From Porphyra umbilicalis (taxonomy: Eukaryota; Rhodophyta; Bangiophyceae; Bangiales; Bangiaceae), in the NCBI GenBank assembly GCA_002049455.2, contig KV918856.1, positions 177,859 to 241,858 of the forward strand: a DNA stretch of 64,000 nucleotides. Reading direction: 5' to 3'. The notes under the pieces are model-generated. The model was not told where the DNA came from. It saw only the letters and a list, made by a program, of their open reading frames with translations, and ran no database searches. A program made the position numbers and the translations under genes. Positions 1 to 64,000 of this stretch are shown in pieces (position 1 is the stretch's first letter; each line of letters starts with the position of its first letter).

Positions 1-430
1 AGCACAAGTTGGCAGCCGTACGGCTGGCGATGCAGTCCTTCTTGCTGCTATTGCGGATGGACGGCACGGTCGTGTGCATGATGAAGTACTCGATGGTAGG
101 CGTGCACGTTGTCAACAACGGCACCTCCCACTTGGAGGCCATGGTGCAAGAGCTGCACACCCTGCACGCCCTGTGTGAGCGGAAGAAGTTGGATTTGCGT
201 GCGAGCTGGCTCCCGTCGGCGGTCAGTTACCTGGCTGAAAAAGTTTCGCGGCACCCGGACAGGACGGACTGGTCGACCGCACAGTTCGGCGCCTCGAGCG
301 CGCGCACGCGCCACTCACGGTGGACCTCTTCGCGTCGATCGGGAACTGCAAGTGCGGCCACTACTACTCGGCGACCGCCAACCCCGGGACTGAAGGCGTC
401 GACGCCCTGACCAAGGACTGGCGGGCGTAG
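1..430 (+). pseudogene. DIRS-like retroelement, RNase H end (fragment)
   Basis: The frame reads through a segment typical of the RNase H region of DIRS-type (tyrosine-recombinase) retrotransposons. A histidine/asparagine-containing stretch (GVHVVNNGTSHLEAMVQEL) is followed by LHALCERKKLDLRASWLPS and LAEKVSRHPDRTDW. In a second register comes TVDLFASIGNCKCGHYYSA and then GVDALTKDW. DIRS polyproteins usually carry reverse transcriptase upstream, which would lie left of the window, and a recombinase downstream, which is seen next. The register change near 290-310 and the missing 5' part make this a decayed copy. Assignment rests on motif order, not a database match. Confidence 0.6.
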
Positions 431-536
431 AACTGATGGTGCAACACTCCCTTCCAGCTGATGACGTCGACGGTCGACAATATCAGCCGGCACGGAGCGG
501 CGGCGACCCGATCGCGACGGTCTGGCACGCGCAGGA

Positions 537-1385
537 GTGGTGGCACCGGGCAGTGGTGGCCTGCAGCAGTTGGGAGGAGCTGCCGCCGTCGGAGGGCGTG
601 TTCACTCGTGGATACCTGGGCTCCTCAGCACTCCGCCCGCGTTGAAAGGTGGCCGCCTCCCATTTCGGTGGCTGAGCAAGCCCGTCCCGCGACAAGTGCT
701 CTGGCAGCACCTTCGTGACCGCGTGCTGCGTTCGCGTCTACGCAGCGGCGAAGGTACCGTGTCGGGCGCCGGCCTTCTGGAGGCGGCAAGCCAGCCGCCG
801 ACGGCGCGCAAGTATATCAACCACTGGGAGGCGTTTGAGGAGTTTTGCAAGCGGTAGCGGCTGTGCGCCCTGCCTGCTGCCCCGGTGACGGTGGTGCGCT
901 TCCTGCGAGTCATTTAGGCGCGTGGCACGGCCGCGGAGCGCTCGCTGGGCAACTGCCTCGGCCCGATCGACACGATCCACAACCTGGCGGGCTACCCGAG
1001 CCCCACCAAGACGGGGCTGGTGCACCGCGCCAAGCGGGGCTACCGCTGCCAATACACGGCGGCGGTGGGCGGCCTGCCGCTGGTGTGGGGGCCGCTCCCG
1101 GCCGAGTTCATGGACGGCTGCATGTCGTTGTGGCCACGGGCGGACCCGGTTCTCCGCAACACGCTTGCTGGGACGGTGCTCGCCTTCCTACTATTCAACC
1201 GGCCGGGGGCGGCTTCGCACATGCGGGCGATGGACGTGCAACCCACGCCGAGCGGGCTGGAGGTCCAGGTGCTCGACTACAAGATGGGCGTCATGAAGGA
1301 CGGCGAGCGCATTGCTTACACCGTGCCCACTTTTCCGGCGGGGTGGGTGGCCGACCCGGTTCTGCGTCTCGTGTGCGAGTATTGA
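537..1385 (+). pseudogene. DIRS-like tyrosine recombinase, degenerate
   Basis: One frame runs from about 537 to the TGA at 1383-1385, interrupted by in-frame TAG codons at 855-857 and 915-917. It contains a SAM-like N-terminal segment (SQPPTARKYINHWEAFEEF) and a catalytic-domain segment with FLLFNRPGAASHMRAMDVQ, where the arginine could be the first catalytic Arg. The frame following the final stop still reads CAHRTDKRIAGEHLF, as if the ORF originally continued. Position just downstream of the RNase H remnant fits DIRS gene order. Two nonsense codons and loss of the C-terminal catalytic residues make it inactive. A Crypton-like recombinase is a less likely alternative because of the RNase H piece. 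Confidence 0.55.
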
Positions 1386-1399
1386 TGCGCCCACCGCAC

Positions 1400-2790
1400 G
1401 GACAAGCGCATCGCCGGCGAGCATCTGTTCGGGTCGGTTGGCCGTGCGGCCCCGCTTCTCTTGTGGGCCGCTATGCGGTGCAGCGAGGAGGAAAGCCTCC
1501 AGCGGCTTGGCGCAAAGAATGTTGACCCACCTCATTCTCTTTGCCCACGGCATCGGCAACGTCCGCACCCTCGCGTCACCGCAGCCGCTAGCGCGGCGGC
1601 GGCAACCCCCCCCCCCCCCTCGCAGCCCCGCGGCGGACGCGCCTTCCCCGCGGGCACGCCGCTCGCCAAACCGCCGCGGCGAGCCGGCGGGCGGCGAAAC
1701 CCCCGACGCCCGTCGCGGCGGCGGCCGCCAGGGGCCGGCGCCCCGCAGAAAGCGGCCGAAAAGCGGCCCGCCCGCCGCTGGGACGGGGGGGGGGGAGGCC
1801 ACACCCGCCCCCTTTTTGCGGGTCGGCCCCCGTGGGGGGGGGGAATGTGCGCTTGCCTTGTATGCGACGGGGAGGCGCATCGACGCGCAAGGGGGCGGTC
1901 ACGACAGGGTCGCCATCCCCGCCGCCGCCGCCGCGGCCGCCGCGCCAAGCCGTCTCGGCGGCAGCGGCCGGCGGCGGCTCGTGGCACCCCCCCCCCCCCC
2001 CCCGAAGTGCGATAAAATTACTGTATGCGGCCGTTGCGCAGGCCCACCCCCCGCCCGCCCACCCCGCCACCCCCAACCGCGCCGCCGTCGCGTCGGCCGC
2101 CACAGGCGAAAAATCCACGCCCATCCGTGCACGCCGCCCTCTGCCTAACTCGCCCTCCTCCAAAAAGACGCGTCAGCTTCGTCCTTATTGTTGCAGTCCT
2201 TGCCGTCATGGCGTTCCTCCTCCGCTGCGACGGCGGCGGTAGCGGCGGCGGTAGGGGTGCCTTCCCGCCGCCGCCTCCATCCTCTGCTTTTGCGATGGCG
2301 CCTTCACCGGCGCCGACGCGGGCGGCGGTGCCCACGGCGGCGTCGACGCGGCGGAGACCCCGGTGAGCCGCATCTGGTCGGCGTCCGCCGCTACCGTGGC
2401 GTGGTTGGCGCGGATGCCGCTGCTACGCTCGGCGGCCGCCTTATCCGCCGAAGCGGGGTGGTCCACGTACACGTCGGCGTGGGGATCCGACGGCAACGCG
2501 AGCGGAGAGGAGGTGTACGTCGTCGCAGCGCTGGTTGTGACGTTTACGCCTGACAGCGAAACGGGTGACCGGCGCCCCCGGCGGGGCCCCAAGAGCTCTC
2601 TTGGCGGCACGATCACGGGCGCGGGCGGTGGCGGCGGCGGCGGCCGGCTGACGTCGTGGCGGCGGTGCGGAGAGCAGACAACATGTTGACAAGCGGAAGG
2701 AACGAAAGCAATAGAGCAAGGAGAAAAGGAAAGAGACCAGTTGGAAAGCGAGAAGAAGGAATCAAACCGACAAGAATGGCCGCCGCATAC
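1400..2790. other. anonymous GC-rich, low-complexity DNA
   Basis: This stretch is dominated by CCG/CGG triplets and C or G runs (for example around 1611, 1785, 1838 and 1988). Long frames exist on both strands but translate into Pro/Arg/Ala/Gly-rich composition with no motif. It may contain the decayed 3' end of the DIRS-like element. I see no gene I can support. Confidence 0.4.
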
Positions 2791-3330
2791 TCAAGGCCAG
2801 ACGTCGACAGCAGCCCTACGCAAATTGTCCTCCGATACGTGCTCAAGGGCGGACAGCTCGCGACGCACCACGTCGGGCTCGCCAGCGTCAGCGCAACAGC
2901 TCGCAAAGCGCCATACCTGGCGCACCGCCTCAATAAGGGACACGCTTGACTGAAACGTCTCCGCCCTCGCATCCACCATCACGAGCTCCAATCCCCACGA
3001 TTGGTCGACCCCCACACCAGACACACCAAGAGGCAGGTCGTGACTGCCGTGATACGCCAGCGCTTCCCGTCTATTGAGGAGGCGGGAAAGCACTGTGTCA
3101 GTCAAACAGCCCAGAAGACGGCAGGCCTCGGTCCTCGTCATATCAGGCGAGGGGGTCCAGAACGCAGGCGGCGTACGCCACTGTCCGCGTCCCTCTCCAA
3201 ACTCAGACACTCTTCTTCCTGTTGCGGATGCACGTAACGCCGCCCCCCCCCCCGTACCACTCCCCCATTCCGACGGGTCCTCTGGGACCGCAAGTTCCAC
3301 TAGCCCGGTGCAAATGGGCGAAGAACCCAT
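2791..3330 (-). CDS. hypothetical protein downstream of the oxygenase-like gene
   Basis: This is a 179-residue frame, starting at the ATG at 3330 and ending at 2791, with mixed amino-acid composition unlike the surrounding low-complexity shadows. The C-terminal half is predicted helical (FQSSVSLIEAVRQVWRFAS, then a charged RRELSALEHVSEDNLRRAA stretch). It begins only about 9 bases after the stop of the oxygenase-like gene on the same strand. That is unusual for two independent nuclear genes. A C run at 3241-3250 or a missed intron could make it the C-terminal part of the same protein. No family was recognised. Alternatively the two ORFs belong to one mobile element. Confidence 0.4.
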   Translation of the reverse strand: MGSSPICTGLVELAVPEDPSEWGSGTGGGAALRASATGRRVSEFGEGRGQWRTPPAFWTPSPDMTRTEACRLLGCLTDTVLSRLLNRREALAYHGSHDLPLGVSGVGVDQSWGLELVMVDARAETFQSSVSLIEAVRQVWRFASCCADAGEPDVVRRELSALEHVSEDNLRRAAVDVWP

Positions 3331-3339
3331 CACCTTCCC

Positions 3340-4155
3340 CTAATAAATGTGGAAGCGGACGTGACGGACGTCGTACGCCACCCCGGCGTGCACCATATCT
3401 TGTCTCAAGACAAAGATGTCCCTGACCCCAAAATCCTCCGTGGTGACATTCAAACCGCCTTCCGGAAGCACCAAGCAATGGTGGCGGTGCATGAGGCGGT
3501 GCGAGCCAGCCGCCACTTCCAGACGGGAGTCCGGCTGCACAATAATTAGCGCCCCCGCGTTTGGGGCGCTCCTGCTCTCACGCCACGCGCTGCATGCGTC
3601 GGTATGTAGAGCTTGATGCGGCAGGGGAAGCACGAAGAGGATGTGCGTCAGCTTCTCCGCTGTGTAGGCCTTCCCCGTCACAGCCGATAAGAGGTCCACC
3701 AGCGCGCGCACACAACTGCGTAGCACATCTATTGCCGCCACGTCCACCGCCGTAAAGCATGGCGGCCGCGCGCCGTCGTCTGCAAGCGCATACGTTTTGA
3801 GGTGCCGCGCGGGAGCCGCGGATTGATTCTGGCTAACCCGAATGCGGGCATCCTCCTCCTCTACCGTCGCCGCGTTGAAGATGACGGGGAGGGCCGGATG
3901 TGACGCGGGCACGCGGCTAGCCGCTCCCGAGAGTGCAGAAGCCAGCGCTGGCGACAGACAAGCTCCCAACGTCATTCCGCCTGGCCCGCCGTAGCCAAGG
4001 GCAGCAGCAACCTGCTCGCAAGTGGCGGCGATGTTGAATCCCAGCTCGTCCGGCCCCCATGACGCCGTCGAAACCACCTCGGGAAATTCGAGTCCCTCCT
4101 CATGCGCCCGTCGGGCGGCGGCCCTCTGGGCTTTTGACCGCCGTCGCTGCGGCAT
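3340..4155 (-). CDS. 2OG-Fe(II) oxygenase-like protein
   Basis: This is an intact 271-residue frame. The ATG at 4155 was chosen because the longer frame starts at a non-ATG codon. The N-terminus is basic (RRRSKAQRAAARRA). The C-terminal third has the pattern of a double-stranded beta-helix dioxygenase: HTD (His184, Asp186), beta strands ALIIVQPDSRLEVAAGSH, then MVHAG (His256) and VRFHIY with Arg267. That gives HxD...H for iron and a distal Arg for 2-oxoglutarate, as in PhyH-like or prolyl-hydroxylase-like enzymes. Substrate is unknown. A second ORF follows almost immediately on the same strand. The assignment is from motif spacing only; a cupin or mobile-element protein is possible. Confidence 0.45.
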   Translation of the reverse strand: MPQRRRSKAQRAAARRAHEEGLEFPEVVSTASWGPDELGFNIAATCEQVAAALGYGGPGGMTLGACLSPALASALSGAASRVPASHPALPVIFNAATVEEEDARIRVSQNQSAAPARHLKTYALADDGARPPCFTAVDVAAIDVLRSCVRALVDLLSAVTGKAYTAEKLTHILFVLPLPHQALHTDACSAWRESRSAPNAGALIIVQPDSRLEVAAGSHRLMHRHHCLVLPEGGLNVTTEDFGVRDIFVLRQDMVHAGVAYDVRHVRFHIY

Positions 4156-4919
4156 CGGCAGGGAGAACAAATCCAGGGGTGGCGTCGGGGTAGATGAGGC
4201 CAGTTCGGTGGGGATTGGGTCGGAGTAGGTGGAGACCGGTCGTGGGGGATCCCGTGGGGGTGCAGTGGTGACAGAGTCGACGCTGTCGACACAGTCTCGC
4301 CCTCGTTGCCTGTCGGCGTGACAACGTCGGAAACAGCCGATGAGGTTCCCCTGAAATCCTTAAAACCGAACGGAAATAGAACCAAGCTGTGACATCTGTC
4401 TCGGCGGCGGAACGGAAACCAGTCAAGAGCACTATATATGGCGGCTACAGTACAGTTTTGATTGCGTTGACCGCCGTCGAGTCCCAGCTGGCGACAGCCT
4501 GTGTCGGCTCCACGCACAGCGGCCTCCGTTGCTCGGTCCCTCTGCCCCTCCCGCCTTCTGCCCCCACCGTGCTCTTTTGCACCACCATGGGGTCCCCTGG
4601 CCCTGTCTTTGGTGCGTGTACCTTTCCTCACCTCCCCCTCCGCTAGCACGCCCTCGGCAGGTACCGCGCCTGAGTACGGGTACACAAAAGACGCTTCTTA
4701 GCGTCGCCCTGGCTCCACGCCGATGCGCCTCGCGCCTCTCGGTGCGCGCTGGACACTGTGCCCTGTGCACTACGCTGTGCCTGACGAGTTTGTGCGGTGG
4801 AAGCGGGACGGACAAGAAGTCACTTCGCCTAACCGCCCCAGCCGCGCAACCACCTCCCACCATTTACCGCTTCTCCCGCCCAACAACGTCCCCCGCCCAA
4901 CAAGTTTCCCACCAACGCC

Positions 4920-5130
4920 TGCCTCCTATCAACCTCGTCCGCCGTAGAGCATTCCTCGGTCGCCGCCTAACACCTTTCCCGCCGGCGCCTACCTCCTATA
5001 AACCTCAATCGCCGTCGAGTGTTCCTCAGTCGCCGCCTTACGCGTTTACTTCCGGCGCCGTCCTCCTATCAACATCGCTCGCCCTCGAGCGTATCTCGGT
5101 CGCCACCTAACGCTTGTTGCCGCCAAGAGC
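4920..5130. repeat. about 70-bp tandem repeat, 3 copies
   Basis: The phrase CCTCCTATcAACcTCg recurs at about 4922, 4992 and 5062. Each occurrence is followed by an imperfect copy of GTCGCCGCCTAACrC. The spacing is near 70 bp, with several point differences between copies. Confidence 0.6.
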
Positions 5131-6279
5131 CGCTATGCTCCGCTCGCCTCTCGTCACCGAACTCCTCTCGCCGCCCCACTCTTCTTTTAGCCATTGTCTC
5201 CCGCCGCCAATCGTCTCCCGGCACCCGACGCCTCGCCCCGTCAAGCTCTTGTAATTTGGCGCCACCTAACGCCTGTTCCTCCACCACACCGCTCGCTGTC
5301 CAACGCGTCTCGCTGAAAATGGCTTCTGGCGCCCCACCGCCACTCGCTGCTCAACGTCCGCCTTGCTCAAGTAATCCGCTCTCCCAGATACTCCCCGCTC
5401 CCAAGTGCTCCGCGCGCCAGACCACTACCTTGTTTCAACCGCTTCCCTCGTTCGACCACATCGCCCGAGGAGACACTGCCCGTGCCCATTACTTCGCCCC
5501 ACTCACCTTATCTCGAAGCCCACTGCTTCTCCGCGCCCTGGCCGCGCAAGTCTTAGCGCTGCCGCGGGAGTGGCTTAACTAAATGTGTGCCGCTGCCACA
5601 CGCCTCCCGCCTATGAACACCTCTCCCACTGGAAAGACTCTTGCCTCCAAAATGCCTGTCGCCGTCAGAGGCATGTCGCTGCCCGAAGCGTGCAGCTGCG
5701 CGACTCGTCTCGGCGTCATACCCCTCGCCGACCGGCCACTCTCTCTACCCATCCACAGCGTCTGCGCAACCGCTCCTTTCGCCGCTCCACTCCCGCTGCA
5801 GAGCTGCTGTACACACCCGCACACTGACCCTTCCCAATCACTCGTCTCCGCCAACCCATCCATCCGCTGAATAACTCGCCCGGGTCAACAACTTTCTCTG
5901 CCCAATATCTCTCACTGCCCAATGGCTCTTATGACCCGACGCCTCTCACCGCGCGAGGCCACAAGAAGCCAAACCACTCTGCGCGCCCAGCCACTCTCAT
6001 AGACCAGCCGCCCGCACCATCCTCCGACAGGCTACACTCAGCGCCGCTCACCGCCCCATGCCACCCGCCACCCTACGCCTCTCACAAACCAAAGCCACCC
6101 CTGGTCCAGACCGTCTCGACGTAAAGCACCTCTCGACCAAACCAGCGTATTGTCGCTCAACGCTTGCAGCTACCAAAAAAGACTCGAAGCAAATAGCAGC
6201 TCACTCGCTGGCTACCGACCTAACTCAGGCACGCATTAGGCCCAAGAACTCCCCGCACCAAACCGACCACTGCCTCCGC

Positions 6280-6440
6280 CCACCGACTCCCTCCACCCAC
6301 CCACTCCCTCCGCCCACCCACTCCCTTCACCCACCCATTCCCTCCGCCCAACCTCTCCACACGCCCAACCACTCCCCCCGCCCAACCACTCCCCCTGGCC
6401 AACTATTCCCCGTGTCCCACCACTTCCGACGTCCCACCAC
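6280..6440. repeat. 16-18-bp degenerate tandem repeat
   Basis: Imperfect units of the type CCGCCCACCGACTCCCT / CCACCCACTCCCTC are repeated about nine times, drifting into CCCAACCACTCCCCC. It is a simple-sequence block with no reading frame of note. Confidence 0.55.
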
Positions 6441-7148
6441 TGCCGCCCGAGCACTCTACGTGACCAGAATCCCCCTGCTCAACAACTCCCAGTGCCCAAG
6501 CTCCGCCGCAGGCCCGACCGCTCGCGGCGCTCACCCACTTGCGTCGGCCAACCTTTCCCCTCCGCCAACCACTGTTAAGACACTTGGCACTGGCTGTCGT
6601 GGGCCGGCGGCGTGTGCGCACCTGGACGGTACGTGGAGAGGCCGCCTCCATTGTACCTGCAGGTTGCGCCTCAGACTAACCCCTTCGTGCGTCCATTGTC
6701 GAGAACGTGCATATTTGGGCTGCCCGTCGCGTCTTAGCGATGTGGGAGGGGACTTTGGAGAAAGATGAGCTAGTAGAGGCGGGCGTGCCGCGTCTGCGCG
6801 TGTGCAAGGACGTTCTGCGGGCTGAGTGGGACAACCTGGGTAGAACGGCGCTGCCGCTGACCGGCGCGGTCGTAAATAGACCGGTGTTGGGCACACAACG
6901 GACATCGGCGTCGTGCGACTCTACTGCTTCTACGCTGTTTTCCTGTACGCCTGTATCGTCTTGCTGAATTCATCTCCTTCACCGTTTTCTCGGTATGGAC
7001 GGCGATCCCATAGATGTCGAGTCGTAGAGTGAGCGCTCTCCATCTGCATCTTCAGCCACTGATCTCAGGCCCGTGCGGGCGCGCAACGTCTTTCAAAGCC
7101 CGTCACGGAAGGCCCAGCGCCGCCCGACGACATCGTGGCAGCCAGGCA

Positions 7149-8629
7149 TGGGGCACGGCTCTTCGTCCAGCTCGTCTGCAGCTGCCACTGCTAAGCCGCG
7201 CGCCTCGTCGGGCGTCTCCTTGGCTGCCGCCGGCTCAGCGGTGGCTGCCGCCGTTGGCTGGGACAAGGGAAATCTCCTTTCGGCGAGCTCGTTGGCGGCC
7301 GGCGGCTTGTCGGCGGCTGCCGACGTGGGGAGCCGTGGGAGCTCGCGCCCGTCGACTGGCCTGTCGGCGACTGTCACAGGGCACGGACTTGCGTCGATTC
7401 CCGGCTCGTTGGCGGGCGACGGCTGGTCGGCGGCTGCCAACTTAGGGAGCGGCGGGAGAATCCGCCCGTCGACCGGCCTATAGGCGATTGCTGACGGGCG
7501 GGGACTTGCGTCGATCCCCGGCTCGTTGGCGGGCGACGGCTTGTCGGCGGCTGCCAACTTAGGGAGCGGCGGGAGAATCCGCCCGTCGACCGGCCTGTCG
7601 GCGGCTGCTGCCAGGCAGGGACTTGCGTCGCTTACTGGCTCGTTGGCGGGCGGCGGCTTGTCGTCGGCTGCTAACGTGGGAGCCGGCGGGAGCAGCCGCC
7701 TGTTTGTAGACGCGTTGGAAGTAGGCAGCTCTGCTGCTGCTGCCGTCTCGGCGGAGGGGGGGAGCAATCGCCCGTCGGCCAGCACGTTGGCGGCCGGTTG
7801 CGCGCTGTCTGATGGTAGGGTGGGCCTAGCGGCAGCCGTGGAAGCACCTTACCTCCAGTCGGTCGAAGGCAGAGGCGGCAGCCCATCTCCAGTTTTGGGG
7901 ACAGTCTCCGGTCGAGGGCCGCGAAGCAAGGCTGTCGTGAAGCTGCGCGCCAACACGACCACGCCCGCCAATGTTCTGCGCCTGCTGGAAAGGTGGGACG
8001 CGATGCCTGCTCGGGAGCGGGAGCGGGTCTGGCGGCGAGTTGGGAAACGGCGACGTACGCACCGGGCACGCTTCCCGGATGGGACCTGGAGTGCTCTGGT
8101 CGGCCACCAAAGCCCCTTCAAGGGCCGTCATCGTCATAAAGGTACTTCTACAGACAAGTGCGGCGACAGCTCACGCGGCCGCGAGGTTGTCGGCATCGCC
8201 GGTGATGGAGGTGGTGGAGGCGCCGCCGACGGCGGCGCCGGTCGGGCCGACCCAGATGGCGTTGCCGCTGGAGGCGGTCGCGGTCAAGGCGGTGATGGTG
8301 TCCGGGGAGGTGGCACCTTTGCTGCAGGTGATGCTCTTTGTGGCGATGGTGGACCGTGTGATGATGGCCATGTGGCCGGCGGAGGCGCCGATGGTAGAGC
8401 TTGTGGTGCCGCCGACCATAGTTGCGGCCGTAGCGGCGTTGGCTGCGGCGTCGGCTCCGCCGACGGTGTCGCCGGTGGTGCCGATGAATATAGCGCAGCG
8501 GGTGTTCGTGTTGACGCCGGCGGCGCTGGCAGCGCTTTTCCGGGTCGTACGGATCGTCGTGTCATTTATCGAGTTAGTGACCATGCCGCTGGAGAACAAT
8601 TTTTGCGCTGGTGGGGGCAGCTGCGATGA
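7149..8629 (+). pseudogene. Ser/Gly/Ala-rich repeat ORF with one in-frame TAG
   Basis: A single register is open from before the ATG at 7149 to the stop at 8627-8629, except for TAG at 7481-7483. The first part is serine-rich (MGHGSSSSSSAAATAK). The middle carries four 39-residue repeats encoded by a 117-bp tandem repeat. A basic segment follows (LRLLERWDAMPARERERVW, GKRRRTHRARFPDGTW). In the other repeat copies the codons at the stop position read CTG TCG; here they read CTA TAG, so one substitution made the nonsense codon. The function is unrecognised. The antisense frame is also open over the repeats, so strand assignment is uncertain. Confidence 0.3.
7289..7756. repeat. 117-bp tandem repeat, 4 copies
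   Basis: TCGTTGGCGGsCGrCGGCT recurs at 7289, 7406, 7523 and 7640, an exact 117-bp period (39 codons). The two middle copies are most alike and the outer ones are more diverged. Because the period is a multiple of three, both strands stay open. Confidence 0.75.
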
Positions 8630-9163
8630 TGCCAACGGTGGCGGCTGTTGAGATGTTAGCGCCGGTGTTGGCGCTGGCAGCGGAGGTAGTGGCCTCTCCT
8701 GTCGTCTTCATTGCCGTGGATGCGGTGGCGGCTGGGCCAGGTGTGACGGCCGTGCCTCTGAGAGCGCAGGCTCCGTCGTTCAATGTGCCCGCAGTCCGCT
8801 GCCGGTACGAAGGGCGCAGTTACCGACGCGATTACCTGCACAGACGACTGCGCACAGCTTGGCGGTCACGTGCGGGGAGCTGTCCGAGTGGCAAAGTGTG
8901 CCATAACCGACCCTGCTGCCTGACTCCGCGCTGTCGGCACCAGTGCTCAGGCCGAGGCCTTGGCATGCACGAGTGCTCGAGCGATGACCAGCGCCGCATC
9001 CGTGGCCGACGCGGAACGTCGGGCCGCTGACGCCGCGCGAGATGTACACGATGTTGATGTCGACGTCGCTGGACCCTCGGCGGCCGATGTCGACCGGTGA
9101 TGGTCTCGCGGCAACAAAGGTGCCGATCATCTCATTGTCGGACCGGAAGGCATCTATGTCGGC

Positions 9164-10051
9164 ATGACCTGCGGCCCGTGCGCCTCGCCACGAGCAGGTG
9201 TAGCGAAGAGAGATGACGAGCATCTTGGCAAGAGAAGGACCGGTGCCAGTGTGCCGTTTGACCAAATGTACCGCTCAGAGCCGGACGTGTTCACGAACAT
9301 GATCGTATTCATCTACGACGGGGTCTATCGCGAGGTTCCTACAAGGGCGGTAAATTCTGCTGTCGAGGACCTGTTTTATTCGGTTTTCAGCGCGAGAGGC
9401 CGCGTGAAAAACTCCGTACGGCCGGCCATGAGCGCTCGTTGCAAGGTAGGGCGGGCGGATTACCGGTTGCAGCTCTTTCTTCAGGGTTTGCACGAGTTTC
9501 TCCTGAAGCACGCAGATCTCCTCGTCCCGCGTGGAGCTTCGTTCCGCCCACACTCGGCTGGAGCAGGGTGGGGAAGGGCTGTCGCTAAGACGCGGCGGGA
9601 ACAAGACAAGCTACTTGCCAAGTACCCAGGGCGGCACGCGTTGCTCATCGCGATAAGCTCTCACTGGGCTCAAGGGGAAGAGGCGTCGGCCGAGTGCAAT
9701 TGTCGCACAAGGCAGCGAACGCTGGTTGCAGATGTTACGGCCTTCATTCGAAGGCACATGCGTCCGCCTCATCCCATCGGCAAGATGCGCACGCAGGCGG
9801 AGAGGGCACTGGCGGCAAGGGTGGAGAAGGTGGAGGCCAACGGCGGATTCACCGCCCTGCCTCTCGCCAAGTTGGAAGAGATGTGCAGGACAGTGGGTGA
9901 ACTGTCACAGCTTCCCCGGTGTCACACAGAGCGCCGGAAACGACGCTTGAGATATGCTGCAGCAGTCGCGGCGTTGCATAATGGGCGTCGTGAGCGGGCG
10001 GCGGCCAAGCAGGCGGTCTGTGGAGACGACGACGCCGCGGACTCGGACTGA
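9164..10051 (+). CDS. intact hypothetical protein, 295 aa
   Basis: A clean ATG-to-TGA frame has balanced composition, unlike nearby low-complexity frames. The first half is mixed hydrophobic (FTNMIVFIYDGVYREVP, VEDLFYSVFSARGRV, LQLFLQGLHEFLLKHADLL). The second half is basic and helical (IRRHMRPPHPIGKMRTQAE, HTERRKRRLRYAAAVAAL), ending in the acidic DDDAADSD. A nucleic-acid-binding or mobile-element protein is possible from the basic C-terminal half, but no family is recognised. It lies in the same register as the broken repeat ORF ending at 8629, separated by about 530 bases with no supportable coding. Confidence 0.45.
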   Translation: MTCGPCASPRAGVAKRDDEHLGKRRTGASVPFDQMYRSEPDVFTNMIVFIYDGVYREVPTRAVNSAVEDLFYSVFSARGRVKNSVRPAMSARCKVGRADYRLQLFLQGLHEFLLKHADLLVPRGASFRPHSAGAGWGRAVAKTRREQDKLLAKYPGRHALLIAISSHWAQGEEASAECNCRTRQRTLVADVTAFIRRHMRPPHPIGKMRTQAERALAARVEKVEANGGFTALPLAKLEEMCRTVGELSQLPRCHTERRKRRLRYAAAVAALHNGRRERAAAKQAVCGDDDAADSD

Positions 10052-10163
10052 GTTCCTGTTCAGTTGTCACCGTGTCGGTTGCGGTGGCACCGTCCCTAAG
10101 CTCCCGCCGCTGTAGTGTTACAGCGGCCCCATCCACAGCATGCCGCATCCCGCATGCAATGTA

Positions 10164-10898
10164 CTATTTATTGTCTTTCTGTGTTCGAGACGCCGACACG
10201 ACGCGCGCCCCGCTGCCGTTGCCGCCGCGCTCTATCACCGCCACGCACGACACCACGTCCATGTGGCCATCCAGCTGAGCCAGACGTGACCGGTCGTCCT
10301 CCACTAGCACAGAAAGACCATTCTTCACGTCGGAAGCAGTGACGAGCAGATTAACGTCCCTTATGCTCACAACTGGGCACACGAAATGGGCTCCACAGGC
10401 ACGCGCCAGCACACGGCGCTCGAGCGGCGGCTCCAAGCGAGACGACTCGTCCAGCACCACCGACGGCGCGCTAACAAAGGATCGCGTAGTGCTTCTGAGA
10501 TGGCCCCTCCGTCGGTCGACCGTTCCGGCGTCATTGTCATCCCGCCATCGCTCCGCCAGCTCAAAGGCCGCCGGGCGCATCCTCATGGTTAATGTCAACG
10601 GCCTGAGGGTGACCGCACCTTCCACAACCGTGGCCACGCGGTCCAGAACGGCCAAGCCCGCCCGGCGCACGTCCGCTCGATACAGGCTGCATGCGCCGTC
10701 GTACGTTTTTACGCGCCACGCAATGTAGTCCATGTAAAAGAGCAGCGAGCGCAACTCCTCTCTGCCTTCGGCGCCATCGCCAGCGCCGCACAGCAAGTGG
10801 GGGAGAGCATACTCGATGTATCCGTCTGGTTGTAGCTTCCACAGCGGCCGCTCCACCACGGCACTGGACACAAGATCATCGCGTGAAATGTCCCCGTC
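10164..10898 (-). pseudogene. NACHT/NB-ARC-WD40-type protein, C-terminal fragment
   Basis: The frame reads SAVVERPLWKLQ-DGYIEYALPHLLCGAG, EELRSLLFYMDYIAWRV and a few helices. This arrangement is typical of the winged-helix/helical linker between an NB-ARC or NACHT ATPase and its WD40 propeller. It is followed by one WD40-like start, LDGHMDVVSCVAVIERG...RVVSAS. Only one WD repeat is present before the TAG at 10164-10166, whereas a propeller needs several, and no P-loop is visible upstream. The minus-strand sequence at the stop contains AATAAATAG, so a polyadenylation-like signal overlaps the terminator. The frame extends upstream to 11306, but that part is low-complexity and begins at a GTGAGT donor-like site, so it is probably intron. 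Confidence 0.4.
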
Positions 10899-13800
10899 AC
10901 GAGGAGGAGTGCCACCCCCCCCTTCCCCCGCCACCGCCCCGCTGCCGCCGGCAGCGCGGGCCCACCCGCTCCGCCGCCGACGACCACGAGGGGGTACCGC
11001 CACCCTCCCGTTGCCATCGCCGCCGCCCGGCCGCCGCCGGTACACGCCGTCCCGCGCGGCGCGGCGGCAATGGCGGGCGCGGCGGCAATGGCGGGCGCGG
11101 CAGCGTCGAGGGAGCACCTGACGCGGGGGAGGCCGCGCGCGCGCCACACGCTGCGGCGGCGGGTGCGGGGATGGGGGCGTCGGGGGCGGGGGGGGGGGGG
11201 CTGCTGCCGCCGCCGCCGGGGCGGCGGCGTCGCTGACCAACGGTCGCTGACGGTTCCCACCGGTACGGCGGCGTTCGTCCCCCTCCCATCCCCACGCCCG
11301 CGTCACTCACCTCTCCCCGGCACACTGCGTACACCGTCGGTGACACACGAGTCGTTCAGGGCGGAATCTCACTCAGCCGCTTAAGCATCATGAGCCGCCA
11401 CCAGAGCCGATGAAACAGTGATTTTGTAACGGAAGCTGATGCACCGAGGTTCAGTTTTTGTGAGAAGCACAATACAGTGTGAAAGCATTTCTATCGGCAC
11501 CCCAAATAGCAATCTTCAGAGGCCTCGTAGTGACCATTTACATTACAGCACTTCCATGCCAACGCGTGGTGGATTTCGGTACTACTGATTAAGAGCCGAA
11601 GTTCTCGCGGGCCGTCGTCGTCCGACTCGGAAAAACCACGAGGGAAGGAGACGGCCGCGGGTGACGACCGCCATCTCCACCAACCCATGCGCGATCGCGT
11701 CGCCAAGACGACGCGGTACAAGCAGTCACACAGGACGTCTCAGCGTCAACGTCCGGCCAACGAAAGAGCCAACGCCCGCAAACGACATACCACCATCCCT
11801 TCGCCTCCTCAAAACGGCGGTCAATGCACCCCCTGTGCCACTTGCCACCCCTCTAACTTGCAGAATACCAGCGCAGGGTCACGACGGAAAGCAGCCAGAG
11901 AAACAATGGAGGAGTAGAACAACGCCGTCAAGAAAGACAAGTCAAAACGCAGTTCGCCGAGAGAAAGGGCATCACGTCAAGATCTGGGCGCCACCATTGA
12001 AGCGCAAGGAGAAGACATCCAGATACCCCCACCATGCCAGATGCCTCAAGCACGGCGGCGGCGCTGACCCCGCGCGCGACGCACGGCAGACGCGGCGGTG
12101 GCCACGCCACGTCGCGGCACGCGCCGGCGGCGGCCACGCGACGGAGCCGCAGACGGCACCAGACTGGCGCCAGCGGGCGCGGCCGACCGCACCGCGGCCG
12201 TGCGGGGGGGGCGGGGGGAGAGATGCGGCCGCGGCTGTTGCCGCCTGCGAAGGGGGAGGGGGATGACTGTGGCATCCGCCACGGCGGGGGGTGGTGCCGT
12301 GCGACCTCCGGTCGGCTCGACCGAGGGGGCGGTGTCAATGCCTTGCTTGTCTGTCGTTCTATGCCCGTTCGCACCACGGCTCGGTTCCGTGGGCACGGAA
12401 GCGCGCCGTGCCCATCGCTCGGCTGTGCTCTCGTCGGGTGCTACAAGAGCGCAGCTGAGTGCCCTGCAGCGCGCGGCCCTGCGTTGGGCGATCGCCACCG
12501 CTCGACGGTCGTGGACGACGACCACCTCTCAACGGCACTGAACGACCTCTGATCAAAATGCGCCCGTTTGCGCGTACTGGTGCGCCGCGCCAGCCACCGT
12601 CTCTGGTCCCCGGGCCGCCACCCGCCGGCCAAAGCCGCCGACCGAGCATGGACGTCACCCCCCTCCCGGCCGCACCATCACCCGCCCCGCCCGAGCGCCC
12701 CGCCGCGCCGCGGTGCTGGGCCAGCGCGCGCACGCGGCGGGCGCAGACGACGGCGGCCGCCGCGTATCGCCCAAACGACGATGGCAGAGGCACTAGAGAC
12801 GCGGCCACCGCCATCACCGTTGCTGTGGCCACGGCCGACGGGCCAACGGCCGGCCAGCTGGGGCCGGGAGGAGGGCACACACGAGAAGGCGTGTGCGACG
12901 ATACAGCCACGGCGGTGGTGGCGTCCACGCTGCGTCGTTGTTGGTGACGCGGCGGCGGTCGGCGTGCCGCTGCGGTGCGGGCGTCGCCACTCGCCTGCCA
13001 TGTTGCGAGGGGCGACGTTGGCCAAAACGCGGGCAGCGGTGGGTCCGTCGTGACCGGGGGGGGACGACGGATCGCTACAGCTCTCGGCGGGACGGCAACC
13101 CCCGCAGCGTCGCTGCATGCCTCTGCCGCCTCTGCGAGCGGAGTCACTCTCTCATATCTTCTTGGGGCGCCACCCGTTGCCTCCAACGACGCTGGCAGGC
13201 GGGCCCGCAACGGAGCTTGCAGTAGAGATGAGGGAAAGCGTGCCGAGGCGGCGAGGAGCGTAAGCAGATGGCGTCACAGTCCGCCACCCGCACCGCCTCT
13301 TGGGAGCTCGCGAGCAGCCACGCCGCCGCCTCAGGTCGGCCGAGGTGGGTCGCGGCGCCGTCGCCGTCGGGGTGCACCCGTGGCCGGCGCCGGCGCCGGC
13401 GCCGCTACCACCAAGTCCCCTTCCCTGTCGTGAAGAGCCGCGCCCATGCCGGTGGTTGCGAACGCCGCCAACCATACGGGCGGCCGCTGCGCGGCGGCGC
13501 GCGGCCACCGCGGGCCCCGCCGGCGCCCGGCGGTGACGCCGCCCCCCACAAGCCCCTCTCGTACGGGCCGAGGCTCAAGACAAGAAGCCAACAGCGGCAG
13601 CAGACGGCGGCGTTGCCGGCACACGGCGTACACGGCCGACAAAGTGCGAGGGGCCACCACCTGGAGAGCGGTGGCGAGGGCGGGATGCTTCCCGCCAGTG
13701 CCGTCTGTGGGACCGGGGTAAGAGCAGCGCCAACAACGTCCGCATCGAGCCGCTTCCGAACTATTGAAGAGCGCCACGTAAGCAAACGTGTAGTTGTTTG

Positions 13801-14016
13801 ATTGGGTGTCGAACTGGCGTCGAGCCTTTCCGAACTGATGCTGACAGAGGCTATGTACTTGTCAAAAAATGGTAGGCTACATTATTTCCATATGCGGAAA
13901 TGAGAGCGCGTGTTGATGGTGTGATGGTTGAGACCGTCCCCCCCTCGACCCGACTGCCCCGGCCAAATGCATCGTTGAGAGAGGATGCGGCACACCAATT
14001 CAGAATATATGTATAT
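10899..14016. other. GC-rich anonymous DNA with an AT-richer segment at 11.3-12.0 kb
   Basis: Frames in 10.9-11.3 and 12.0-13.8 kb are Arg/Pro/Ala-rich on all registers and show no motif. The 11.35-11.95 kb segment is compositionally different but contains no gene I can identify. From 13.8 kb the sequence becomes AT-richer where the inverted-repeat elements begin. Confidence 0.4.
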
Positions 14017-14317
14017 GTGGCGCCTTACGATAAGATCCTCATTTTTATTGAGATCGGTCAAACCGAGATATGGCCGCTTGAAGTTTTCTACAATTCTAAA
14101 GTCTCTCAGAAGCCCCCCCGTACGGGGCCGTCAAGCCCGATTCTCAAAGTCGAGGAGAAATATGCCAGAATGCATGTCACGATCAGTTCTTGGTATTCGG
14201 TCATATTGACGTGGAGATAGCCTCATAGGACAGATCTCGATGAGCTGAGTCGAACGGTGTGTCTAAGTCAAAAATGAAGCTCGCGCAAACAATGAGGATC
14301 TTATCGTAAGGCGCCAC
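14017..14317. mobile_element. 301-bp MITE with 27-bp perfect TIRs
   Basis: Terminal inverted repeats are identical over 27 bases: left 14017-14043 starting GTGGCGCCTTACGATAAG, right 14291-14317. The flanks are ATAT on both sides, giving a 4-bp (or TA/AT) target duplication. The interior is AT-richer than the surroundings and has no coding capacity beyond shadows. It abuts the left end of the outer TIR element at 14321. Confidence 0.8.
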
Positions 14318-15736
14318 ATATGGTGCGTGTCCCAAGAATGAGACATCGCGGTTTTTTCTTTTTTTCTCGCCCACTGCCCTTCTGCAACGGTCCGATAATG
14401 TAATGTGACCCACTCGGTCCCACTGTGCTTCCAGAACGGCCCCTGACAGTGATAGCAGAGGCGGCACCTCCTGACGTGTCATGGGGGAACGTGTCATTCA
14501 TTGCAGCTTCGACAGGTGACGATCACGCGCCCCAATCAAATGCACGGATACTAGAGCAGGCATGTGTTGACAGTTCGTGCACGAAGAAAAGGGCACGACC
14601 GTACCAATAAAAACGTGAAAAAGACCCCCATGTAGCCCCCTGTGAAGAAAACACGATGTAGGACACCCCTCATACAAGCTCCAGTTAGCACATAAGCTTT
14701 GGCGTTGCAAACCTGTATGGCACTTTCCCAAAAAATGGGCACCCCGCGGATCGTACGCACGATGACCCCTCTCACAGGCACCATGAGGGGCGGCACGTTG
14801 TCGACGGAGCGCACGATGTCTTACAGAAAAGCTCAACACGAGTTCGAATGCAAGGATATTTCGCGCCCATCACGTGGCCGGGATTGCGGAATCGAGGAGG
14901 ACGAGCGGTCTGATGGCCCATTGTCTTAGCCGAGTGGGCCAGATCTTAATATCGGGCTACTTGTTTCCATTAAGATTCCCGGTTTCGACATCGTGCAGGA
15001 CATCGTGCGAGATGCACAGTGTCCACTTCGTGCAGCGCTAATCGGAAGCCCCTAACTGAACCCGCGGAGGCGGGTCGGCTGATTTCGTCCCAGTTAGAGC
15101 TGCCAATTTCGGGCCTCTGTGCCTGAAAAAAGCACATCGTGCAGGACATCGTGCCAGCCGATCGAACGTGCAATCCGTAATGTGCGGCGTGCAAACATGG
15201 CCATCCGTCGGCGGCGTGCAGCTGTGCGCGGATCTGCGGACTGTGCAAGGCAGCATCGATTTTTCATTGGTCGTGTGCCTCGTGTCGTGGGCGTCGCGAG
15301 TGTCGATCTCCTGGATTATTCAGCAGTGGACCGCCGTTCCGTTCGCCGACTGTTCAAGGCACCCCCCTCTGCCTGCACACTGCGACAGCCCACGTCACAC
15401 CCTCTCGAGCGGCGCAAAGTCGAGCGAGACGTCGTGGGATGGGCCGTCGGCGACGGAGGCCACCAATGGACTTGGCACAGAACAGAAAACGCCTCCAAGC
15501 TGGCGCAGCAGGATACTCAATGAGCATCTCATCGATCGTCCTACTCCTCGACCCAACGCAGAACACACATAATCTGCGGCTGTACAGATATTTCTGCCAA
15601 ATTTTATGGCCGACGGACTGTCCGCGTGTGGCTGTGCTGCCTGCAGAGCTTCGCACGAGAGATCTCAAGAAAACACCCAATGGCGTGCGGTCCGCTGATG
15701 AGCTGGAAAGAGGGGTGGCGGATTGCCACCCCCACA

Positions 15737-15900
15737 GTCGCCACCCCCACCGTCGCCACCCCCACCGTCGCCACCCCCACCGTCGCCACCCCCACCGTCG
15801 CCACCCCCACCGTCGCCACCCCCACCGTCGCCACCCCCACCGTCGCCACCCCCACCGTCGCCACCCCCACAGTCGCCACCCTCACAGTCGCCACCCTTCA
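15737..15900. repeat. 15-bp minisatellite GTCGCCACCCCCACC, 11 units
   Basis: Units start every 15 bases from 15737 to 15887, perfect in the middle with CA/CT variants at the right end. Plus-strand translation in one register is ATPTV repeated. Further CCCCCG-rich sequence continues to about 16350. Confidence 0.85.
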
Positions 15901-17699
15901 TGTCACCGTCGTCGCCCCCACGCTCGGCGCCCCCGTTTCCTCCGCCACCGCCCCCGCAGCCACCGCCGCCGCCGCCGCCCTAATCGCCCCGGCCAGCGCC
16001 ACCGTGGTGGCCGCCCCCGATCCCGCCGCCGCCGCCCTCGCCCCCGCCCTGGTGGCTCCCTCTCTCGGCGGCCCCGCCCCCGCCCCCGTTGTCGATGCCG
16101 CCCCCGCCACCGTTGTCGCCGCCGCCCCGCCCCCGTTGTCACCGCCGCCCCCGCCCCCGTTGTCGCCGCCGCCCCGCCCCCGTTGTCGCCGCCGCCCCCG
16201 CCCCCGTCGTCGCCGCCGCCCCCGCCCCCGCCGTCGCCGCCCCCATCGTCGCTGCCCCCACCATCGCGCCCCGCTTCCCCTCGATCGCCACACCCGCCCC
16301 AACTGTGGCTGCCGCCGTCCCCGCCGACGCCACCCCCGCCTCGGCCCCCGCCGTCGCCGACGCCGCATCTGTTTCGTGTTCCCTCCCGCCGTCGCTGTCC
16401 TCTTTCTTTTTTCGTCTGAACCTCACCCTACTTTTTCTGCTCTCTCCACTTCTTCTCTCTCTTGTGCTGTCAGTTTTGTGCCACATAAAGTTGTCCTGTT
16501 CACCGCAGGCGTTCGCTCCGAGACGGCGTGGGCTAGTGTAGATAAAGTGACCACTCCCCCCTTCGCAGAATGTTGGTCATCGTGGCGGTGGCTTCCATGC
16601 GCGTGAGCACGATAAGGCAGAGGGAGCAAATATCCGCACGGAAGGAGAGCGCGGAATGGGGTGGGTGCGAGAATAAAACCACAACACATAGTCGTTCTTT
16701 CTTGGCGCAGAGGCGCAACTGGCCGATGAAATGCACACAAAGCAGAGAGCCGATCGGACTTGGCGGCGATGATGGCCGTGGCGAAGGCTGAGGAGGTGGT
16801 ATAGATAGATGCGAGCAGTGATCATTGTTAACGCCTAGAAACAGCAAGACAAGAGAAGGAAAAAGAAAATGGACGGAAACTAAGGTGAGTTGTGGTCGGA
16901 AAAAAAGAAGAAAGGGGACAGGCGACGGGCGGCGGCGGCGGCAGCAGCGCGCCGACGGGCCCCCCCCGCCGCCCGTACCCGCCGCCGCTGATGCGGGCGG
17001 CGGCGGACATGGGCGCGGTGCGGCGGCGGGGGGCCTGCACCGGCACCCCCCGCAGCTGCGCTTGCAGGCGCTTGCGGCGCCTGCCGCCAAGTCGGGCGCA
17101 GGGCCGTCCCCTCCGCGGCGCCGCGGCAGAGCCAACGCGGGGCCGCGCCCGCGGGCGGGGTGGCCGCCGGCGGCTGCACCCGCCGAGAGGCGGCGGGCGC
17201 GGTCGCGCCTGTTGTCGCCGTGTCCCCGCCGCCGGCCGCCGGCCGGTCACTCCGCCGACGCGGCTGTAGCGCCGGCGGCCGACGGGCCGGCGGGGGAGAC
17301 GGCGGTGGCGGCGGCGCCCGACGCGCCCGCCGCGTCGCCGCCCCCGTCGCCCGCGCCCCCCTCGCCCGCCCGGCTGGCGCCGTTGCGGTCGGGGGGGCGC
17401 ACCCCCCCCTGCGGCGGCGGCGGGCCGCCCATCGGCTTTGTCATTGCCGCCGTCGCTGCCGCAGCGGCGGCGGCTGTCCGTCGTCAAACGCCGCCGACGG
17501 CGGTGCAGGCGGCAGCCGACGAGCATGCGGCGGCGGGCCTGATCATGATCCCCTCCGCCCCGCCGGGCGGGGGCGCCGACGTGCCGGCCGGCACTAGCGG
17601 CGGCGGTCGCGGCGGCGCCAAGCCCCCGACGCGATCCGCCCGACCGCCAGGCGGGGCGGTCGACGTGGCGGCGGCGGCGGTGCCGCCGCGCCGCCGCCG

Positions 17700-18020
17700 A
17701 TCGTGGTGACCCACAGGCGGCCGCCTGGGTCCCCCCCGCCGACGCCATAGCCGCGGTGGTACCCGCCCCTCCCCCCCACCCCGCGCAACAAGGTCACCGC
17801 TCACCACCACCGCGTCGGGCACGAGCGCCGGCACAAGGACGCCGGCGGCGGCGCGCAGCGCCGCGCGCGACTTGCCGCCGTCGCCGCGTCCGCCTTCATC
17901 CACGTGCGCGTCGGTGAGTTGGAAGAGCGCCGTGACGCCGCCGGGGGTGTGGCCCCAAACCCCGTCGGCCGCGAGGGCGGCGGCGATGGGGGGGGGGGGG
18001 GCGGCGGCCACCGCCGCCAT
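17700..18020 (-). pseudogene. possible calcineurin-like metallophosphoesterase fragment
   Basis: From the ATG at 18020 the minus frame reads LFQLTDAHVDEGGRGDGG, then an alanine-rich helix, then VPDAVVVSGDLVAR. The spacing of D-x-H (TDAH) and GDLV fits motifs I and II of calcineurin-like phosphoesterases such as TMEM62-like proteins. A hydrophobic stretch (DLLCAAVLATRVDAILLGV) sits just upstream in another register across a G/C run and could be a signal anchor. The later motifs (GNHD and the GH pairs) are not visible downstream, so this is at best a fragment. It lies inside the nested TIR element. Confidence 0.3.
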
Positions 18021-18965
18021 TGGGGGAGGGGGGGGGGGAGGAACACCCCGAGGAGGATGGCGTCGACTCTGGTGGCCAAGACGGCGGCGCAGAGGAGGTC
18101 GGTAGGGAGATGGGGGGGGGGGGGGGGGGGGGGGGACGTCGTCGGCGGGGCGGGGGCATCACCGTCGGCAGATGGTCCAGACCCCACCGCCGCGCGCCCT
18201 GCCGGCCGACGCGCTGCTGTCCGACTGGGACGGGCGGGCGGCGGCGGCGGCGGCCGAACGCCGCGCCGCCGCTGCCGGTGCCAGCGACCCCGCCGTCGCC
18301 GCGACGGCGCCCCCAACCATAGAGCCGGCGGCCGTGCGGTGGCCTCCTCCCGTCGCCGGGCTGCCGTCCCAGTTTCCCGCGCCGCCGATGGCGGCCTCCC
18401 CCGCCCGCACGGTGGCGGCGGGCGCGCCCTCCCCAGGTCCGGCAGCGTCGGCGTCCCCCCCCCGCCCCCTCTGCGTCGGCATTCCCCCCGCCGCTGCCGT
18501 CCGCGTCTCCGTCGCTGCCGACGCCGCTGACGCCCCTCACGCCCGCCCGAGGTCCCCCAGCGGTGCATACCAGAGCGCCCGCACCGACGCGGCCGCCACC
18601 GCCTAGGGGCCGAGGCGGCACGCGAGGGAGGCGGCCGCGTCGGGGACGACGGTTGTGAGCCGCCGCACCGCCGCGCCTTCCGCGTCGGTGGTGGCGGTGG
18701 CGGCGGCGGCGGCGAGGGCGAAGAAAGTGGGGCCGGCGGCGGCGCCGCTGGAGGCGGCGGCAACGGCGTGGGTGAGGGAAGGGGAAGCGAGGGTGGAGGC
18801 GGGCGTGGAGGGGAAGAGGGCGGCAACGGCGTGGGCGGGGGCGGTGGCGGCGGCGGCGTGGGCTGGGGCGGCGAAAGCGGGTGCGGCCGCGGTGGCGGCG
18901 GGGGTGGCGGCGGCGAGGGCGGGGGCGTGGGCGAGGGTGGCCTCGGCGCGGGCGGGCGCGGCCAG

Positions 18966-19190
18966 GGCGGGGGCGGCGGCGGCCATGGCGGGGGCGGCGG
19001 CGGCCATGGCGGGGGCGGCGGCGGCCATGGCGGGGGCGGCGGCGGCCATGGCGGGGGCGGCGGCGGCCATGGCGGGGGCGGCGGCGGCCATGGCGGGGGC
19101 GGCGGCGGCCATGGCGGGGACGTAGGCGGAGAGGGCGGGGGCGGCGGCGGCCATGGCAGGGACGTGGGCGGAGAGGGCGGGGGCGGGGGC
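18966..19190. repeat. 21-bp minisatellite, 7 perfect units plus variants
   Basis: The CAT of GCGGCGGCCATGGCGGGGG recurs every 21 bases at 18984, 19005, 19026, 19047, 19068, 19089 and 19110, with a degenerate unit at about 19152. The minus strand reads as an AMAAAAP heptad. It lies inside the inner TIR element. Confidence 0.85.
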
Positions 19191-19971
19191 GGACCCAGGA
19201 GTGATCTGCAGTGGCCGATCGCATATTCTGTGGCCACGAGTGGCCGGCCCAATTGCACACAGCGAAAGTGGCGGCGGTACACGAAAAGAAGATGATTCTG
19301 CCTCCTGAACAGGCCATAGGCATTCTAGACGACGATCGCATTCGCCAGAGGCGGACACAAAACGCATACTCAAATGACGCGCGACGGCGGATCGTGCCGA
19401 GGAAGAAAGAAATGCCCCCAGACATAAGGCTTTCTTCCTTGCATGAGCAGAAGGCCTTTGGTGATGTTTGTCGGCTTCCTGCCTCTCGCGTGGGGATCAT
19501 CAGAGTGCGACAAGTTTTACCGGGGCACAAATGCGGCACAGTCATTGGCTCCACATGCAGGAGGATCGCTTACAGCACGATGCGGGAACGATGCTTCCTG
19601 ATCGGCGGTGTGTCCATTTTTGGGGGAAGTGCCATAACCCCAAGAACCTGAAAAAGACTGGCTCCAAGATCGGGGCTATCTGAGAGGTCCACAGAACAGG
19701 GCCCACAGGCGGGTACTAAGGAGCTGTCAGCCAAGAACGCGTCGGGAGAGGCTCTTTCCATGGAGGCCAGTCGAGAATTTTCTCGTACCCCACCCCACCT
19801 GCACCCGTGCAGTGATGTGTCAGTCCTTCAGAAAATGCGCATGTCTCATTTTTGGGACACGCACCATAGTGTGATCTACCCTCATTCCGAGGATAATCCT
19901 CCCCACCTCTGCGTGGTCCATGCCCTCCTTTCGGATGCTGGCGCCTGCGACCTCACTACGCGCCAAGGCAA

Positions 19972-20108
19972 TACAGCCGTTCTCTCAAAAACCTCGCACG
20001 CCAACAGTTGCACCACTCTAAAAAAATCGGCCTTCACGGGGTCGCAGAGGCCGATTTGTCAGAGTGGTGCAACAGTTGGCGTGCGAGGTTTTTGAGAGAC
20101 CGGCTGTA
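19972..20108. mobile_element. 137-bp hairpin MITE, TA-flanked
   Basis: This is an almost complete inverted repeat. The left arm starts TACAGCCGTTCTCTCAAAAA and the right arm ends with its inverse, with a loop around GGGGTCGCAG. Outer TA dinucleotides suit a Tc1/mariner-type target. It is the same family as the copy at 49197-49332, sharing the arm start, the AACAGTTG block and a GGCCGATTT loop-proximal block. Confidence 0.85.
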
Positions 20109-23100
20109 ATCTGGCTGATCAGGCAGTCGTTACGACTCGATATCCTGCGATCTTCCCTGGCCTTTAGGACAGGGTGCTCTCATAGTGTAGTGATGCACAC
20201 ATATACTTAGATCACGGGACTTGCTCTCCGTTTCAGAGGTGGCAGTCTGCATTCGGGTCCTCAGGGATCTGAGGGCGCGTCAGTGCTGGGAGGGTCGCGA
20301 TGACGCAAAAAGCGAATGGAGTTACATGGCTGAGATGGACTGTTCTGCCACAGGGGTCACAGGGCCCGGACGGCGCCGGCCCCCCTGCCCCCCCACGGCC
20401 CCGAGTTGCGCGCGGCGACCGCGTGCCGCGACTTCCGGGGTTCGACGCGGCCGCGATGACGCGCGGGTGATCGTGCCTGCGCGCCTGCTTCTGTTGCGGC
20501 GGCGCGTTGGCAGTTGCTGACGCCATCTAGCGACGCGGTTAGGGGCGCCCCGTCGCGCGGCGGTCGATCCCACCCGCCCGCCCGTGCGCCGTGTCGGCCG
20601 CCCCGCCCGCCGTGCGCAGGTGCGCTGCGCGGGGGAGTGACGGTCCCGCCCGTGGGCGTCGCGCGACGCCGGCGGGCCGCCGCCGCTGCGGTGGCGGAGG
20701 CGGCACCCGTTTCCCCACCCGACGCCCCCCCCACCACGGCAACGTGGCTGTACGTGCCCCCACGCACGCTCGCGGCTATGGAGCCGGCCGGCGTGCCTGG
20801 TATCGATGCGACGCCGAGCTCGCCACCGCCCTGAAGGCCGGGGTATTGCACGCACGTGTCTGGAATTCCCGTAGGGATTCTGTACGGGCCTCGACGTCCG
20901 ACAGATTGTTCGAAGAGATCGATGCACGGCAGCGAAACGTACGCCACTCACCTGCGATGTCACACGATGACTAGGTTAAATTGGGTGATGTTTGACCGGG
21001 GCCGGTCGCGCGATGGGGCACAAATCACCCAGGGCCGACGGCCCAGCGCCAAACCCAGACGGTGCGATCAAGAATGTCACACGTGGTGACCTTCACGATC
21101 GTCCCTGAGCCCTCCTGGGCCACTGACAGCGCTCCATTTCGTCTAAAACAGGCCGGCCCAGTTCGAAACAGTCGGTACAGTCATTGTGCGCTTGTAAAGC
21201 AGGGTGGAGCACTTTGTAGCCCACGTGTTAATTTACATCTGATTGGACAATCGGTTCCGAAACGACAACCACCCGAGGCGCTCATGACGCTCGATCGTGG
21301 ATTTGATTCATAAATGGTGCAATGAGACACGGAAAGGCGTGGCAAGACTTGTGCCCCGGTCTTGACGAGGTGTTCCTGGGGGGGTAGGCAGGCAAATTCT
21401 GACAGATCTGAGGCAACAGATTACTCGATCACAGATCAGCTGTGAATCATCATTTCAAGTGCCATCAAGTGCGGTGGGCCCCGCACTGGAGCGATCGAGT
21501 TGTGCTCAGTTCTAAAGCAGGGTACCTTATAAGCGGGACACATATAAATGCGCAATGACTGTACTCGGCCTTTGGCGTCCACATGTCTGGCTTCTATGCG
21601 GAAGCCGACCCGTGATTCGCGACTGCTTCCGAACTCACCCGCGGGTTCTCCGGTTGGACTTATCTGTCCGCTGTAAATCGTTTCTGGCGCGCTGGCGGAA
21701 ATTCTGCATACGGGACGTTGTCTGGTTTCCGCATATGGTGCCACGGCAGACACGTGGGGACACGTGGACCATATTTTTACGATAATCGACGTCGTTGGGA
21801 TTGCTCTAAGGCAAACGGTAGCGCAACGAGCGCGGCGCCCCCACGCGCGGAGACGGGCGGGTGGCGGCGGCGGCGACGTCGCCGCCTAGCGTGACGCCCG
21901 CGCGCCTCCTCGGCGGCGCCGGCGCATCCCGAACTTAGTCAACACCCCTGCGGTCTTCTGGATGTCTCGTGTGGAAGTGTATTCAGTCACCGTTGCGCCG
22001 CTTGGGAGAAGCTGATTGTGCTTGTCAGACGCTGCTGGATCGCCAACGAGCCAAAGACACAGAGAAAGACAGACATGGACGAGGGATGATCTGATCACCT
22101 CCGAGCGTACTGCTGGTGTGTTGTCCTTTTGCGTTGAAGTCTACAGCTGCTTTCCCCCTTCCTGAGGGGTCATCAAGGAGGGAGGGGATGAAGAGCCAAT
22201 GAAACGCAAGAGACCTAAAAGTCCGCCTACAACTCGGGGTGGGCGCGCGGTCGCTCGCCGGCGGGTGTGGCTCGACGACCGCGAGCGGCGGCGGCGACCA
22301 AGCACCCCACCAGCCGCCGCAGCGGGGCGGCGACGCGCGCATCGCGACGCGCGCGCCTCCTCGGAGTTCGCGCCCACTCCACGCGTCGACCGCTGATGCC
22401 CTGCGCCGACCGCACAGGGGGGGCTTACGGGGCGGGAATGGCGCCTCGCGGGTGGCCGTCTGCACCACAAGCGGCGGAGAATGTGGCCGCCATATATATT
22501 TATAGCGGCGATCTTCATAGGCGGGCGGGCAGACAGCGGCTCGCGGCCCCGCCCCGTGGGGTGCCGCGCCGGCGGTGGCAGCGGCGGGCCCACACGCCGC
22601 TTCACCCGCGCCGTGGGGGTGGAACGGCGACCGCGCCGTCGAGGGAGCACCGACGCGGCGCCAGCCGCAGCCGCGACACAAACGGGTGGAGTGACGCCCA
22701 GCCGCGCGTCTGGTCGGCCGCTCGTCCCGCCGCCGCGGCACGGCTGCAATGACGGCCGTGACCGCGCCGCGTGGGGCGGGCGCTGGTGCAACTGTTGCGT
22801 CTGCCGGCGGGAGCCGGCTCAGCGTTGATGGACGGTGGGTGGCCGCAGGTGCGGGAAGGCACAGTGAGAAGAGCAAAGAAAAAGCCATGGTATGGACGGC
22901 TGAAAAAGGACGATTCAGGTCTGGTTGGCGAGACGCTCACGGTGGTGACCGCGCCTCGTCTGGGACAGCCTGGTAGGGTGGCGGTTGACGGGTGCTATGC
23001 CAGTGTCGAGGCATTCTGCCGTCGGCCCAACCCGAAGCGGCGGCTTGAGCAACGGCTGCTGTGTGGTCCGAGCAAGTTCATGCTTGCTCGATCAAGTAAA

Positions 23101-23834
23101 TACACACAGTTCTCTGTGTAATCGATTTGGTTCACTCGTGCAGTTGACCGAAGCCACACACATTGCTGTAGTCACAGTCACAAATCGGCTCTTCTGCCAG
23201 GCGTCAGCAGGCGTGTGTTGGCTGAGTCCGCGGATGACGGTCTCCTGCACGCTAAAAATGCAGGCGTTCCTGACACCTCAGGTCTCATAGGTTCAGCGGC
23301 GGTATCCGACTCGTCAGTCGCCAGGCAGCCATGACGTGGTGAGGCGCCCAATGAACCGTTTGTTTGGCGGCCAAATCCTGTCACGTGCCAGCGGCTGCCC
23401 GCTGGGAGGCCCGTGAGTGGATCTTGACGAGAAGATTACAGAGCTGTGCTCGGGCGGGCCCTCCACCGAGCCCTGCTGGTGGGCCCCGCTCCAGAGCCGC
23501 GCGCTGTTCGCGCCGGCCACCAGACATGCCAACACAGAGTTGGGCTGCCACCGCACAGCCTGATCGCAGTACACAAGGGGGTGCATGCGCGCAAGAGCGC
23601 TCGACCTCCGAGTTAAGCCGCTTCCGTCGGTACGGCAGCGGCCCGTCTGCCCTGCTGGCACGCCTAGCTTCTTTTACGCCCGCTGGGCGTGTTCTCCCCC
23701 CCCCACCCCGAGACGTCACGCCACCGTCGCAGTCTCGGTCCACGCCTCCCAGACCGTGATCCGCGTCGAAGACGCTGAGCGCTCGCGCGCACCGCCCTCC
23801 CCCCTCCCCCCGTCCACCCCCCCCGTCGCCCGCC
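20109..23834. other. anonymous intergenic DNA with AT-richer patches
   Basis: Most frames in 20.3-20.9 and 22.0-22.9 kb are Arg/Pro/Ala-rich shadows. AT-richer patches (20.1-20.3, 20.9-21.8 and 22.9-23.3 kb) carry no recognisable gene. A repeat shared with 41.3 kb is annotated at 21521. The last part before 23835 is presumably promoter and 5' UTR of the channel gene. Confidence 0.4.
21521..21565 (+). repeat. dispersed repeat end, copy 1
   Basis: GTACCTTATAAGCGGGACAC and the following ATRTAAATGCGCAAYGACTG match the segment at 41331-41377 over about 45 bases. The differences are a 4-base ATAA insertion in the other copy and two or three substitutions. The flanks are unrelated, so this looks like the conserved end of a mobile element. 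Confidence 0.55.
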
Positions 23835-26800
23835 ATGGACATGGGCGGCGACCGTGCCACGGCCGAGCGGATGGACTGGGCGGCCGATGCCGTGGCCGGC
23901 CCGCCGACCCCCCTCCTCTTTGTCTCTGTCGCCCGCCCCTACATGGCCGGCCTGGAGCGCTCCTACCGGAGGGCACTTGCCAACGACGACGCGTCTGGCG
24001 TTGCCGTTGCCGTCGAGGCGGCGGCCTTTGCCCAGCGCGCCGTCGCCGTCTTTCACGCCATCGACGCGCTGTACGGCGACGGCACCGCCGAGCCGTCGGG
24101 CGGCGGCGGCAGTGGCCGCCGCGGCTCGACGCGTGGCAACGGCAGCCGCCGCTCTGGCGCGTCGGCGTCGTCGTCCCTCCGGTGGACCCCCGCGGGCGCG
24201 TCATCGGGCGGCCGCTCCACCCCCGGCGAGCCCCCCTCCGTCGCCGGCAGCGCGGCGACGGACCGCCCCCGCCGCGCACCCGCGTCGGTCGTGGCCGCCG
24301 AGCAGCTGGCGGCGGCGGTGCGGCGGGACGACCCAGGGCGCTACTCCCCCGCCGAGGCGGCGGCGGTGCCCTACCTCCTCCGTGCCAAGGCGCGCCTCTT
24401 TGAAGCCGTCCGCTCGGGGGACCGCGGCGCGGTGCGGGCGCTGACGCTCGCGTGCGAGGAGGCGCTCGAGCAGAGCGTCGGGAGTGGCAGCCAATTTGTG
24501 CTAACCGTGCCGGGGCACGCGCCGCCGACGGGGCCTGGGGGGGGGGGGGGACCGCCGGCACCGCCGCCGCCGTGGGTGCCGCCGGTGGCCTCCTCGCCGC
24601 CCCGTCGTTTGGGCGCGGCGGCGGGGCAGAGACGGAGGATGTCGTCGCGGCGGCCGACGATTCCGACGTGGAAGACGTGGCCGGGGGGATCAAGGGCCGC
24701 GGCGCCACCTCCCCCGTGGACGACGGGGGGCCCCGCTCCCGCGCCGCCGCCGGCTGCGCGGCCGCCCGCCGGCTGCTCACGTGTGAGCTGCTCCGCGTCT
24801 CCAAAACCGCCTCTGTCGTCACCTTTCTCTACTTTCTGCTGGCGATTGCGTCGATCGCCGCCATTGTCTTCATCACCGTCCAGTTTGCCAACGACGTGCG
24901 CAACCCCGAGTCGGGCATTGAGCTCGTCCGCCACACGGAGCTGGCCATGCCCACCGTCACCGTTTGCTCGACGCAGACGGGGGTTCCGCTGCGCCGGTTA
25001 CAGTTTTTCAACTACACCGACGCCGCGGGCGTGCGCGTCGGCGGGCCGTTGCCATTCCAGAAGTTTGGCACGACCGAGTTTGAGGCGGTCGTCGAGCGGT
25101 TTTGGGACAACCCAGACGGGGAGGACTGCGACCGCATTTGCGGCAACTTTTTTCCGCTCCCGGTGCGGACGCTGCAGCAAATCTCCAACGGGGAGCTGTC
25201 AACCAAGTGCCGCCCGTGCTTCCGGACGGGCTCCAAGGGGCCCGAAGTGATTGCTCGGTCGACGGCGTTTTCGGCGGCGGCCTTTATGGAACTGTACACA
25301 GGTACGTCGGGCAGCGTGCGGGGGTGAGCAGAAGGCGCTGACAGTACGAAGTCAGGGAGTAGACGGCGTTTTTCTGTGAAAGTGTGCGCACCGACTGACC
25401 ATTGCCGTTGCTTTGGCGCCCTGTGTCGGCCCTCAATGTTTGTGTGTCCTGGTTGTTGAGCGCAGATCATGCATTCTTCCAGGTACGTCCGCTCGCCTTT
25501 CTTTAACTTTCGCCGCGCACGTGGTTGGTCGCGGCCTTTTCGTCGCCTGTTGCGCTTGGAGATTGTTGTCTGGATTGTCGTGCATCGATCATCACCTCTT
25601 GGGCTTGTGTGCGGACGTGCCGGCCTCTGACACTTTTGGCTCTGCTCTCGCCTGAATGCCTCATTCTGTTTGTGTTTGTACTGTGGATGGCCATGCAGTG
25701 TATGTTCCGCGCAAACGGAGTGGACGACCCAGCGCAGGACGAGATGCGCCTGACGGTTGGCAAGGCCGATTTTGCTGCCGAATTCTTTGGCGCTACCCCT
25801 CTGGCGCCCGGCGACCCCACGCCTGTCCTCACAGTGCCTGCGACTTCGACTCGAGTGGATGCCATCGCTGCACTCGGCTCGGAAGAACTGTGCAACGTCC
25901 TGTACTTTGCGGTGCTTCCCGTCCGCTTAAACGACTCGGTGCCGCTCGACGCGGACATCAAGTACACCTTTGACGGCACCGGGTGGACACGGACGGGCGA
26001 CGGTCCCTACTTTGTGCCCCGGACCGAAGGGCAAGTGCAGACGGGCTCACCCGAGGAGGGCCTCCAGGTGTTCATCACGGCGCGGGATGCTCCGCTGCCG
26101 CCGGGCGGCGTCACCTCCCTTGCAGACACGGCGCTCCTCGGCCCCAACTCAGAGGTGGCTATCCTGTTCAACCGGCGGCAGGTGGACGACAAGCCGCGGT
26201 TTGCCATTTCCTCGATCAGCTCGTCCAACCGCCTGGTCGTCAACATTGCCGACTGGAGCGGCTACTGGCTACAGTACGCGGTGCACCTGTCGTACGCGAC
26301 GTTTGTAGAGGTACGTGCTGCAGCTGTTGTACTTTTCTTGGTGTCTGGCCGGCGCCGCCCCGCGATTGCGTGTTGGCAGGCACCCAATGACTCGGTCAAC
26401 TCACAGAGCTCCCTGATGTGTCCCTTGACTGAATGTGCTTGTGTGTGTCGAATGGGCTACCACACCGCAGGAGCAGCTGAGGGACGTACACACCTACCCC
26501 GTGACGCAGTGGCTCGTGGATGTGGTACGTTTTGGGCGCTAGTCTCGGAGCCACGCCTTTTTCGAATGGGTGGTATCCGCCACAGCGGTGCCGGCGGCCA
26601 GCAGCGCCCGCCTCGACACTCGTCCCGCCCACCGAGCGGTGTGGTACTGACGGTTCTTCTACGCACCGCCCGCGTCTGGCTCCGTTTCATGGTGTTGTGT
26701 GGACCCCTCGCAATCCCTCTCCTCACCCCCCCCCCCCCCCAGGCTGGCTACATTGGCCTCTTCACGGGCGCCTCCCTCTTCTCCATCATGGTCGTGCCGC

Positions 26801-27015
26801 TGCTGCAACTCCTCCGCCGGCGGGACCGCCGAGAGTCCCTCGCCGCGCGGCCGCTCGACACGCTCTACTCCCCGTACCACGTGGTGCGCGCGTCGCGCGC
26901 GACGCCGGGGGTGATGGGCGACCTCGCGGCGCCGGCAGGGGTGCTTGGGGGTACAACGGGTGGGGCGGCCGGCACCGGCGGCGGCGGCGGCGGCGGCGGC
27001 GCCGCCGCAACGTAA
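23835..27015 (+). CDS. DEG/ENaC/ASIC-like cation channel, copy 1
   Basis: The proposed exons are 23835-25301, 25466-25482, 25699-26310, 26471-26524 and 26743-27015, giving about 807 residues if a 14-G run at 24537-24550 is off by one or two bases. The start ATG has a CGCC upstream context. A cytosolic N-terminal region of about 300 residues precedes TM1 (FLYFLLAIASIAAIVFITV). MPTVTVCSTQTG follows, matching the P-x-VTIC motif at the start of the DEG/ENaC extracellular domain. The extracellular part has few cysteines. The pre-TM2 segment and TM2 read VTQWLVDV-AGYIGLFTGAS, with the G-x-S selectivity filter of the family, then FSIMVVPLLQLLRRRDRR. The pre-TM1 HG gating motif is replaced by LR (CELLRVSK). 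All four introns start GTACGT. Family assignment is from motif order and is inferred. Confidence 0.75.
25466..25482 (+). other. 17-nt microexon (DHAFFQ) of channel copy 1
   Basis: Seventeen bases lie between an AG acceptor (25464-25465) and a GTACGT donor (25483). Exon 1 ends with one base of a codon; joined to it, the microexon reads D-H-A-F-F-Q and leaves phase 0 for the next exon, which starts CMFRANGV. The paralogue has a microexon of the same length and peptide at 33050-33066. Confidence 0.8.
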
Positions 27016-27212
27016 TGTAAGGACAGATGAGCATGCCCGCGGCGCATGGGGCTCGACTGCACGTTGCATCTCGCTCGGTATGAGTGTTTTTGCATTGCTG
27101 CCCGCGTGGTAGGTCGTGCGCGACGGGTCCGCGGCGCCCGTACCGTACATGTGCCAGACGGGGCGTTGCGGGCCGGGTGAGGTTGCGTTGTTTGGGACGC
27201 TGTGCATCCAAG
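27016..27212. other. convergent intergenic spacer
   Basis: This is the short spacer between the stop of channel copy 1 (plus strand) and the stop of the cysteine-rich repeat protein (minus strand). No additional feature is visible; it must hold the 3' ends of both transcripts. Confidence 0.5.
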
Positions 27213-29188
27213 TTACGTAATCACATGCCGCCCGTGATCATCAGGGGCGGAATGGCCCTCCCCGCTCGCGAGGCAGCCACCCCCCCCGCCACCCACCGGC
27301 GCCATGCGCCCACGGCCGTGGCCGCGTCGGCACCACGCGGGCGGCGCGGGCCCCCCGGCGGAGCCGTGCGCCCCCGCGCACGACCGTCGAAAGTCTGACG
27401 GTCCCGACGGCGCCGGGCCGACCGTGATTTCAAAGTCGCCGGGGCTGCGCCGGGGCAGCGGCGGCGGCGTCGGCGGCGACGACGACGGCGCCGCCAACGG
27501 CGTCGGTGGCGGCGGTGGCGACGGCGGCGGCGGCGGGGATACCTCCCCCCCCCTTCCCCCCCCACACACCGCGTTGCGCGACACAAACGGCGGCGGCGGC
27601 GGCGGCGCTCTCACCGTTTCCCGACACGCGCACTCCCCCCTCCCCACGTGGGCGAGCCGCACCCGCCCCGAGCGGCCGTCGACACACACTTGGGGCAACA
27701 CCACCACGGACGACGGGGTGCAGCCCGACCAGCCATACATGCAGCCGCCAACGACGCCCATGGCGGCCTTGTGCGCGCAGCAGGGCGTGCCGCCGCCGGC
27801 GCACGCGGCGGCAAAGGCCGCCCACACGGCGGCGTGGTCCCCCCCACACGCCGCCGCGGCGGCCACGGCGGCCGTCGGCGCAAAGCCCGCCGCCGTGTCG
27901 ACGACCGGCACGGTCGGCTGCAGCGCCGGCGGCGGCCTCACATTGGCACACCCCGGCTGCCGCAACACGATTGTGCGCGGCAGCGGCACCGCCGCCGTCG
28001 TGTCGGCCACGTACCCACACCCACACGTGCCTGGCGGCGCCGGCCGCGTCGCCCCCGTCGCCACGTCACACACGCGCAGCACGAGCGACGCGACCGACGG
28101 CGTGCACGACGGGATGCGGTGGCAGCACCCCCCGTCGGTCGCACAAAACCAGTCGCCCTCGTGGCAGCACGTGGCCGCGTTGGCGCCGCACGCCGACTCG
28201 GCGGCCACGTACGCGGCGGAGCGCTCCGCGCGCCGCCCACACGCCGTGGGAATGACGGCGGCCGCGGGGGGGGCTGCCGCCAGCGCCACGAGTGACCTGG
28301 ACGGCGGCCGGTCCCCCGCACCGAGGGGCGTGGCGCAGGCAGCGTCGCGGCGGCGGTTTGCCAGCGGCGGCACCGTCGACGACGCAACGGCATTGGTGGC
28401 GCCGCAGTCGCACTCACCGGCGGCCGCGTCGGCGAGGCGCACGCGGCCGGTGGCACCGCCGAGGCACACGAGGGGGAGGATGGTCACCGACGATGGGGTG
28501 CACCCAGACCAGGTGTACATGCACCCACCCACGACGCCCATGGCGGATTTGTGGGCGCAGCAGGGGGCGCCGCCCGCGCACGTGGCGGCGACGGCCGCCC
28601 ACGTGCCTGGCGGGTCCCCCCCACACGCCGCGGCGGGCCGCGCCGCCGCCGTCGGCACGTACTCCGCGGGCGCCGCGTCGGTCGCCACCGTCGCCGGCCA
28701 CGCTGGCGGCGGGCGCACGTTGCCACACCCCGGCACCGGTTGATAATCACGGCCGGCATCGGCACCGCCCCCCCCGTGTCGGCCACGTACCCACAGTCGC
28801 ATATGCCCGCCGGCGCGGCGGTGGTGCCGCCCGTCCCAACGTCGCACACGCGCGGCGCGAGGACGGCGACGGTGCTCGAGCAGGCGGCCATGTCGTAGCA
28901 GCACCCGCCGTCGGCGGGGCAAAACCACGACGCCTCGTGGCAGGACGCCGCCGCGTCGGCCGGGCACCCCGTGACGGCGGCGACCAAGGCGGCCTCCCGC
29001 TCGGCGCGCGTGCCGCACGCCGCCGCCGCGCGGGCGGCGGGGGAGGTGGCGGCGGCCGCGCTGCCGGCGGCCGCCGCCGCCGCCACCGCTGACGCGAGGA
29101 GGAAGAGGCACCGGCGGGCGGCGGTTGGGGGTGGGGCAGCGCCGGCGCCGCGGCGATGCCGGGCAGCCGACACGGGGGCCACCACCAT
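27213..29188 (-). CDS. secreted cysteine-rich A-B-A-B repeat protein
   Basis: The start is the ATG at 29188 (ACC ATG G context). A basic N-terminus is followed by a hydrophobic signal segment (CLFLLASAVAAAAAAGSAAA). The body is two tandem copies of a two-module unit. Module A runs ACGTRAERE...SCHEASWFCPADGGCCYDM...CDVGTGG...CDCGYVADT. Module B runs GCGNVRPPPA...ACGGD...CCAHKSAMGVVGGCMY, then TWSGCTPSSV and ECDCGAT. The second A and B copies keep almost every cysteine. The C-terminus is proline-rich. At about 28734-28736 the first A-to-B junction is one base shorter than the second, which breaks the frame. The protein is probably extracellular or cell wall; no known family was recognised. It sits between the two channel genes on the opposite strand. 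Confidence 0.65.
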
Positions 29189-31335
29189 GGTGGGGGCGGC
29201 GCGGGGGGGAGGACAGGCGCAGACAGGATGGGAAGCGGAGGCGGACGCTGAAACAGAACCGAGGAGAGGGGCAGTCGGCAACACCGACGACTGCTTCGTG
29301 GCACAACAACGGCGATCAGCGTCCAAGCGAGCCGGCCTGTGACCATGGTCACGGACGAGAGGCGACTGGCGGGCCCCGCCTGTTTCAAAGGAGACAACGA
29401 GCAGGACAACGAGCGAGGACCCACCGGTGTCCGCTCGTGGCCCTGCTCGAGTCCACTCGCACACGTGGCTGGTTCCGTGATCTGACCCAGACGGTTGGTC
29501 ATCGATTGAATGGCATGCGTCGCGTCGAATCGCCCAGCACTTTGACGTCGACCCGCGACGGCCCCGACGCGGTCGCCTGCCGCTGCGCCGTCACCATTGG
29601 CGGCGACGGCGCGACCCCGAGCACGCTGCCAGCCCAGGCCGCCGTGGGCGCGGGACGGCTGTGGGACTCGCTCTTTTTTCGTCTAGTTTATTCCTCGTGG
29701 CGACGCCTGCGTGCGCGCGGACGTTTTTTTTTGTTTTTTTTTGCGTGGCATTCCCGTGTGCTGCCCGCCGGCCTCTGACACGCCGCCCTCCCGCCGCTCG
29801 TGCCACGGTGCCACTGCGATGCGGTCGGCGCGCGCGTTGCGCGCGCGCCGTGCGCTGCCGCCGGTCCGACGCGCCGCCGCCACCCGTCCCCCCCCCACGG
29901 CCTCTCTGGTGCGCGCCGAGTGGGGTGAGGGGGGTGCCCCCCACCGCCCGTCGCTCGGTCACCACCCCTGCGACGCTGAAAAAAAGCCGCGGCGGCCGCG
30001 ACGCGCCGCAGCCGGCGCGCCGCGGCGGGCGCCCCTCGGCCCGCCCACCGCACCGCCGGCGGCGGCCGCGTCGACACGACGCGCCGACCCCCCCCCCCCC
30101 GCCCGCGCCGCCCCCGCGTGCCGACACTGCGGACCGGCGGCCCATTGACGAGGCGTGCCCCCCCCCACCGTGCGGGCGGCGCCCGCGCGCCGCGGCGCCC
30201 CGCGCGGCCGGCGGCGGACCCCGCGCGGGGACAGCCGCCGCCCCGCCGCCCCGGCGGGGCGGCCGCCGCCAACCACCCACGCGGGGGCGGCGCACGGGCG
30301 CGGCGGCGGCGGGTGCCGGCCCACCGCGACGACGGCGGTCCGCGCGTGGCGGCGGCCACCGCCTTTGCACGCACCCGCGTCTCTGCCCTCCACGCGCACA
30401 CCGTGCCGCGGGACCGCGTCGGCGGCCGCCACACGCTGGCGCGGCGGTGCGCGGCTCTCGCGTGGGGCTCCTCCCCCCCCCCCCACCCCCCTTCTGCATC
30501 TTGCAGAGGATGGCGACCGAGCCGGCGCGTCGCGTCGGGCCCCCGGCGCGAGGACGACCGCCCGCGCCGTGGCGGGGCGGCGGCGGCACCGCTGCTGGCC
30601 GCCCGGGGCGGCGCTCCACGGCGCCGGGGCGTGGGAGGCGGCGGGGGCGGACACCCGTGGGGGGGGAGGGGGGGGGAGGGGGGGGGATCATCCATGATGG
30701 CCGCCGTGCACGGGCCCCACCACGATGATCGTCGGTGCAAAGTGGGAGGGGGGGGGGGGGGGGGCGACGCGGCGCGCGGCGCGGCGCACAGCGCGGCGCG
30801 CGGCGCGGCGTACAGCGCGGCGCGCGGCGCGGCGTACAGCGCGGCGCGCGGCGCGGCGTACAGCGCGGCGCGCGGCGCGGCGTACAGCGCGGCGCGCGGC
30901 GCGGCGTACAGCGCGGCGCGCGGCGCGGCGTACAGCGCGGCGCGCGGCGCGGCGTACAGCGCGGCGCGCGGCGCGGCGTACAGCGCGGCGCGCGGCGCGG
31001 CGTACAGCGCGGCGCGCGGCGCGGCGTACAGCGCGGCGCGTCGACGCGGCGCACAGCGCGGCGCGTCGACGCGGCGCGCGTCCATGGGGCGGCCCCCGCC
31101 GGCGCGCCGCGCCGTCCCCTCAACGACCGGCGGGCCGCGCGGCGGCGGCGGGTCCCGCGGTGCAGGCGCGACCGGCCGCTCCCGCGTGCGCCCCCCCCCC
31201 CCCTCCCCTCCGCATCCCCCCCCTCCCCTCGGCGCTCCCCCCACTCCCCTCTTTGCTCTTCACTCTCCCCCCGGGGCGCGCCTTTTGCACCCCCCTCCCC
31301 CCCCCCCCCCTCCCCCCCCCCTCCCCCCCACCACC
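29189..31335. other. GC-rich intergenic region upstream of channel copy 2
   Basis: It contains a T-rich patch at 29675-29750 and then strongly Pro/Arg/Ala/Gly low-complexity sequence on both strands, with C and G runs. No domain is recognised. A 24-bp minisatellite occupies 30771-31066. Confidence 0.45.
30771..31066. repeat. 24-bp minisatellite, about 12 units
   Basis: TACAGCGCGGCGCGCGGCGC recurs with an exact 24-base period from 30811 to 31027 (ten units). It has CACAGC variants at both edges, and the right edge carries a GTCGAC variant. It translates as an ARGAAYSA octapeptide on plus and APRAALYA on minus. It lies about 0.3 kb before the start of channel copy 2 and has no counterpart before copy 1. 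Confidence 0.9.
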
Positions 31336-31821
31336 ATGAACGCTCCCCACCCCCCCCCACCCACCCACCCCCTCCCCCCCCCCCACGGCGACGGCACGTC
31401 CCCCCCCCCCCCCCCCCCCCCCATGGGCGCCGGCATTGACTGGGGCGCCGACGGCGTCGACGGGGCGCTGACCCCCCCGCTCTTTGTCGCCGCCGCGCGG
31501 GCCTACATGCGCCGCCTGGAAGGCGCCTACCACGCCGCCCTCACCGCCGACGATACGGCGGGCGTTGCCGCCGCCGTCGAGGCGGCGGCGTTTGCGCAAC
31601 GCGCCGTCGCCGTCTTTCACGCCGTCGACGCGTTGTATGGGGATGGGCGGTCGGGGGGGGGGGGGGGGGGGGCGCCCCCACGGCCACGCGCGGCGGCGGC
31701 GGCGGCGGCGGCGGCGGTAGCAGTAGCGTCGGCCATAGCATCGGTCGCTGGGTGGGGGGCCTTGGCGGCGGCGGCGGTGGGGGTGGTGGGGGTGCGGGTG
31801 GTTGGGCGGGCGGCCGCCACC

Positions 31822-31853
<32 letters not shown>

Positions 31854-34715
31854 CGGCGGGGCTTGACGCCCGCCGAAGCGGCGGCGGTGCCCTACCTCCT
31901 CCGCGCCAAAGCGCGGCTGTACGAGGCGGTCCACGCCGGCGACGCGCCCCGCGTGCGGGCGCTCGTGCCGACGTGCGAGGAGGCGCTCGAGCAGGTGGTT
32001 GGGAGTGGCAACCAGTTTGTCCTCACCGTGCCGGGGGAGGCGCCACCGCCGGCAGCGGCGGGCGGGGCGGCGGCGGCGGCGGCGGCGGCGGGGGGGGGGG
32101 GTGGGGGGGCGCCGCCCCCGCCGCCGGCGGCGCCGGCGGCGACAGCGTCGACTCGGTGTTGGGCGCCGCGGCGGGCGGCGGCGGCGGCGGCAAGGCGCGC
32201 GGCGGGGCGAGCCGCGGGGCCGGCGGCGGCGGCGGGGGGGCGGCGGCGCCCCCCCCCCCCGCCACGCGGCTGACGGCGCTCCGGCGGCTCCTCACCTGCG
32301 AGTTGCACGGCGTCTCGAAGGCGGCCTCCCTCGTCACCCTCCTCTACGTCCTCCTCGCCGCCGCCTCCGTCGCCGCCATTGTTGCCATCACCGTCCAATT
32401 CGCCGCCGACGCGCGGCACCCCGCGTCGGGCATTGAGCTCGTCGTCCACCCGGGGGGGCTCCGCATGCCCCTCGTGACCGTCTGCTCGACGCAGACGGGG
32501 GTGCCGCTGCGGCGGCTGCAATTTTTTTCCTACCGGGCCGCCAATGGGGTGACGGCGGCGGGGCCGCGGCCAGACGGGTCCCCGGCGTCGCCCGCCTTTG
32601 AGGCGGCGGTGGACCGCTTTTGGGACAACCCGGGGGGGGAGGACTGCGGGGCGGTCGCGGGCGACTTTTGGCCCCTGCCCCTGGGTTCGTTGCAGGCGAT
32701 TGCGGCGGGCACGCGCGCGACGCGGTGCCGCCCGTGCTTTCAGACGGGGGGGAAGGGGGAGCCGGTTGTGGCCGAGTCGACAGCGTTTTCGAGGGCCGCG
32801 TTTATGGAGCTGTACACGGGTACGTGGTGCGCGTGGGGGGGGGGGGGGGGTTGCCGGGAAAAAGGACGTGGGGGGGGGGGACGCTCGGGCGCTTGGAATG
32901 TCCCCACTGGGCCGCTGTGGAGCGGTCGACGTGCCACTCTCCCGCGCGGTGCTGACTCGCTGGTGTGCCCCGACGCTCTCTCGTGCCGTGCGGTGTTTCT
33001 GTGCGGTTGGTTGTGGTCGGTCGGACGGTCGTTCTTTGGCAACGGGTAGACCACGCCTTTTTCCAGGTACGCACGGTCCGCGGTGGCCCCGCGGCGCGTT
33101 TGGTCACCCGGTGCTCGATAGTTTTGGTGCTTTTGGCTTTCGGGGCGGGTGCGTCTCACGCCCGGCCGGGTCGCAGGGGCCCGACAGCAGAGCTCCGTAC
33201 TCACCGTGCGTGCCGGTTGCCCTCAAAGTCTATCGTCGTGGTGGCTCTTGCGTCGCCCTTGCGCTCTCCCTGTTGGTGGCCTCCCTCCCCCGCTGCTCCG
33301 CCCCCCAGTGCATGTTTCGGGCGGGCGGCGTCGACGCCGACGGCCTCGAATCGATGCGCGCGTCGGTCGCCGACCCCGCCAACACCGCCGAGTTCTTCGG
33401 CGGCCCGACCCCGGTCCTGACCGTCGGCCCCGGCGCCACACAGGCGGCGGCGGTGGCGGACCTCGGCTCGGCCGAGCTGTGCAACGTCCTCTACTTTGCG
33501 GTGCTCCCGCGGCGCCTCCTCGACGCGGCGGCCAACCGCACGGACCTGCCGGCCATTGCCTACACGTACGGCGCCGACGGCGGGTGGGCGCAGGCGGGCG
33601 ACGGCCCCTACTTTGTGTCCCCAACGGCCGAGCAGGTGCGGGTCGGCTCCCCCGAGGAGGGCCTCCAAGTGTTTATTTCCGAGCGCGGGCGGCCGCTGCC
33701 GCCGGGCGGCATCACCTCCCTGTCGGATACGGCGTTGCTCGGGCCCAACTCGGAGGCGAGCCTCCTCTTCACCCGCCGCCGCGAGTTTGGGCGCCCGCGG
33801 TTTGCCATCTCCTCGATTAGCTCCTCCAACCGGCTGCGCGTCAACATTGCCGACTTTAACGGCTACTGGCTGCAGTACGCGCTGCACCTGTCCTACGCGT
33901 CGTTTGTGGAGGTACGGGTGGGTGGAGACACGCGGCGGTGGCGTCGCTCTGGAACGGCCCATGCGCCGAGGCGGGTGTCCGAGTCGAGGCCGTTGGTTGC
34001 GCTGCTCGGCGACTGACCACGTGTGCCCTCCTGTGTTTGTGCGGCGGTGCCTTGACCTTTTGCCTGTACGCCCCCTTGCCGCTTGCAGGAGGTGGTCAAG
34101 GACATCCACACCTACCCCGTGACGCAGTGGCTCGTAGATGTGGTACGTTGTGGGCGCAACTCTCCGGGGACACCCCTTGCGAGTCTGGCCGGCACGCGCC
34201 ACAGCGGTGCACGCGGGCGCAGGCGCTCGCAAGTGCCCACCTCGACACGGGTCCCGCTCACCAAGCCGCGGCACTTACGGTCCCCCCACGTGCGCTCCTC
34301 GTCTGCCCCCGCTGCTGTCCGTTGCACACACGGCCCTCGCGCCCTGGGTCACGCCCCCCCCCCCCCCCCCCCCCCCACCCAGGCTGGCTACGTCGGCCTC
34401 TTCACCGGCGCCTCCCTCTTCTCCATCATGGTCATGCCGCTGCTGCAACTCCTCCGCCGGCGGGACCGCCGCGAGTCCCTCGCCGCGCGCCCCCTCGACA
34501 CCCTCTACTCCCCCTACCGCACTGTGCGGGCGTCGCGCGCCACGCCGGGCGTCATGGGCGACCTCCCCTCGCTCGTCAGTCAGGGGCTCCCGCTCCACAT
34601 CGGGGGCGGGGGGGGGGGGGGGGGGGCGCCGCCTCACCCCGCCTGTCGGGGCGGCTCGGGTAGGGGGGGCGCCGCGGCACCGCTGCACCGCGGCGGCCGC
34701 GTCGCGGCACGGTAA
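31336..34715 (+). CDS. DEG/ENaC/ASIC-like cation channel, copy 2
   Basis: The proposed exons are 31336-32819, 33050-33066, 33309-33911, 34089-34142 and 34383-34715. ATG 31336 has an ACCACC context; ATG 31423 is an alternative that matches copy 1 better. The register changes at G runs near 31658 and 32091. It is the paralogue of copy 1: N-terminal AAAFAQRAVAVFHAVDALYG, pre-TM1 CELHGVSKAAS with an intact HG motif, TM1 (LLYVLLAAASVAAIVAITV), MPLVTVCSTQTG, then HTYPVTQWLVDV and AGYVGLFTGASLFSIMVMPL. The GAS triplet is the family's selectivity filter. Exon boundaries and phases equal copy 1. The tail is Gly/Pro-rich with a G run (34607-34626), so the exact C-terminus is uncertain. The likely location is the plasma or another cell membrane. 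Confidence 0.75.
33050..33066 (+). other. 17-nt microexon (DHAFFQ) of channel copy 2
   Basis: It is flanked by a TAG acceptor (33047-33049) and a GTACGC donor (33067). It encodes the same D-H-A-F-F-Q as copy 1 and differs only at synonymous third positions plus the shared phase-1 base, which indicates selection on the peptide. Confidence 0.8.
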
Positions 34716-35435
34716 ACACGCAGCGCGTGTGTCCAAGAAAGAAAAACAACCACGACGCAAAAAAAAAAAAAAGCACTGGACGCCCGTATCGCCGCAAAAC
34801 CACCGCTCGCGTCGGCGCGCTCGATCGGGCAGCCGCGGCGGCAGCGGCGGCGGCGGCGGCGGCGGCGGTGGCGACGGTGGCGGCGACGATGGCGACGGTG
34901 GCGGCGGCGGTGGCGACGGTGGCGGCGGCGGCGGTGGTGGAGGCGGCGGCTCACGCCCCCGCCCGTACGCCCCGCACGGTCGCGTCGACGGCGTACCACA
35001 GCCCGCCGGTCACCACCGCCGGCGCGCCGTCGACGCCGTCGCCGTCGCCCGGCGCGCGCACGGTCAGCGTGAGGCGGTGGCGCGCGCCGCGGGCGGCCGA
35101 CGCTGGGGACCAGGAGCGGGCGGGGGACACGCCCGGCGGCGGCGGGGGGGGGAGGGCGCCCGCGCGCAACGGCGGCGCCTGCAAGTAGACGGTGAGCGTC
35201 GACGGGGCTGTCGGGCGCGGCGGCGGCGGGTGGCGGGGGGGGCACCACCGGCGGCGGCGGCGGCGGTGCGAGAGCAATCAATCAACCAGAGTAGCGGTCA
35301 ACCGGGGAGCGGCGGGCACGGCGGGGCGGGTGGTTAGCGACGGCAGTTAGCATGGCGGGGAAGCGGTCGGCACGTCAAACCCATGGGCATCCCCGTCGCC
35401 CCCCCCCCCCCCCCCCCCCCCCCCGCCCCCGCCCG
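34716..35435. other. low-complexity GGC-repeat intergenic DNA
   Basis: A (GGCGGC/GGTGGC)n tract at about 34830-34950 and long C runs dominate. The minus frame over about 34960-35230 reads TLTVYLQAPPLRAG...RHRLTLTVRAP...GGLWYAVDATV, which looks beta-rich and could be an exon of an unrecognised gene. I cannot define its ends. Confidence 0.35.
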
Positions 35436-35639
35436 TCACGTACGCAGGGCGCGGCCGAGGTACGCGCTCCCCGACGTGCGCGCAACGACCGCCCGGAGGA
35501 GCACCCGCACGGCCGCGTCGGCACCCGACGCGGGGGCGGCCGGCGGGGTGCCCCCCCCCCCCCCCCCCCCCACCCGCCGCCCGCAAAGCGCAGCAGGTAC
35601 AGGTCCTCCACGGGCGGGGGGGCGCCCAACAGCGCCGCC

Positions 35640-35685
<46 letters not shown>

Positions 35686-36246
35686 GGTAGACGACCGCCG
35701 CGGCGGTGACGCCCGCGTCGGCCGCGCAAAAGGCGGCGACCGCCGCCGAGAGGGCGTGGAGGCGCCCAACGACGCGGCGCACCGCCGCGGCCGTGGGGGG
35801 TGGTGCTCCGCCCCGCCCGTCGCCGCCGCCGCCGCCGCCGGCGCTGCGACCCCCTCCGCCGTGCGCCCCCCCCACAGCAACGGCGGCACCCCCCCCCCCC
35901 CCTCGGCGAGGAGCACGGGGACGGGCACCGGCACGCCGCCGCGCGCGTGGAGGGTGTGGCCGGCGAGGCCGACGACGAGCGCCGCCGCAACGGCGGCGGA
36001 GCGGGGCGCGGCGGCGGCCGAGGGGGGGAGGGTGAGGACGCCCCCGCCGTCGGCGGGGGTGGGGGGGGGGGGGGGGGGGGGGTCCGCGGCGGCGCTAGTG
36101 GGGGGGGGGGGGGGGGGGGGGGGGGGGCCGCGGCTGCGACGGCGGCGGCGGCCGCGGCGGCCGCGCCGGCCGCCGCCGCCGACGGGCGGGGGGGGGGGGG
36201 GGGGCAATGCCCAGGCGCACGGCCTTGGCGGTGGGGGGGAGTGCAT
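35436..36246 (-). CDS. hypothetical alanine-rich protein
   Basis: Start ATG 36246 is uncertain. The protein is assembled across G/C runs near 36180, 36110, 36070, 35890 and 35560. Recognisable non-repetitive parts are RSAAVAAALVVGLAGHTLHA (possible membrane or signal segment), VRRVVGRLHALSAAVAAFC, then VEDLYLLRFAGG and finally AVRVLLRAVVARTSGSAYLG before the TGA. The consistent helix-like ends suggest a real gene, but no family is recognised. Convincing boundaries need transcript data. Confidence 0.35.
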
Positions 36247-36933
36247 GGCGGGGGGGGGGGGGGGGTCGATGGCGACGGGCCGTGGGTGGCCGACGCTGGA
36301 AAGTGGGGGGGGGGGGGGGGAGGACAAGAGGGCGGGGGCAGGGCGGCAACGGATGGGCGGCGGCGTGTGGTCGCGCACCGCACGGCCCCAGTGGGATGGG
36401 CAGCGGAAAAAAAAGGCGCGGAAATACGGTTGCCACGTTGATCTCCTGTCGAAATGAACTTTTATGGTGGACAACAGGCGGGCTACTGCGGTCTTGGCCG
36501 TTTGCGAGGCCAGGTGATGTTTTTGGGGCGAGGATGCCTATTTCGCATTTCAGTCACCGTGCGGCGACCGCACGACGTCGAGCGGCTGATCTTTTGGCGG
36601 TGACCGCTGTTCTCGGGCGCCCATTGGGCAGCGCTCGTTCTTTGTGTTCCACTTTGAGTTGGATTTTAAGAGGGACCCCAACGGCCGCCCGTGGTTGGCC
36701 ACAGACGGCTGCCGCTGGTGAGCTCCCCCAGAGCACCCGACCCTCGCTACCGCGCGCCATTCGAACGGCGACCCGACGCCCCCTTTCGCCCGCATCTCCC
36801 TTGCCGCCGCCCCCATACCCCCACCGCCTTCTCCCCCGCCCCCGCCGTCGACCACCCCCTTCCGCCTGCCCGACTCTGCCTACCGTGTACCGCGTCGCCG
36901 CCGCCGCCGCCGCCGCCGCACGCCGCCACCACC
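36247..36933. other. intergenic region, probable divergent promoter
   Basis: It lies between the hypothetical minus-strand gene and the heme oxygenase gene. After G runs to 36320 the sequence becomes mixed, with short frames only. The last about 30 bases before the ATG at 36934 are GCC-rich and include CCACC immediately before the start. Confidence 0.4.
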
Positions 36934-38138
36934 ATGGCCGCCTTTGTCGCCGCCCCCGCCGCCGCCGCGGCCGGCCTCACCGCCGCCCGCGGCGGCGCCT
37001 TCACCGCCGCCGCCCGCCCCGCGACCGCCGCCGCGGCGGCGGCGCCCGCCCGCCGCGCGGTGGTGCGCATGTATGGCCCGCCCGCGTCGGCTGGCTCGTC
37101 GACGGAGCGGTCGACCAAGCTCACGGACCCGGAGCGCCGGCCGGGGAGCCTCAAGGGCTTTGTCAATGAGATGCGCATGGTCGCCATGAAGCTCCACACC
37201 AAGGACCAGGCCAAGGAGGGGATGCAGGAGAAGAGCACGATCCCCATCAACGAGTGGAAGTACGTGGGCGGCGGCAGCGGGCGTTTTTGCTGTTGTCGCG
37301 TGCGGGCTCGGGATGGCGTGGGCGCGGCGCGCCGTCGCGAGGCGAAATGCGTTTGGCTGCATGGCCCTTGTCGCTAGACGGCGCGCATTTGGCTGTGTGG
37401 CCGTCGTCTGTTGGCCTCTTGATGTGCCTTATGCTGTGCCTTGCATCGGTACGGTTCATGTCCAACTGACAGGGTGTCGCCCTGAGTGTCTGTTTGGGCC
37501 TGATGCTAACATTCGCGTATTCCTGTCCGTTGGGTTTTCTCTATCGTTTTTTGTTCCTTTGTCGCTTCCTCTTGTTTCTCTCCCACCCTCGTGCCCCTTT
37601 GTTCTTCAGGCCGAAGCAGTCGGACTTTGTTCAGTTCCTCGCGGACTCCCTCCACGTGTACGAGTACTTTGAGGAGGACCTGATGGTGGCCGACTCGCCG
37701 CACCCCGAGTACGCGCGGTTTGCCAACAATGGGCTGGAGCGGTGCGCCGCCCTCAAGACGGACCTCGCCTACCTGGCCTCCCTCGGCAACCCGACGCCGT
37801 CCCCAACGTCGGCGGCGACCAAGTATGTCGACTACCTCAAGACGCTCGAGTCCAAGCCCGAAGCCGTCATCTGCCACTGGTACAACTACTACTTTGCGCA
37901 CACGGCCGGCGGGCGCATGATTGGGCGCATGATGCAGAACCTGCTCTTTGAGGGGCGCGAGCTCGCCTTTTACATGTGGGAGGAGGACGTGAGCGACATC
38001 CTCAACCGGGTGCGGGGGATCATTGACGAGGTTGCCGCGGACTGGCCGCGGGACGTCAAGGACGAGTGCCTCGAGGAGACGGGCCTGAGCTTTGCCTACT
38101 CGGGGACGGTGCTGTCCAACTTGGCCAAGGCTGGGTAG
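36934..38138 (+). CDS. HMOX: heme oxygenase, plastid (HY1/HMOX type)
   Basis: The enzyme opens heme to biliverdin IXalpha with ferredoxin as reductant, the first step to phycobilins and phytochrome-type chromophores. There are two exons (36934-37259 and 37610-38138) joined in phase 2 to give 284 residues; the intron starts GTACGT and ends TTCTTCAG. The first about 60 residues are Ala/Arg/Ser-rich like a plastid transit peptide. The mature part has GFVNEMRMVAMKLHTKDQAK with proximal His88, QSDFVQFLADSLHVYEYFEE, and ICHWYNYYFAHTAGGRMIGR, the family's distal-helix glycine-rich region. It ends LEETGLSFAYSG, as in plant HY1. Length and motif order fit the family. Red-algal plastid genomes usually encode their own pbsA, so this nuclear gene would be an additional copy. 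Confidence 0.93.
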
Positions 38139-38744
38139 GGCGCCGTCTTGTGCGAGGCGCACAGACCTTGTTTTCTTTCCTTGTGTCTTTTGATGGTGGC
38201 GTCTGTGGGTGGAGGTGTGTGGTGGGGGGGCGGTGCTAGGGAGTTTTGGGTTATGGTTGTGTGATGTGGACGACGGCCCTTTGTGGCTGTGCTTGCGGTG
38301 GCAGCAGTCGCTGCCGGCGATGGGTGCTGCGTGGCCTTCATGCGGCTTGTGTACGGCGACTAGCTGCGAGAAAAACAAACAGAAAATGGACCTTGTACTG
38401 TACACGACCTCCGCGAAGCAGTGCCTCGACACGTACCGGTCTCATGGTGACCAAAGCGCATCGACAGCAAGCGTCTGCCACGCCCAGCACGTCGGTCGAC
38501 GTGAGGCCCACTGGCGGCTCACAGCTCCAGCCTCGAAAACAGGCTGGGCAACTCGCTGAACAATTTTCACTGGCGTGCGCCCTGGGCGGGGCGGTGATGC
38601 GTGGGGCCAAGCAGGCGGGGGACAGACGGGCATGACGCTCGCTCCCGACTACCTCTGCCACACCGCAACCCCACCAGCTCCCGCACCGTCTTCGCCAAGG
38701 TTCCTCGCGCGAAACACATCCCAACTCCCACGTGCAGTGCTCGT
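38139..38744. other. convergent spacer between heme oxygenase and uS10m
   Basis: A T/G-rich stretch follows the heme oxygenase stop and presumably holds its 3' UTR. No further frame is supported. It ends at the stop codon of the minus-strand ribosomal protein gene. Confidence 0.4.
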
Positions 38745-39314
38745 TTACGCTGCAGCCGCCGCCTCCTTGGCCGCGCCCTCGGCCTCGGCCTCTGCCGCGG
38801 CCGCACCGCCCGCGCCGCCGTCCTCCCCACCCGTCGGCGCCCCCCCCCCCCCCCCCCCCCCCCCAACCTCTGCGCGCCCCCCCAGCAGCGCCCACACCCC
38901 CCCCAACGCGGCCACCCCCCCCACCCGCTCCGTCACCTTGACCGCCACATTCGCCGGCAGCTGCGACGCAATGGTGGCGGCAACGTCCCCCCCCCGCGCC
39001 GCCTCGGCGGGCAAACTCCACCGGTAACTGCGCACGTGGAGGATGCGCACAAAGTGCTCGCGGCTCTTCTTGTCAACGTGCGGCGAGCGGAGGACGCACC
39101 ACCGGCGGGTGTGGGGGGGGGGGACGCGACGCCCCCGGACAACGACCCGCCGGCGCGGACGACCGCCGCGCGGGAGCGGCGGATGGACTCTGCAATGTTC
39201 CACGCCCGCACGTCGTGGGAGGTGAAGCGGAAGGCGTAGGTGGCGGGGGGGGGGGGGGCGGCGGCCGCCCGCGGCCGCGGCGGCGGCCGCCGTGGCGCGC
39301 ACAGCAGAGGCCAT
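38745..39314 (-). CDS. ribosomal protein uS10, mitochondrial type
   Basis: This is a small-subunit protein that binds the 3' domain of small-subunit rRNA. ATG 39314 begins an Ala/Arg-rich presequence (MASAVRATAAAAAAAGG). In a second register, after the run at 39245-39256, TYAFRFTSHDVRAWNIAES matches the first strand and helix of S10. Back in the first register, after the run at about 39112-39123, RRWCVLRSPHVDKKSREHF and VRILHVRSYRWSL match the conserved S10 RSPHVdKkSRe segment. Two compensating register changes, both at C/G runs, argue for sequence-length errors rather than decay. An Ala/Glu-rich tail follows. The organelle is inferred from the presequence and from the divergence; plastid S10 is less likely. 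Confidence 0.7.
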   Translation of the reverse strand: MASAVRATAAAAAAAGGRRPPPPRHLRLPLHLPRRAGVEHCRVHPPLPRGGRPRRRVVVRGRRVPPPHTRRWCVLRSPHVDKKSREHFVRILHVRSYRWSLPAEAARGGDVAATIASQLPANVAVKVTERVGGVAALGGVWALLGGRAEVGGGGGGGGAPTGGEDGGAGGAAAAEAEAEGAAKEAAAAA

Positions 39315-40181
39315 GCGGGGGGGGGGGCGGGGGGGGGGGGGGCTGCCAGAAAAAAAAATGGGGCTCGGGTAAGAACGTGCGGTTGGTGTGAGGGTGGGGA
39401 TGAAACGGACAGGGGGGGGGGGACGGTCGGGGGACAGGGCGGGCCCAGGCGAGGCCACCGCGGCGCCCGTGATGCAGCGCGTGTGCCGCGCGGGCCGACG
39501 CCGCGGGCGAGACGGATCAGCAAGCGACCGCGGCGGTAGGACTCCCGGTCAGGATTTAAAATTTTAGCGGTGTACGCCGCAGCGGAGGACCGGCCCGCTG
39601 GTCGTGGAGAGAGCGCGGCGGTCGCCGCCCACGGGCGCTAGCACACGGCGACGTTGGGTCACTCCCATGAGCGTGTTTCCCCTTTAAGGCACAGAACCGA
39701 TGTGCAACGGCAAGTGCCTCCCCCCACGGCTAGTCACTCGCTCGGGTTTTGCGGCGTTCCCCCTTCAGGTGCGGCGTGCGCCAGCATCGGGCCATGGCGT
39801 GGCGGCTGGCCAGCGTCGCCGCGACAATGGGAGCACTGCCGCCTCGGAGGGGTGGGGGAGGGGCGGACGTGGTGCCTCCCGGCGCCGCCACACCACGGCC
39901 GTGGATGGCGGCGGCCAGCGTCGCCGCGAACGCGAAAGCACTGCCGCTGCGGGGGGGGTGGGAATGAAACGGATGCAGCGTCTCCCACTGCAGCCGCCGC
40001 GCGACCGTGGAGGGGAGGCGCGGCGGGCGCCTTGAAGAGCGGTGGACACGCCGTTGGCGGTGGCCGAGCGGGTGCACCGACGCCCGTCATTCCAGCCTGC
40101 TGCGCACTTAGCGACAACGGTGACCGGGCCGGTGGACCCGCTTCCCCCCCGCGGGTGAGGCTCCACTCTCAAGCGCTGAAG
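39315..40181. other. divergent intergenic region
   Basis: It separates divergently transcribed uS10m (minus) and the cysteine-rich protein (plus). It contains a CGTCGCCGCGA-type repeated phrase around 39808-39825 and 39921-39930. The plus frame is open back to 39654 but is Pro/Arg/Gly-rich upstream of the signal peptide, so it is treated as 5' sequence. Confidence 0.4.
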
Positions 40182-41180
40182 ATGGGCACCTCTGCTGCCT
40201 CGAGGTTTGTGATTCTGGTCGCCGCGGCGTCGGCCGTGGTAGGTGTCGCCGTCGCGACGCCCGCGGCCACGGGTGCGGGCGGCGGGCTCGCTTCCATCCC
40301 CGCCGCCTCCAAGACGGGCAGCGCCACGTGCGACTTTGTGCTCCCCCACTGCGCGGCAGAGCGGGCGCGGTGGGTTGACGACTGGGGTGGGTGGAACCCA
40401 CGGTGCAGCGGCCCCAACGGGTGGATTTACCGCTACGGCCCCAACCCGGTGGTGCCGACCATCTCGGCCCTCTTTTCCGCCATCACGGCGGCGCACTGCT
40501 GCGCGACGGCGGCACAAAAGGGGGCCCTTGAGGACGCCACAAAGACGCTCATCGGCGCGGGCGTGTGTGGCGACCACTACCACAACGTGCCCGCGTGGGA
40601 CCCCGCCGCCACGGCGTGCCACGCCCCGTCCGTGTGCGCGGACGTGGCGTCTCACTTGCAAATTGATTACAGCTTGTCGTGCTTCCACTGGACGGTGTTT
40701 GCCGACCTCTACGCCCGCCGGCGGCGGCTGACCGACACCCTCGAGACGGCGGGCGCGGCCGGCTGCTGCACCGTGCCGGCGCAGCGGCGGCAAATGGCGG
40801 CGGATATGATGGTCCTCGCCGCGTCCTCAACGTGCACGGCGAGCGTCGTGACGCGCGTGGCGACGCGCGCGCTCGTCGGCGGGCGGCAGGCGACCCCCGC
40901 CGTCGTTGCCCCGTGGTCGGCGCCCGCGGCGGCGGCGGCGGTGGCAGCGGCCGGCCGCCCGCCGCCCGTCGCGTCCGTCGGCCGCACGGCAGTGTGGCTG
41001 GATGCGGACAACTCGCCGTCGTCGGCCGTCTGTTGTGACGACGCCTTTGATCACACGGCCGGCTGCTGCTCCGTGTGGTGCCGGTGGGTCGGTGACTACC
41101 TGAGCGCCCTCGTGGGCATCCCCGACTGCTGCATCGGCGCGAATGTATGGCCAAGGGTCGCCTCATGCGCGGCGCTGTGA
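40182..41180 (+). CDS. secreted cysteine-rich protein, 332 aa
   Basis: The ATG at 40182 was chosen because it begins a clear signal peptide (MGTSAASRFVILVAAASAVV). The mature part has tryptophan- and cysteine-rich blocks: CDFVLPHCAAERARWVDDWG, an AHCCATAAQK...AGVCGDH segment, and a related AGCCTVPAQR...SSTC segment. The C-terminal cluster is VCCDDAFDHTAGCCSVWCRW and DCCIG. Repeated CC pairs followed by a helix and a single C suggest two or three related disulfide modules. It is probably extracellular. No known family is recognised, and it is not the same module set as the repeat protein at 27.2-29.2 kb. Confidence 0.65.
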   Translation: MGTSAASRFVILVAAASAVVGVAVATPAATGAGGGLASIPAASKTGSATCDFVLPHCAAERARWVDDWGGWNPRCSGPNGWIYRYGPNPVVPTISALFSAITAAHCCATAAQKGALEDATKTLIGAGVCGDHYHNVPAWDPAATACHAPSVCADVASHLQIDYSLSCFHWTVFADLYARRRRLTDTLETAGAAGCCTVPAQRRQMAADMMVLAASSTCTASVVTRVATRALVGGRQATPAVVAPWSAPAAAAAVAAAGRPPPVASVGRTAVWLDADNSPSSAVCCDDAFDHTAGCCSVWCRWVGDYLSALVGIPDCCIGANVWPRVASCAAL

Positions 41181-41250
41181 GGGCTGGAAGGGGGGGGGCT
41201 CTGGCGGGCATCAACGAGGCGGGCACGCCATACGTCCCCACATGAGAAGT

Positions 41251-41268
41251 TTCCGCGATATCGCGGAA
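41251..41268. repeat. 18-bp perfect palindrome
   Basis: TTCCGCGATATCGCGGAA is self-complementary over all 18 bases. It lies about 550 bases upstream of the arsenite methyltransferase start. It may be an operator-like site or part of a mobile-element remnant. Confidence 0.6.
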
Positions 41269-41330
41269 CATCCGAATGATATTCGAGTATCTATCTCAGG
41301 CTCGATCGTCAGATCGGCGTCGGACCAGCC

Positions 41331-41377
41331 GTACCTTATAAATAAGCGGGACACATGTAAATGCGCAACGACTGTAC
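41331..41377 (+). repeat. dispersed repeat end, copy 2
   Basis: It is the same sequence as at 21521-21565, with an ATAA insertion after CTTATAA. It lies in an AT-richer island between two genes. Confidence 0.55.
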
Positions 41378-41821
41378 TGGAGGCGTTCGGAAGCAATTGG
41401 AAAATTGTGGGTACCGGCACCAGTACAGCCAATCAGCATGCGCCCCACTTTGCAGACGATATTCAATCGCACACGTGTGCGACCGGGGCCGCACCACTGT
41501 CAATACTCAAGGTTCCAACGACAAAAGCATCCCCAAACTTCTAAGGCTGTCAGAACGCGAATGACCAACCCTGGTGCCCAAGTCGCGGTGGAGCTTAACT
41601 GGGGGTGGCATGGGCTCACAGCCGCCTGAACGCGCGCGTCTTTTATCCCCGCCGCCTCTACCGTCGTCTCGTTTTTTTTGTTTGTCATTGCTCCCATCTT
41701 CGCAATCACCACTTCCGCCGACGCCACTGCCCGACCTCCCTGTGTCTCTGCGCCCCCACTCCATCTCCACACACCACCTGCCCCTTCCCTCCACCTCTCG
41801 CCACCACTTCCTCCGCTCGCC

Positions 41822-43144
41822 ATGGACATGGATGCAGAGACCACCCTCCGCGCGGTCAGTGAGTACTATGGCAAGACCCTCCAGTCGTCATCGGACCTCA
41901 AGACGACCGCCTGCTGTCCCGTAGGCGGCGTTCCTGCGGACCACCGGGCCATCCTCGCGCGCCTCCATCCCGAGGTCACCGCTCGCTTTTACGGCTGCGG
42001 CTCGCCCATCCCCGCCCACATGGACGGCTGCCGGGTACTGGACCTTGGCTGTGGCACCGGGCGGGATGTCTTTTTGGCGTCCGCTCTGGTCGGGCCTTCC
42101 GGCTCGGTGACGGGGGTGGACATGACAACAGAGCAGCTGGACGTGGCACGCAAGCATCTCGACTACCACGCCAAGGAGTTCCTCGGTGGCGCGCCGTCCA
42201 ACGTGCGGCTCGTGCAGGGGGTCATCGAATCGCTGGCCGAGGCGGGTGTCGCCGACGGTTCGATGGATGTGGTCATCTCCAACTGCGTGTGCAACCTGTC
42301 GCCTGACAAGCAGGCGGTGTTCTCGGGGGTGGCGGCGGCGCTCGCGCCCGGTGGCGAGTTTTACTTTTCCGACATTTACGCGTCCACGCGGCTGTCGGCC
42401 GAAGCCCAAAAGCACCCGGTGCTCGTCGGCGAGTGCCTCGGCGGCGCCCTCTACTTTGGGGACTTTTTGCGCACCATGGCCGCGGCGGGCCTCGGGGACG
42501 TGCGGGTCGTGTCGGCCGCGCCCGTGGCGCTGACGGACACGACCCTGGCGCCGTTGGTGCCCGGCGTATCGTTCTACTCGGTGACCATCCGCGCGTTTAA
42601 GCTGCCGCCGGGCGTCGCCGAGCCTTCGCCCGAGGATTACGGCCAGACTGCAACGTACGACGGTTCCCTGAAGGGGGCTGCTGACGAGCTGGTGTTTGAC
42701 GCGCACTACACCTTCCCGACGGGCGTCGCCGTACCCGTCGACGGCAACACGGCGGCGGTGCTGCGGGCGTCCCGCTTTGGCCCGACCTTTACCGTGACGG
42801 ACGCGGGGTGGCACCGGGGGCTGGCGGGACCGCCAGGCGCCGAAGCAGGCTGGTACGCGGCCATGTCCAAGGTCATGGCGGGCGCCTTTCCATCCCCGCC
42901 GACCGCCGAGGGCGTGACGGGCGACGCGGGGTTGGGCGACGGGTGCTGCCCGCCGGCGACGGCGGAGGCCAATGGGGACGGCGCGGCCGCGGCGTCGGGG
43001 GGCTGCGGTCCACCGCCGGCGACCAGTGGGGATGCGGGGGCCAAGGCGTCGTCGGGGGGCGGGTGTTGCCCGCCGCCGGCCTCGGCGGCGAAGAGCGGGG
43101 GGGGGTGCGGAAACGGCGCGGCCAAGAAGGGTGGCTGCTGTTGA
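41822..43144 (+). CDS. arsM: arsenite S-adenosylmethionine methyltransferase
   Basis: The enzyme methylates As(III), bound through cysteine thiolates, using SAM and giving methylated and volatile arsenicals. The frame is a single exon of 440 residues; ATG 41822 precedes [21 protein letters not shown] motif I is [16 protein letters not shown] (residues 72-87), then [18 protein letters not shown]. Candidate arsenic-binding cysteines are the Cys31-Cys32 pair, the [16 protein letters not shown] motif near residue 155, and [14 protein letters not shown] at Cys205. That is the three-cysteine pattern of algal ArsM. After about residue 290 come a C-terminal domain and a tail with repeated CCPP/CGPP and a terminal GGCC, a metal-binding type tail common in algal ArsM proteins. 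The upstream gene on the same strand is unrelated. Confidence 0.93.
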
Positions 43145-43872
43145 CCGCCGCGGAGCGTGGTCGGCCGCTGCTCCACATGCGCCGGCCCGACGGTGCCGAC
43201 GGGGCTTTAGAGTGGTGTGCGGTGGGAGGTACCATGGCTGCCGTTTCCGTTTTGAACCGACGACGTCGGTGCGTGGGGGGCGTGAGGTTTGACGGCACGG
43301 CCCACTCGAAGCGGTGATTCGGTCGCCTCGGTCGTCTTTTTTTTTTTAGGGGCTGCGCTGAGCAAAGATGACTAGGCGACGGTGTGCAAGAGGGAAGGTC
43401 CATCCACCGCGCGGGATGTCAGGTGGAAAGAAAAAGGCCGCACGGTTATCAGTACATGGGGGACGGCCCTCTGAAACAAAAAGCGAGCGCCCGACGTGGG
43501 CACTCACCCCACGTGCAAGCGAGAAAGCATTAATAACACCGCCAGAAAGCACGAGCGAACCCGGAGAGAAGAGAGCCAACAACAAAGACAAGGGACAACG
43601 GAAAGAAACGCCTGCGAGTCGGGGATTGGGCGCAGTCGGTGTACAGGTGCCCAGCCGCTTGCATGATCCCCCCAGCAGTCCACCCCTACAAAGCTGAGGT
43701 ACCCCAGCACAGTTCCCTGTGGGGCCCAGCCGGCCATTCACCAGACCCAGCACACCAACACGCCAAGAAAAAAAACACCAGCAGACCAATGGGATGAGCA
43801 CCGCGGCACGCCCCTCGGCCCATACCCACGACGTGCCGCCCGCGGCGCGCCCCCCGATCGCACACACCGCGC
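43145..43872. other. convergent spacer between arsM and the J-domain gene
   Basis: It holds the 3' ends of two convergent genes. There is a T run at about 43337-43347 and an A-rich patch near 43420-43600. No additional coding frame is supported. Confidence 0.4.
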
Positions 43873-44742
43873 TCAAGCGGTGCCGTTGGACTTGCCCGCC
43901 GCGCCCGAGTCCTTCTTCTCAAAGTAGGCAATGAGCACGTCGCGCGCGCGGGAGAGCGAGATAAACACCTCGGTCGCGTCTGGGTCTGGCGTCTTGTCCG
44001 GGTGCACCGGCGCGCACTTGGTGCGGTACACCGAGTTGACCTCCTTGACCGTCGCCGGCAGTTCTGCAAAGCCGAGCTCCTTGGCCGCCTCCATCACCGA
44101 CAGGCTCAGCTCCCCCTTGCGGCGGTTGAACGCCGCCAGCCGCTCATTGTAGTCCTTGGTGTAGTCCTTGACCCACTCAATGACGCCGTCCGGGGCGTAG
44201 CGCTTGCAAAAGCCGATGCGGATGCCGTGCTGGTCGTACTGCATCTCCGACGCAACGTTGCCGCTCTCATAGTACTGGCGCCACCACCCATTCTTGACGC
44301 ACGCCATCGTCACCTCGTCCTCCACCCAAAAGACACTCTCCGACTTGAGCCGCTGGTTGGCAAAGTAGTGCTTGCGGTACAGGTAGCTCTGGCCGAGCGC
44401 AAAGTGCACGTCGACGCGGCACACGCCGTCCACGTCAAAATGCTTTTCCTCGACGAGCCGCTCGTAGGGGCGGCCGAGCGCGTCGACCGCGTTTTGGTAC
44501 GTCTTGAGGTACCGCATGTTGCCATTGTCGTGCCGCTCCCGCCGCGTGTACATGCGCCCGTCCTCCTCATCCGCGTCCGAATTGTCATTGTCCGACGAGT
44601 AGCCGTAAAAGGTCAGTGCCTGCTGCTTGCGGGTGATGACGCGGGCGAGCTGCAAGTCCTCCAGGGGCGACGCGTGGAGGTCGAGCTTGCCGACGCGCTC
44701 GACCAGCGCCTGATCCATGCTCTCCGCCGTCTTTTCCGCCAT
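43873..44742 (-). CDS. MORN_2-repeat protein with C-terminal J domain
   Basis: The ATG at 44742 gives 289 residues in one exon; the longer open frame upstream is low-complexity and lacks support. The middle has MORN_2 (YwqK-like) repeats: YMxx...GNMRYLKTYQ, GVCRVDVHF...YLYRKHYF, GWWRQYYESGNVASEMQYDQ and GIRIGFCKRYAPDGVIEWV. The C-terminal 75 residues read VNSVYRTKCAPVHPDKTPD with the HPD triad at 247-249, flanked by helices (VMEAAKELGF and FISLSRARDVLIAYF), as in a DnaJ domain. HPD implies stimulation of Hsp70 ATPase. MORN_2 repeats are protein-binding scaffolds of unclear role. An acidic stretch (SSDNDNSDADEED) precedes the repeats. Confidence 0.75.
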   Translation of the reverse strand: MAEKTAESMDQALVERVGKLDLHASPLEDLQLARVITRKQQALTFYGYSSDNDNSDADEEDGRMYTRRERHDNGNMRYLKTYQNAVDALGRPYERLVEEKHFDVDGVCRVDVHFALGQSYLYRKHYFANQRLKSESVFWVEDEVTMACVKNGWWRQYYESGNVASEMQYDQHGIRIGFCKRYAPDGVIEWVKDYTKDYNERLAAFNRRKGELSLSVMEAAKELGFAELPATVKEVNSVYRTKCAPVHPDKTPDPDATEVFISLSRARDVLIAYFEKKDSGAAGKSNGTA

Positions 44743-46846
44743 CGTGCTGGGGGAGGGGGGCGAGGAGGCGGAGCGGACAGCTGTCAAGGATGGGGAGGAC
44801 GGGTTGGGGATGACCGGGCTGTCAACGACGGCAGGGGTGTGGTGCTTGGTGGGGCCAGGTGCGGACGAGCAAACGAAACCGACACCGCCCTTCAGCTCTG
44901 GCGATGGCGATGATCGCGACGAACCAGGTGGTGGGGGGCGATGCAGCTGCCGATAGCCTGCGGGGGTCGCTCCCAGACCGCCGTGCGCCGTGCGGGAGCG
45001 GGCCCTGGAAAAGAGCGCCAGCACAACAGATGTAGGCCGGTTGAGCCCCCCAGCCCCGAGCCAAAGCCCACCTGCAAGGGTCACGGCGCCCCTCGACCAC
45101 CACCAGCACCAAAGGCTGGGATCGCGCGACAGAGGAGCTGGCCCGACTACCCCCCCACAGCCCTCCGACGGCACGTGCGGCGGCTCCCTCTGGCCATTGG
45201 AAGGCCAAGAAACATCGCCCTTAACCGCCACCCTTGATCCGTACGGCTTTCTGCGTGGCAGCACTCATGCCAGGTAGGCATGACCGTGAACGTCTCTGAT
45301 TGGCGATGGTCCTTGGATGCTGCCCAATCAGTCGTCAGAATCCACTGCGGGTGCATTCTCGACCGTAACGGCGTGGGGCTTAATATAAAGTATGCAAAAC
45401 AGAGTATTTGTTTGGACTAGACTTGACCGTGACTGTCGAATGGTGCACGTGACACGTGTGATGGCACCTGTTGTCAGTTCCCTCTCCCGTCTGGCGCAAG
45501 CGCTGCTTCCGGTCAACAACAGGGCGCGCCCCAGGTACGAACAGTCCCTACCCAGTATTACCCGGCCAACATTTCTCATGGCACTCCTGGGTCCCGATGC
45601 GGCTCAATAGCACCATTCGCCAGATCATTCACGCAGAACGGCGCCATGTGCCAGGGCAGGGTCGCTATGTAAACCCCTCTCTCTCAGTCAGCAGGAGGGC
45701 AGAAAAATCAACAAACACCATGGCGGGGACCACGAGACGTCCTCTATCCGCTAGTGAGCGTACCACGGTCGTCATCCCGCTCAAACAAGGAAATCCCCGC
45801 GACACGATTGGTACACCAACCAGCCGGTACTACCGGCGGTGGTGCGCGCGTGCGCGTTCCGAGCGCACCGCCGCCGCCCGCGGCCGCCTGTACGACCCAC
45901 ACCGGTCGGGGCAGGCGGGTGGTGCCGACGCATCCGCCGTCGGCCACGCCCGCCGGCGTGGCAGGCGGCGACGGGCGCGCGGCGCTCGCCCGATGCAGGC
46001 AGCGGCGCCGAGGAGAGGGCGGGCGGCGGCTCCGCGGCGAGCAGTCACTGAGGCGAATGGACGGGGGGAGGGGGGGGCCGGGGGGCGACCCCTCGCCCCT
46101 ATCCCTTGGCGGCGTCAGCGCCTCTGCCCGTGACGGCGGCGCGTCGGCCGGCACGCGCGCGCGGGCGACGGCGCGGGCGACGGGCCGCCGGGGGCGGGCG
46201 CCGCCGCCGCTACGGCCGCCGGTGGGTGGCCACGGGCCGGCGACGGCGCGGCGGGGGGGTTGCTGTCGCTGACGGCGCCGCCGGCGCTGCCGCGCGCAGC
46301 GTGTCTCCGCCCGTGGGTCGCTGGGCGGCCACGGCCGCGCCACGGGGCGGGGGCGGAAACAAACACGCGCACCGCACACGCGGCAATGGACACGGCGGTG
46401 GCGCCGTGCGCGTCGTCTCGTGGCGCGGCGCGTGGCGGCCGCTCGTCTTCGGGCGGCGCGTCGCCGTCGGTAGCAGTCCGCACCCCCTACCCAGCCGCCC
46501 CTCCACTCCCCCCCCCCCCCCCCCGCACCGCGCGTGGCGCTGCATGGGCGGCGGTGCCGCTGCCGTCGCTGCCGGCGTCACGGCCACCGTGGCGGCCGCG
46601 CGCACCGCCGGACGGCAGCGGCGGCGGCGCGGGGCACGGCACTCGACGCGTCGAGCGGCGGGCGGTCGGGCGTTGGCGTTCCCGACGTGTCCGGTACGTG
46701 TTGTTTCTCTGTGGCGCTTGCCTTGCCCCGGCGTTTTTGGGTTGTATGCTGCGAGGCTGTTCGTTGCGCTTCGCGCTTTCTTCAACACTGCACACCCAAC
46801 TCCAGTCTTTCCCCCTCTGAGCCGATTTGGAACTCTTTTGCCAAAG
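44743..46846. other. intergenic DNA with an AT-richer core
   Basis: 44.75-45.2 kb is likely promoter/5' region of the J-domain gene. 45.2-45.75 kb is AT-richer, including TTAATATAAAGTATG at about 45379. 45.8-46.7 kb is GC-rich Arg/Ala/Pro low complexity. No gene is supported. Confidence 0.4.
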
Positions 46847-48562
46847 TACAGTCGTTCCACAAAAAACCTAGCACTTCGGCGGGATCAATAGTGCCCTCGA
46901 CATCTCATATGTGCGTCTTTTGCGATGCAACGCTCTCGATTTTGGACAGGCGCTCTCGAAAATCCCTTAAACGTGACCAATCTACGATTCCAGGAGACGC
47001 CCAGCGGTCCCGGGGGACCCTCTCGTGAGGGACTTGAGATTTCTGAAACAAACTTTCTGGGACAGCCGAAGCCGCGCCCGACTTCGGCGTTCGTGGCAGG
47101 TCCATTGCAAACATGGCTCCAGAATGTCGCCCGCGTTCCTACGTGGTGGGCACTATCGCGCAGGCCGGCAAATTGTTGCGTCAATAGTTCCCACGGCTCT
47201 GCGCCCTCATTGGCGCTAGGGTCTAGGAGGCACTGCCCACTTTGTCAGTGATCTGGTGGACCAATGAGAAAGCGCCAGAGCGTCTCTATTGATAAAGGGC
47301 CCTTCAATAGATACCCCATTTGTCACCGGCTCCCGGACTGCTTGGAGGCAGGTCACGACTGAGCGGGTTGGTGCCGTCGGAATCCTTCACCTTTTTCGGG
47401 AATGGCCTCATCAGACGCGGGCTGGTCTGACACACGCGGCAGCACATGACAGCAATGAGCCCTCCATCGCTCTTTCTGGCCCCCCACATCGTGGAGCCGG
47501 GCCCATCCGCCAATCTGGCTGGTCTGCCACTGGCGGGCGTGCCAGGGGTCACACGTCCCGTTTTAGCGTTCAGAGCGCGGAGGCCGGCCCGTCAGCCAAT
47601 TTAGCTGACGGCCCAGTGCGAGGTGGACAGAGGCCAGAAGATTTTCTCTTGCGCGCTATTTTGGAACGATGGCAAGTCCATTGCGAAATCATCGGGAATC
47701 GCAGCATATCTTGATCCTGGTCTGATCCCTGAACAATGGCCCGACGGTCGAGATCATGGGCCCGTTCTCGGTCGCTCAAAATTGCATTCGGAAACTTGTG
47801 ACGAGCCGGGCGCATATGTCGACCGGACGACGGCGTCGCCGATCCGGTCGACGTCGCCACCGCGATCCGTTACGCCCCCCCCCCCCCCCCGCTCCCCCCC
47901 CCCCCCGCACCGCCGCCACCGCGATCCGCGCCCCCCCCCCCCCCCCCGCCCTCCCCCCCCCCCCACCGCCGCCATCGCGATGCACGCCTCCCCCCCCCAC
48001 CGCCTCCGTCGAGGCCGGCGCCGGCGCCGCGGCCCCCCCATTCTTAATGCGCTTGTCACCGCTGCTGCTGCTCTCGTCTGGCGTCCTCGCTCTTTTGCGT
48101 GTTTATTTTTGTCTCTGCTTGTTCACGTGGCTGTTCCTATAGCGCCTGAAGACGTAAATTACTTTTGCTGTTGTGTCTTTCTTTGTCACCTCGTCATGGA
48201 GCTTTTTCTATGGCACTCAAGGCGGAGTCCTCGCAACTGAGTGCATCGCATCTTCGTCGCAAACGTTCCTCATGGCCGTTCCAAAATGCACATGACATAC
48301 TCGCTGAGAGCGAGAGGGGGATGCGCCCTCGGACCAGTACGGAGAGGCCACAAACAAAAACGCGAGCCCATTTAATCCACAGAAAACAACACAGCAAACG
48401 AAAGACAAAAGAGAACACCGACAAGGCTGCCACAGCGGTGATCGGTACCAACGGGCGAGGGCGGGGAAGCGACGCGGGCTGCGGACCGGGCGCCTGCGGC
48501 GTGGGGGGGGGGGGGGGCAGGGGGGGGGGGGGGGGGGCGCGGATCGCGGTGGCGGCGGTGCG

Positions 48563-48595
<33 letters not shown>

Positions 48596-49190
48596 GTAAC
48601 GGATCGCGGTGGCGACGTCGACCGGATCGGCGACGCCGTCGTCCGGTCGACATATGCGCCCGGCTCGTCACAAGTTTCCGAATGCAATTTTGAGCGACCG
48701 AGAACGGGCCCATGATCTCGACCGTCGGGCCATTGTTCAGGGATCAGACCAGGATCAAGATATGCTGCGGTTCCCGATGATTTCGCAATGGACTTGCCAT
48801 CGTTCCAAAATAGCGCGCAAGAGAAAATCTTCTGGCCTCTGTCCACCTCGCACTGGGCCGTCAGCTAAATTGGCTGACGGGCCCGCCTCCGCGATCCGAA
48901 ATTCCAACGGGACGAGTGACCCCTGGCACGCCCCCCAATGGGCGACCAGCCAGAATGGCCGAAGGGCCCGGCTCCACGATGTGGGGGGCCAGAAAGAGCG
49001 ATGGAGGGCTCATTGCTGTCATGTGCTGCCTCGTGTGTCTGAGCACCCGAAGTCTTTGAGCAGAAAAGCGCCTTTGAGAATTGTTCGTTGAAACGTCACT
49101 GGTTCTCAGCCACGTTTACGCGAAACAAGGAACATATGGGTGGTACTATTGATATCGGCTGAGTGCTAGGTTTTTTGTGGAACGACTGTA
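46847..49190. mobile_element. 2.3-kb foldback (long inverted repeat) element
   Basis: The ends TACAGTCGTTCCACAAAAAA (46847) and its exact inverse (ending 49190) are TA-flanked. Inner arms of about 450 bp or more (47430-47880 and 48597-49045) are inverted copies. From about 47640 to 47875 they differ at only one base that I see. The arms meet C runs (47877-47965) and the matching G runs (48509-48594) around a unique centre. The same frame beginning MDRGQKIFSCALFWND appears on plus at 47623 and on minus ending 48846 purely because of the symmetry. No transposase is visible. Outer parts of the arms are more diverged. Confidence 0.8.
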
Positions 49191-49196
49191 TGCGTC

Positions 49197-49332
49197 TACA
49201 GCCGTTCTCCCAAAAATCCCGCACTCCAACTGTTGCAAAAGAGTTTCAAATCGGCCTCTGCGGGGTCGTAGAGGCCGATTTGGAACTCTCTTGCAACAGT
49301 TGGAGTGCGGGATTTTTGGGAGAACGGCTGTA
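49197..49332. mobile_element. 136-bp hairpin MITE, TA-flanked
   Basis: Arms of about 60 bases run from TACAGCCGTTCTCCCAAAAA to its inverse at 49332, around a CTCTGCGGGGTCGTAG loop. It is the second copy of the family at 19972-20108. It sits only 6 bases from the right end of the foldback element, whose left flank (46821-46846) carries part of the same MITE arm. Confidence 0.9.
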
Positions 49333-49495
49333 TAGTAACAAAGTGAGACAGACTATAGACGGGGTGGTGTGACGGCAGTCCCCGCCGGCACGCTTGTGGC
49401 GGGCTCTCCGCGCATTGACGGCCGGCCGCGTGCCATTGGCATTGGCGTTGTCGCTGGCGGGGGTACCCCGCCCCTTCGGCTCCCTTTCCGTCTCT

Positions 49496-50598
49496 CCCTA
49501 CGGGAAAAGCCGGAGTCAAAAACCGGCATACTCCTATCGAGAACTATGCCAGTTTCCTAAAGTTTGGGACGCACCACAGGGCCCTTCAGGGGACCCAAGT
49601 ATTCCGGAAAAAACCGGCATCAGTGAGACAATGACTGGTGTCTGAGACCTCCTCACGGCAAAAAAGCGGCATACCTGGGCTCATGAGGACCGCAGAAATG
49701 AGGGACTGCGGCAGAGCTCTGTCGCTCTCATCCGTTCATTTCATTATCGACCAATAGGGATGGAGAGCGTCGTTGCATCCAAACCACAGGCTGGTGCACT
49801 GCCCTGGACAGGATCTCAAATTGTACCCATCCGTGAATATTCCAATTTATCATTCCCCAAATACGGCCAACAACGTAGCGTTTACCTTGAGCATGACAAA
49901 TTGGGTCCATACGCGGATCCCGGGTCGGCAACGCGCCGACCAAAGCGAGGGTAAAGATGCAAAGCAGATAAGAAGCAGAGACACGTGCCGATGGTCCTGG
50001 TCCAACATGGAAGCGGGGGAGAAAAACACCGAGGGGAGCAGAGGGGCAGCGAGAAGCAAGGACGTTGGGGGACAGGGGGGAAGCAAGAAAGGAGAGAGAG
50101 AGCGCGCCCTTCAGTTACTCAACCCTCCACCCGCCGTCGCCCGCCGTCCGCGCCGCCACGCCCGTCCGCCCACCGTCCCGTCCCGCGCCGTTGGCGCGGT
50201 GCGCCGTCCGCGCGCTTGGCCGCGTGCGCGCGGCTACAGCAGTGGGGAGGCGAGCGGTGGAAGAATGAGCTCATGAGGGGGGGGAGGGGTTGTGGGGGGG
50301 GCGTGATGGACGGATGGTGTGTTTCGATGGGGCGTCGTGGTTCTCAAGTCGAGACTGAGCGACCGCTGACCTCGGGGTCACCCTCATGTCCTCGGGGGCA
50401 CCTCCTCCTGACGGCCCTTGTTGAGCCCCTCTCCTCGTCCAATGAAACGGGAGGTGGGGAGCAGCAGGCGACGGTGAGCGGCGGTGAGCGGTGGCCGACA
50501 GTCGATCCCCAGCGGGTGCCACAAAACCGGAATAGTGAGTCGAGTATGCCGGTTTCTGTTAGGAGATGCCGGTTTTCCGCCCTGTTTTTCCCGTAGGG
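49496..50598. mobile_element. 1.1-kb TIR element with TCT target duplication
   Basis: The left end CCCTACGGGAAAAGCCGG and the right end (inverse, ending 50598) match over about 37 bases with internal differences, including a shared AAAACCGGCAT. TCT flanks both ends, suggesting a 3-bp target duplication. CCGGCAT and GCCGGTTT motifs are repeated near each end (49522, 49613, 50547, 50567), like subterminal transposase-binding repeats. No transposase ORF is seen. CACTA- or Harbinger-like affiliation is possible because both make 3-bp duplications. Confidence 0.65.
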
Positions 50599-51484
50599 TC
50601 TGCCGCTGCGGCGGCGGGGAGTGGAAGCGGCATCACCCAGCCCCACGGCCTTGCGCTGCGAGACGCGGCGGTAGCGGTGGGCACCGCCATCCCCCGTCGG
50701 ATCCCCTGTAGAGGCTGTGGCCCCTTGACAACGTGTTCCACTCCCAGCTCCATCACCCGGAGCTGCGTGCTGGGCACCAGGCAATCATGAACTTGAAATA
50801 GTGGAATTATCCATGCTCTATGCGCGCCCTATCCGCGCCTCGGCGTCGAGGGGCGCGGGGCGTTAACGGCGCCCTAACAGCGCCCTAACAGCGCCTTAAC
50901 AACGCCCTTCAATAGCGCCCCGGGCGCTCTTCCCAACCCTACTTGTCGCAGCAGCGGGAGAGAGCACGTGCAAGATGGGTGATCAACATTGAGGTACTGT
51001 ATTTCAGCCAACCATCTGGCCGGATAAAGTGGATCGACCAATGGACAGATGACCCAGACTAGGTCTTGATTTCGACCGCAATACAGTACCTGCTTGATCG
51101 AGACGATGACCACTGACGCTCTCGAGAAGGATCCCCATTGCTCATACCTTTTGCCTCATACGTTTTGCCTCTTGGCCCGGTCGTGAATGGCGTGGATGAC
51201 AGCTGCGCCGACGCGCACGGTATCCTATGCGCCGCGGCCTTGACCCACTGCGTGGCTGCTGCAGGCGCTGACCCCCTGGCCACGCGGACTGCTGTGTTGG
51301 AACGAAGGTCGATGGGCACGAGCACCGACTGATTCTGACGCGCTCACCAGAGGGGGGTGGAGGTCTAGACCTCAGACGTCTGAGGCCGCCGGGCTGCTCC
51401 CGATCGGAAGCACGCCCCCCCGACCCTACCCTCCCTCCCCCCCGCCCCCACGTGGCTGCATCGCTTGTGCTGTTCCTCTGCACC
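50599..51484. other. intergenic DNA upstream of the F-box gene
   Basis: It includes a short tandem repeat GCGCCCTAACAG with three or four imperfect units at about 50866-50915 and adjacent palindromes at 51362-51385. The last part before 51485 is C-rich. No frame is supported. Confidence 0.4.
51362..51385. promoter_or_regulatory. paired palindromes upstream of the F-box gene
   Basis: GGTCTAGACC (51362-51371) overlaps CCTCAGACGTCTGAGG (51370-51385); both are perfect palindromes. They lie 100-125 bases before the start codon, where a dimeric regulator could bind. The function is inferred only from position. Confidence 0.3.
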
Positions 51485-52506
51485 ATGGACTCTCCGACGG
51501 CTTTCTGCAGCCTCTTTCCCGAGCTCCTCCAGCACTCCCTCTTCCGCATTGGCAACATCGCCAGCTTCCGGGCCGCCTCACGCGTGTGCGCCTACACGGC
51601 GGCGCCAATGGCCGCGACCCCCCCCCGTGGCGGGCGCTGCTCGCGGAGCACGTGAACATGACCTCGATCCCGACCGCGGCGACCGGCTGGGAGTCAGACT
51701 TCTATTGTTACTGGGACGGCTCGTTTGGAGACCCGACCGACGCGGCGGCGTTTGACCCCCCGCTGACGCGAGTGCCGGGGTGGGCCGCCGTCGCCCCGCC
51801 CGACGACGGCGGCACCTTTTTGTATGTCGACAACCGGGACGACCACCGGGGGGCGTGCAGGGGCGCCGCCGCTACAACGGACGCCGTTCCGTCCGACGCC
51901 GCCGACGCCACCGGGTGCCCCGACGACGCCTTGCGCAACGTGGAGGAGGAGGAGCACCCGCAGGAGCTCTTTACGGCCGTCGCATTGATGACAATGGCGG
52001 GGGCGGCGCTGCAAGAGCCGACCGCACTCGACTTGTACGGGTCGTCGTTCAACCTGTGGGGTTCTGAAGCGCCGCCTGTGCCCCACATCTGGGCCGTGCG
52101 GGTGACGGCGGGCGACGTGGCGTGGCCACCCCCGATCGGCGGCGGCGGCGCCCCCCCCTCTGACGTGGAGGTTCAGGATGCCGCCCGCGCGCTGCTGGCC
52201 GCCGCAGGCGCCGCCGATGAGGCGGCGTCGCCCATTCACTCGGTGCCCGACTGGAACAACCCCACCGGCGCCGCGTCGGGCCAGCCCGCCGCCGCCCTCT
52301 ACCGCACCGCCATCGCAGAGCCGGCAGACCGCTGGGTGGGCACCCACAGCCCCGCGCGGTCGGAAGGTGGCCACCCCCGCCCGACGCCGGCGCATCTGCG
52401 CCGTCGGCTGAGGGCGGCCAATAAGGCCGTGGGGCAGCTGCTGGGTGACCGCCCCGCGCTGCTCTTTACGTTTGGCCGTTACCAAATGAACCCCATGGGG
52501 GGGTGA
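51485..52506 (+). CDS. F-box-like protein
   Basis: Starting at the ATG in CACC ATG GAC, the first register reads FPELLQHSLFRIGNIASFRA and SRVCAYTAAPMA. After the nine-C run at 51618-51626 the second register gives PWRALLAEHVNM and stays open to 52506. Together they make an F-box-like N-terminus (LPxELL...I..L...AS.VC..W..LL), which would link a substrate-binding part to SKP1/cullin-1 ubiquitin ligase. The remainder (DFYCYWDGSFGDPTD, FNLWGSEAPPVPHIWAVRV, LLGDRPALLFTFGRYQMNP) is not recognised. About 340 residues are predicted. The frameshift is a single-base homopolymer length difference. Convergent with the next gene. Confidence 0.55.
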
Positions 52507-52872
52507 TTGCCGTGCGGTCGTCGCCGACGCTCTTTGTTGGGCTCCTTGTGGAGCTGATTGCCACCTGAGGGGGTCCCCTCTGGCGTCGTCGCGGTGGGCG
52601 GGTGCACTTGGCCCCGTGTCTCGACGCAAGCGGGGGGCCACACCGTTGCAGGAGCTGCGGACGGCGTGGCGGGCGGATGAAAAAACAATGACAGAAAAAC
52701 AAACAAAGCAAACCAAACAAAAGAGCCGAGAGTTGGGAGCGGACCGCAACCACCAAAAAAAAAAAAAAAAAAAAAAGGAGAACGCGCACCACCGCCGCCC
52801 CCTCCCCCCGCCGATACCCGCGCGGCGCCAGGCCGCCACGCGGCCGGCCGCCGCCGCCGCCGCCGCCGACCG
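52507..52872. other. convergent spacer with A23-type run
   Basis: It lies between convergent F-box genes. It holds an A run of 20 or more at about 52756-52777 (minus-strand T tract) and AAACAAAACAAA-like sequence. Probably it contains the 3' ends of both transcripts. Confidence 0.4.
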
Positions 52873-53808
52873 TCACGAGACGCGCAGCGGGAACCCCCCC
52901 CCTGCCGGCGGATGCGGGCGGCCAAAAAGGCCGCCGCCGACGACTGGTCCGTGTGGCACCCGCACCGGTAGCCGTACGAGTAGAGGAGCGCCAGGTGCGC
53001 CGCCGCCTGCGCGTTGCCAAACCGCGCCGCACGGCGGTACCTGCACACGGGGCGCGCGCACACGGCGGGGGCGGGGCAGGCACAACCACAGCAAGCGCGG
53101 CCGCGCGCGTCGCCAGAGCGGGGCAGCACCGGGGGCCCCCACGGGCGCCCCCGCGTGTTGCGTCAGCACACACACACGCGCACGCGCCTCTCGCGCCGCG
53201 TCGGGGGCGCGTCGACGCCCCCGCGCACCCACGCCCGACTAGCGGCGCGCGGGGCACCGCAGCGCCGGTGCGACGGGCCACCCGCCCCCCCCCACTCCCC
53301 CCCGCAAGGCCCACCGCGTGCGTGCGCGCGCGCGGCGCGTCCAGACGCCCACGCAAGCAGTGGGGTGGTACCCCCCCCCCCAAACGCACCAACTCTCCGC
53401 CGCCCGCACGTTGCGCCGCGTCACGAGCGGCAGGCGGAGGGAGCGCCACAACCCCCGGCACCCGTCCACCGCCGTGCGCCACCGCACGCACACGCCGCGC
53501 GCGGCGGCCACATCGGCGACGGCGGTGAGGCGGCCGAGCACCGCCAGCAGCATGTCGTCGGGTAAAAAGATGTCGGCGAGCGGGGGGGGGGGGGCGCCGG
53601 TGCCGCCGCCGCCGCCGACGCCGCCCGCGGCCGCCGTCGGGGGGGCGGTGGGGGTGGCGGCGGGGGGAGCGTCGCGCCCACCGGCGGACGCGCCGTCGTC
53701 AGCGACGGGCGCCGCGGCGGTGGTCCCCGCCACCGCCGGGGGGGGGGGGGCCGCCGCGGCCTGGGGGGAGGGCGACGGCGGCCACACGATCAGCGCCATC
53801 GTCGCCAT
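52873..53808 (-). CDS. F-box / Sel1-like repeat protein
   Basis: ATG 53808 (GCC ATG GCG) begins an Ala/Pro-rich leader. Then IFLPDDMLLAVLGRLTAVAD, VAAARGVCVRWRTAVDGCRG and LWRSLRLPLV form a clear F-box. After register changes at C runs (about 53370 and 53285), one frame reads RYRRAARFGNAQAAAHLALL and YSYGYRCGCHTDQSSAAAFL. This is a Sel1-like helical pair of the kind found behind F-boxes in plant proteins. The terminus is best read across a third C run (about 52896) to the stop at 52873. The likely role is a substrate adaptor of an SCF ubiquitin ligase. The middle (53130-53290) cannot be placed in a confident register. Confidence 0.5.
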
Positions 53809-54509
53809 GGCCCAACGGGGACGAGGGCGGGGGGGCGGAAAGCTCGAGGAGCCGGGCACAGAGGGGGTAGACAGCCACTGCCGCAGCCCAACCCAAAAAA
53901 AAAAAAAAAGAGAGGGAAAGGGGGGTGGCACCCAACGAGTCGCCGCAGTCGACGGGCCGCTGCACCAGACGGAGAAGGGCAACCACACCCCCGCCCGTGA
54001 AGCAACGGCAGCCCACCTGAAGGCACGCCAAGTCAGAGCTCCCGCTCAAGATGCAAGGCGGCCGCACATACGCCCCTGCACCTGCAGAGCAGATGGGTGC
54101 AGTGGGGGGGAGGGACAAGGAAAAAGGCGAGGACGAGGGCGCGACGCCAAGACGCCCACTCCCGGTCGCGGAGGCGGGAGGGGAGGGGGTGCTGCTGTTG
54201 GCCTCCGAGCTGACCACGTCCCCAGTCGCGCGGGCGGCGTTTTGATTGGCCCAAAGCAAACGCCCCCTGGCGACGCCACGCTCGCGAGGAGAGAGGGCGG
54301 CGGACCCGTGCTCGGGCCCGAGCCACGTGTCCCGATCTCTCTGGACGTGGCGCACGCAAGGCAACACAACACGAGACGACCCGCTATCCTATCTTGCAAA
54401 AAAACTTGGGCGCGGCAGAGACGGCACGGACGCACCCGGCCAGCGCCAGCGATGGCACGGCCGTACGGCACCCCTCGAGGGGCCACCACCCCCTGTATGG
54501 ACCCCCGCG
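53809..54509. other. intergenic region
   Basis: It lies between the start of the F-box/Sel1 gene and the stop of the Lin0512-family gene, both on minus. It contains an A run near 53895-53908 and a mixed GC-rich sequence. No gene is recognised. Confidence 0.4.
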
Positions 54510-55485
54510 TCAAACCCACGCGGGCCCCCGCACGTGGACGGCGGCCACAACAATCACGGCCGTGTCGTCGCCCGCCGCGTCCCGCTGCTCTGGCAGCACA
54601 ATCCCCGAGCGCGTCGCGAGCCCCCCGTCCGCGACCGTCACGGCGACGGCGCCATAGGGGAAGACGGCCTTGACGGCGTCCACGTCGACCGACGCTTGAA
54701 AGGCGGGGGGCACCCCGAGCGTCACCGCCACGCGCATCGTGCGGAGGTCGCCGCCGGGGAGGAGGCGCGACAGGCAGGGGAGGGATGTAAAGGTCAGGGC
54801 GTCTGTGGGCGGGGAGAGGGGCGGGGGGGGAGGGGGGGGTTGGGGGGCACGACACTCCCACGAGGAGGCCGTTGAAAAGGGATGGAAAAGAGCGCAAACA
54901 CCGTGGGGGGGGTGGCACCACCGGCGGCGACGCGCCGTGCCGCCGAAGGTGGGTCCGAGACCCACGGCCGTGGGACAAGAGGCACACCGTCAGAAGGGTA
55001 TTCGGGAGCACCGGGCGGGTGGACGGAGGCAGCCACCAAAGCGCTGCCACCGCTCCCTCGCCACGGCCGCGACCACACGGTCGGCACCACGGGTGGCGCA
55101 CCTCCACCCACGCGCGCCGCCCGGGCGTGGCCACGGCGCCACCCATGCCGTCACGCCGCACCGCGGCAGCGCCGCGGCGCCGCTGTGCCCGTCAGCCCAC
55201 AGAAAAAAAAACGTGCGCCCGCTGCCCGCCGTCTCCCCACCCACCAAATGGGGAGCTCGCCGCCACGCCCGCGCCCCCCCCCCCCCCCCCTCCCCACCAC
55301 ACCCCGACCGCCGACCGACCTACCCTTGCACGCGCGCACGGCGGCGACGGTCCCATCCTGGCCGTGCAAGTCGACGCCCGTCCCGATTTCCACAACCAGG
55401 ATGTCGTCAGCGGCGCCTTGGCCACCGCCCGCGGGCGCGGCGCCCCCCCCCCCCCCACCGCGGCGGTGGGGGGGCTGGACGCCAT
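54510..55485 (-). CDS. Lin0512-family protein
   Basis: There are two exons: 55485-55324 and 54802-54510, with a donor GTAGGT and an acceptor CCCACAG. Splicing joins g|ac to give VRACKDALTFTSLPCLSRLL. MASSPPTAAV at the start is separated from the conserved part by a C run (55443-55456) that shifts register. The core ILVVEIGTGVDLHGQDGTVA, then MRVAVTLGVP...VDVDAVKAVFPYGAVAVTV and DDTAVIVVAAVHV, matches the Lin0512 family of small bacterial and plastid-lineage proteins of unknown function. The conserved G-x-GVD-x-HGQD signature is intact. About 150 residues are predicted. The stop is at 54510. No biochemical role is established, to my knowledge. Confidence 0.7.
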
Positions 55486-56354
55486 GCCCCCCGCCGCGCG
55501 CCGTCGGCGGCGGGCCGCGGCGGATGGCAGCGGGCGGCCGCGCTGGGCGGCGGGCGCCCGATGGGCAGGCCGGGGGGAGGAGGTCACCCGTACGCCGGCG
55601 GCGGGCACAAAGGCCAGGGGGGGGAGGGGGGGCATGGCGCGCGCGCGTCGGGGGGGGGGGGGGGAGTGGCGCCGCACGGGGGCGGGCGACAGACGGGCGG
55701 GCGGGCGGGGGGTGTTGGGCGCGCGGCGCGTGGATCCGCGCGCGTCGTTCCACCCCCGCCCGGATCGAGCGCCGCGTCGCGCACGCAGCGGGGGCAAGTG
55801 CGCGGACTCGACGACGCGCAATTTCAACTCCTGGGAATGCCGACCGCGCGGCGCGCGGCGGCGCGCCGCGCGCCGCGCCCCGCCCGCGCGCCCCGCGGTC
55901 GGGGCGCGGCGGCAGCGGCGGCGGCGGGGGCGCCCGCGGCGCCCCGCGGGCCGCGGGCGTCCCCGCGCCGCCGCGACCGCCCGCGGCGGCCGTGCCCGCA
56001 CCCCTGTGGCGGTGCCCCCCCCCGGGGGGCGGGCCGGCAGCCGACGGCGCCGCCGTGGCGGGCCGTCGGCGCCGGCGGCGCCGCCGCCGCGGGTGGCTGC
56101 CAGCGCCGCGGGGCAGCGCCCGACGGGCCGGCAGCGCCGGCGCCGTCGGCCGGCCAGGCGCCCCCGCTCGCAATGGCGGCGCGGTGTCCCTTTTGTGCCG
56201 GCCGCCGGCGGCTGCTGCGCCGCCGCGCCAAAGGAGCACAAGAAAAAAAAACAAAAAAAACCCATGGGACGGACGCTATCGCCTCTCGCCCACCACGCGT
56301 GCCGCCATAGATGGAAGGCGGCGCCCCCCCCCCCCCCCCCCCCCCCTCCCCCCC
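55486..56354. other. very GC-rich intergenic DNA
   Basis: Almost entirely C/G triplets with G and C runs. Open frames exist in all registers but are Arg/Ala/Pro/Gly-only. Nothing recognisable. Confidence 0.45.
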
Positions 56355-57395
56355 TCATGGCGCGAGCTCGGCGTAGCCAACGACGCAGCGTGCGACGGCC
56401 CCCCCCCCCCCCCCCCGCCCGACGACGTCGAGGCGGAGCCCCCGGCCGGCAGCCTCGCCGACGCCGAGCCCCCGCTCCATGGCGTTGAGGATGGCGACGC
56501 CGCCGCCCCCCGCAACGAGCCGCCACGCCACGCTGCGGCTGCCGCCGGTGGGGTCGTACGCGTCGCCGCCGCCGCCGTCGGTCGTGGTGGCGTGCCTGGC
56601 GGTCGGCATCCCGCCGCCGCCCGCCGCGTCCGCCCATGGCGCGTCGCCCACCTGCCCGCTCCGCGTCATGGTCAGGCGGTAGGCGGCGCCCGGGCGGAGG
56701 CCCGACACGGCCGCCGCGACGCCCACCCCACAGTCGGGGGCGGTCGTCAACGTGACGCGCCCGACAATTAGCGGCGGCGGCGCGCCCGCCGCCGCCACCA
56801 CAGGCACCGCCGCCGCCATGGCCGGCACCAGCACCGCCGTCGACGCGACCGCCCCCGCCGCCGCCGCGGCCGCGTCGGAGCGCAGGTCGCACGTCAGGGG
56901 TGGGTCTGACGCGCACGCCCACGCCGGCTCCATCACCACCGTTGGCGTGCGGGTGCACGCCCACACACCCCCCGGCGCGTCGGAGGCGGGGTGGGCGGCG
57001 CCCCAGGGGGCGTCGCCGCCCCCTCCTCCCTCTTCCCCCGCCGGCGGGGGCACTGGCTCGGTGAGGAAGTAGGCCATCCGCACCCGCCGCACGCACGTGG
57101 CGGTGCCCGCGTCGTCGCACACGAGCGTCGGGCAGCGGGTGTAGGTGCAGGAGCCCGGGTGCGTCGGCAGCGCCGCCGCGCAAACGCCGTGGTTGACCGT
57201 CTTGCACGCGCAGGTGGACGTGGTGAGCGTGGCGGGGGTGGGGGGAGGGGGGTTGCGCAGCGCCTGCGTGGGCGTGAACGCCGCCATGGCGACGGCCGCG
57301 ACGGCCGCCGACGCGACGGCGGCGGCAACGAGTGCCGACCGGCGGCGGGGCGGCGGTGGCCGCCGGGGGGAGGTGCGCTGCCGCGAGGCGGCCAT
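56355..57395 (-). CDS. secreted or membrane-anchored cysteine-containing protein
   Basis: ATG 57395 (GACC ATG G) is preferred over an upstream non-ATG start. A basic N-terminus and a hydrophobic segment (ALVAAAVASAAVAAVAMAAF) indicate a signal peptide or anchor. A compact cysteine module follows: STCACKTVNHGVCAAALP, GSCTYTRCPTLVCDDAG, TATC. The C-terminal domain reads VGRVTLTTAPDCGVGVAAAV and GLRPGAAYRLTMTRSGQVGD and ends GGGAVARCVVGYAEL. It is beta-rich and vaguely like a Cu/Zn-SOD-type barrel, but the metal-binding histidines are not seen, so no enzymatic role is claimed. 346 residues, one exon. An extracellular location is likely. Confidence 0.55.
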   Translation of the reverse strand: MAASRQRTSPRRPPPPRRRSALVAAAVASAAVAAVAMAAFTPTQALRNPPPPTPATLTTSTCACKTVNHGVCAAALPTHPGSCTYTRCPTLVCDDAGTATCVRRVRMAYFLTEPVPPPAGEEGGGGGDAPWGAAHPASDAPGGVWACTRTPTVVMEPAWACASDPPLTCDLRSDAAAAAAGAVASTAVLVPAMAAAVPVVAAAGAPPPLIVGRVTLTTAPDCGVGVAAAVSGLRPGAAYRLTMTRSGQVGDAPWADAAGGGGMPTARHATTTDGGGGDAYDPTGGSRSVAWRLVAGGGGVAILNAMERGLGVGEAAGRGLRLDVVGRGGGGGAVARCVVGYAELAP

Positions 57396-58482
57396 GGTCG
57401 GCACGGAGGAGGGGGCGGGCGGGCGGCAACGACGGCGCGGCGGAAGCGGCGGGGGAAGCGCGGGGCGCGTCGTAGCGACGGCGGTTGCGGCCGAGGGTGG
57501 ATGGCGGGAGCGGTAGCGGCGGCGGCGAGGGGCGGCAAAGAGGCGTCCCCGTCACCCGCCCGCGCCCGCGGGACGGTCGTCACGCCAGTGTCTCGCGCGT
57601 CCCGACCATGGCGGCGGGCGGGGGCCGGGCCACGGCAGCCGCACGGCGGCCCCGCGGCGGGTCGGCAACCGCCGCCGACCGACCGCCGGGCGGCGGCGGG
57701 CACCCCCCCCCCCCCCCTCCACCCGCCTCCGCCGCCGCCGCTGCCGCCGCCGCTGCCGCCGCCGCTGCCGCGGCCGCGGCGGCGCGAACCCGCAAGCATT
57801 GCCGCCCGCCCGCACCGCGCGGCCGCACACGACGGGCGGCGGGCGGGCGGCGGTGGCGGCGGCGGCGCCTCCCACCCACCCGACCCGCATGTTGCCAGTG
57901 TCGCGCGTGGGGGTGGCGGGCGGGGGCGGGGGCGCCGCCCCAGCCCGCACCCGACCCACCCCCCCCCCCCCCCCCACAGATCATGGCGAAACCCTCCTGC
58001 CGCGCTGCTGCCTTCCCAACCGCTGCGCGCAACAGCGGTGTCGGCGGCGCCACCCCCCGACGCACGCGCCCGCCGCCGCCGCGCGGGGGTGCGGGCGGGG
58101 GTCGCACGCACGCCCCGCCCTCGGTCGCCCCGCCATATCCATCCCCTGCACCGTGCCACCCGCTGCCCCGCCGCGTGCACCCTCCTGCGCCGCTGCGTCC
58201 ACCCGCTGCCCCGCCTCGCCTAGGCACCGCCCCGCCTCGTCCAGCCACCGCCCCGCCTCGTCCAGCCACTGCCCCGCCTCGTGGCACCCCCGCCGCCAGC
58301 GGGCGATCGGGGGGGGGGGCGCCCCGCCGGCGGGCCGACGCGCGCGGTCCCGCCATCCCGCGCACACCCGCCGCGGGCGCGACGGGTGCCACCCCGCGGC
58401 CGCCCCGCCCGCGCGGCCGCGCGCGCCGCACGCTGACGGTGCGGCACACGGTCGTCAGAATAGTGTGCACTTGAACGGGAGT
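57396..58482. other. GC-rich low-complexity DNA
   Basis: Upstream region of the preceding gene, then Pro/Arg/Gly low complexity with C runs. An 18-bp tandem (CCCGCCTCGTCCAGCCAC, about four units) occupies 58214-58285. No supportable gene. Confidence 0.45.
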
Positions 58483-58590
58483 CTGAACGGGGGTTTCCTG
58501 GTCGGTTGCCCTGAACGAGCGATTTCCCGTCCAGGATTTGGTGCCGTAACAAACCCCTGGACAAGAGCGACTCCCGTTCAGGGCTGGGTT
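58483..58590. repeat. TGAACGGGA inverted-repeat cluster, copy 1
   Basis: CTTGAACGGGAGTC at 58488 is inverted as GACTCCCGTTCAGG at about 58568, with further TGAACGGG and CCCGTCCAGG motifs between. Together they could form a stem about 95 bases long. A related cluster is at 60088-60190. Confidence 0.5.
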
Positions 58591-60087
58591 GCCAGGCTCT
58601 CTTTTGCTTCCTTGCAGCACCCGGATCGTCTCGAGGTCTAATATAGTGCTAGTATCGGCCAATCAGAGGCTTAATTCGCGAGGATCATGCATAATAGCTG
58701 ATCGTTGCGCACGCTGTACGGGTCTTGGTATGCTGGCCATCTTCTCCGCGCACCGCAGGGACGGCTCAAGCTGCATCCGTCTCTCTGCGTGCCCGTGAAG
58801 GCGACTCCCGGCCCTCCCACGTGGATACTCTGCCCGCTCACCCGCACGAGTACCATTGGGCTGTTTTTCTAATGGCGGGTCTGGATCACCGTCGTAGCGG
58901 CGCCCACGTCGGAACGCGGCAGCTGGCTGCCCACCCCCCCGGGGACATCAAAGGCCCTTTTCGACCACCGACTGAACGCCGACTGCTGTGATCGCCTGCA
59001 ACAGACGGTATTGTTTGCAAAGGTGGAGCAGGTGAAAGGCTCGAGGTTGGCGGAGCGAACGCCAAGAAGAAAACCACAGACAGAATGACACCAGCGTGGC
59101 AGGGGGAGCAAAAAAGGGTGGACGGGGAGGCCGCCAGACCAGCATGCAAGAAAAAACAACAGGCTATTTCTTAACACGTACACCGACATAGACATGAAGA
59201 AACCACCCCAACACAAGCCTCCCTCCCACCTGTTTCCCCCCCCCCCCCCCCCCCCCCCAGCACGGCCTCAAACCGCCGACAGCCGGACGACCACCACCGT
59301 GGTAGTGACGCAAAACAGCTCGCCACGCAACAATGCCGCATGCAGCAGCGGCGACGACCGCACCCACCCCCCACCCAGACCTGCAAGGGGACCCACCACC
59401 CAGCCATCGCAAGCCTCCACGCCGACGCCGCAAACGCCGACAGGCAGGCGACCACTACGTCGACGGTGACGTGACACCGCCTGCCGCGCAACAAGGCCGG
59501 TGCGGCAACGGCGACGACAGCGCCGCGAGTCGTTGCCTCCGCCAACGACAACACAACCCAGGTGGCCACAACAACGGTAGTGATCTACGGCGGCCCGCCA
59601 CGCAACCAGCTGACACGAGGGGACAACGAGGAGCGCGCCGAACAGAGGGCATCCGGAAGCGTCGGCAGTCGCAGTCCCGCCCGCGTAATGCCAGAACAAA
59701 GCCGAGAGGGCCACGAAGAAGGCGCGGTGATGGTGTGTTGTGACGCGGTTATCGTTACTCGGTGTGTGAGGAGGCCGCAGTTCCTTGCGGTGGCATCACC
59801 GTGTCATTTGGTGTCATATCTTGCAAGCACCACGGTTGCTACCTTCACAAAGACGTAGTCAGTCGTTTCATGCTGCCATCTATTCAGCAGCGCACGAACA
59901 GGCGTTCTTGCCATCGTGGGCGGCGTAGCGCCACGTACAGCCAAAAAGAAACAAAACGCGGCACCAGTAACCGCAACCGATGCCCGACGCCCGGCTGCTC
60001 CCCGGTGCAGGCAGGTCTTAACGTCCCTGGCTTAATCGTGCACAGCGGTCCTAAGAGCATCTCGTGATCTATCTTGCGTTTCCACTG
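58591..60087. other. anonymous DNA between the two TGAACGGGA clusters
   Basis: Mixed composition with several short frames and a C run at 59238-59259. CAACAACGG/GGCGACGAC-type motifs are common around 59.3-59.6 kb. No recognised gene. Confidence 0.35.
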
Positions 60088-60190
60088 CCCGTGCACCTGA
60101 ACGGGATTGTAACATGAAGTCGATTGTTCAGGCTTTGTGCCCTGACGAAACCCTGAACGGGATTTCCTCTCGTCCAGGCTGCAGGTTTTT
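60088..60190. repeat. TGAACGGGA inverted-repeat cluster, copy 2
   Basis: GTGCACCTGAACGGGATTG at about 60090 resembles GTGCACTTGAACGGGAGTC at 58483. CCCTGAACGGGATTTCC and CTCGTCCAGGCTG recur inside. The two clusters bracket 1.6 kb and could be ends of one element. Confidence 0.4.
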
Positions 60191-63100
60191 CTGACGATGC
60201 GACGCGGCGGGCGCGCTGCTACCGGCGCGGTGCCGCCGCCGCTGCCGCCGCCGCCGCCGGCGCTGCGGTCGCCGGCGGGGGATCCCGCTGCCGCGGGCGG
60301 CCGCCGCCGCCACGCGGCACGCCGTGGGTGGGTGGTGGCGGGCGGGGACACCCCCCACCCCCCCCCACCCACCCCCGCCGCCCCTGCCTCCGCGCCGCCC
60401 GCCGCGTCACCAGACTGACGGGCGCACGCGCGGCAGACGCCCGCGTGGCGCAGCCGCGCGCGCAACGGGCCGTGGCCGCTCGCCCCGCCTCGTCCGCGCC
60501 GCGTATCGCCGGGAGTGGGCGGGACGAGGGGGGGGGGGGGGGGGGGGGGGGGGGGCGCGCCCCCCCGCGCACGGGCGCGCCTGCCGGTGGGCGGGCAGAA
60601 TCTGGCGGGCGGAATCTGGCGGGGGAGGCGGGCACGCCGCCGACCCTGCGCGCCGCCGCTCCCGGGCGCGGCGGCCGCCGCCGCCCGCCTGGCACCGCGT
60701 GGCGACACGAGGGCGGCGGTGCTCCGCCGCCGCCGCCGCCGCACCGGCCGCACCGGTGCGGCGCCGCTGCCCCGCCGCGCGTGCGCGGGGCGCGCGCACG
60801 CCTAAAATTTTAGTTAAGAGGGCACTTCTGGGTGAGACACGTGGATAAATTCAAGGAGCCACGTCCAAACGTTACAGTTGTGATTCAAACCCAATGTGGC
60901 CACTGCATGCTTGTGCGGCGTGTCCACCGGCGCACCCGGCGAGATACGCATTCTTCCTTGCGCAACCACCTACGGCCCCATTCAACGCTGACCGGGCCCC
61001 CCTTTACCGGCGATTGGAGCCGGGGGTGGATCCTCAATCTTCCTGGACCAGCCCGTCAACGTCAGACGATGAGCAGCGACAAGGAAGAGCCCGTTTGCTC
61101 TTTCGATACCCCGCCCACCCCCCCCCCGCTGAGGGTCGTTCCGCACCGGGCTCTTTTGCCGGTATCGCGGTATGCGGTATACGGTTTCGCTCAGCCATTG
61201 GCCACAGCTGGCCACGTTGACAACGTGTGGGCGGCCCGATACCGAGCCCGCGATCGAAGATGGGGGGTAGGTGAATCGCGGTACGCATAGAGAATACGGC
61301 TTAGAGCCCCACTGATTTGATGAAATTAATTAAAAGGAACTTGAGTGCTTTCTGTTGAGTGAATTCCATTCCGGGATCTCCGGAAGGTGCACACCGGCGG
61401 CGCTTCTCGAAAAGAGAAGCGCTCCGACTGCCACCCGTAGATCCCTGGCCCCCGCGTGCACTCAGAGCACAGCCAACAACGCTGCATCGACTCCGCATCC
61501 GAACCAATTTAGGCCCGCCACGTATGAAACGCGTGGGCGTATGATTGGGTGTCGAGGACGTTCCGACCCTGCAACCTCAAGGTCCTGAGAGCTGCATTGT
61601 ACTTGATAGAAAACAGGGGCTACATTCTTAAAACAACGTAAACATTTGTGGAAGTCAGAACGCTCATTGATGGCTGTGCCTTTCTACATGCAACCGGCTC
61701 TACGTCCTTCTTGAGGCTTTTGACGCTGCCAGGTGTACCAGCGCGAGAGTCCTGGCCTGAGAGTGCGATCGTTGTCAAAAGCGCATGCAATCGTAGTTGA
61801 ATTTAGCCGACATTCTGCGATCAGACGGCTACTGTTGTTGATATCATCAGACAATGCGGCGGTCGTCGAGCCGTTTAGAGCCACGATTGGGGTCACCACG
61901 TGTCTCAGTCATGTCGGAAGTGGTCCCAAGCAACCAGATGGCCTCTCGCCTGCACGCAGTCGCTTTGAAAGGCCCCCTGGCCCGGATACGTTGCAAGAGG
62001 GACGAGGGGGCAAACGCAAGGCATGCCGTCTTCTTCCACACGTCCGCTCTCGCCGTATGCGCCACAGTATCATTGGCCCAGGGCTTCGGCACCCAGCGCA
62101 CGAGGCACGGCAAAATCCAGGTCGCCCAGTGACGCAGGGGCGTGTATGGGCCGCGGCTAGCCCGGCAACGTTGCGGGAGGGCATAGACAAGGATATAGGA
62201 GGGATATGGGAGGCATGGAATCTCCTTATACTGGCCCTTGGTCGCCCATTCTGGGGCCCGGGCGGCCCGCCTACGTCGCTCGATCGCTGAGTCAGCACCA
62301 CACGAGCCGCGGCAAAGCCTCGTCGGACTATATTCTGTTGTCTTGTGTGTGCGTGTGTGGGCGGTGGCCAGCCAGGCTACGGTTTTGTAGGGCGCCACCT
62401 GTGATTCATGAGGTGCAGCCTCCTCTCCCACTCATAATCTGGTCCGCTCTCGTTGCGGGGCGCCCGCATGCGCTGCATCAGTGATTCGACAGCCGCACGA
62501 GGCGCGGCCTGGTGGACTGCTTTCTTTTGGCGACGCGGGAACGCGGTGAAAGAGCTTGGCCGTCAACGTTGTGTGTGCGTCAAACGTCTGAGGGGCATAG
62601 GCGCCCCGCCGTGGGATCTACTATTTTACCCGTCCTCGCGTGACTGGCGTGCCACGCCCCGCGCGCACGGCTCTCTCACGACGAGGAGCCTGCCAGCATC
62701 AAAATACCGTTGCCGCGGGACCTCTCAGCACATTGCACGTGCCGCTCAGCTGACGCCTGGGCCAAGGAATGGTTATCGGACCAATAGGTGCCTGTTGTTG
62801 ATCATTGTTGTACGCAGGTGGTGACTCGATTGACGCTGGGGGGCCATAGATTTGGCCATCGATTTCGACCCGCCGCGCGGGGGGCGCTGAGTCTGGGTGG
62901 GGACCTAGCCAGGGTGGCGGGGGGATTGCAGAGCACGTGTGGAGCGGATGGGCGGGTGGCTCGGAAGGGTTCTTCTGTGCCCAGATCACAGCATAGGGTG
63001 CTCACCGTCGCGGAAATGTCGTGCTTACCACCACTGCTCTTTCACGCACACCCGCCACGCACCACCCACTGCTCCCTTGCCTACACCTCACCCGCCGCCC

Positions 63101-63280
63101 GCAGGTTGCTCGTGCACCTACTCCGGCCTTGACGTCGTCGCCGTCTACGAGGCCGGAACCTCCCATTCCTCAGCTCTCTGCCGCCGTCGGTCCGCCTGCC
63201 CGTGAGCCGCCTGCCTGCATCTGTTCGGCCTCGACAGGCCGCGTGGCCCTTGGGCTCGCACTTCCTTGCGGCAGCCGGAG
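60191..63280. other. anonymous DNA: GC-rich block then AT-richer block
   Basis: 60.2-60.8 kb is low-complexity GC-rich with a G run at 60528-60555 and ends with the palindrome CTAAAATTTTAG (60802-60813). 60.8-63.0 kb is compositionally mixed with no recognised gene or repeat end. Confidence 0.4.
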
Positions 63281-64000
63281 ATGTACGAGCGGGAAATGGC
63301 AGAGGCGACCAAGATTGGCCAGGACGCGGCCAAGGCGACGATTACCTTCATCGAGAACAACACGACCCGCGGCAGCTCTCCGGCCATGCGCAAGGCCGAC
63401 GAGGCCGAGAAGGAGTACAAGCATGTGGCCGTGAAGACGGCCACGGCGGGGGGCGCGGCCTCGGTCGAGGCCGGCGGCAGAGGTGACAAGCGCAAGGCCA
63501 GAGAAGCTCCACTCATTGCTGGTGTGGCCCCCAAGGTGGCCAAGTTCGCAAGGGCGGCCGAGGACGGCCGGGCCGATGTGGCCGTCAAGACCTCCAAGCA
63601 GAGCACTCGCGGCGATAGCAGCCAGGAGGCGGGGGGTGTCGTGGCCGTCAAGTCGGCCAAGGATGGGACCGATGCCGACGTTGTGGAGATGGAGGCGATA
63701 TACCACTTTCCAGCCGGCGACTTTTCCCGCGCGCTCGAGGCCGTAGATGTGCTCGGCCTGCAGTGGACAACGCGCAAGCAGCGGGCGGCCCTGCGCGGTG
63801 CCACTCCGGAGCAGCGCGCTATTGCGTTCTTGCTGGCCGAGCGCTTGTTCGCGGCCAAGATGCGACAGTGGGCCGCCGCCAAGCTCTATTGGGATGAGTG
63901 CCGCAACTACCGCCTTGTCCAGAAGGGCATGGCGGCCTCCGGGCCGCACGGTATGGCTTATGTAAACTGCAAGGCCATCAAACAAGCGTACAAGGGCCGG
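63281..64000 (+). CDS. hypothetical lysine/alanine-rich protein, runs off the window
   Basis: From the ATG at 63281 the frame is open to the window end (240 codons) and is open back to a TGA at 63203. The first half is lysine-, alanine- and glycine-rich (MYEREMAEATKIGQDAAKA, VAVKTATAGG). The second half is a regular helical region (RALEAVDVLGLQWTTRKQRA, RAIAFLLAERLFAAKMRQWA, KLYWDECRNYRLVQKGMAAS). Codon choice (AAG, GCC and CTC preferred) supports coding on this strand, although the antisense is also open. No family was recognised. A mobile-element structural protein or a chromatin-associated protein is possible but not shown. Confidence 0.5.
   Translation, partial: MYEREMAEATKIGQDAAKATITFIENNTTRGSSPAMRKADEAEKEYKHVAVKTATAGGAASVEAGGRGDKRKAREAPLIAGVAPKVAKFARAAEDGRADVAVKTSKQSTRGDSSQEAGGVVAVKSAKDGTDADVVEMEAIYHFPAGDFSRALEAVDVLGLQWTTRKQRAALRGATPEQRAIAFLLAERLFAAKMRQWAAAKLYWDECRNYRLVQKGMAASGPHGMAYVNCKAIKQAYKGR

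Follow-up and report, generated by a model that had tools for sequence, protein, structure and literature searches.

DEG/ENaC-type cation channels are placed at the base of animals, with a few protist exceptions, in the excerpts of two published accounts used here (PMC9822975, PMC10507113). Those excerpts agree with the statement of a preliminary description that the family is best known from animals and a few other eukaryotes. The same description assigned two neighbouring genes of a probable red alga to this group and raised the question of their ancestry or transfer. Here we ask whether the two genes, which lie in a window of 64,000 nucleotides (the whole stretch of DNA analysed) on contig C96 of Porphyra umbilicalis, encode such channels, and how old the family is in red algae. 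The assignment of the DNA to a red alga was supported.

Gene models of the tandem pair

The two genes follow each other head to tail on the + strand, with a spacing of about 4.3 kb. The extent originally proposed, 23835..34715, was exact to the base: the ATG is at 23835 and the last stop codon ends at 34715. Proteins were built by joining exons at GT-AG borders, and the following features were obtained.

23835..25301, + strand: gene 1 exon 1, with the cytosolic helical domain, TM1 and the ectodomain start (ORFs, splice model, order as in P0001, P0006 and P0007)
24815..24886, + strand: gene 1 TM1, VVTFLYFLLAIASIAAIVFITVQF (translation; helix 332-364 in the model of the orthologue P0001)
25466..25482, + strand: gene 1 microexon, 17 nt, (D)HAFFQ (GT-AG borders, frame; junction sequence in P0001 and P0002)
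25699..26310, + strand: gene 1 exon 3, ectodomain (splice model; 66% identity to the gene 2 exon)
26471..26524, + strand: gene 1 exon 4, pre-TM2 segment HTYPVTQWLVDV (splice model)
26743..27015, + strand: gene 1 exon 5, TM2, cytosolic tail and stop (splice model; PF00858 positions 407-450)
26767-26775, + strand: gene 1 GAS triplet in TM2 (exon 5 translation)
31336..32819, + strand: gene 2 exon 1, helical domain, TM1 and ectodomain start (ORFs, splice model); the start ATG is at 31336 or 31423
33050..33066, + strand: gene 2 microexon, 17 nt, (D)HAFFQ (splice model)
33309..33911, + strand: gene 2 exon 3, ectodomain (splice model)
34089..34142, + strand: gene 2 exon 4, pre-TM2 segment (splice model)
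34383..34715, + strand: gene 2 exon 5, TM2, tail and stop (splice model; PF00858 20.5 bits, below the cut-off)
34407-34415, + strand: gene 2 GAS triplet in TM2 (exon 5 translation)

Each gene has four introns at positions matching those of the other, and GTACG was observed at the start of all eight donors. The microexon, missed in the preliminary description, forms DHAFFQ when the final base of exon 1 is added to it, and it keeps the frame in both genes. Indeed, TDHAFFQC is present in the Pyropia vietnamensis protein MMPV_002040 (P0001) and in the transcript-derived EukProt protein P0002, and strings of this type were found in 40 of 48 proteins examined. The conserved N-terminal helical domain of the channel proteins had also been overlooked; it gave zero Pfam matches above a cut-off. 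Two further elements lie near the genes. A 700-aa open frame of repeated Cys-rich units, possibly a separate gene, occupies 27213-29315 on the - strand between them, and a minisatellite is located upstream of gene 2 (30768-31076; 24-bp unit, 12.8 copies, 98% matches).

The description of the genes as tandem paralogues was supported. The proteins are identical at 338 of 489 residues (dN 0.24, dS 0.71, NG86), and the introns show 43-69% identity. The tandem duplication would have occurred in the Porphyra lineage or earlier. In the tree of the family, gene 2 was unplaced on a long branch and 8 of the 12 inner branches were open.

Exon 1 contains frame changes, one in gene 1 and two in gene 2, which had escaped the first reading. 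That of gene 1 is probably at the G14 run 24537-24550, and those of gene 2 are probably at the G20 and G12/C12 runs (31653 and 32090/32249), all of these being approximate positions. Were these changes real, one or both copies would be pseudogenes, with which the long branch of gene 2 is also compatible. We regard this as unlikely: a long homopolymer offers a site for every change, the remaining sequence is open across five exons with the microexon phase retained, and dN/dS between the genes is about 0.34, a ratio that is approximate because of GC bias. Furthermore, the relatives of gene 1 are open over this stretch. Since P0006, P0007 and P0010 read it in a single frame, the frame changes are likely to be homopolymer artefacts or polymorphism.

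A third, partial copy, corresponding to the 3' part of gene 2 and followed by homologous downstream sequence, was also missed at first (L014 on C289, 5322-7938). Its TM1 part was not found in the genome search, and the copy is apparently an incomplete segmental duplication. Divergent relatives are located on C654, C179 and C160 of the same genome, and those on C654 and C179 have a cysteine pattern mostly common to the family. An ORF on C179 (155,225 bases) is identical to the P. umbilicalis protein BU14_0279s0003. The C179 relative (L017) is split by an insert of about 1 kb (3452-4450) whose inverted ends of 23 nt are complementary at 91% and which comes with a direct repeat of 10 nt, TTGAGCACTA. 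This insertion resembles a DNA transposon, and the annotated protein BU14_0279s0003 stops at its border. On C160, an open frame of 963 aa (L016, 2154-5042) carries the motifs LPVVIIC and FTGLSTFTLLIVP and is possibly another remote relative; no Pfam match above the cut-off was obtained with it.

The C654 and C179 relatives (L015 and L017) and P0050, their P. vietnamensis counterpart, share a DxDxDG loop, EF-hand-like, directly before TM1. The loop was read by eye and suggests that calcium may be bound beside the pore; Pfam reported no EF-hand there. P0050 has GLS in TM2 and showed a weak PF00858 match (15.1 bits, E 0.012).

Family membership, fold and pore features

The motifs initially named were present in both genes: MPTVTVCS or MPLVTVCS after TM1, HTYPVTQWLVDV, and GLFTGAS in TM2. 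When the spliced proteins were compared with PF00858, gene 1 matched in two stretches with 24.8 bits against a cut-off of 23.6, whereas gene 2 stayed below it at 20.5 bits; the proposed check thus succeeded for one gene of the pair. PF00858 was matched at E <= 0.01 by 22 of 45 aligned relatives, ASC being the only family listed, and one relative of the 20 scanned one by one passed the cut-off (P0011). The signal is mainly in TM2, and a PF00858 match was absent in P0002, P0006 and P0007, which end before it. None of three reversed cores matched PF00858, and this result, together with the dN and dS values, indicates that the likeness in motifs and PF00858 is more than chance. When the genome (83.8 Mb, 665 contigs) was searched with PF00858 in all six frames, nothing was obtained at E <= 0.001 because the exons are split. 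In the control of that search, an odd PF00858 hit over the cut-off was observed in the bacterium Thermotoga maritima.

Other sequence comparisons gave low scores. hhalign against a single ASIC1 covered TM2 alone (E 0.0021, probability 13%). The 45-member profile reached ASIC5 and Pickpocket 26 in the PDB at E 0.3-0.8 among unrelated chains, ASIC5 (E 0.32) ranking behind an unrelated intein, and phmmer with gene 1 against the PDB returned one match, an unrelated esterase (E 0.37). In NCBIfam, degenerin deg-1 was the top but insignificant entry for P0001 (E 0.13) and P0011 (E 0.08), and nothing was found for P0046 and P0050.

The fold was examined with the model of the orthologue P0001. Its ectodomain has the ENaC/ASIC-type, palm-type fold, and two TM helices flank this large domain. 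Model confidence is lower in the helices (blocks 48-81 for TM1 and about 57-72 for TM2) than in the ectodomain. A single-sequence fold of P0011 was rejected as poor (pLDDT 35). The ectodomain core superposes on that of ENaC over 179 residues with an rmsd of 3.5, while full-length sequence similarity to ENaC, degenerins or FaNaC was not found in the PDB searches with gene 1 and the profile. The ectodomains of ENaC and FaNaC are larger.

The red-algal proteins resemble ASIC in having two TMs, a palm-type ectodomain and P-x-VT-x-C after TM1, and TM2 of the window genes can be written D-x-x-G-x-x-G-L-F-x-G-A-S in register with ASIC1. The claim that both genes carry GAS at the position of the ASIC triplet was supported by hhalign to ASIC1. 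Among 45 relatives the triplet is GAS in 29, GIS in 3, GVS in 3, GLS in 2 and GAA in 2 (GxS in 37/45); the remaining six rows have gaps or unrelated letters there, and five of these are short proteins of 294-574 residues. The family has the G/SxS selectivity triplet in common with ENaC, degenerins and FaNaC. The alignment positions D718 (40/40), Y722 (40/40) and P738 (41/41) are invariant.

The proteins differ from ASIC in several respects. Identity in the Foldseek alignments is 8-11%, and the red-algal proteins carry a long helical cytosolic N-terminal domain. Six ectodomain cysteines are conserved in the family, fewer than in ASIC1, whose ectodomain contains fourteen. The residue preceding D718 is V in 35/40, I in 3/40 and A in 2/40; in hhalign, this V is opposite the Gly of ASIC1 LLGDIGG, which we take to be the degenerin site. 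Large residues at that site favour an open pore. TM2 has Pro in place of ASIC1 F453 and no acidic counterpart of E451. The His-Gly (HG) motif before TM1 was found in 0/36 relatives covering the region, and in the window genes gene 2 has an isolated LHG and gene 1 LLR. According to the excerpt of PMC7308080 used here, the HG motif lines the lower pore in ASIC1; because it is absent from all 36 rows, the lower pore, if the proteins conduct, would be built differently. Consequently, the label DEG/ENaC/ASIC-like holds for the ASC family (Pfam, gene 1), the fold and GAS, whereas a narrow assignment to ASIC is not supported, given the 8-11% identity, the missing HG motif and E451 counterpart, and a Foldseek ranking that places PAC before ASIC.

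Proposed channel and alternative functions

We consider it quite likely that the pair belongs to a divergent branch of the ENaC/ASIC (DEG/ENaC, PF00858) channel superfamily in red algae and encodes subunits of a putative trimer that would pass small cations. This reading draws on topology, ectodomain fold, GxS, six cysteines, splicing and named relatives, as seen by sequence and model. Each subunit would consist of a helical domain in the cytosol, TM1, a palm-type domain with cysteines outside the cell, and TM2. The pore would be formed by three subunits, from one or both genes, the cysteines would form disulfides, and the Gly-x-Ser ring in TM2 would pass small cations, probably Na+, into the cell. 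The putative inward flow would be gated from the extracellular side and not by voltage. Val at the presumed degenerin position and the absence of HG suggest a pore that may open more readily than that of ASIC and, more speculatively, might serve as a leak or as osmotically or mechanically modulated Na+ entry.

Two other functions compatible with the fold were weighed. An acid-activated, chloride-conducting channel like PAC/ASOR (TMEM206) has the same general fold, and PAC ranked before ASIC in Foldseek (E 1.6e-7). TMEM206 gave no sequence match in the PDB searches with gene 1 and the profile or in Pfam on the 45 relatives, and PAC is not known to have the GxS cation filter; we judge such an anion channel quite improbable. 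To a similarly small degree we credit a non-conducting two-TM receptor or scaffold that has retained the fold. The missing HG, the invariant Pro in TM2, the lack of an E451 counterpart, all at features that matter in ASIC/ENaC, and GAA in place of GxS in two members would fit such a protein, but GxS, like the Asp and Gly ahead of it, ranks among the best conserved parts of these proteins.

Relatives and ancestry of the family

The proposed orthologue search identified an orthologue in P. vietnamensis and a homologue in Agarophyton chilense. Protein searches listed at least 13 matches with gene 1, at least 46 with the profile and at least 6 with the divergent-member profile, some of them shared. 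The named members are from P. vietnamensis and P. umbilicalis (Bangiophyceae) and A. chilense (Florideophyceae), and all relatives appear to be from red algae. No relative was found among GTDB genomes and viral contigs, where none of 68 and 33 pattern matches was confirmed by tblastn, or among plasmids searched with P0001.

In the excerpt of PMC9822975, DEG/ENaC is absent from most unicellular eukaryotes except Heterokonta and Filasterea. The survey in PMC10507113, as far as its excerpt describes it, began with BLASTp using animal queries in taxa including Rhodophyta, followed by HMMER at 1E-10. Its candidates there are holozoans (Tunicaraptor), the alveolate Symbiodinium and the stramenopile/heterokont Cafeteria roenbergensis, with no red alga; a search of this type probably does not reach proteins as remote as the red-algal ones. 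The heterokont, alveolate and Tunicaraptor homologues are likewise DEG/ENaC-type channels or candidates outside animals. Among the matches listed from open-licence PMC papers, none dealt with red-algal DEG/ENaC.

Since the excerpts of PMC10507113 and PMC9822975 report the family almost exclusively from animals, a recent transfer from animals, or animal DNA contaminating the assembly, might be suspected. The P. vietnamensis orthologue is on a 2.1-Mb contig, a homologue exists in Agarophyton, identity to P0001 drops to 26-35% in the more distant relatives, and more paralogues occur elsewhere in the genome. Animal proteins are absent among the matches listed that carry a name, a minority of those from searches covering about 8000 candidates each. 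We therefore hold both suspicions to be extremely improbable. As to the ancestry question raised at the outset, the diversity of the family and its named members in two classes of red algae make recent animal transfer unlikely and argue for an old family instead. The ancestor that Bangiales and Gracilariales share probably already had the family, either inherited vertically from a common ancestor of eukaryotes or gained by a very old transfer.

Going further, we tentatively suggest, with somewhat less than even confidence, that the fold predates animals. The red-algal proteins would then be an old, vertically inherited family of several branches, without the HG loop, with a bulky degenerin residue and with one EF-hand-like branch, and the animal channels would be one surviving branch of an older superfamily that may include PAC. 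A diverse red-algal family would alter the view of where the DEG/ENaC channel class arose. In such a family the HG loop and the degenerin site, both studied for a long time, could be examined through natural variation, and the family provides a candidate for DEG/ENaC-class cation entry in an intertidal seaweed.
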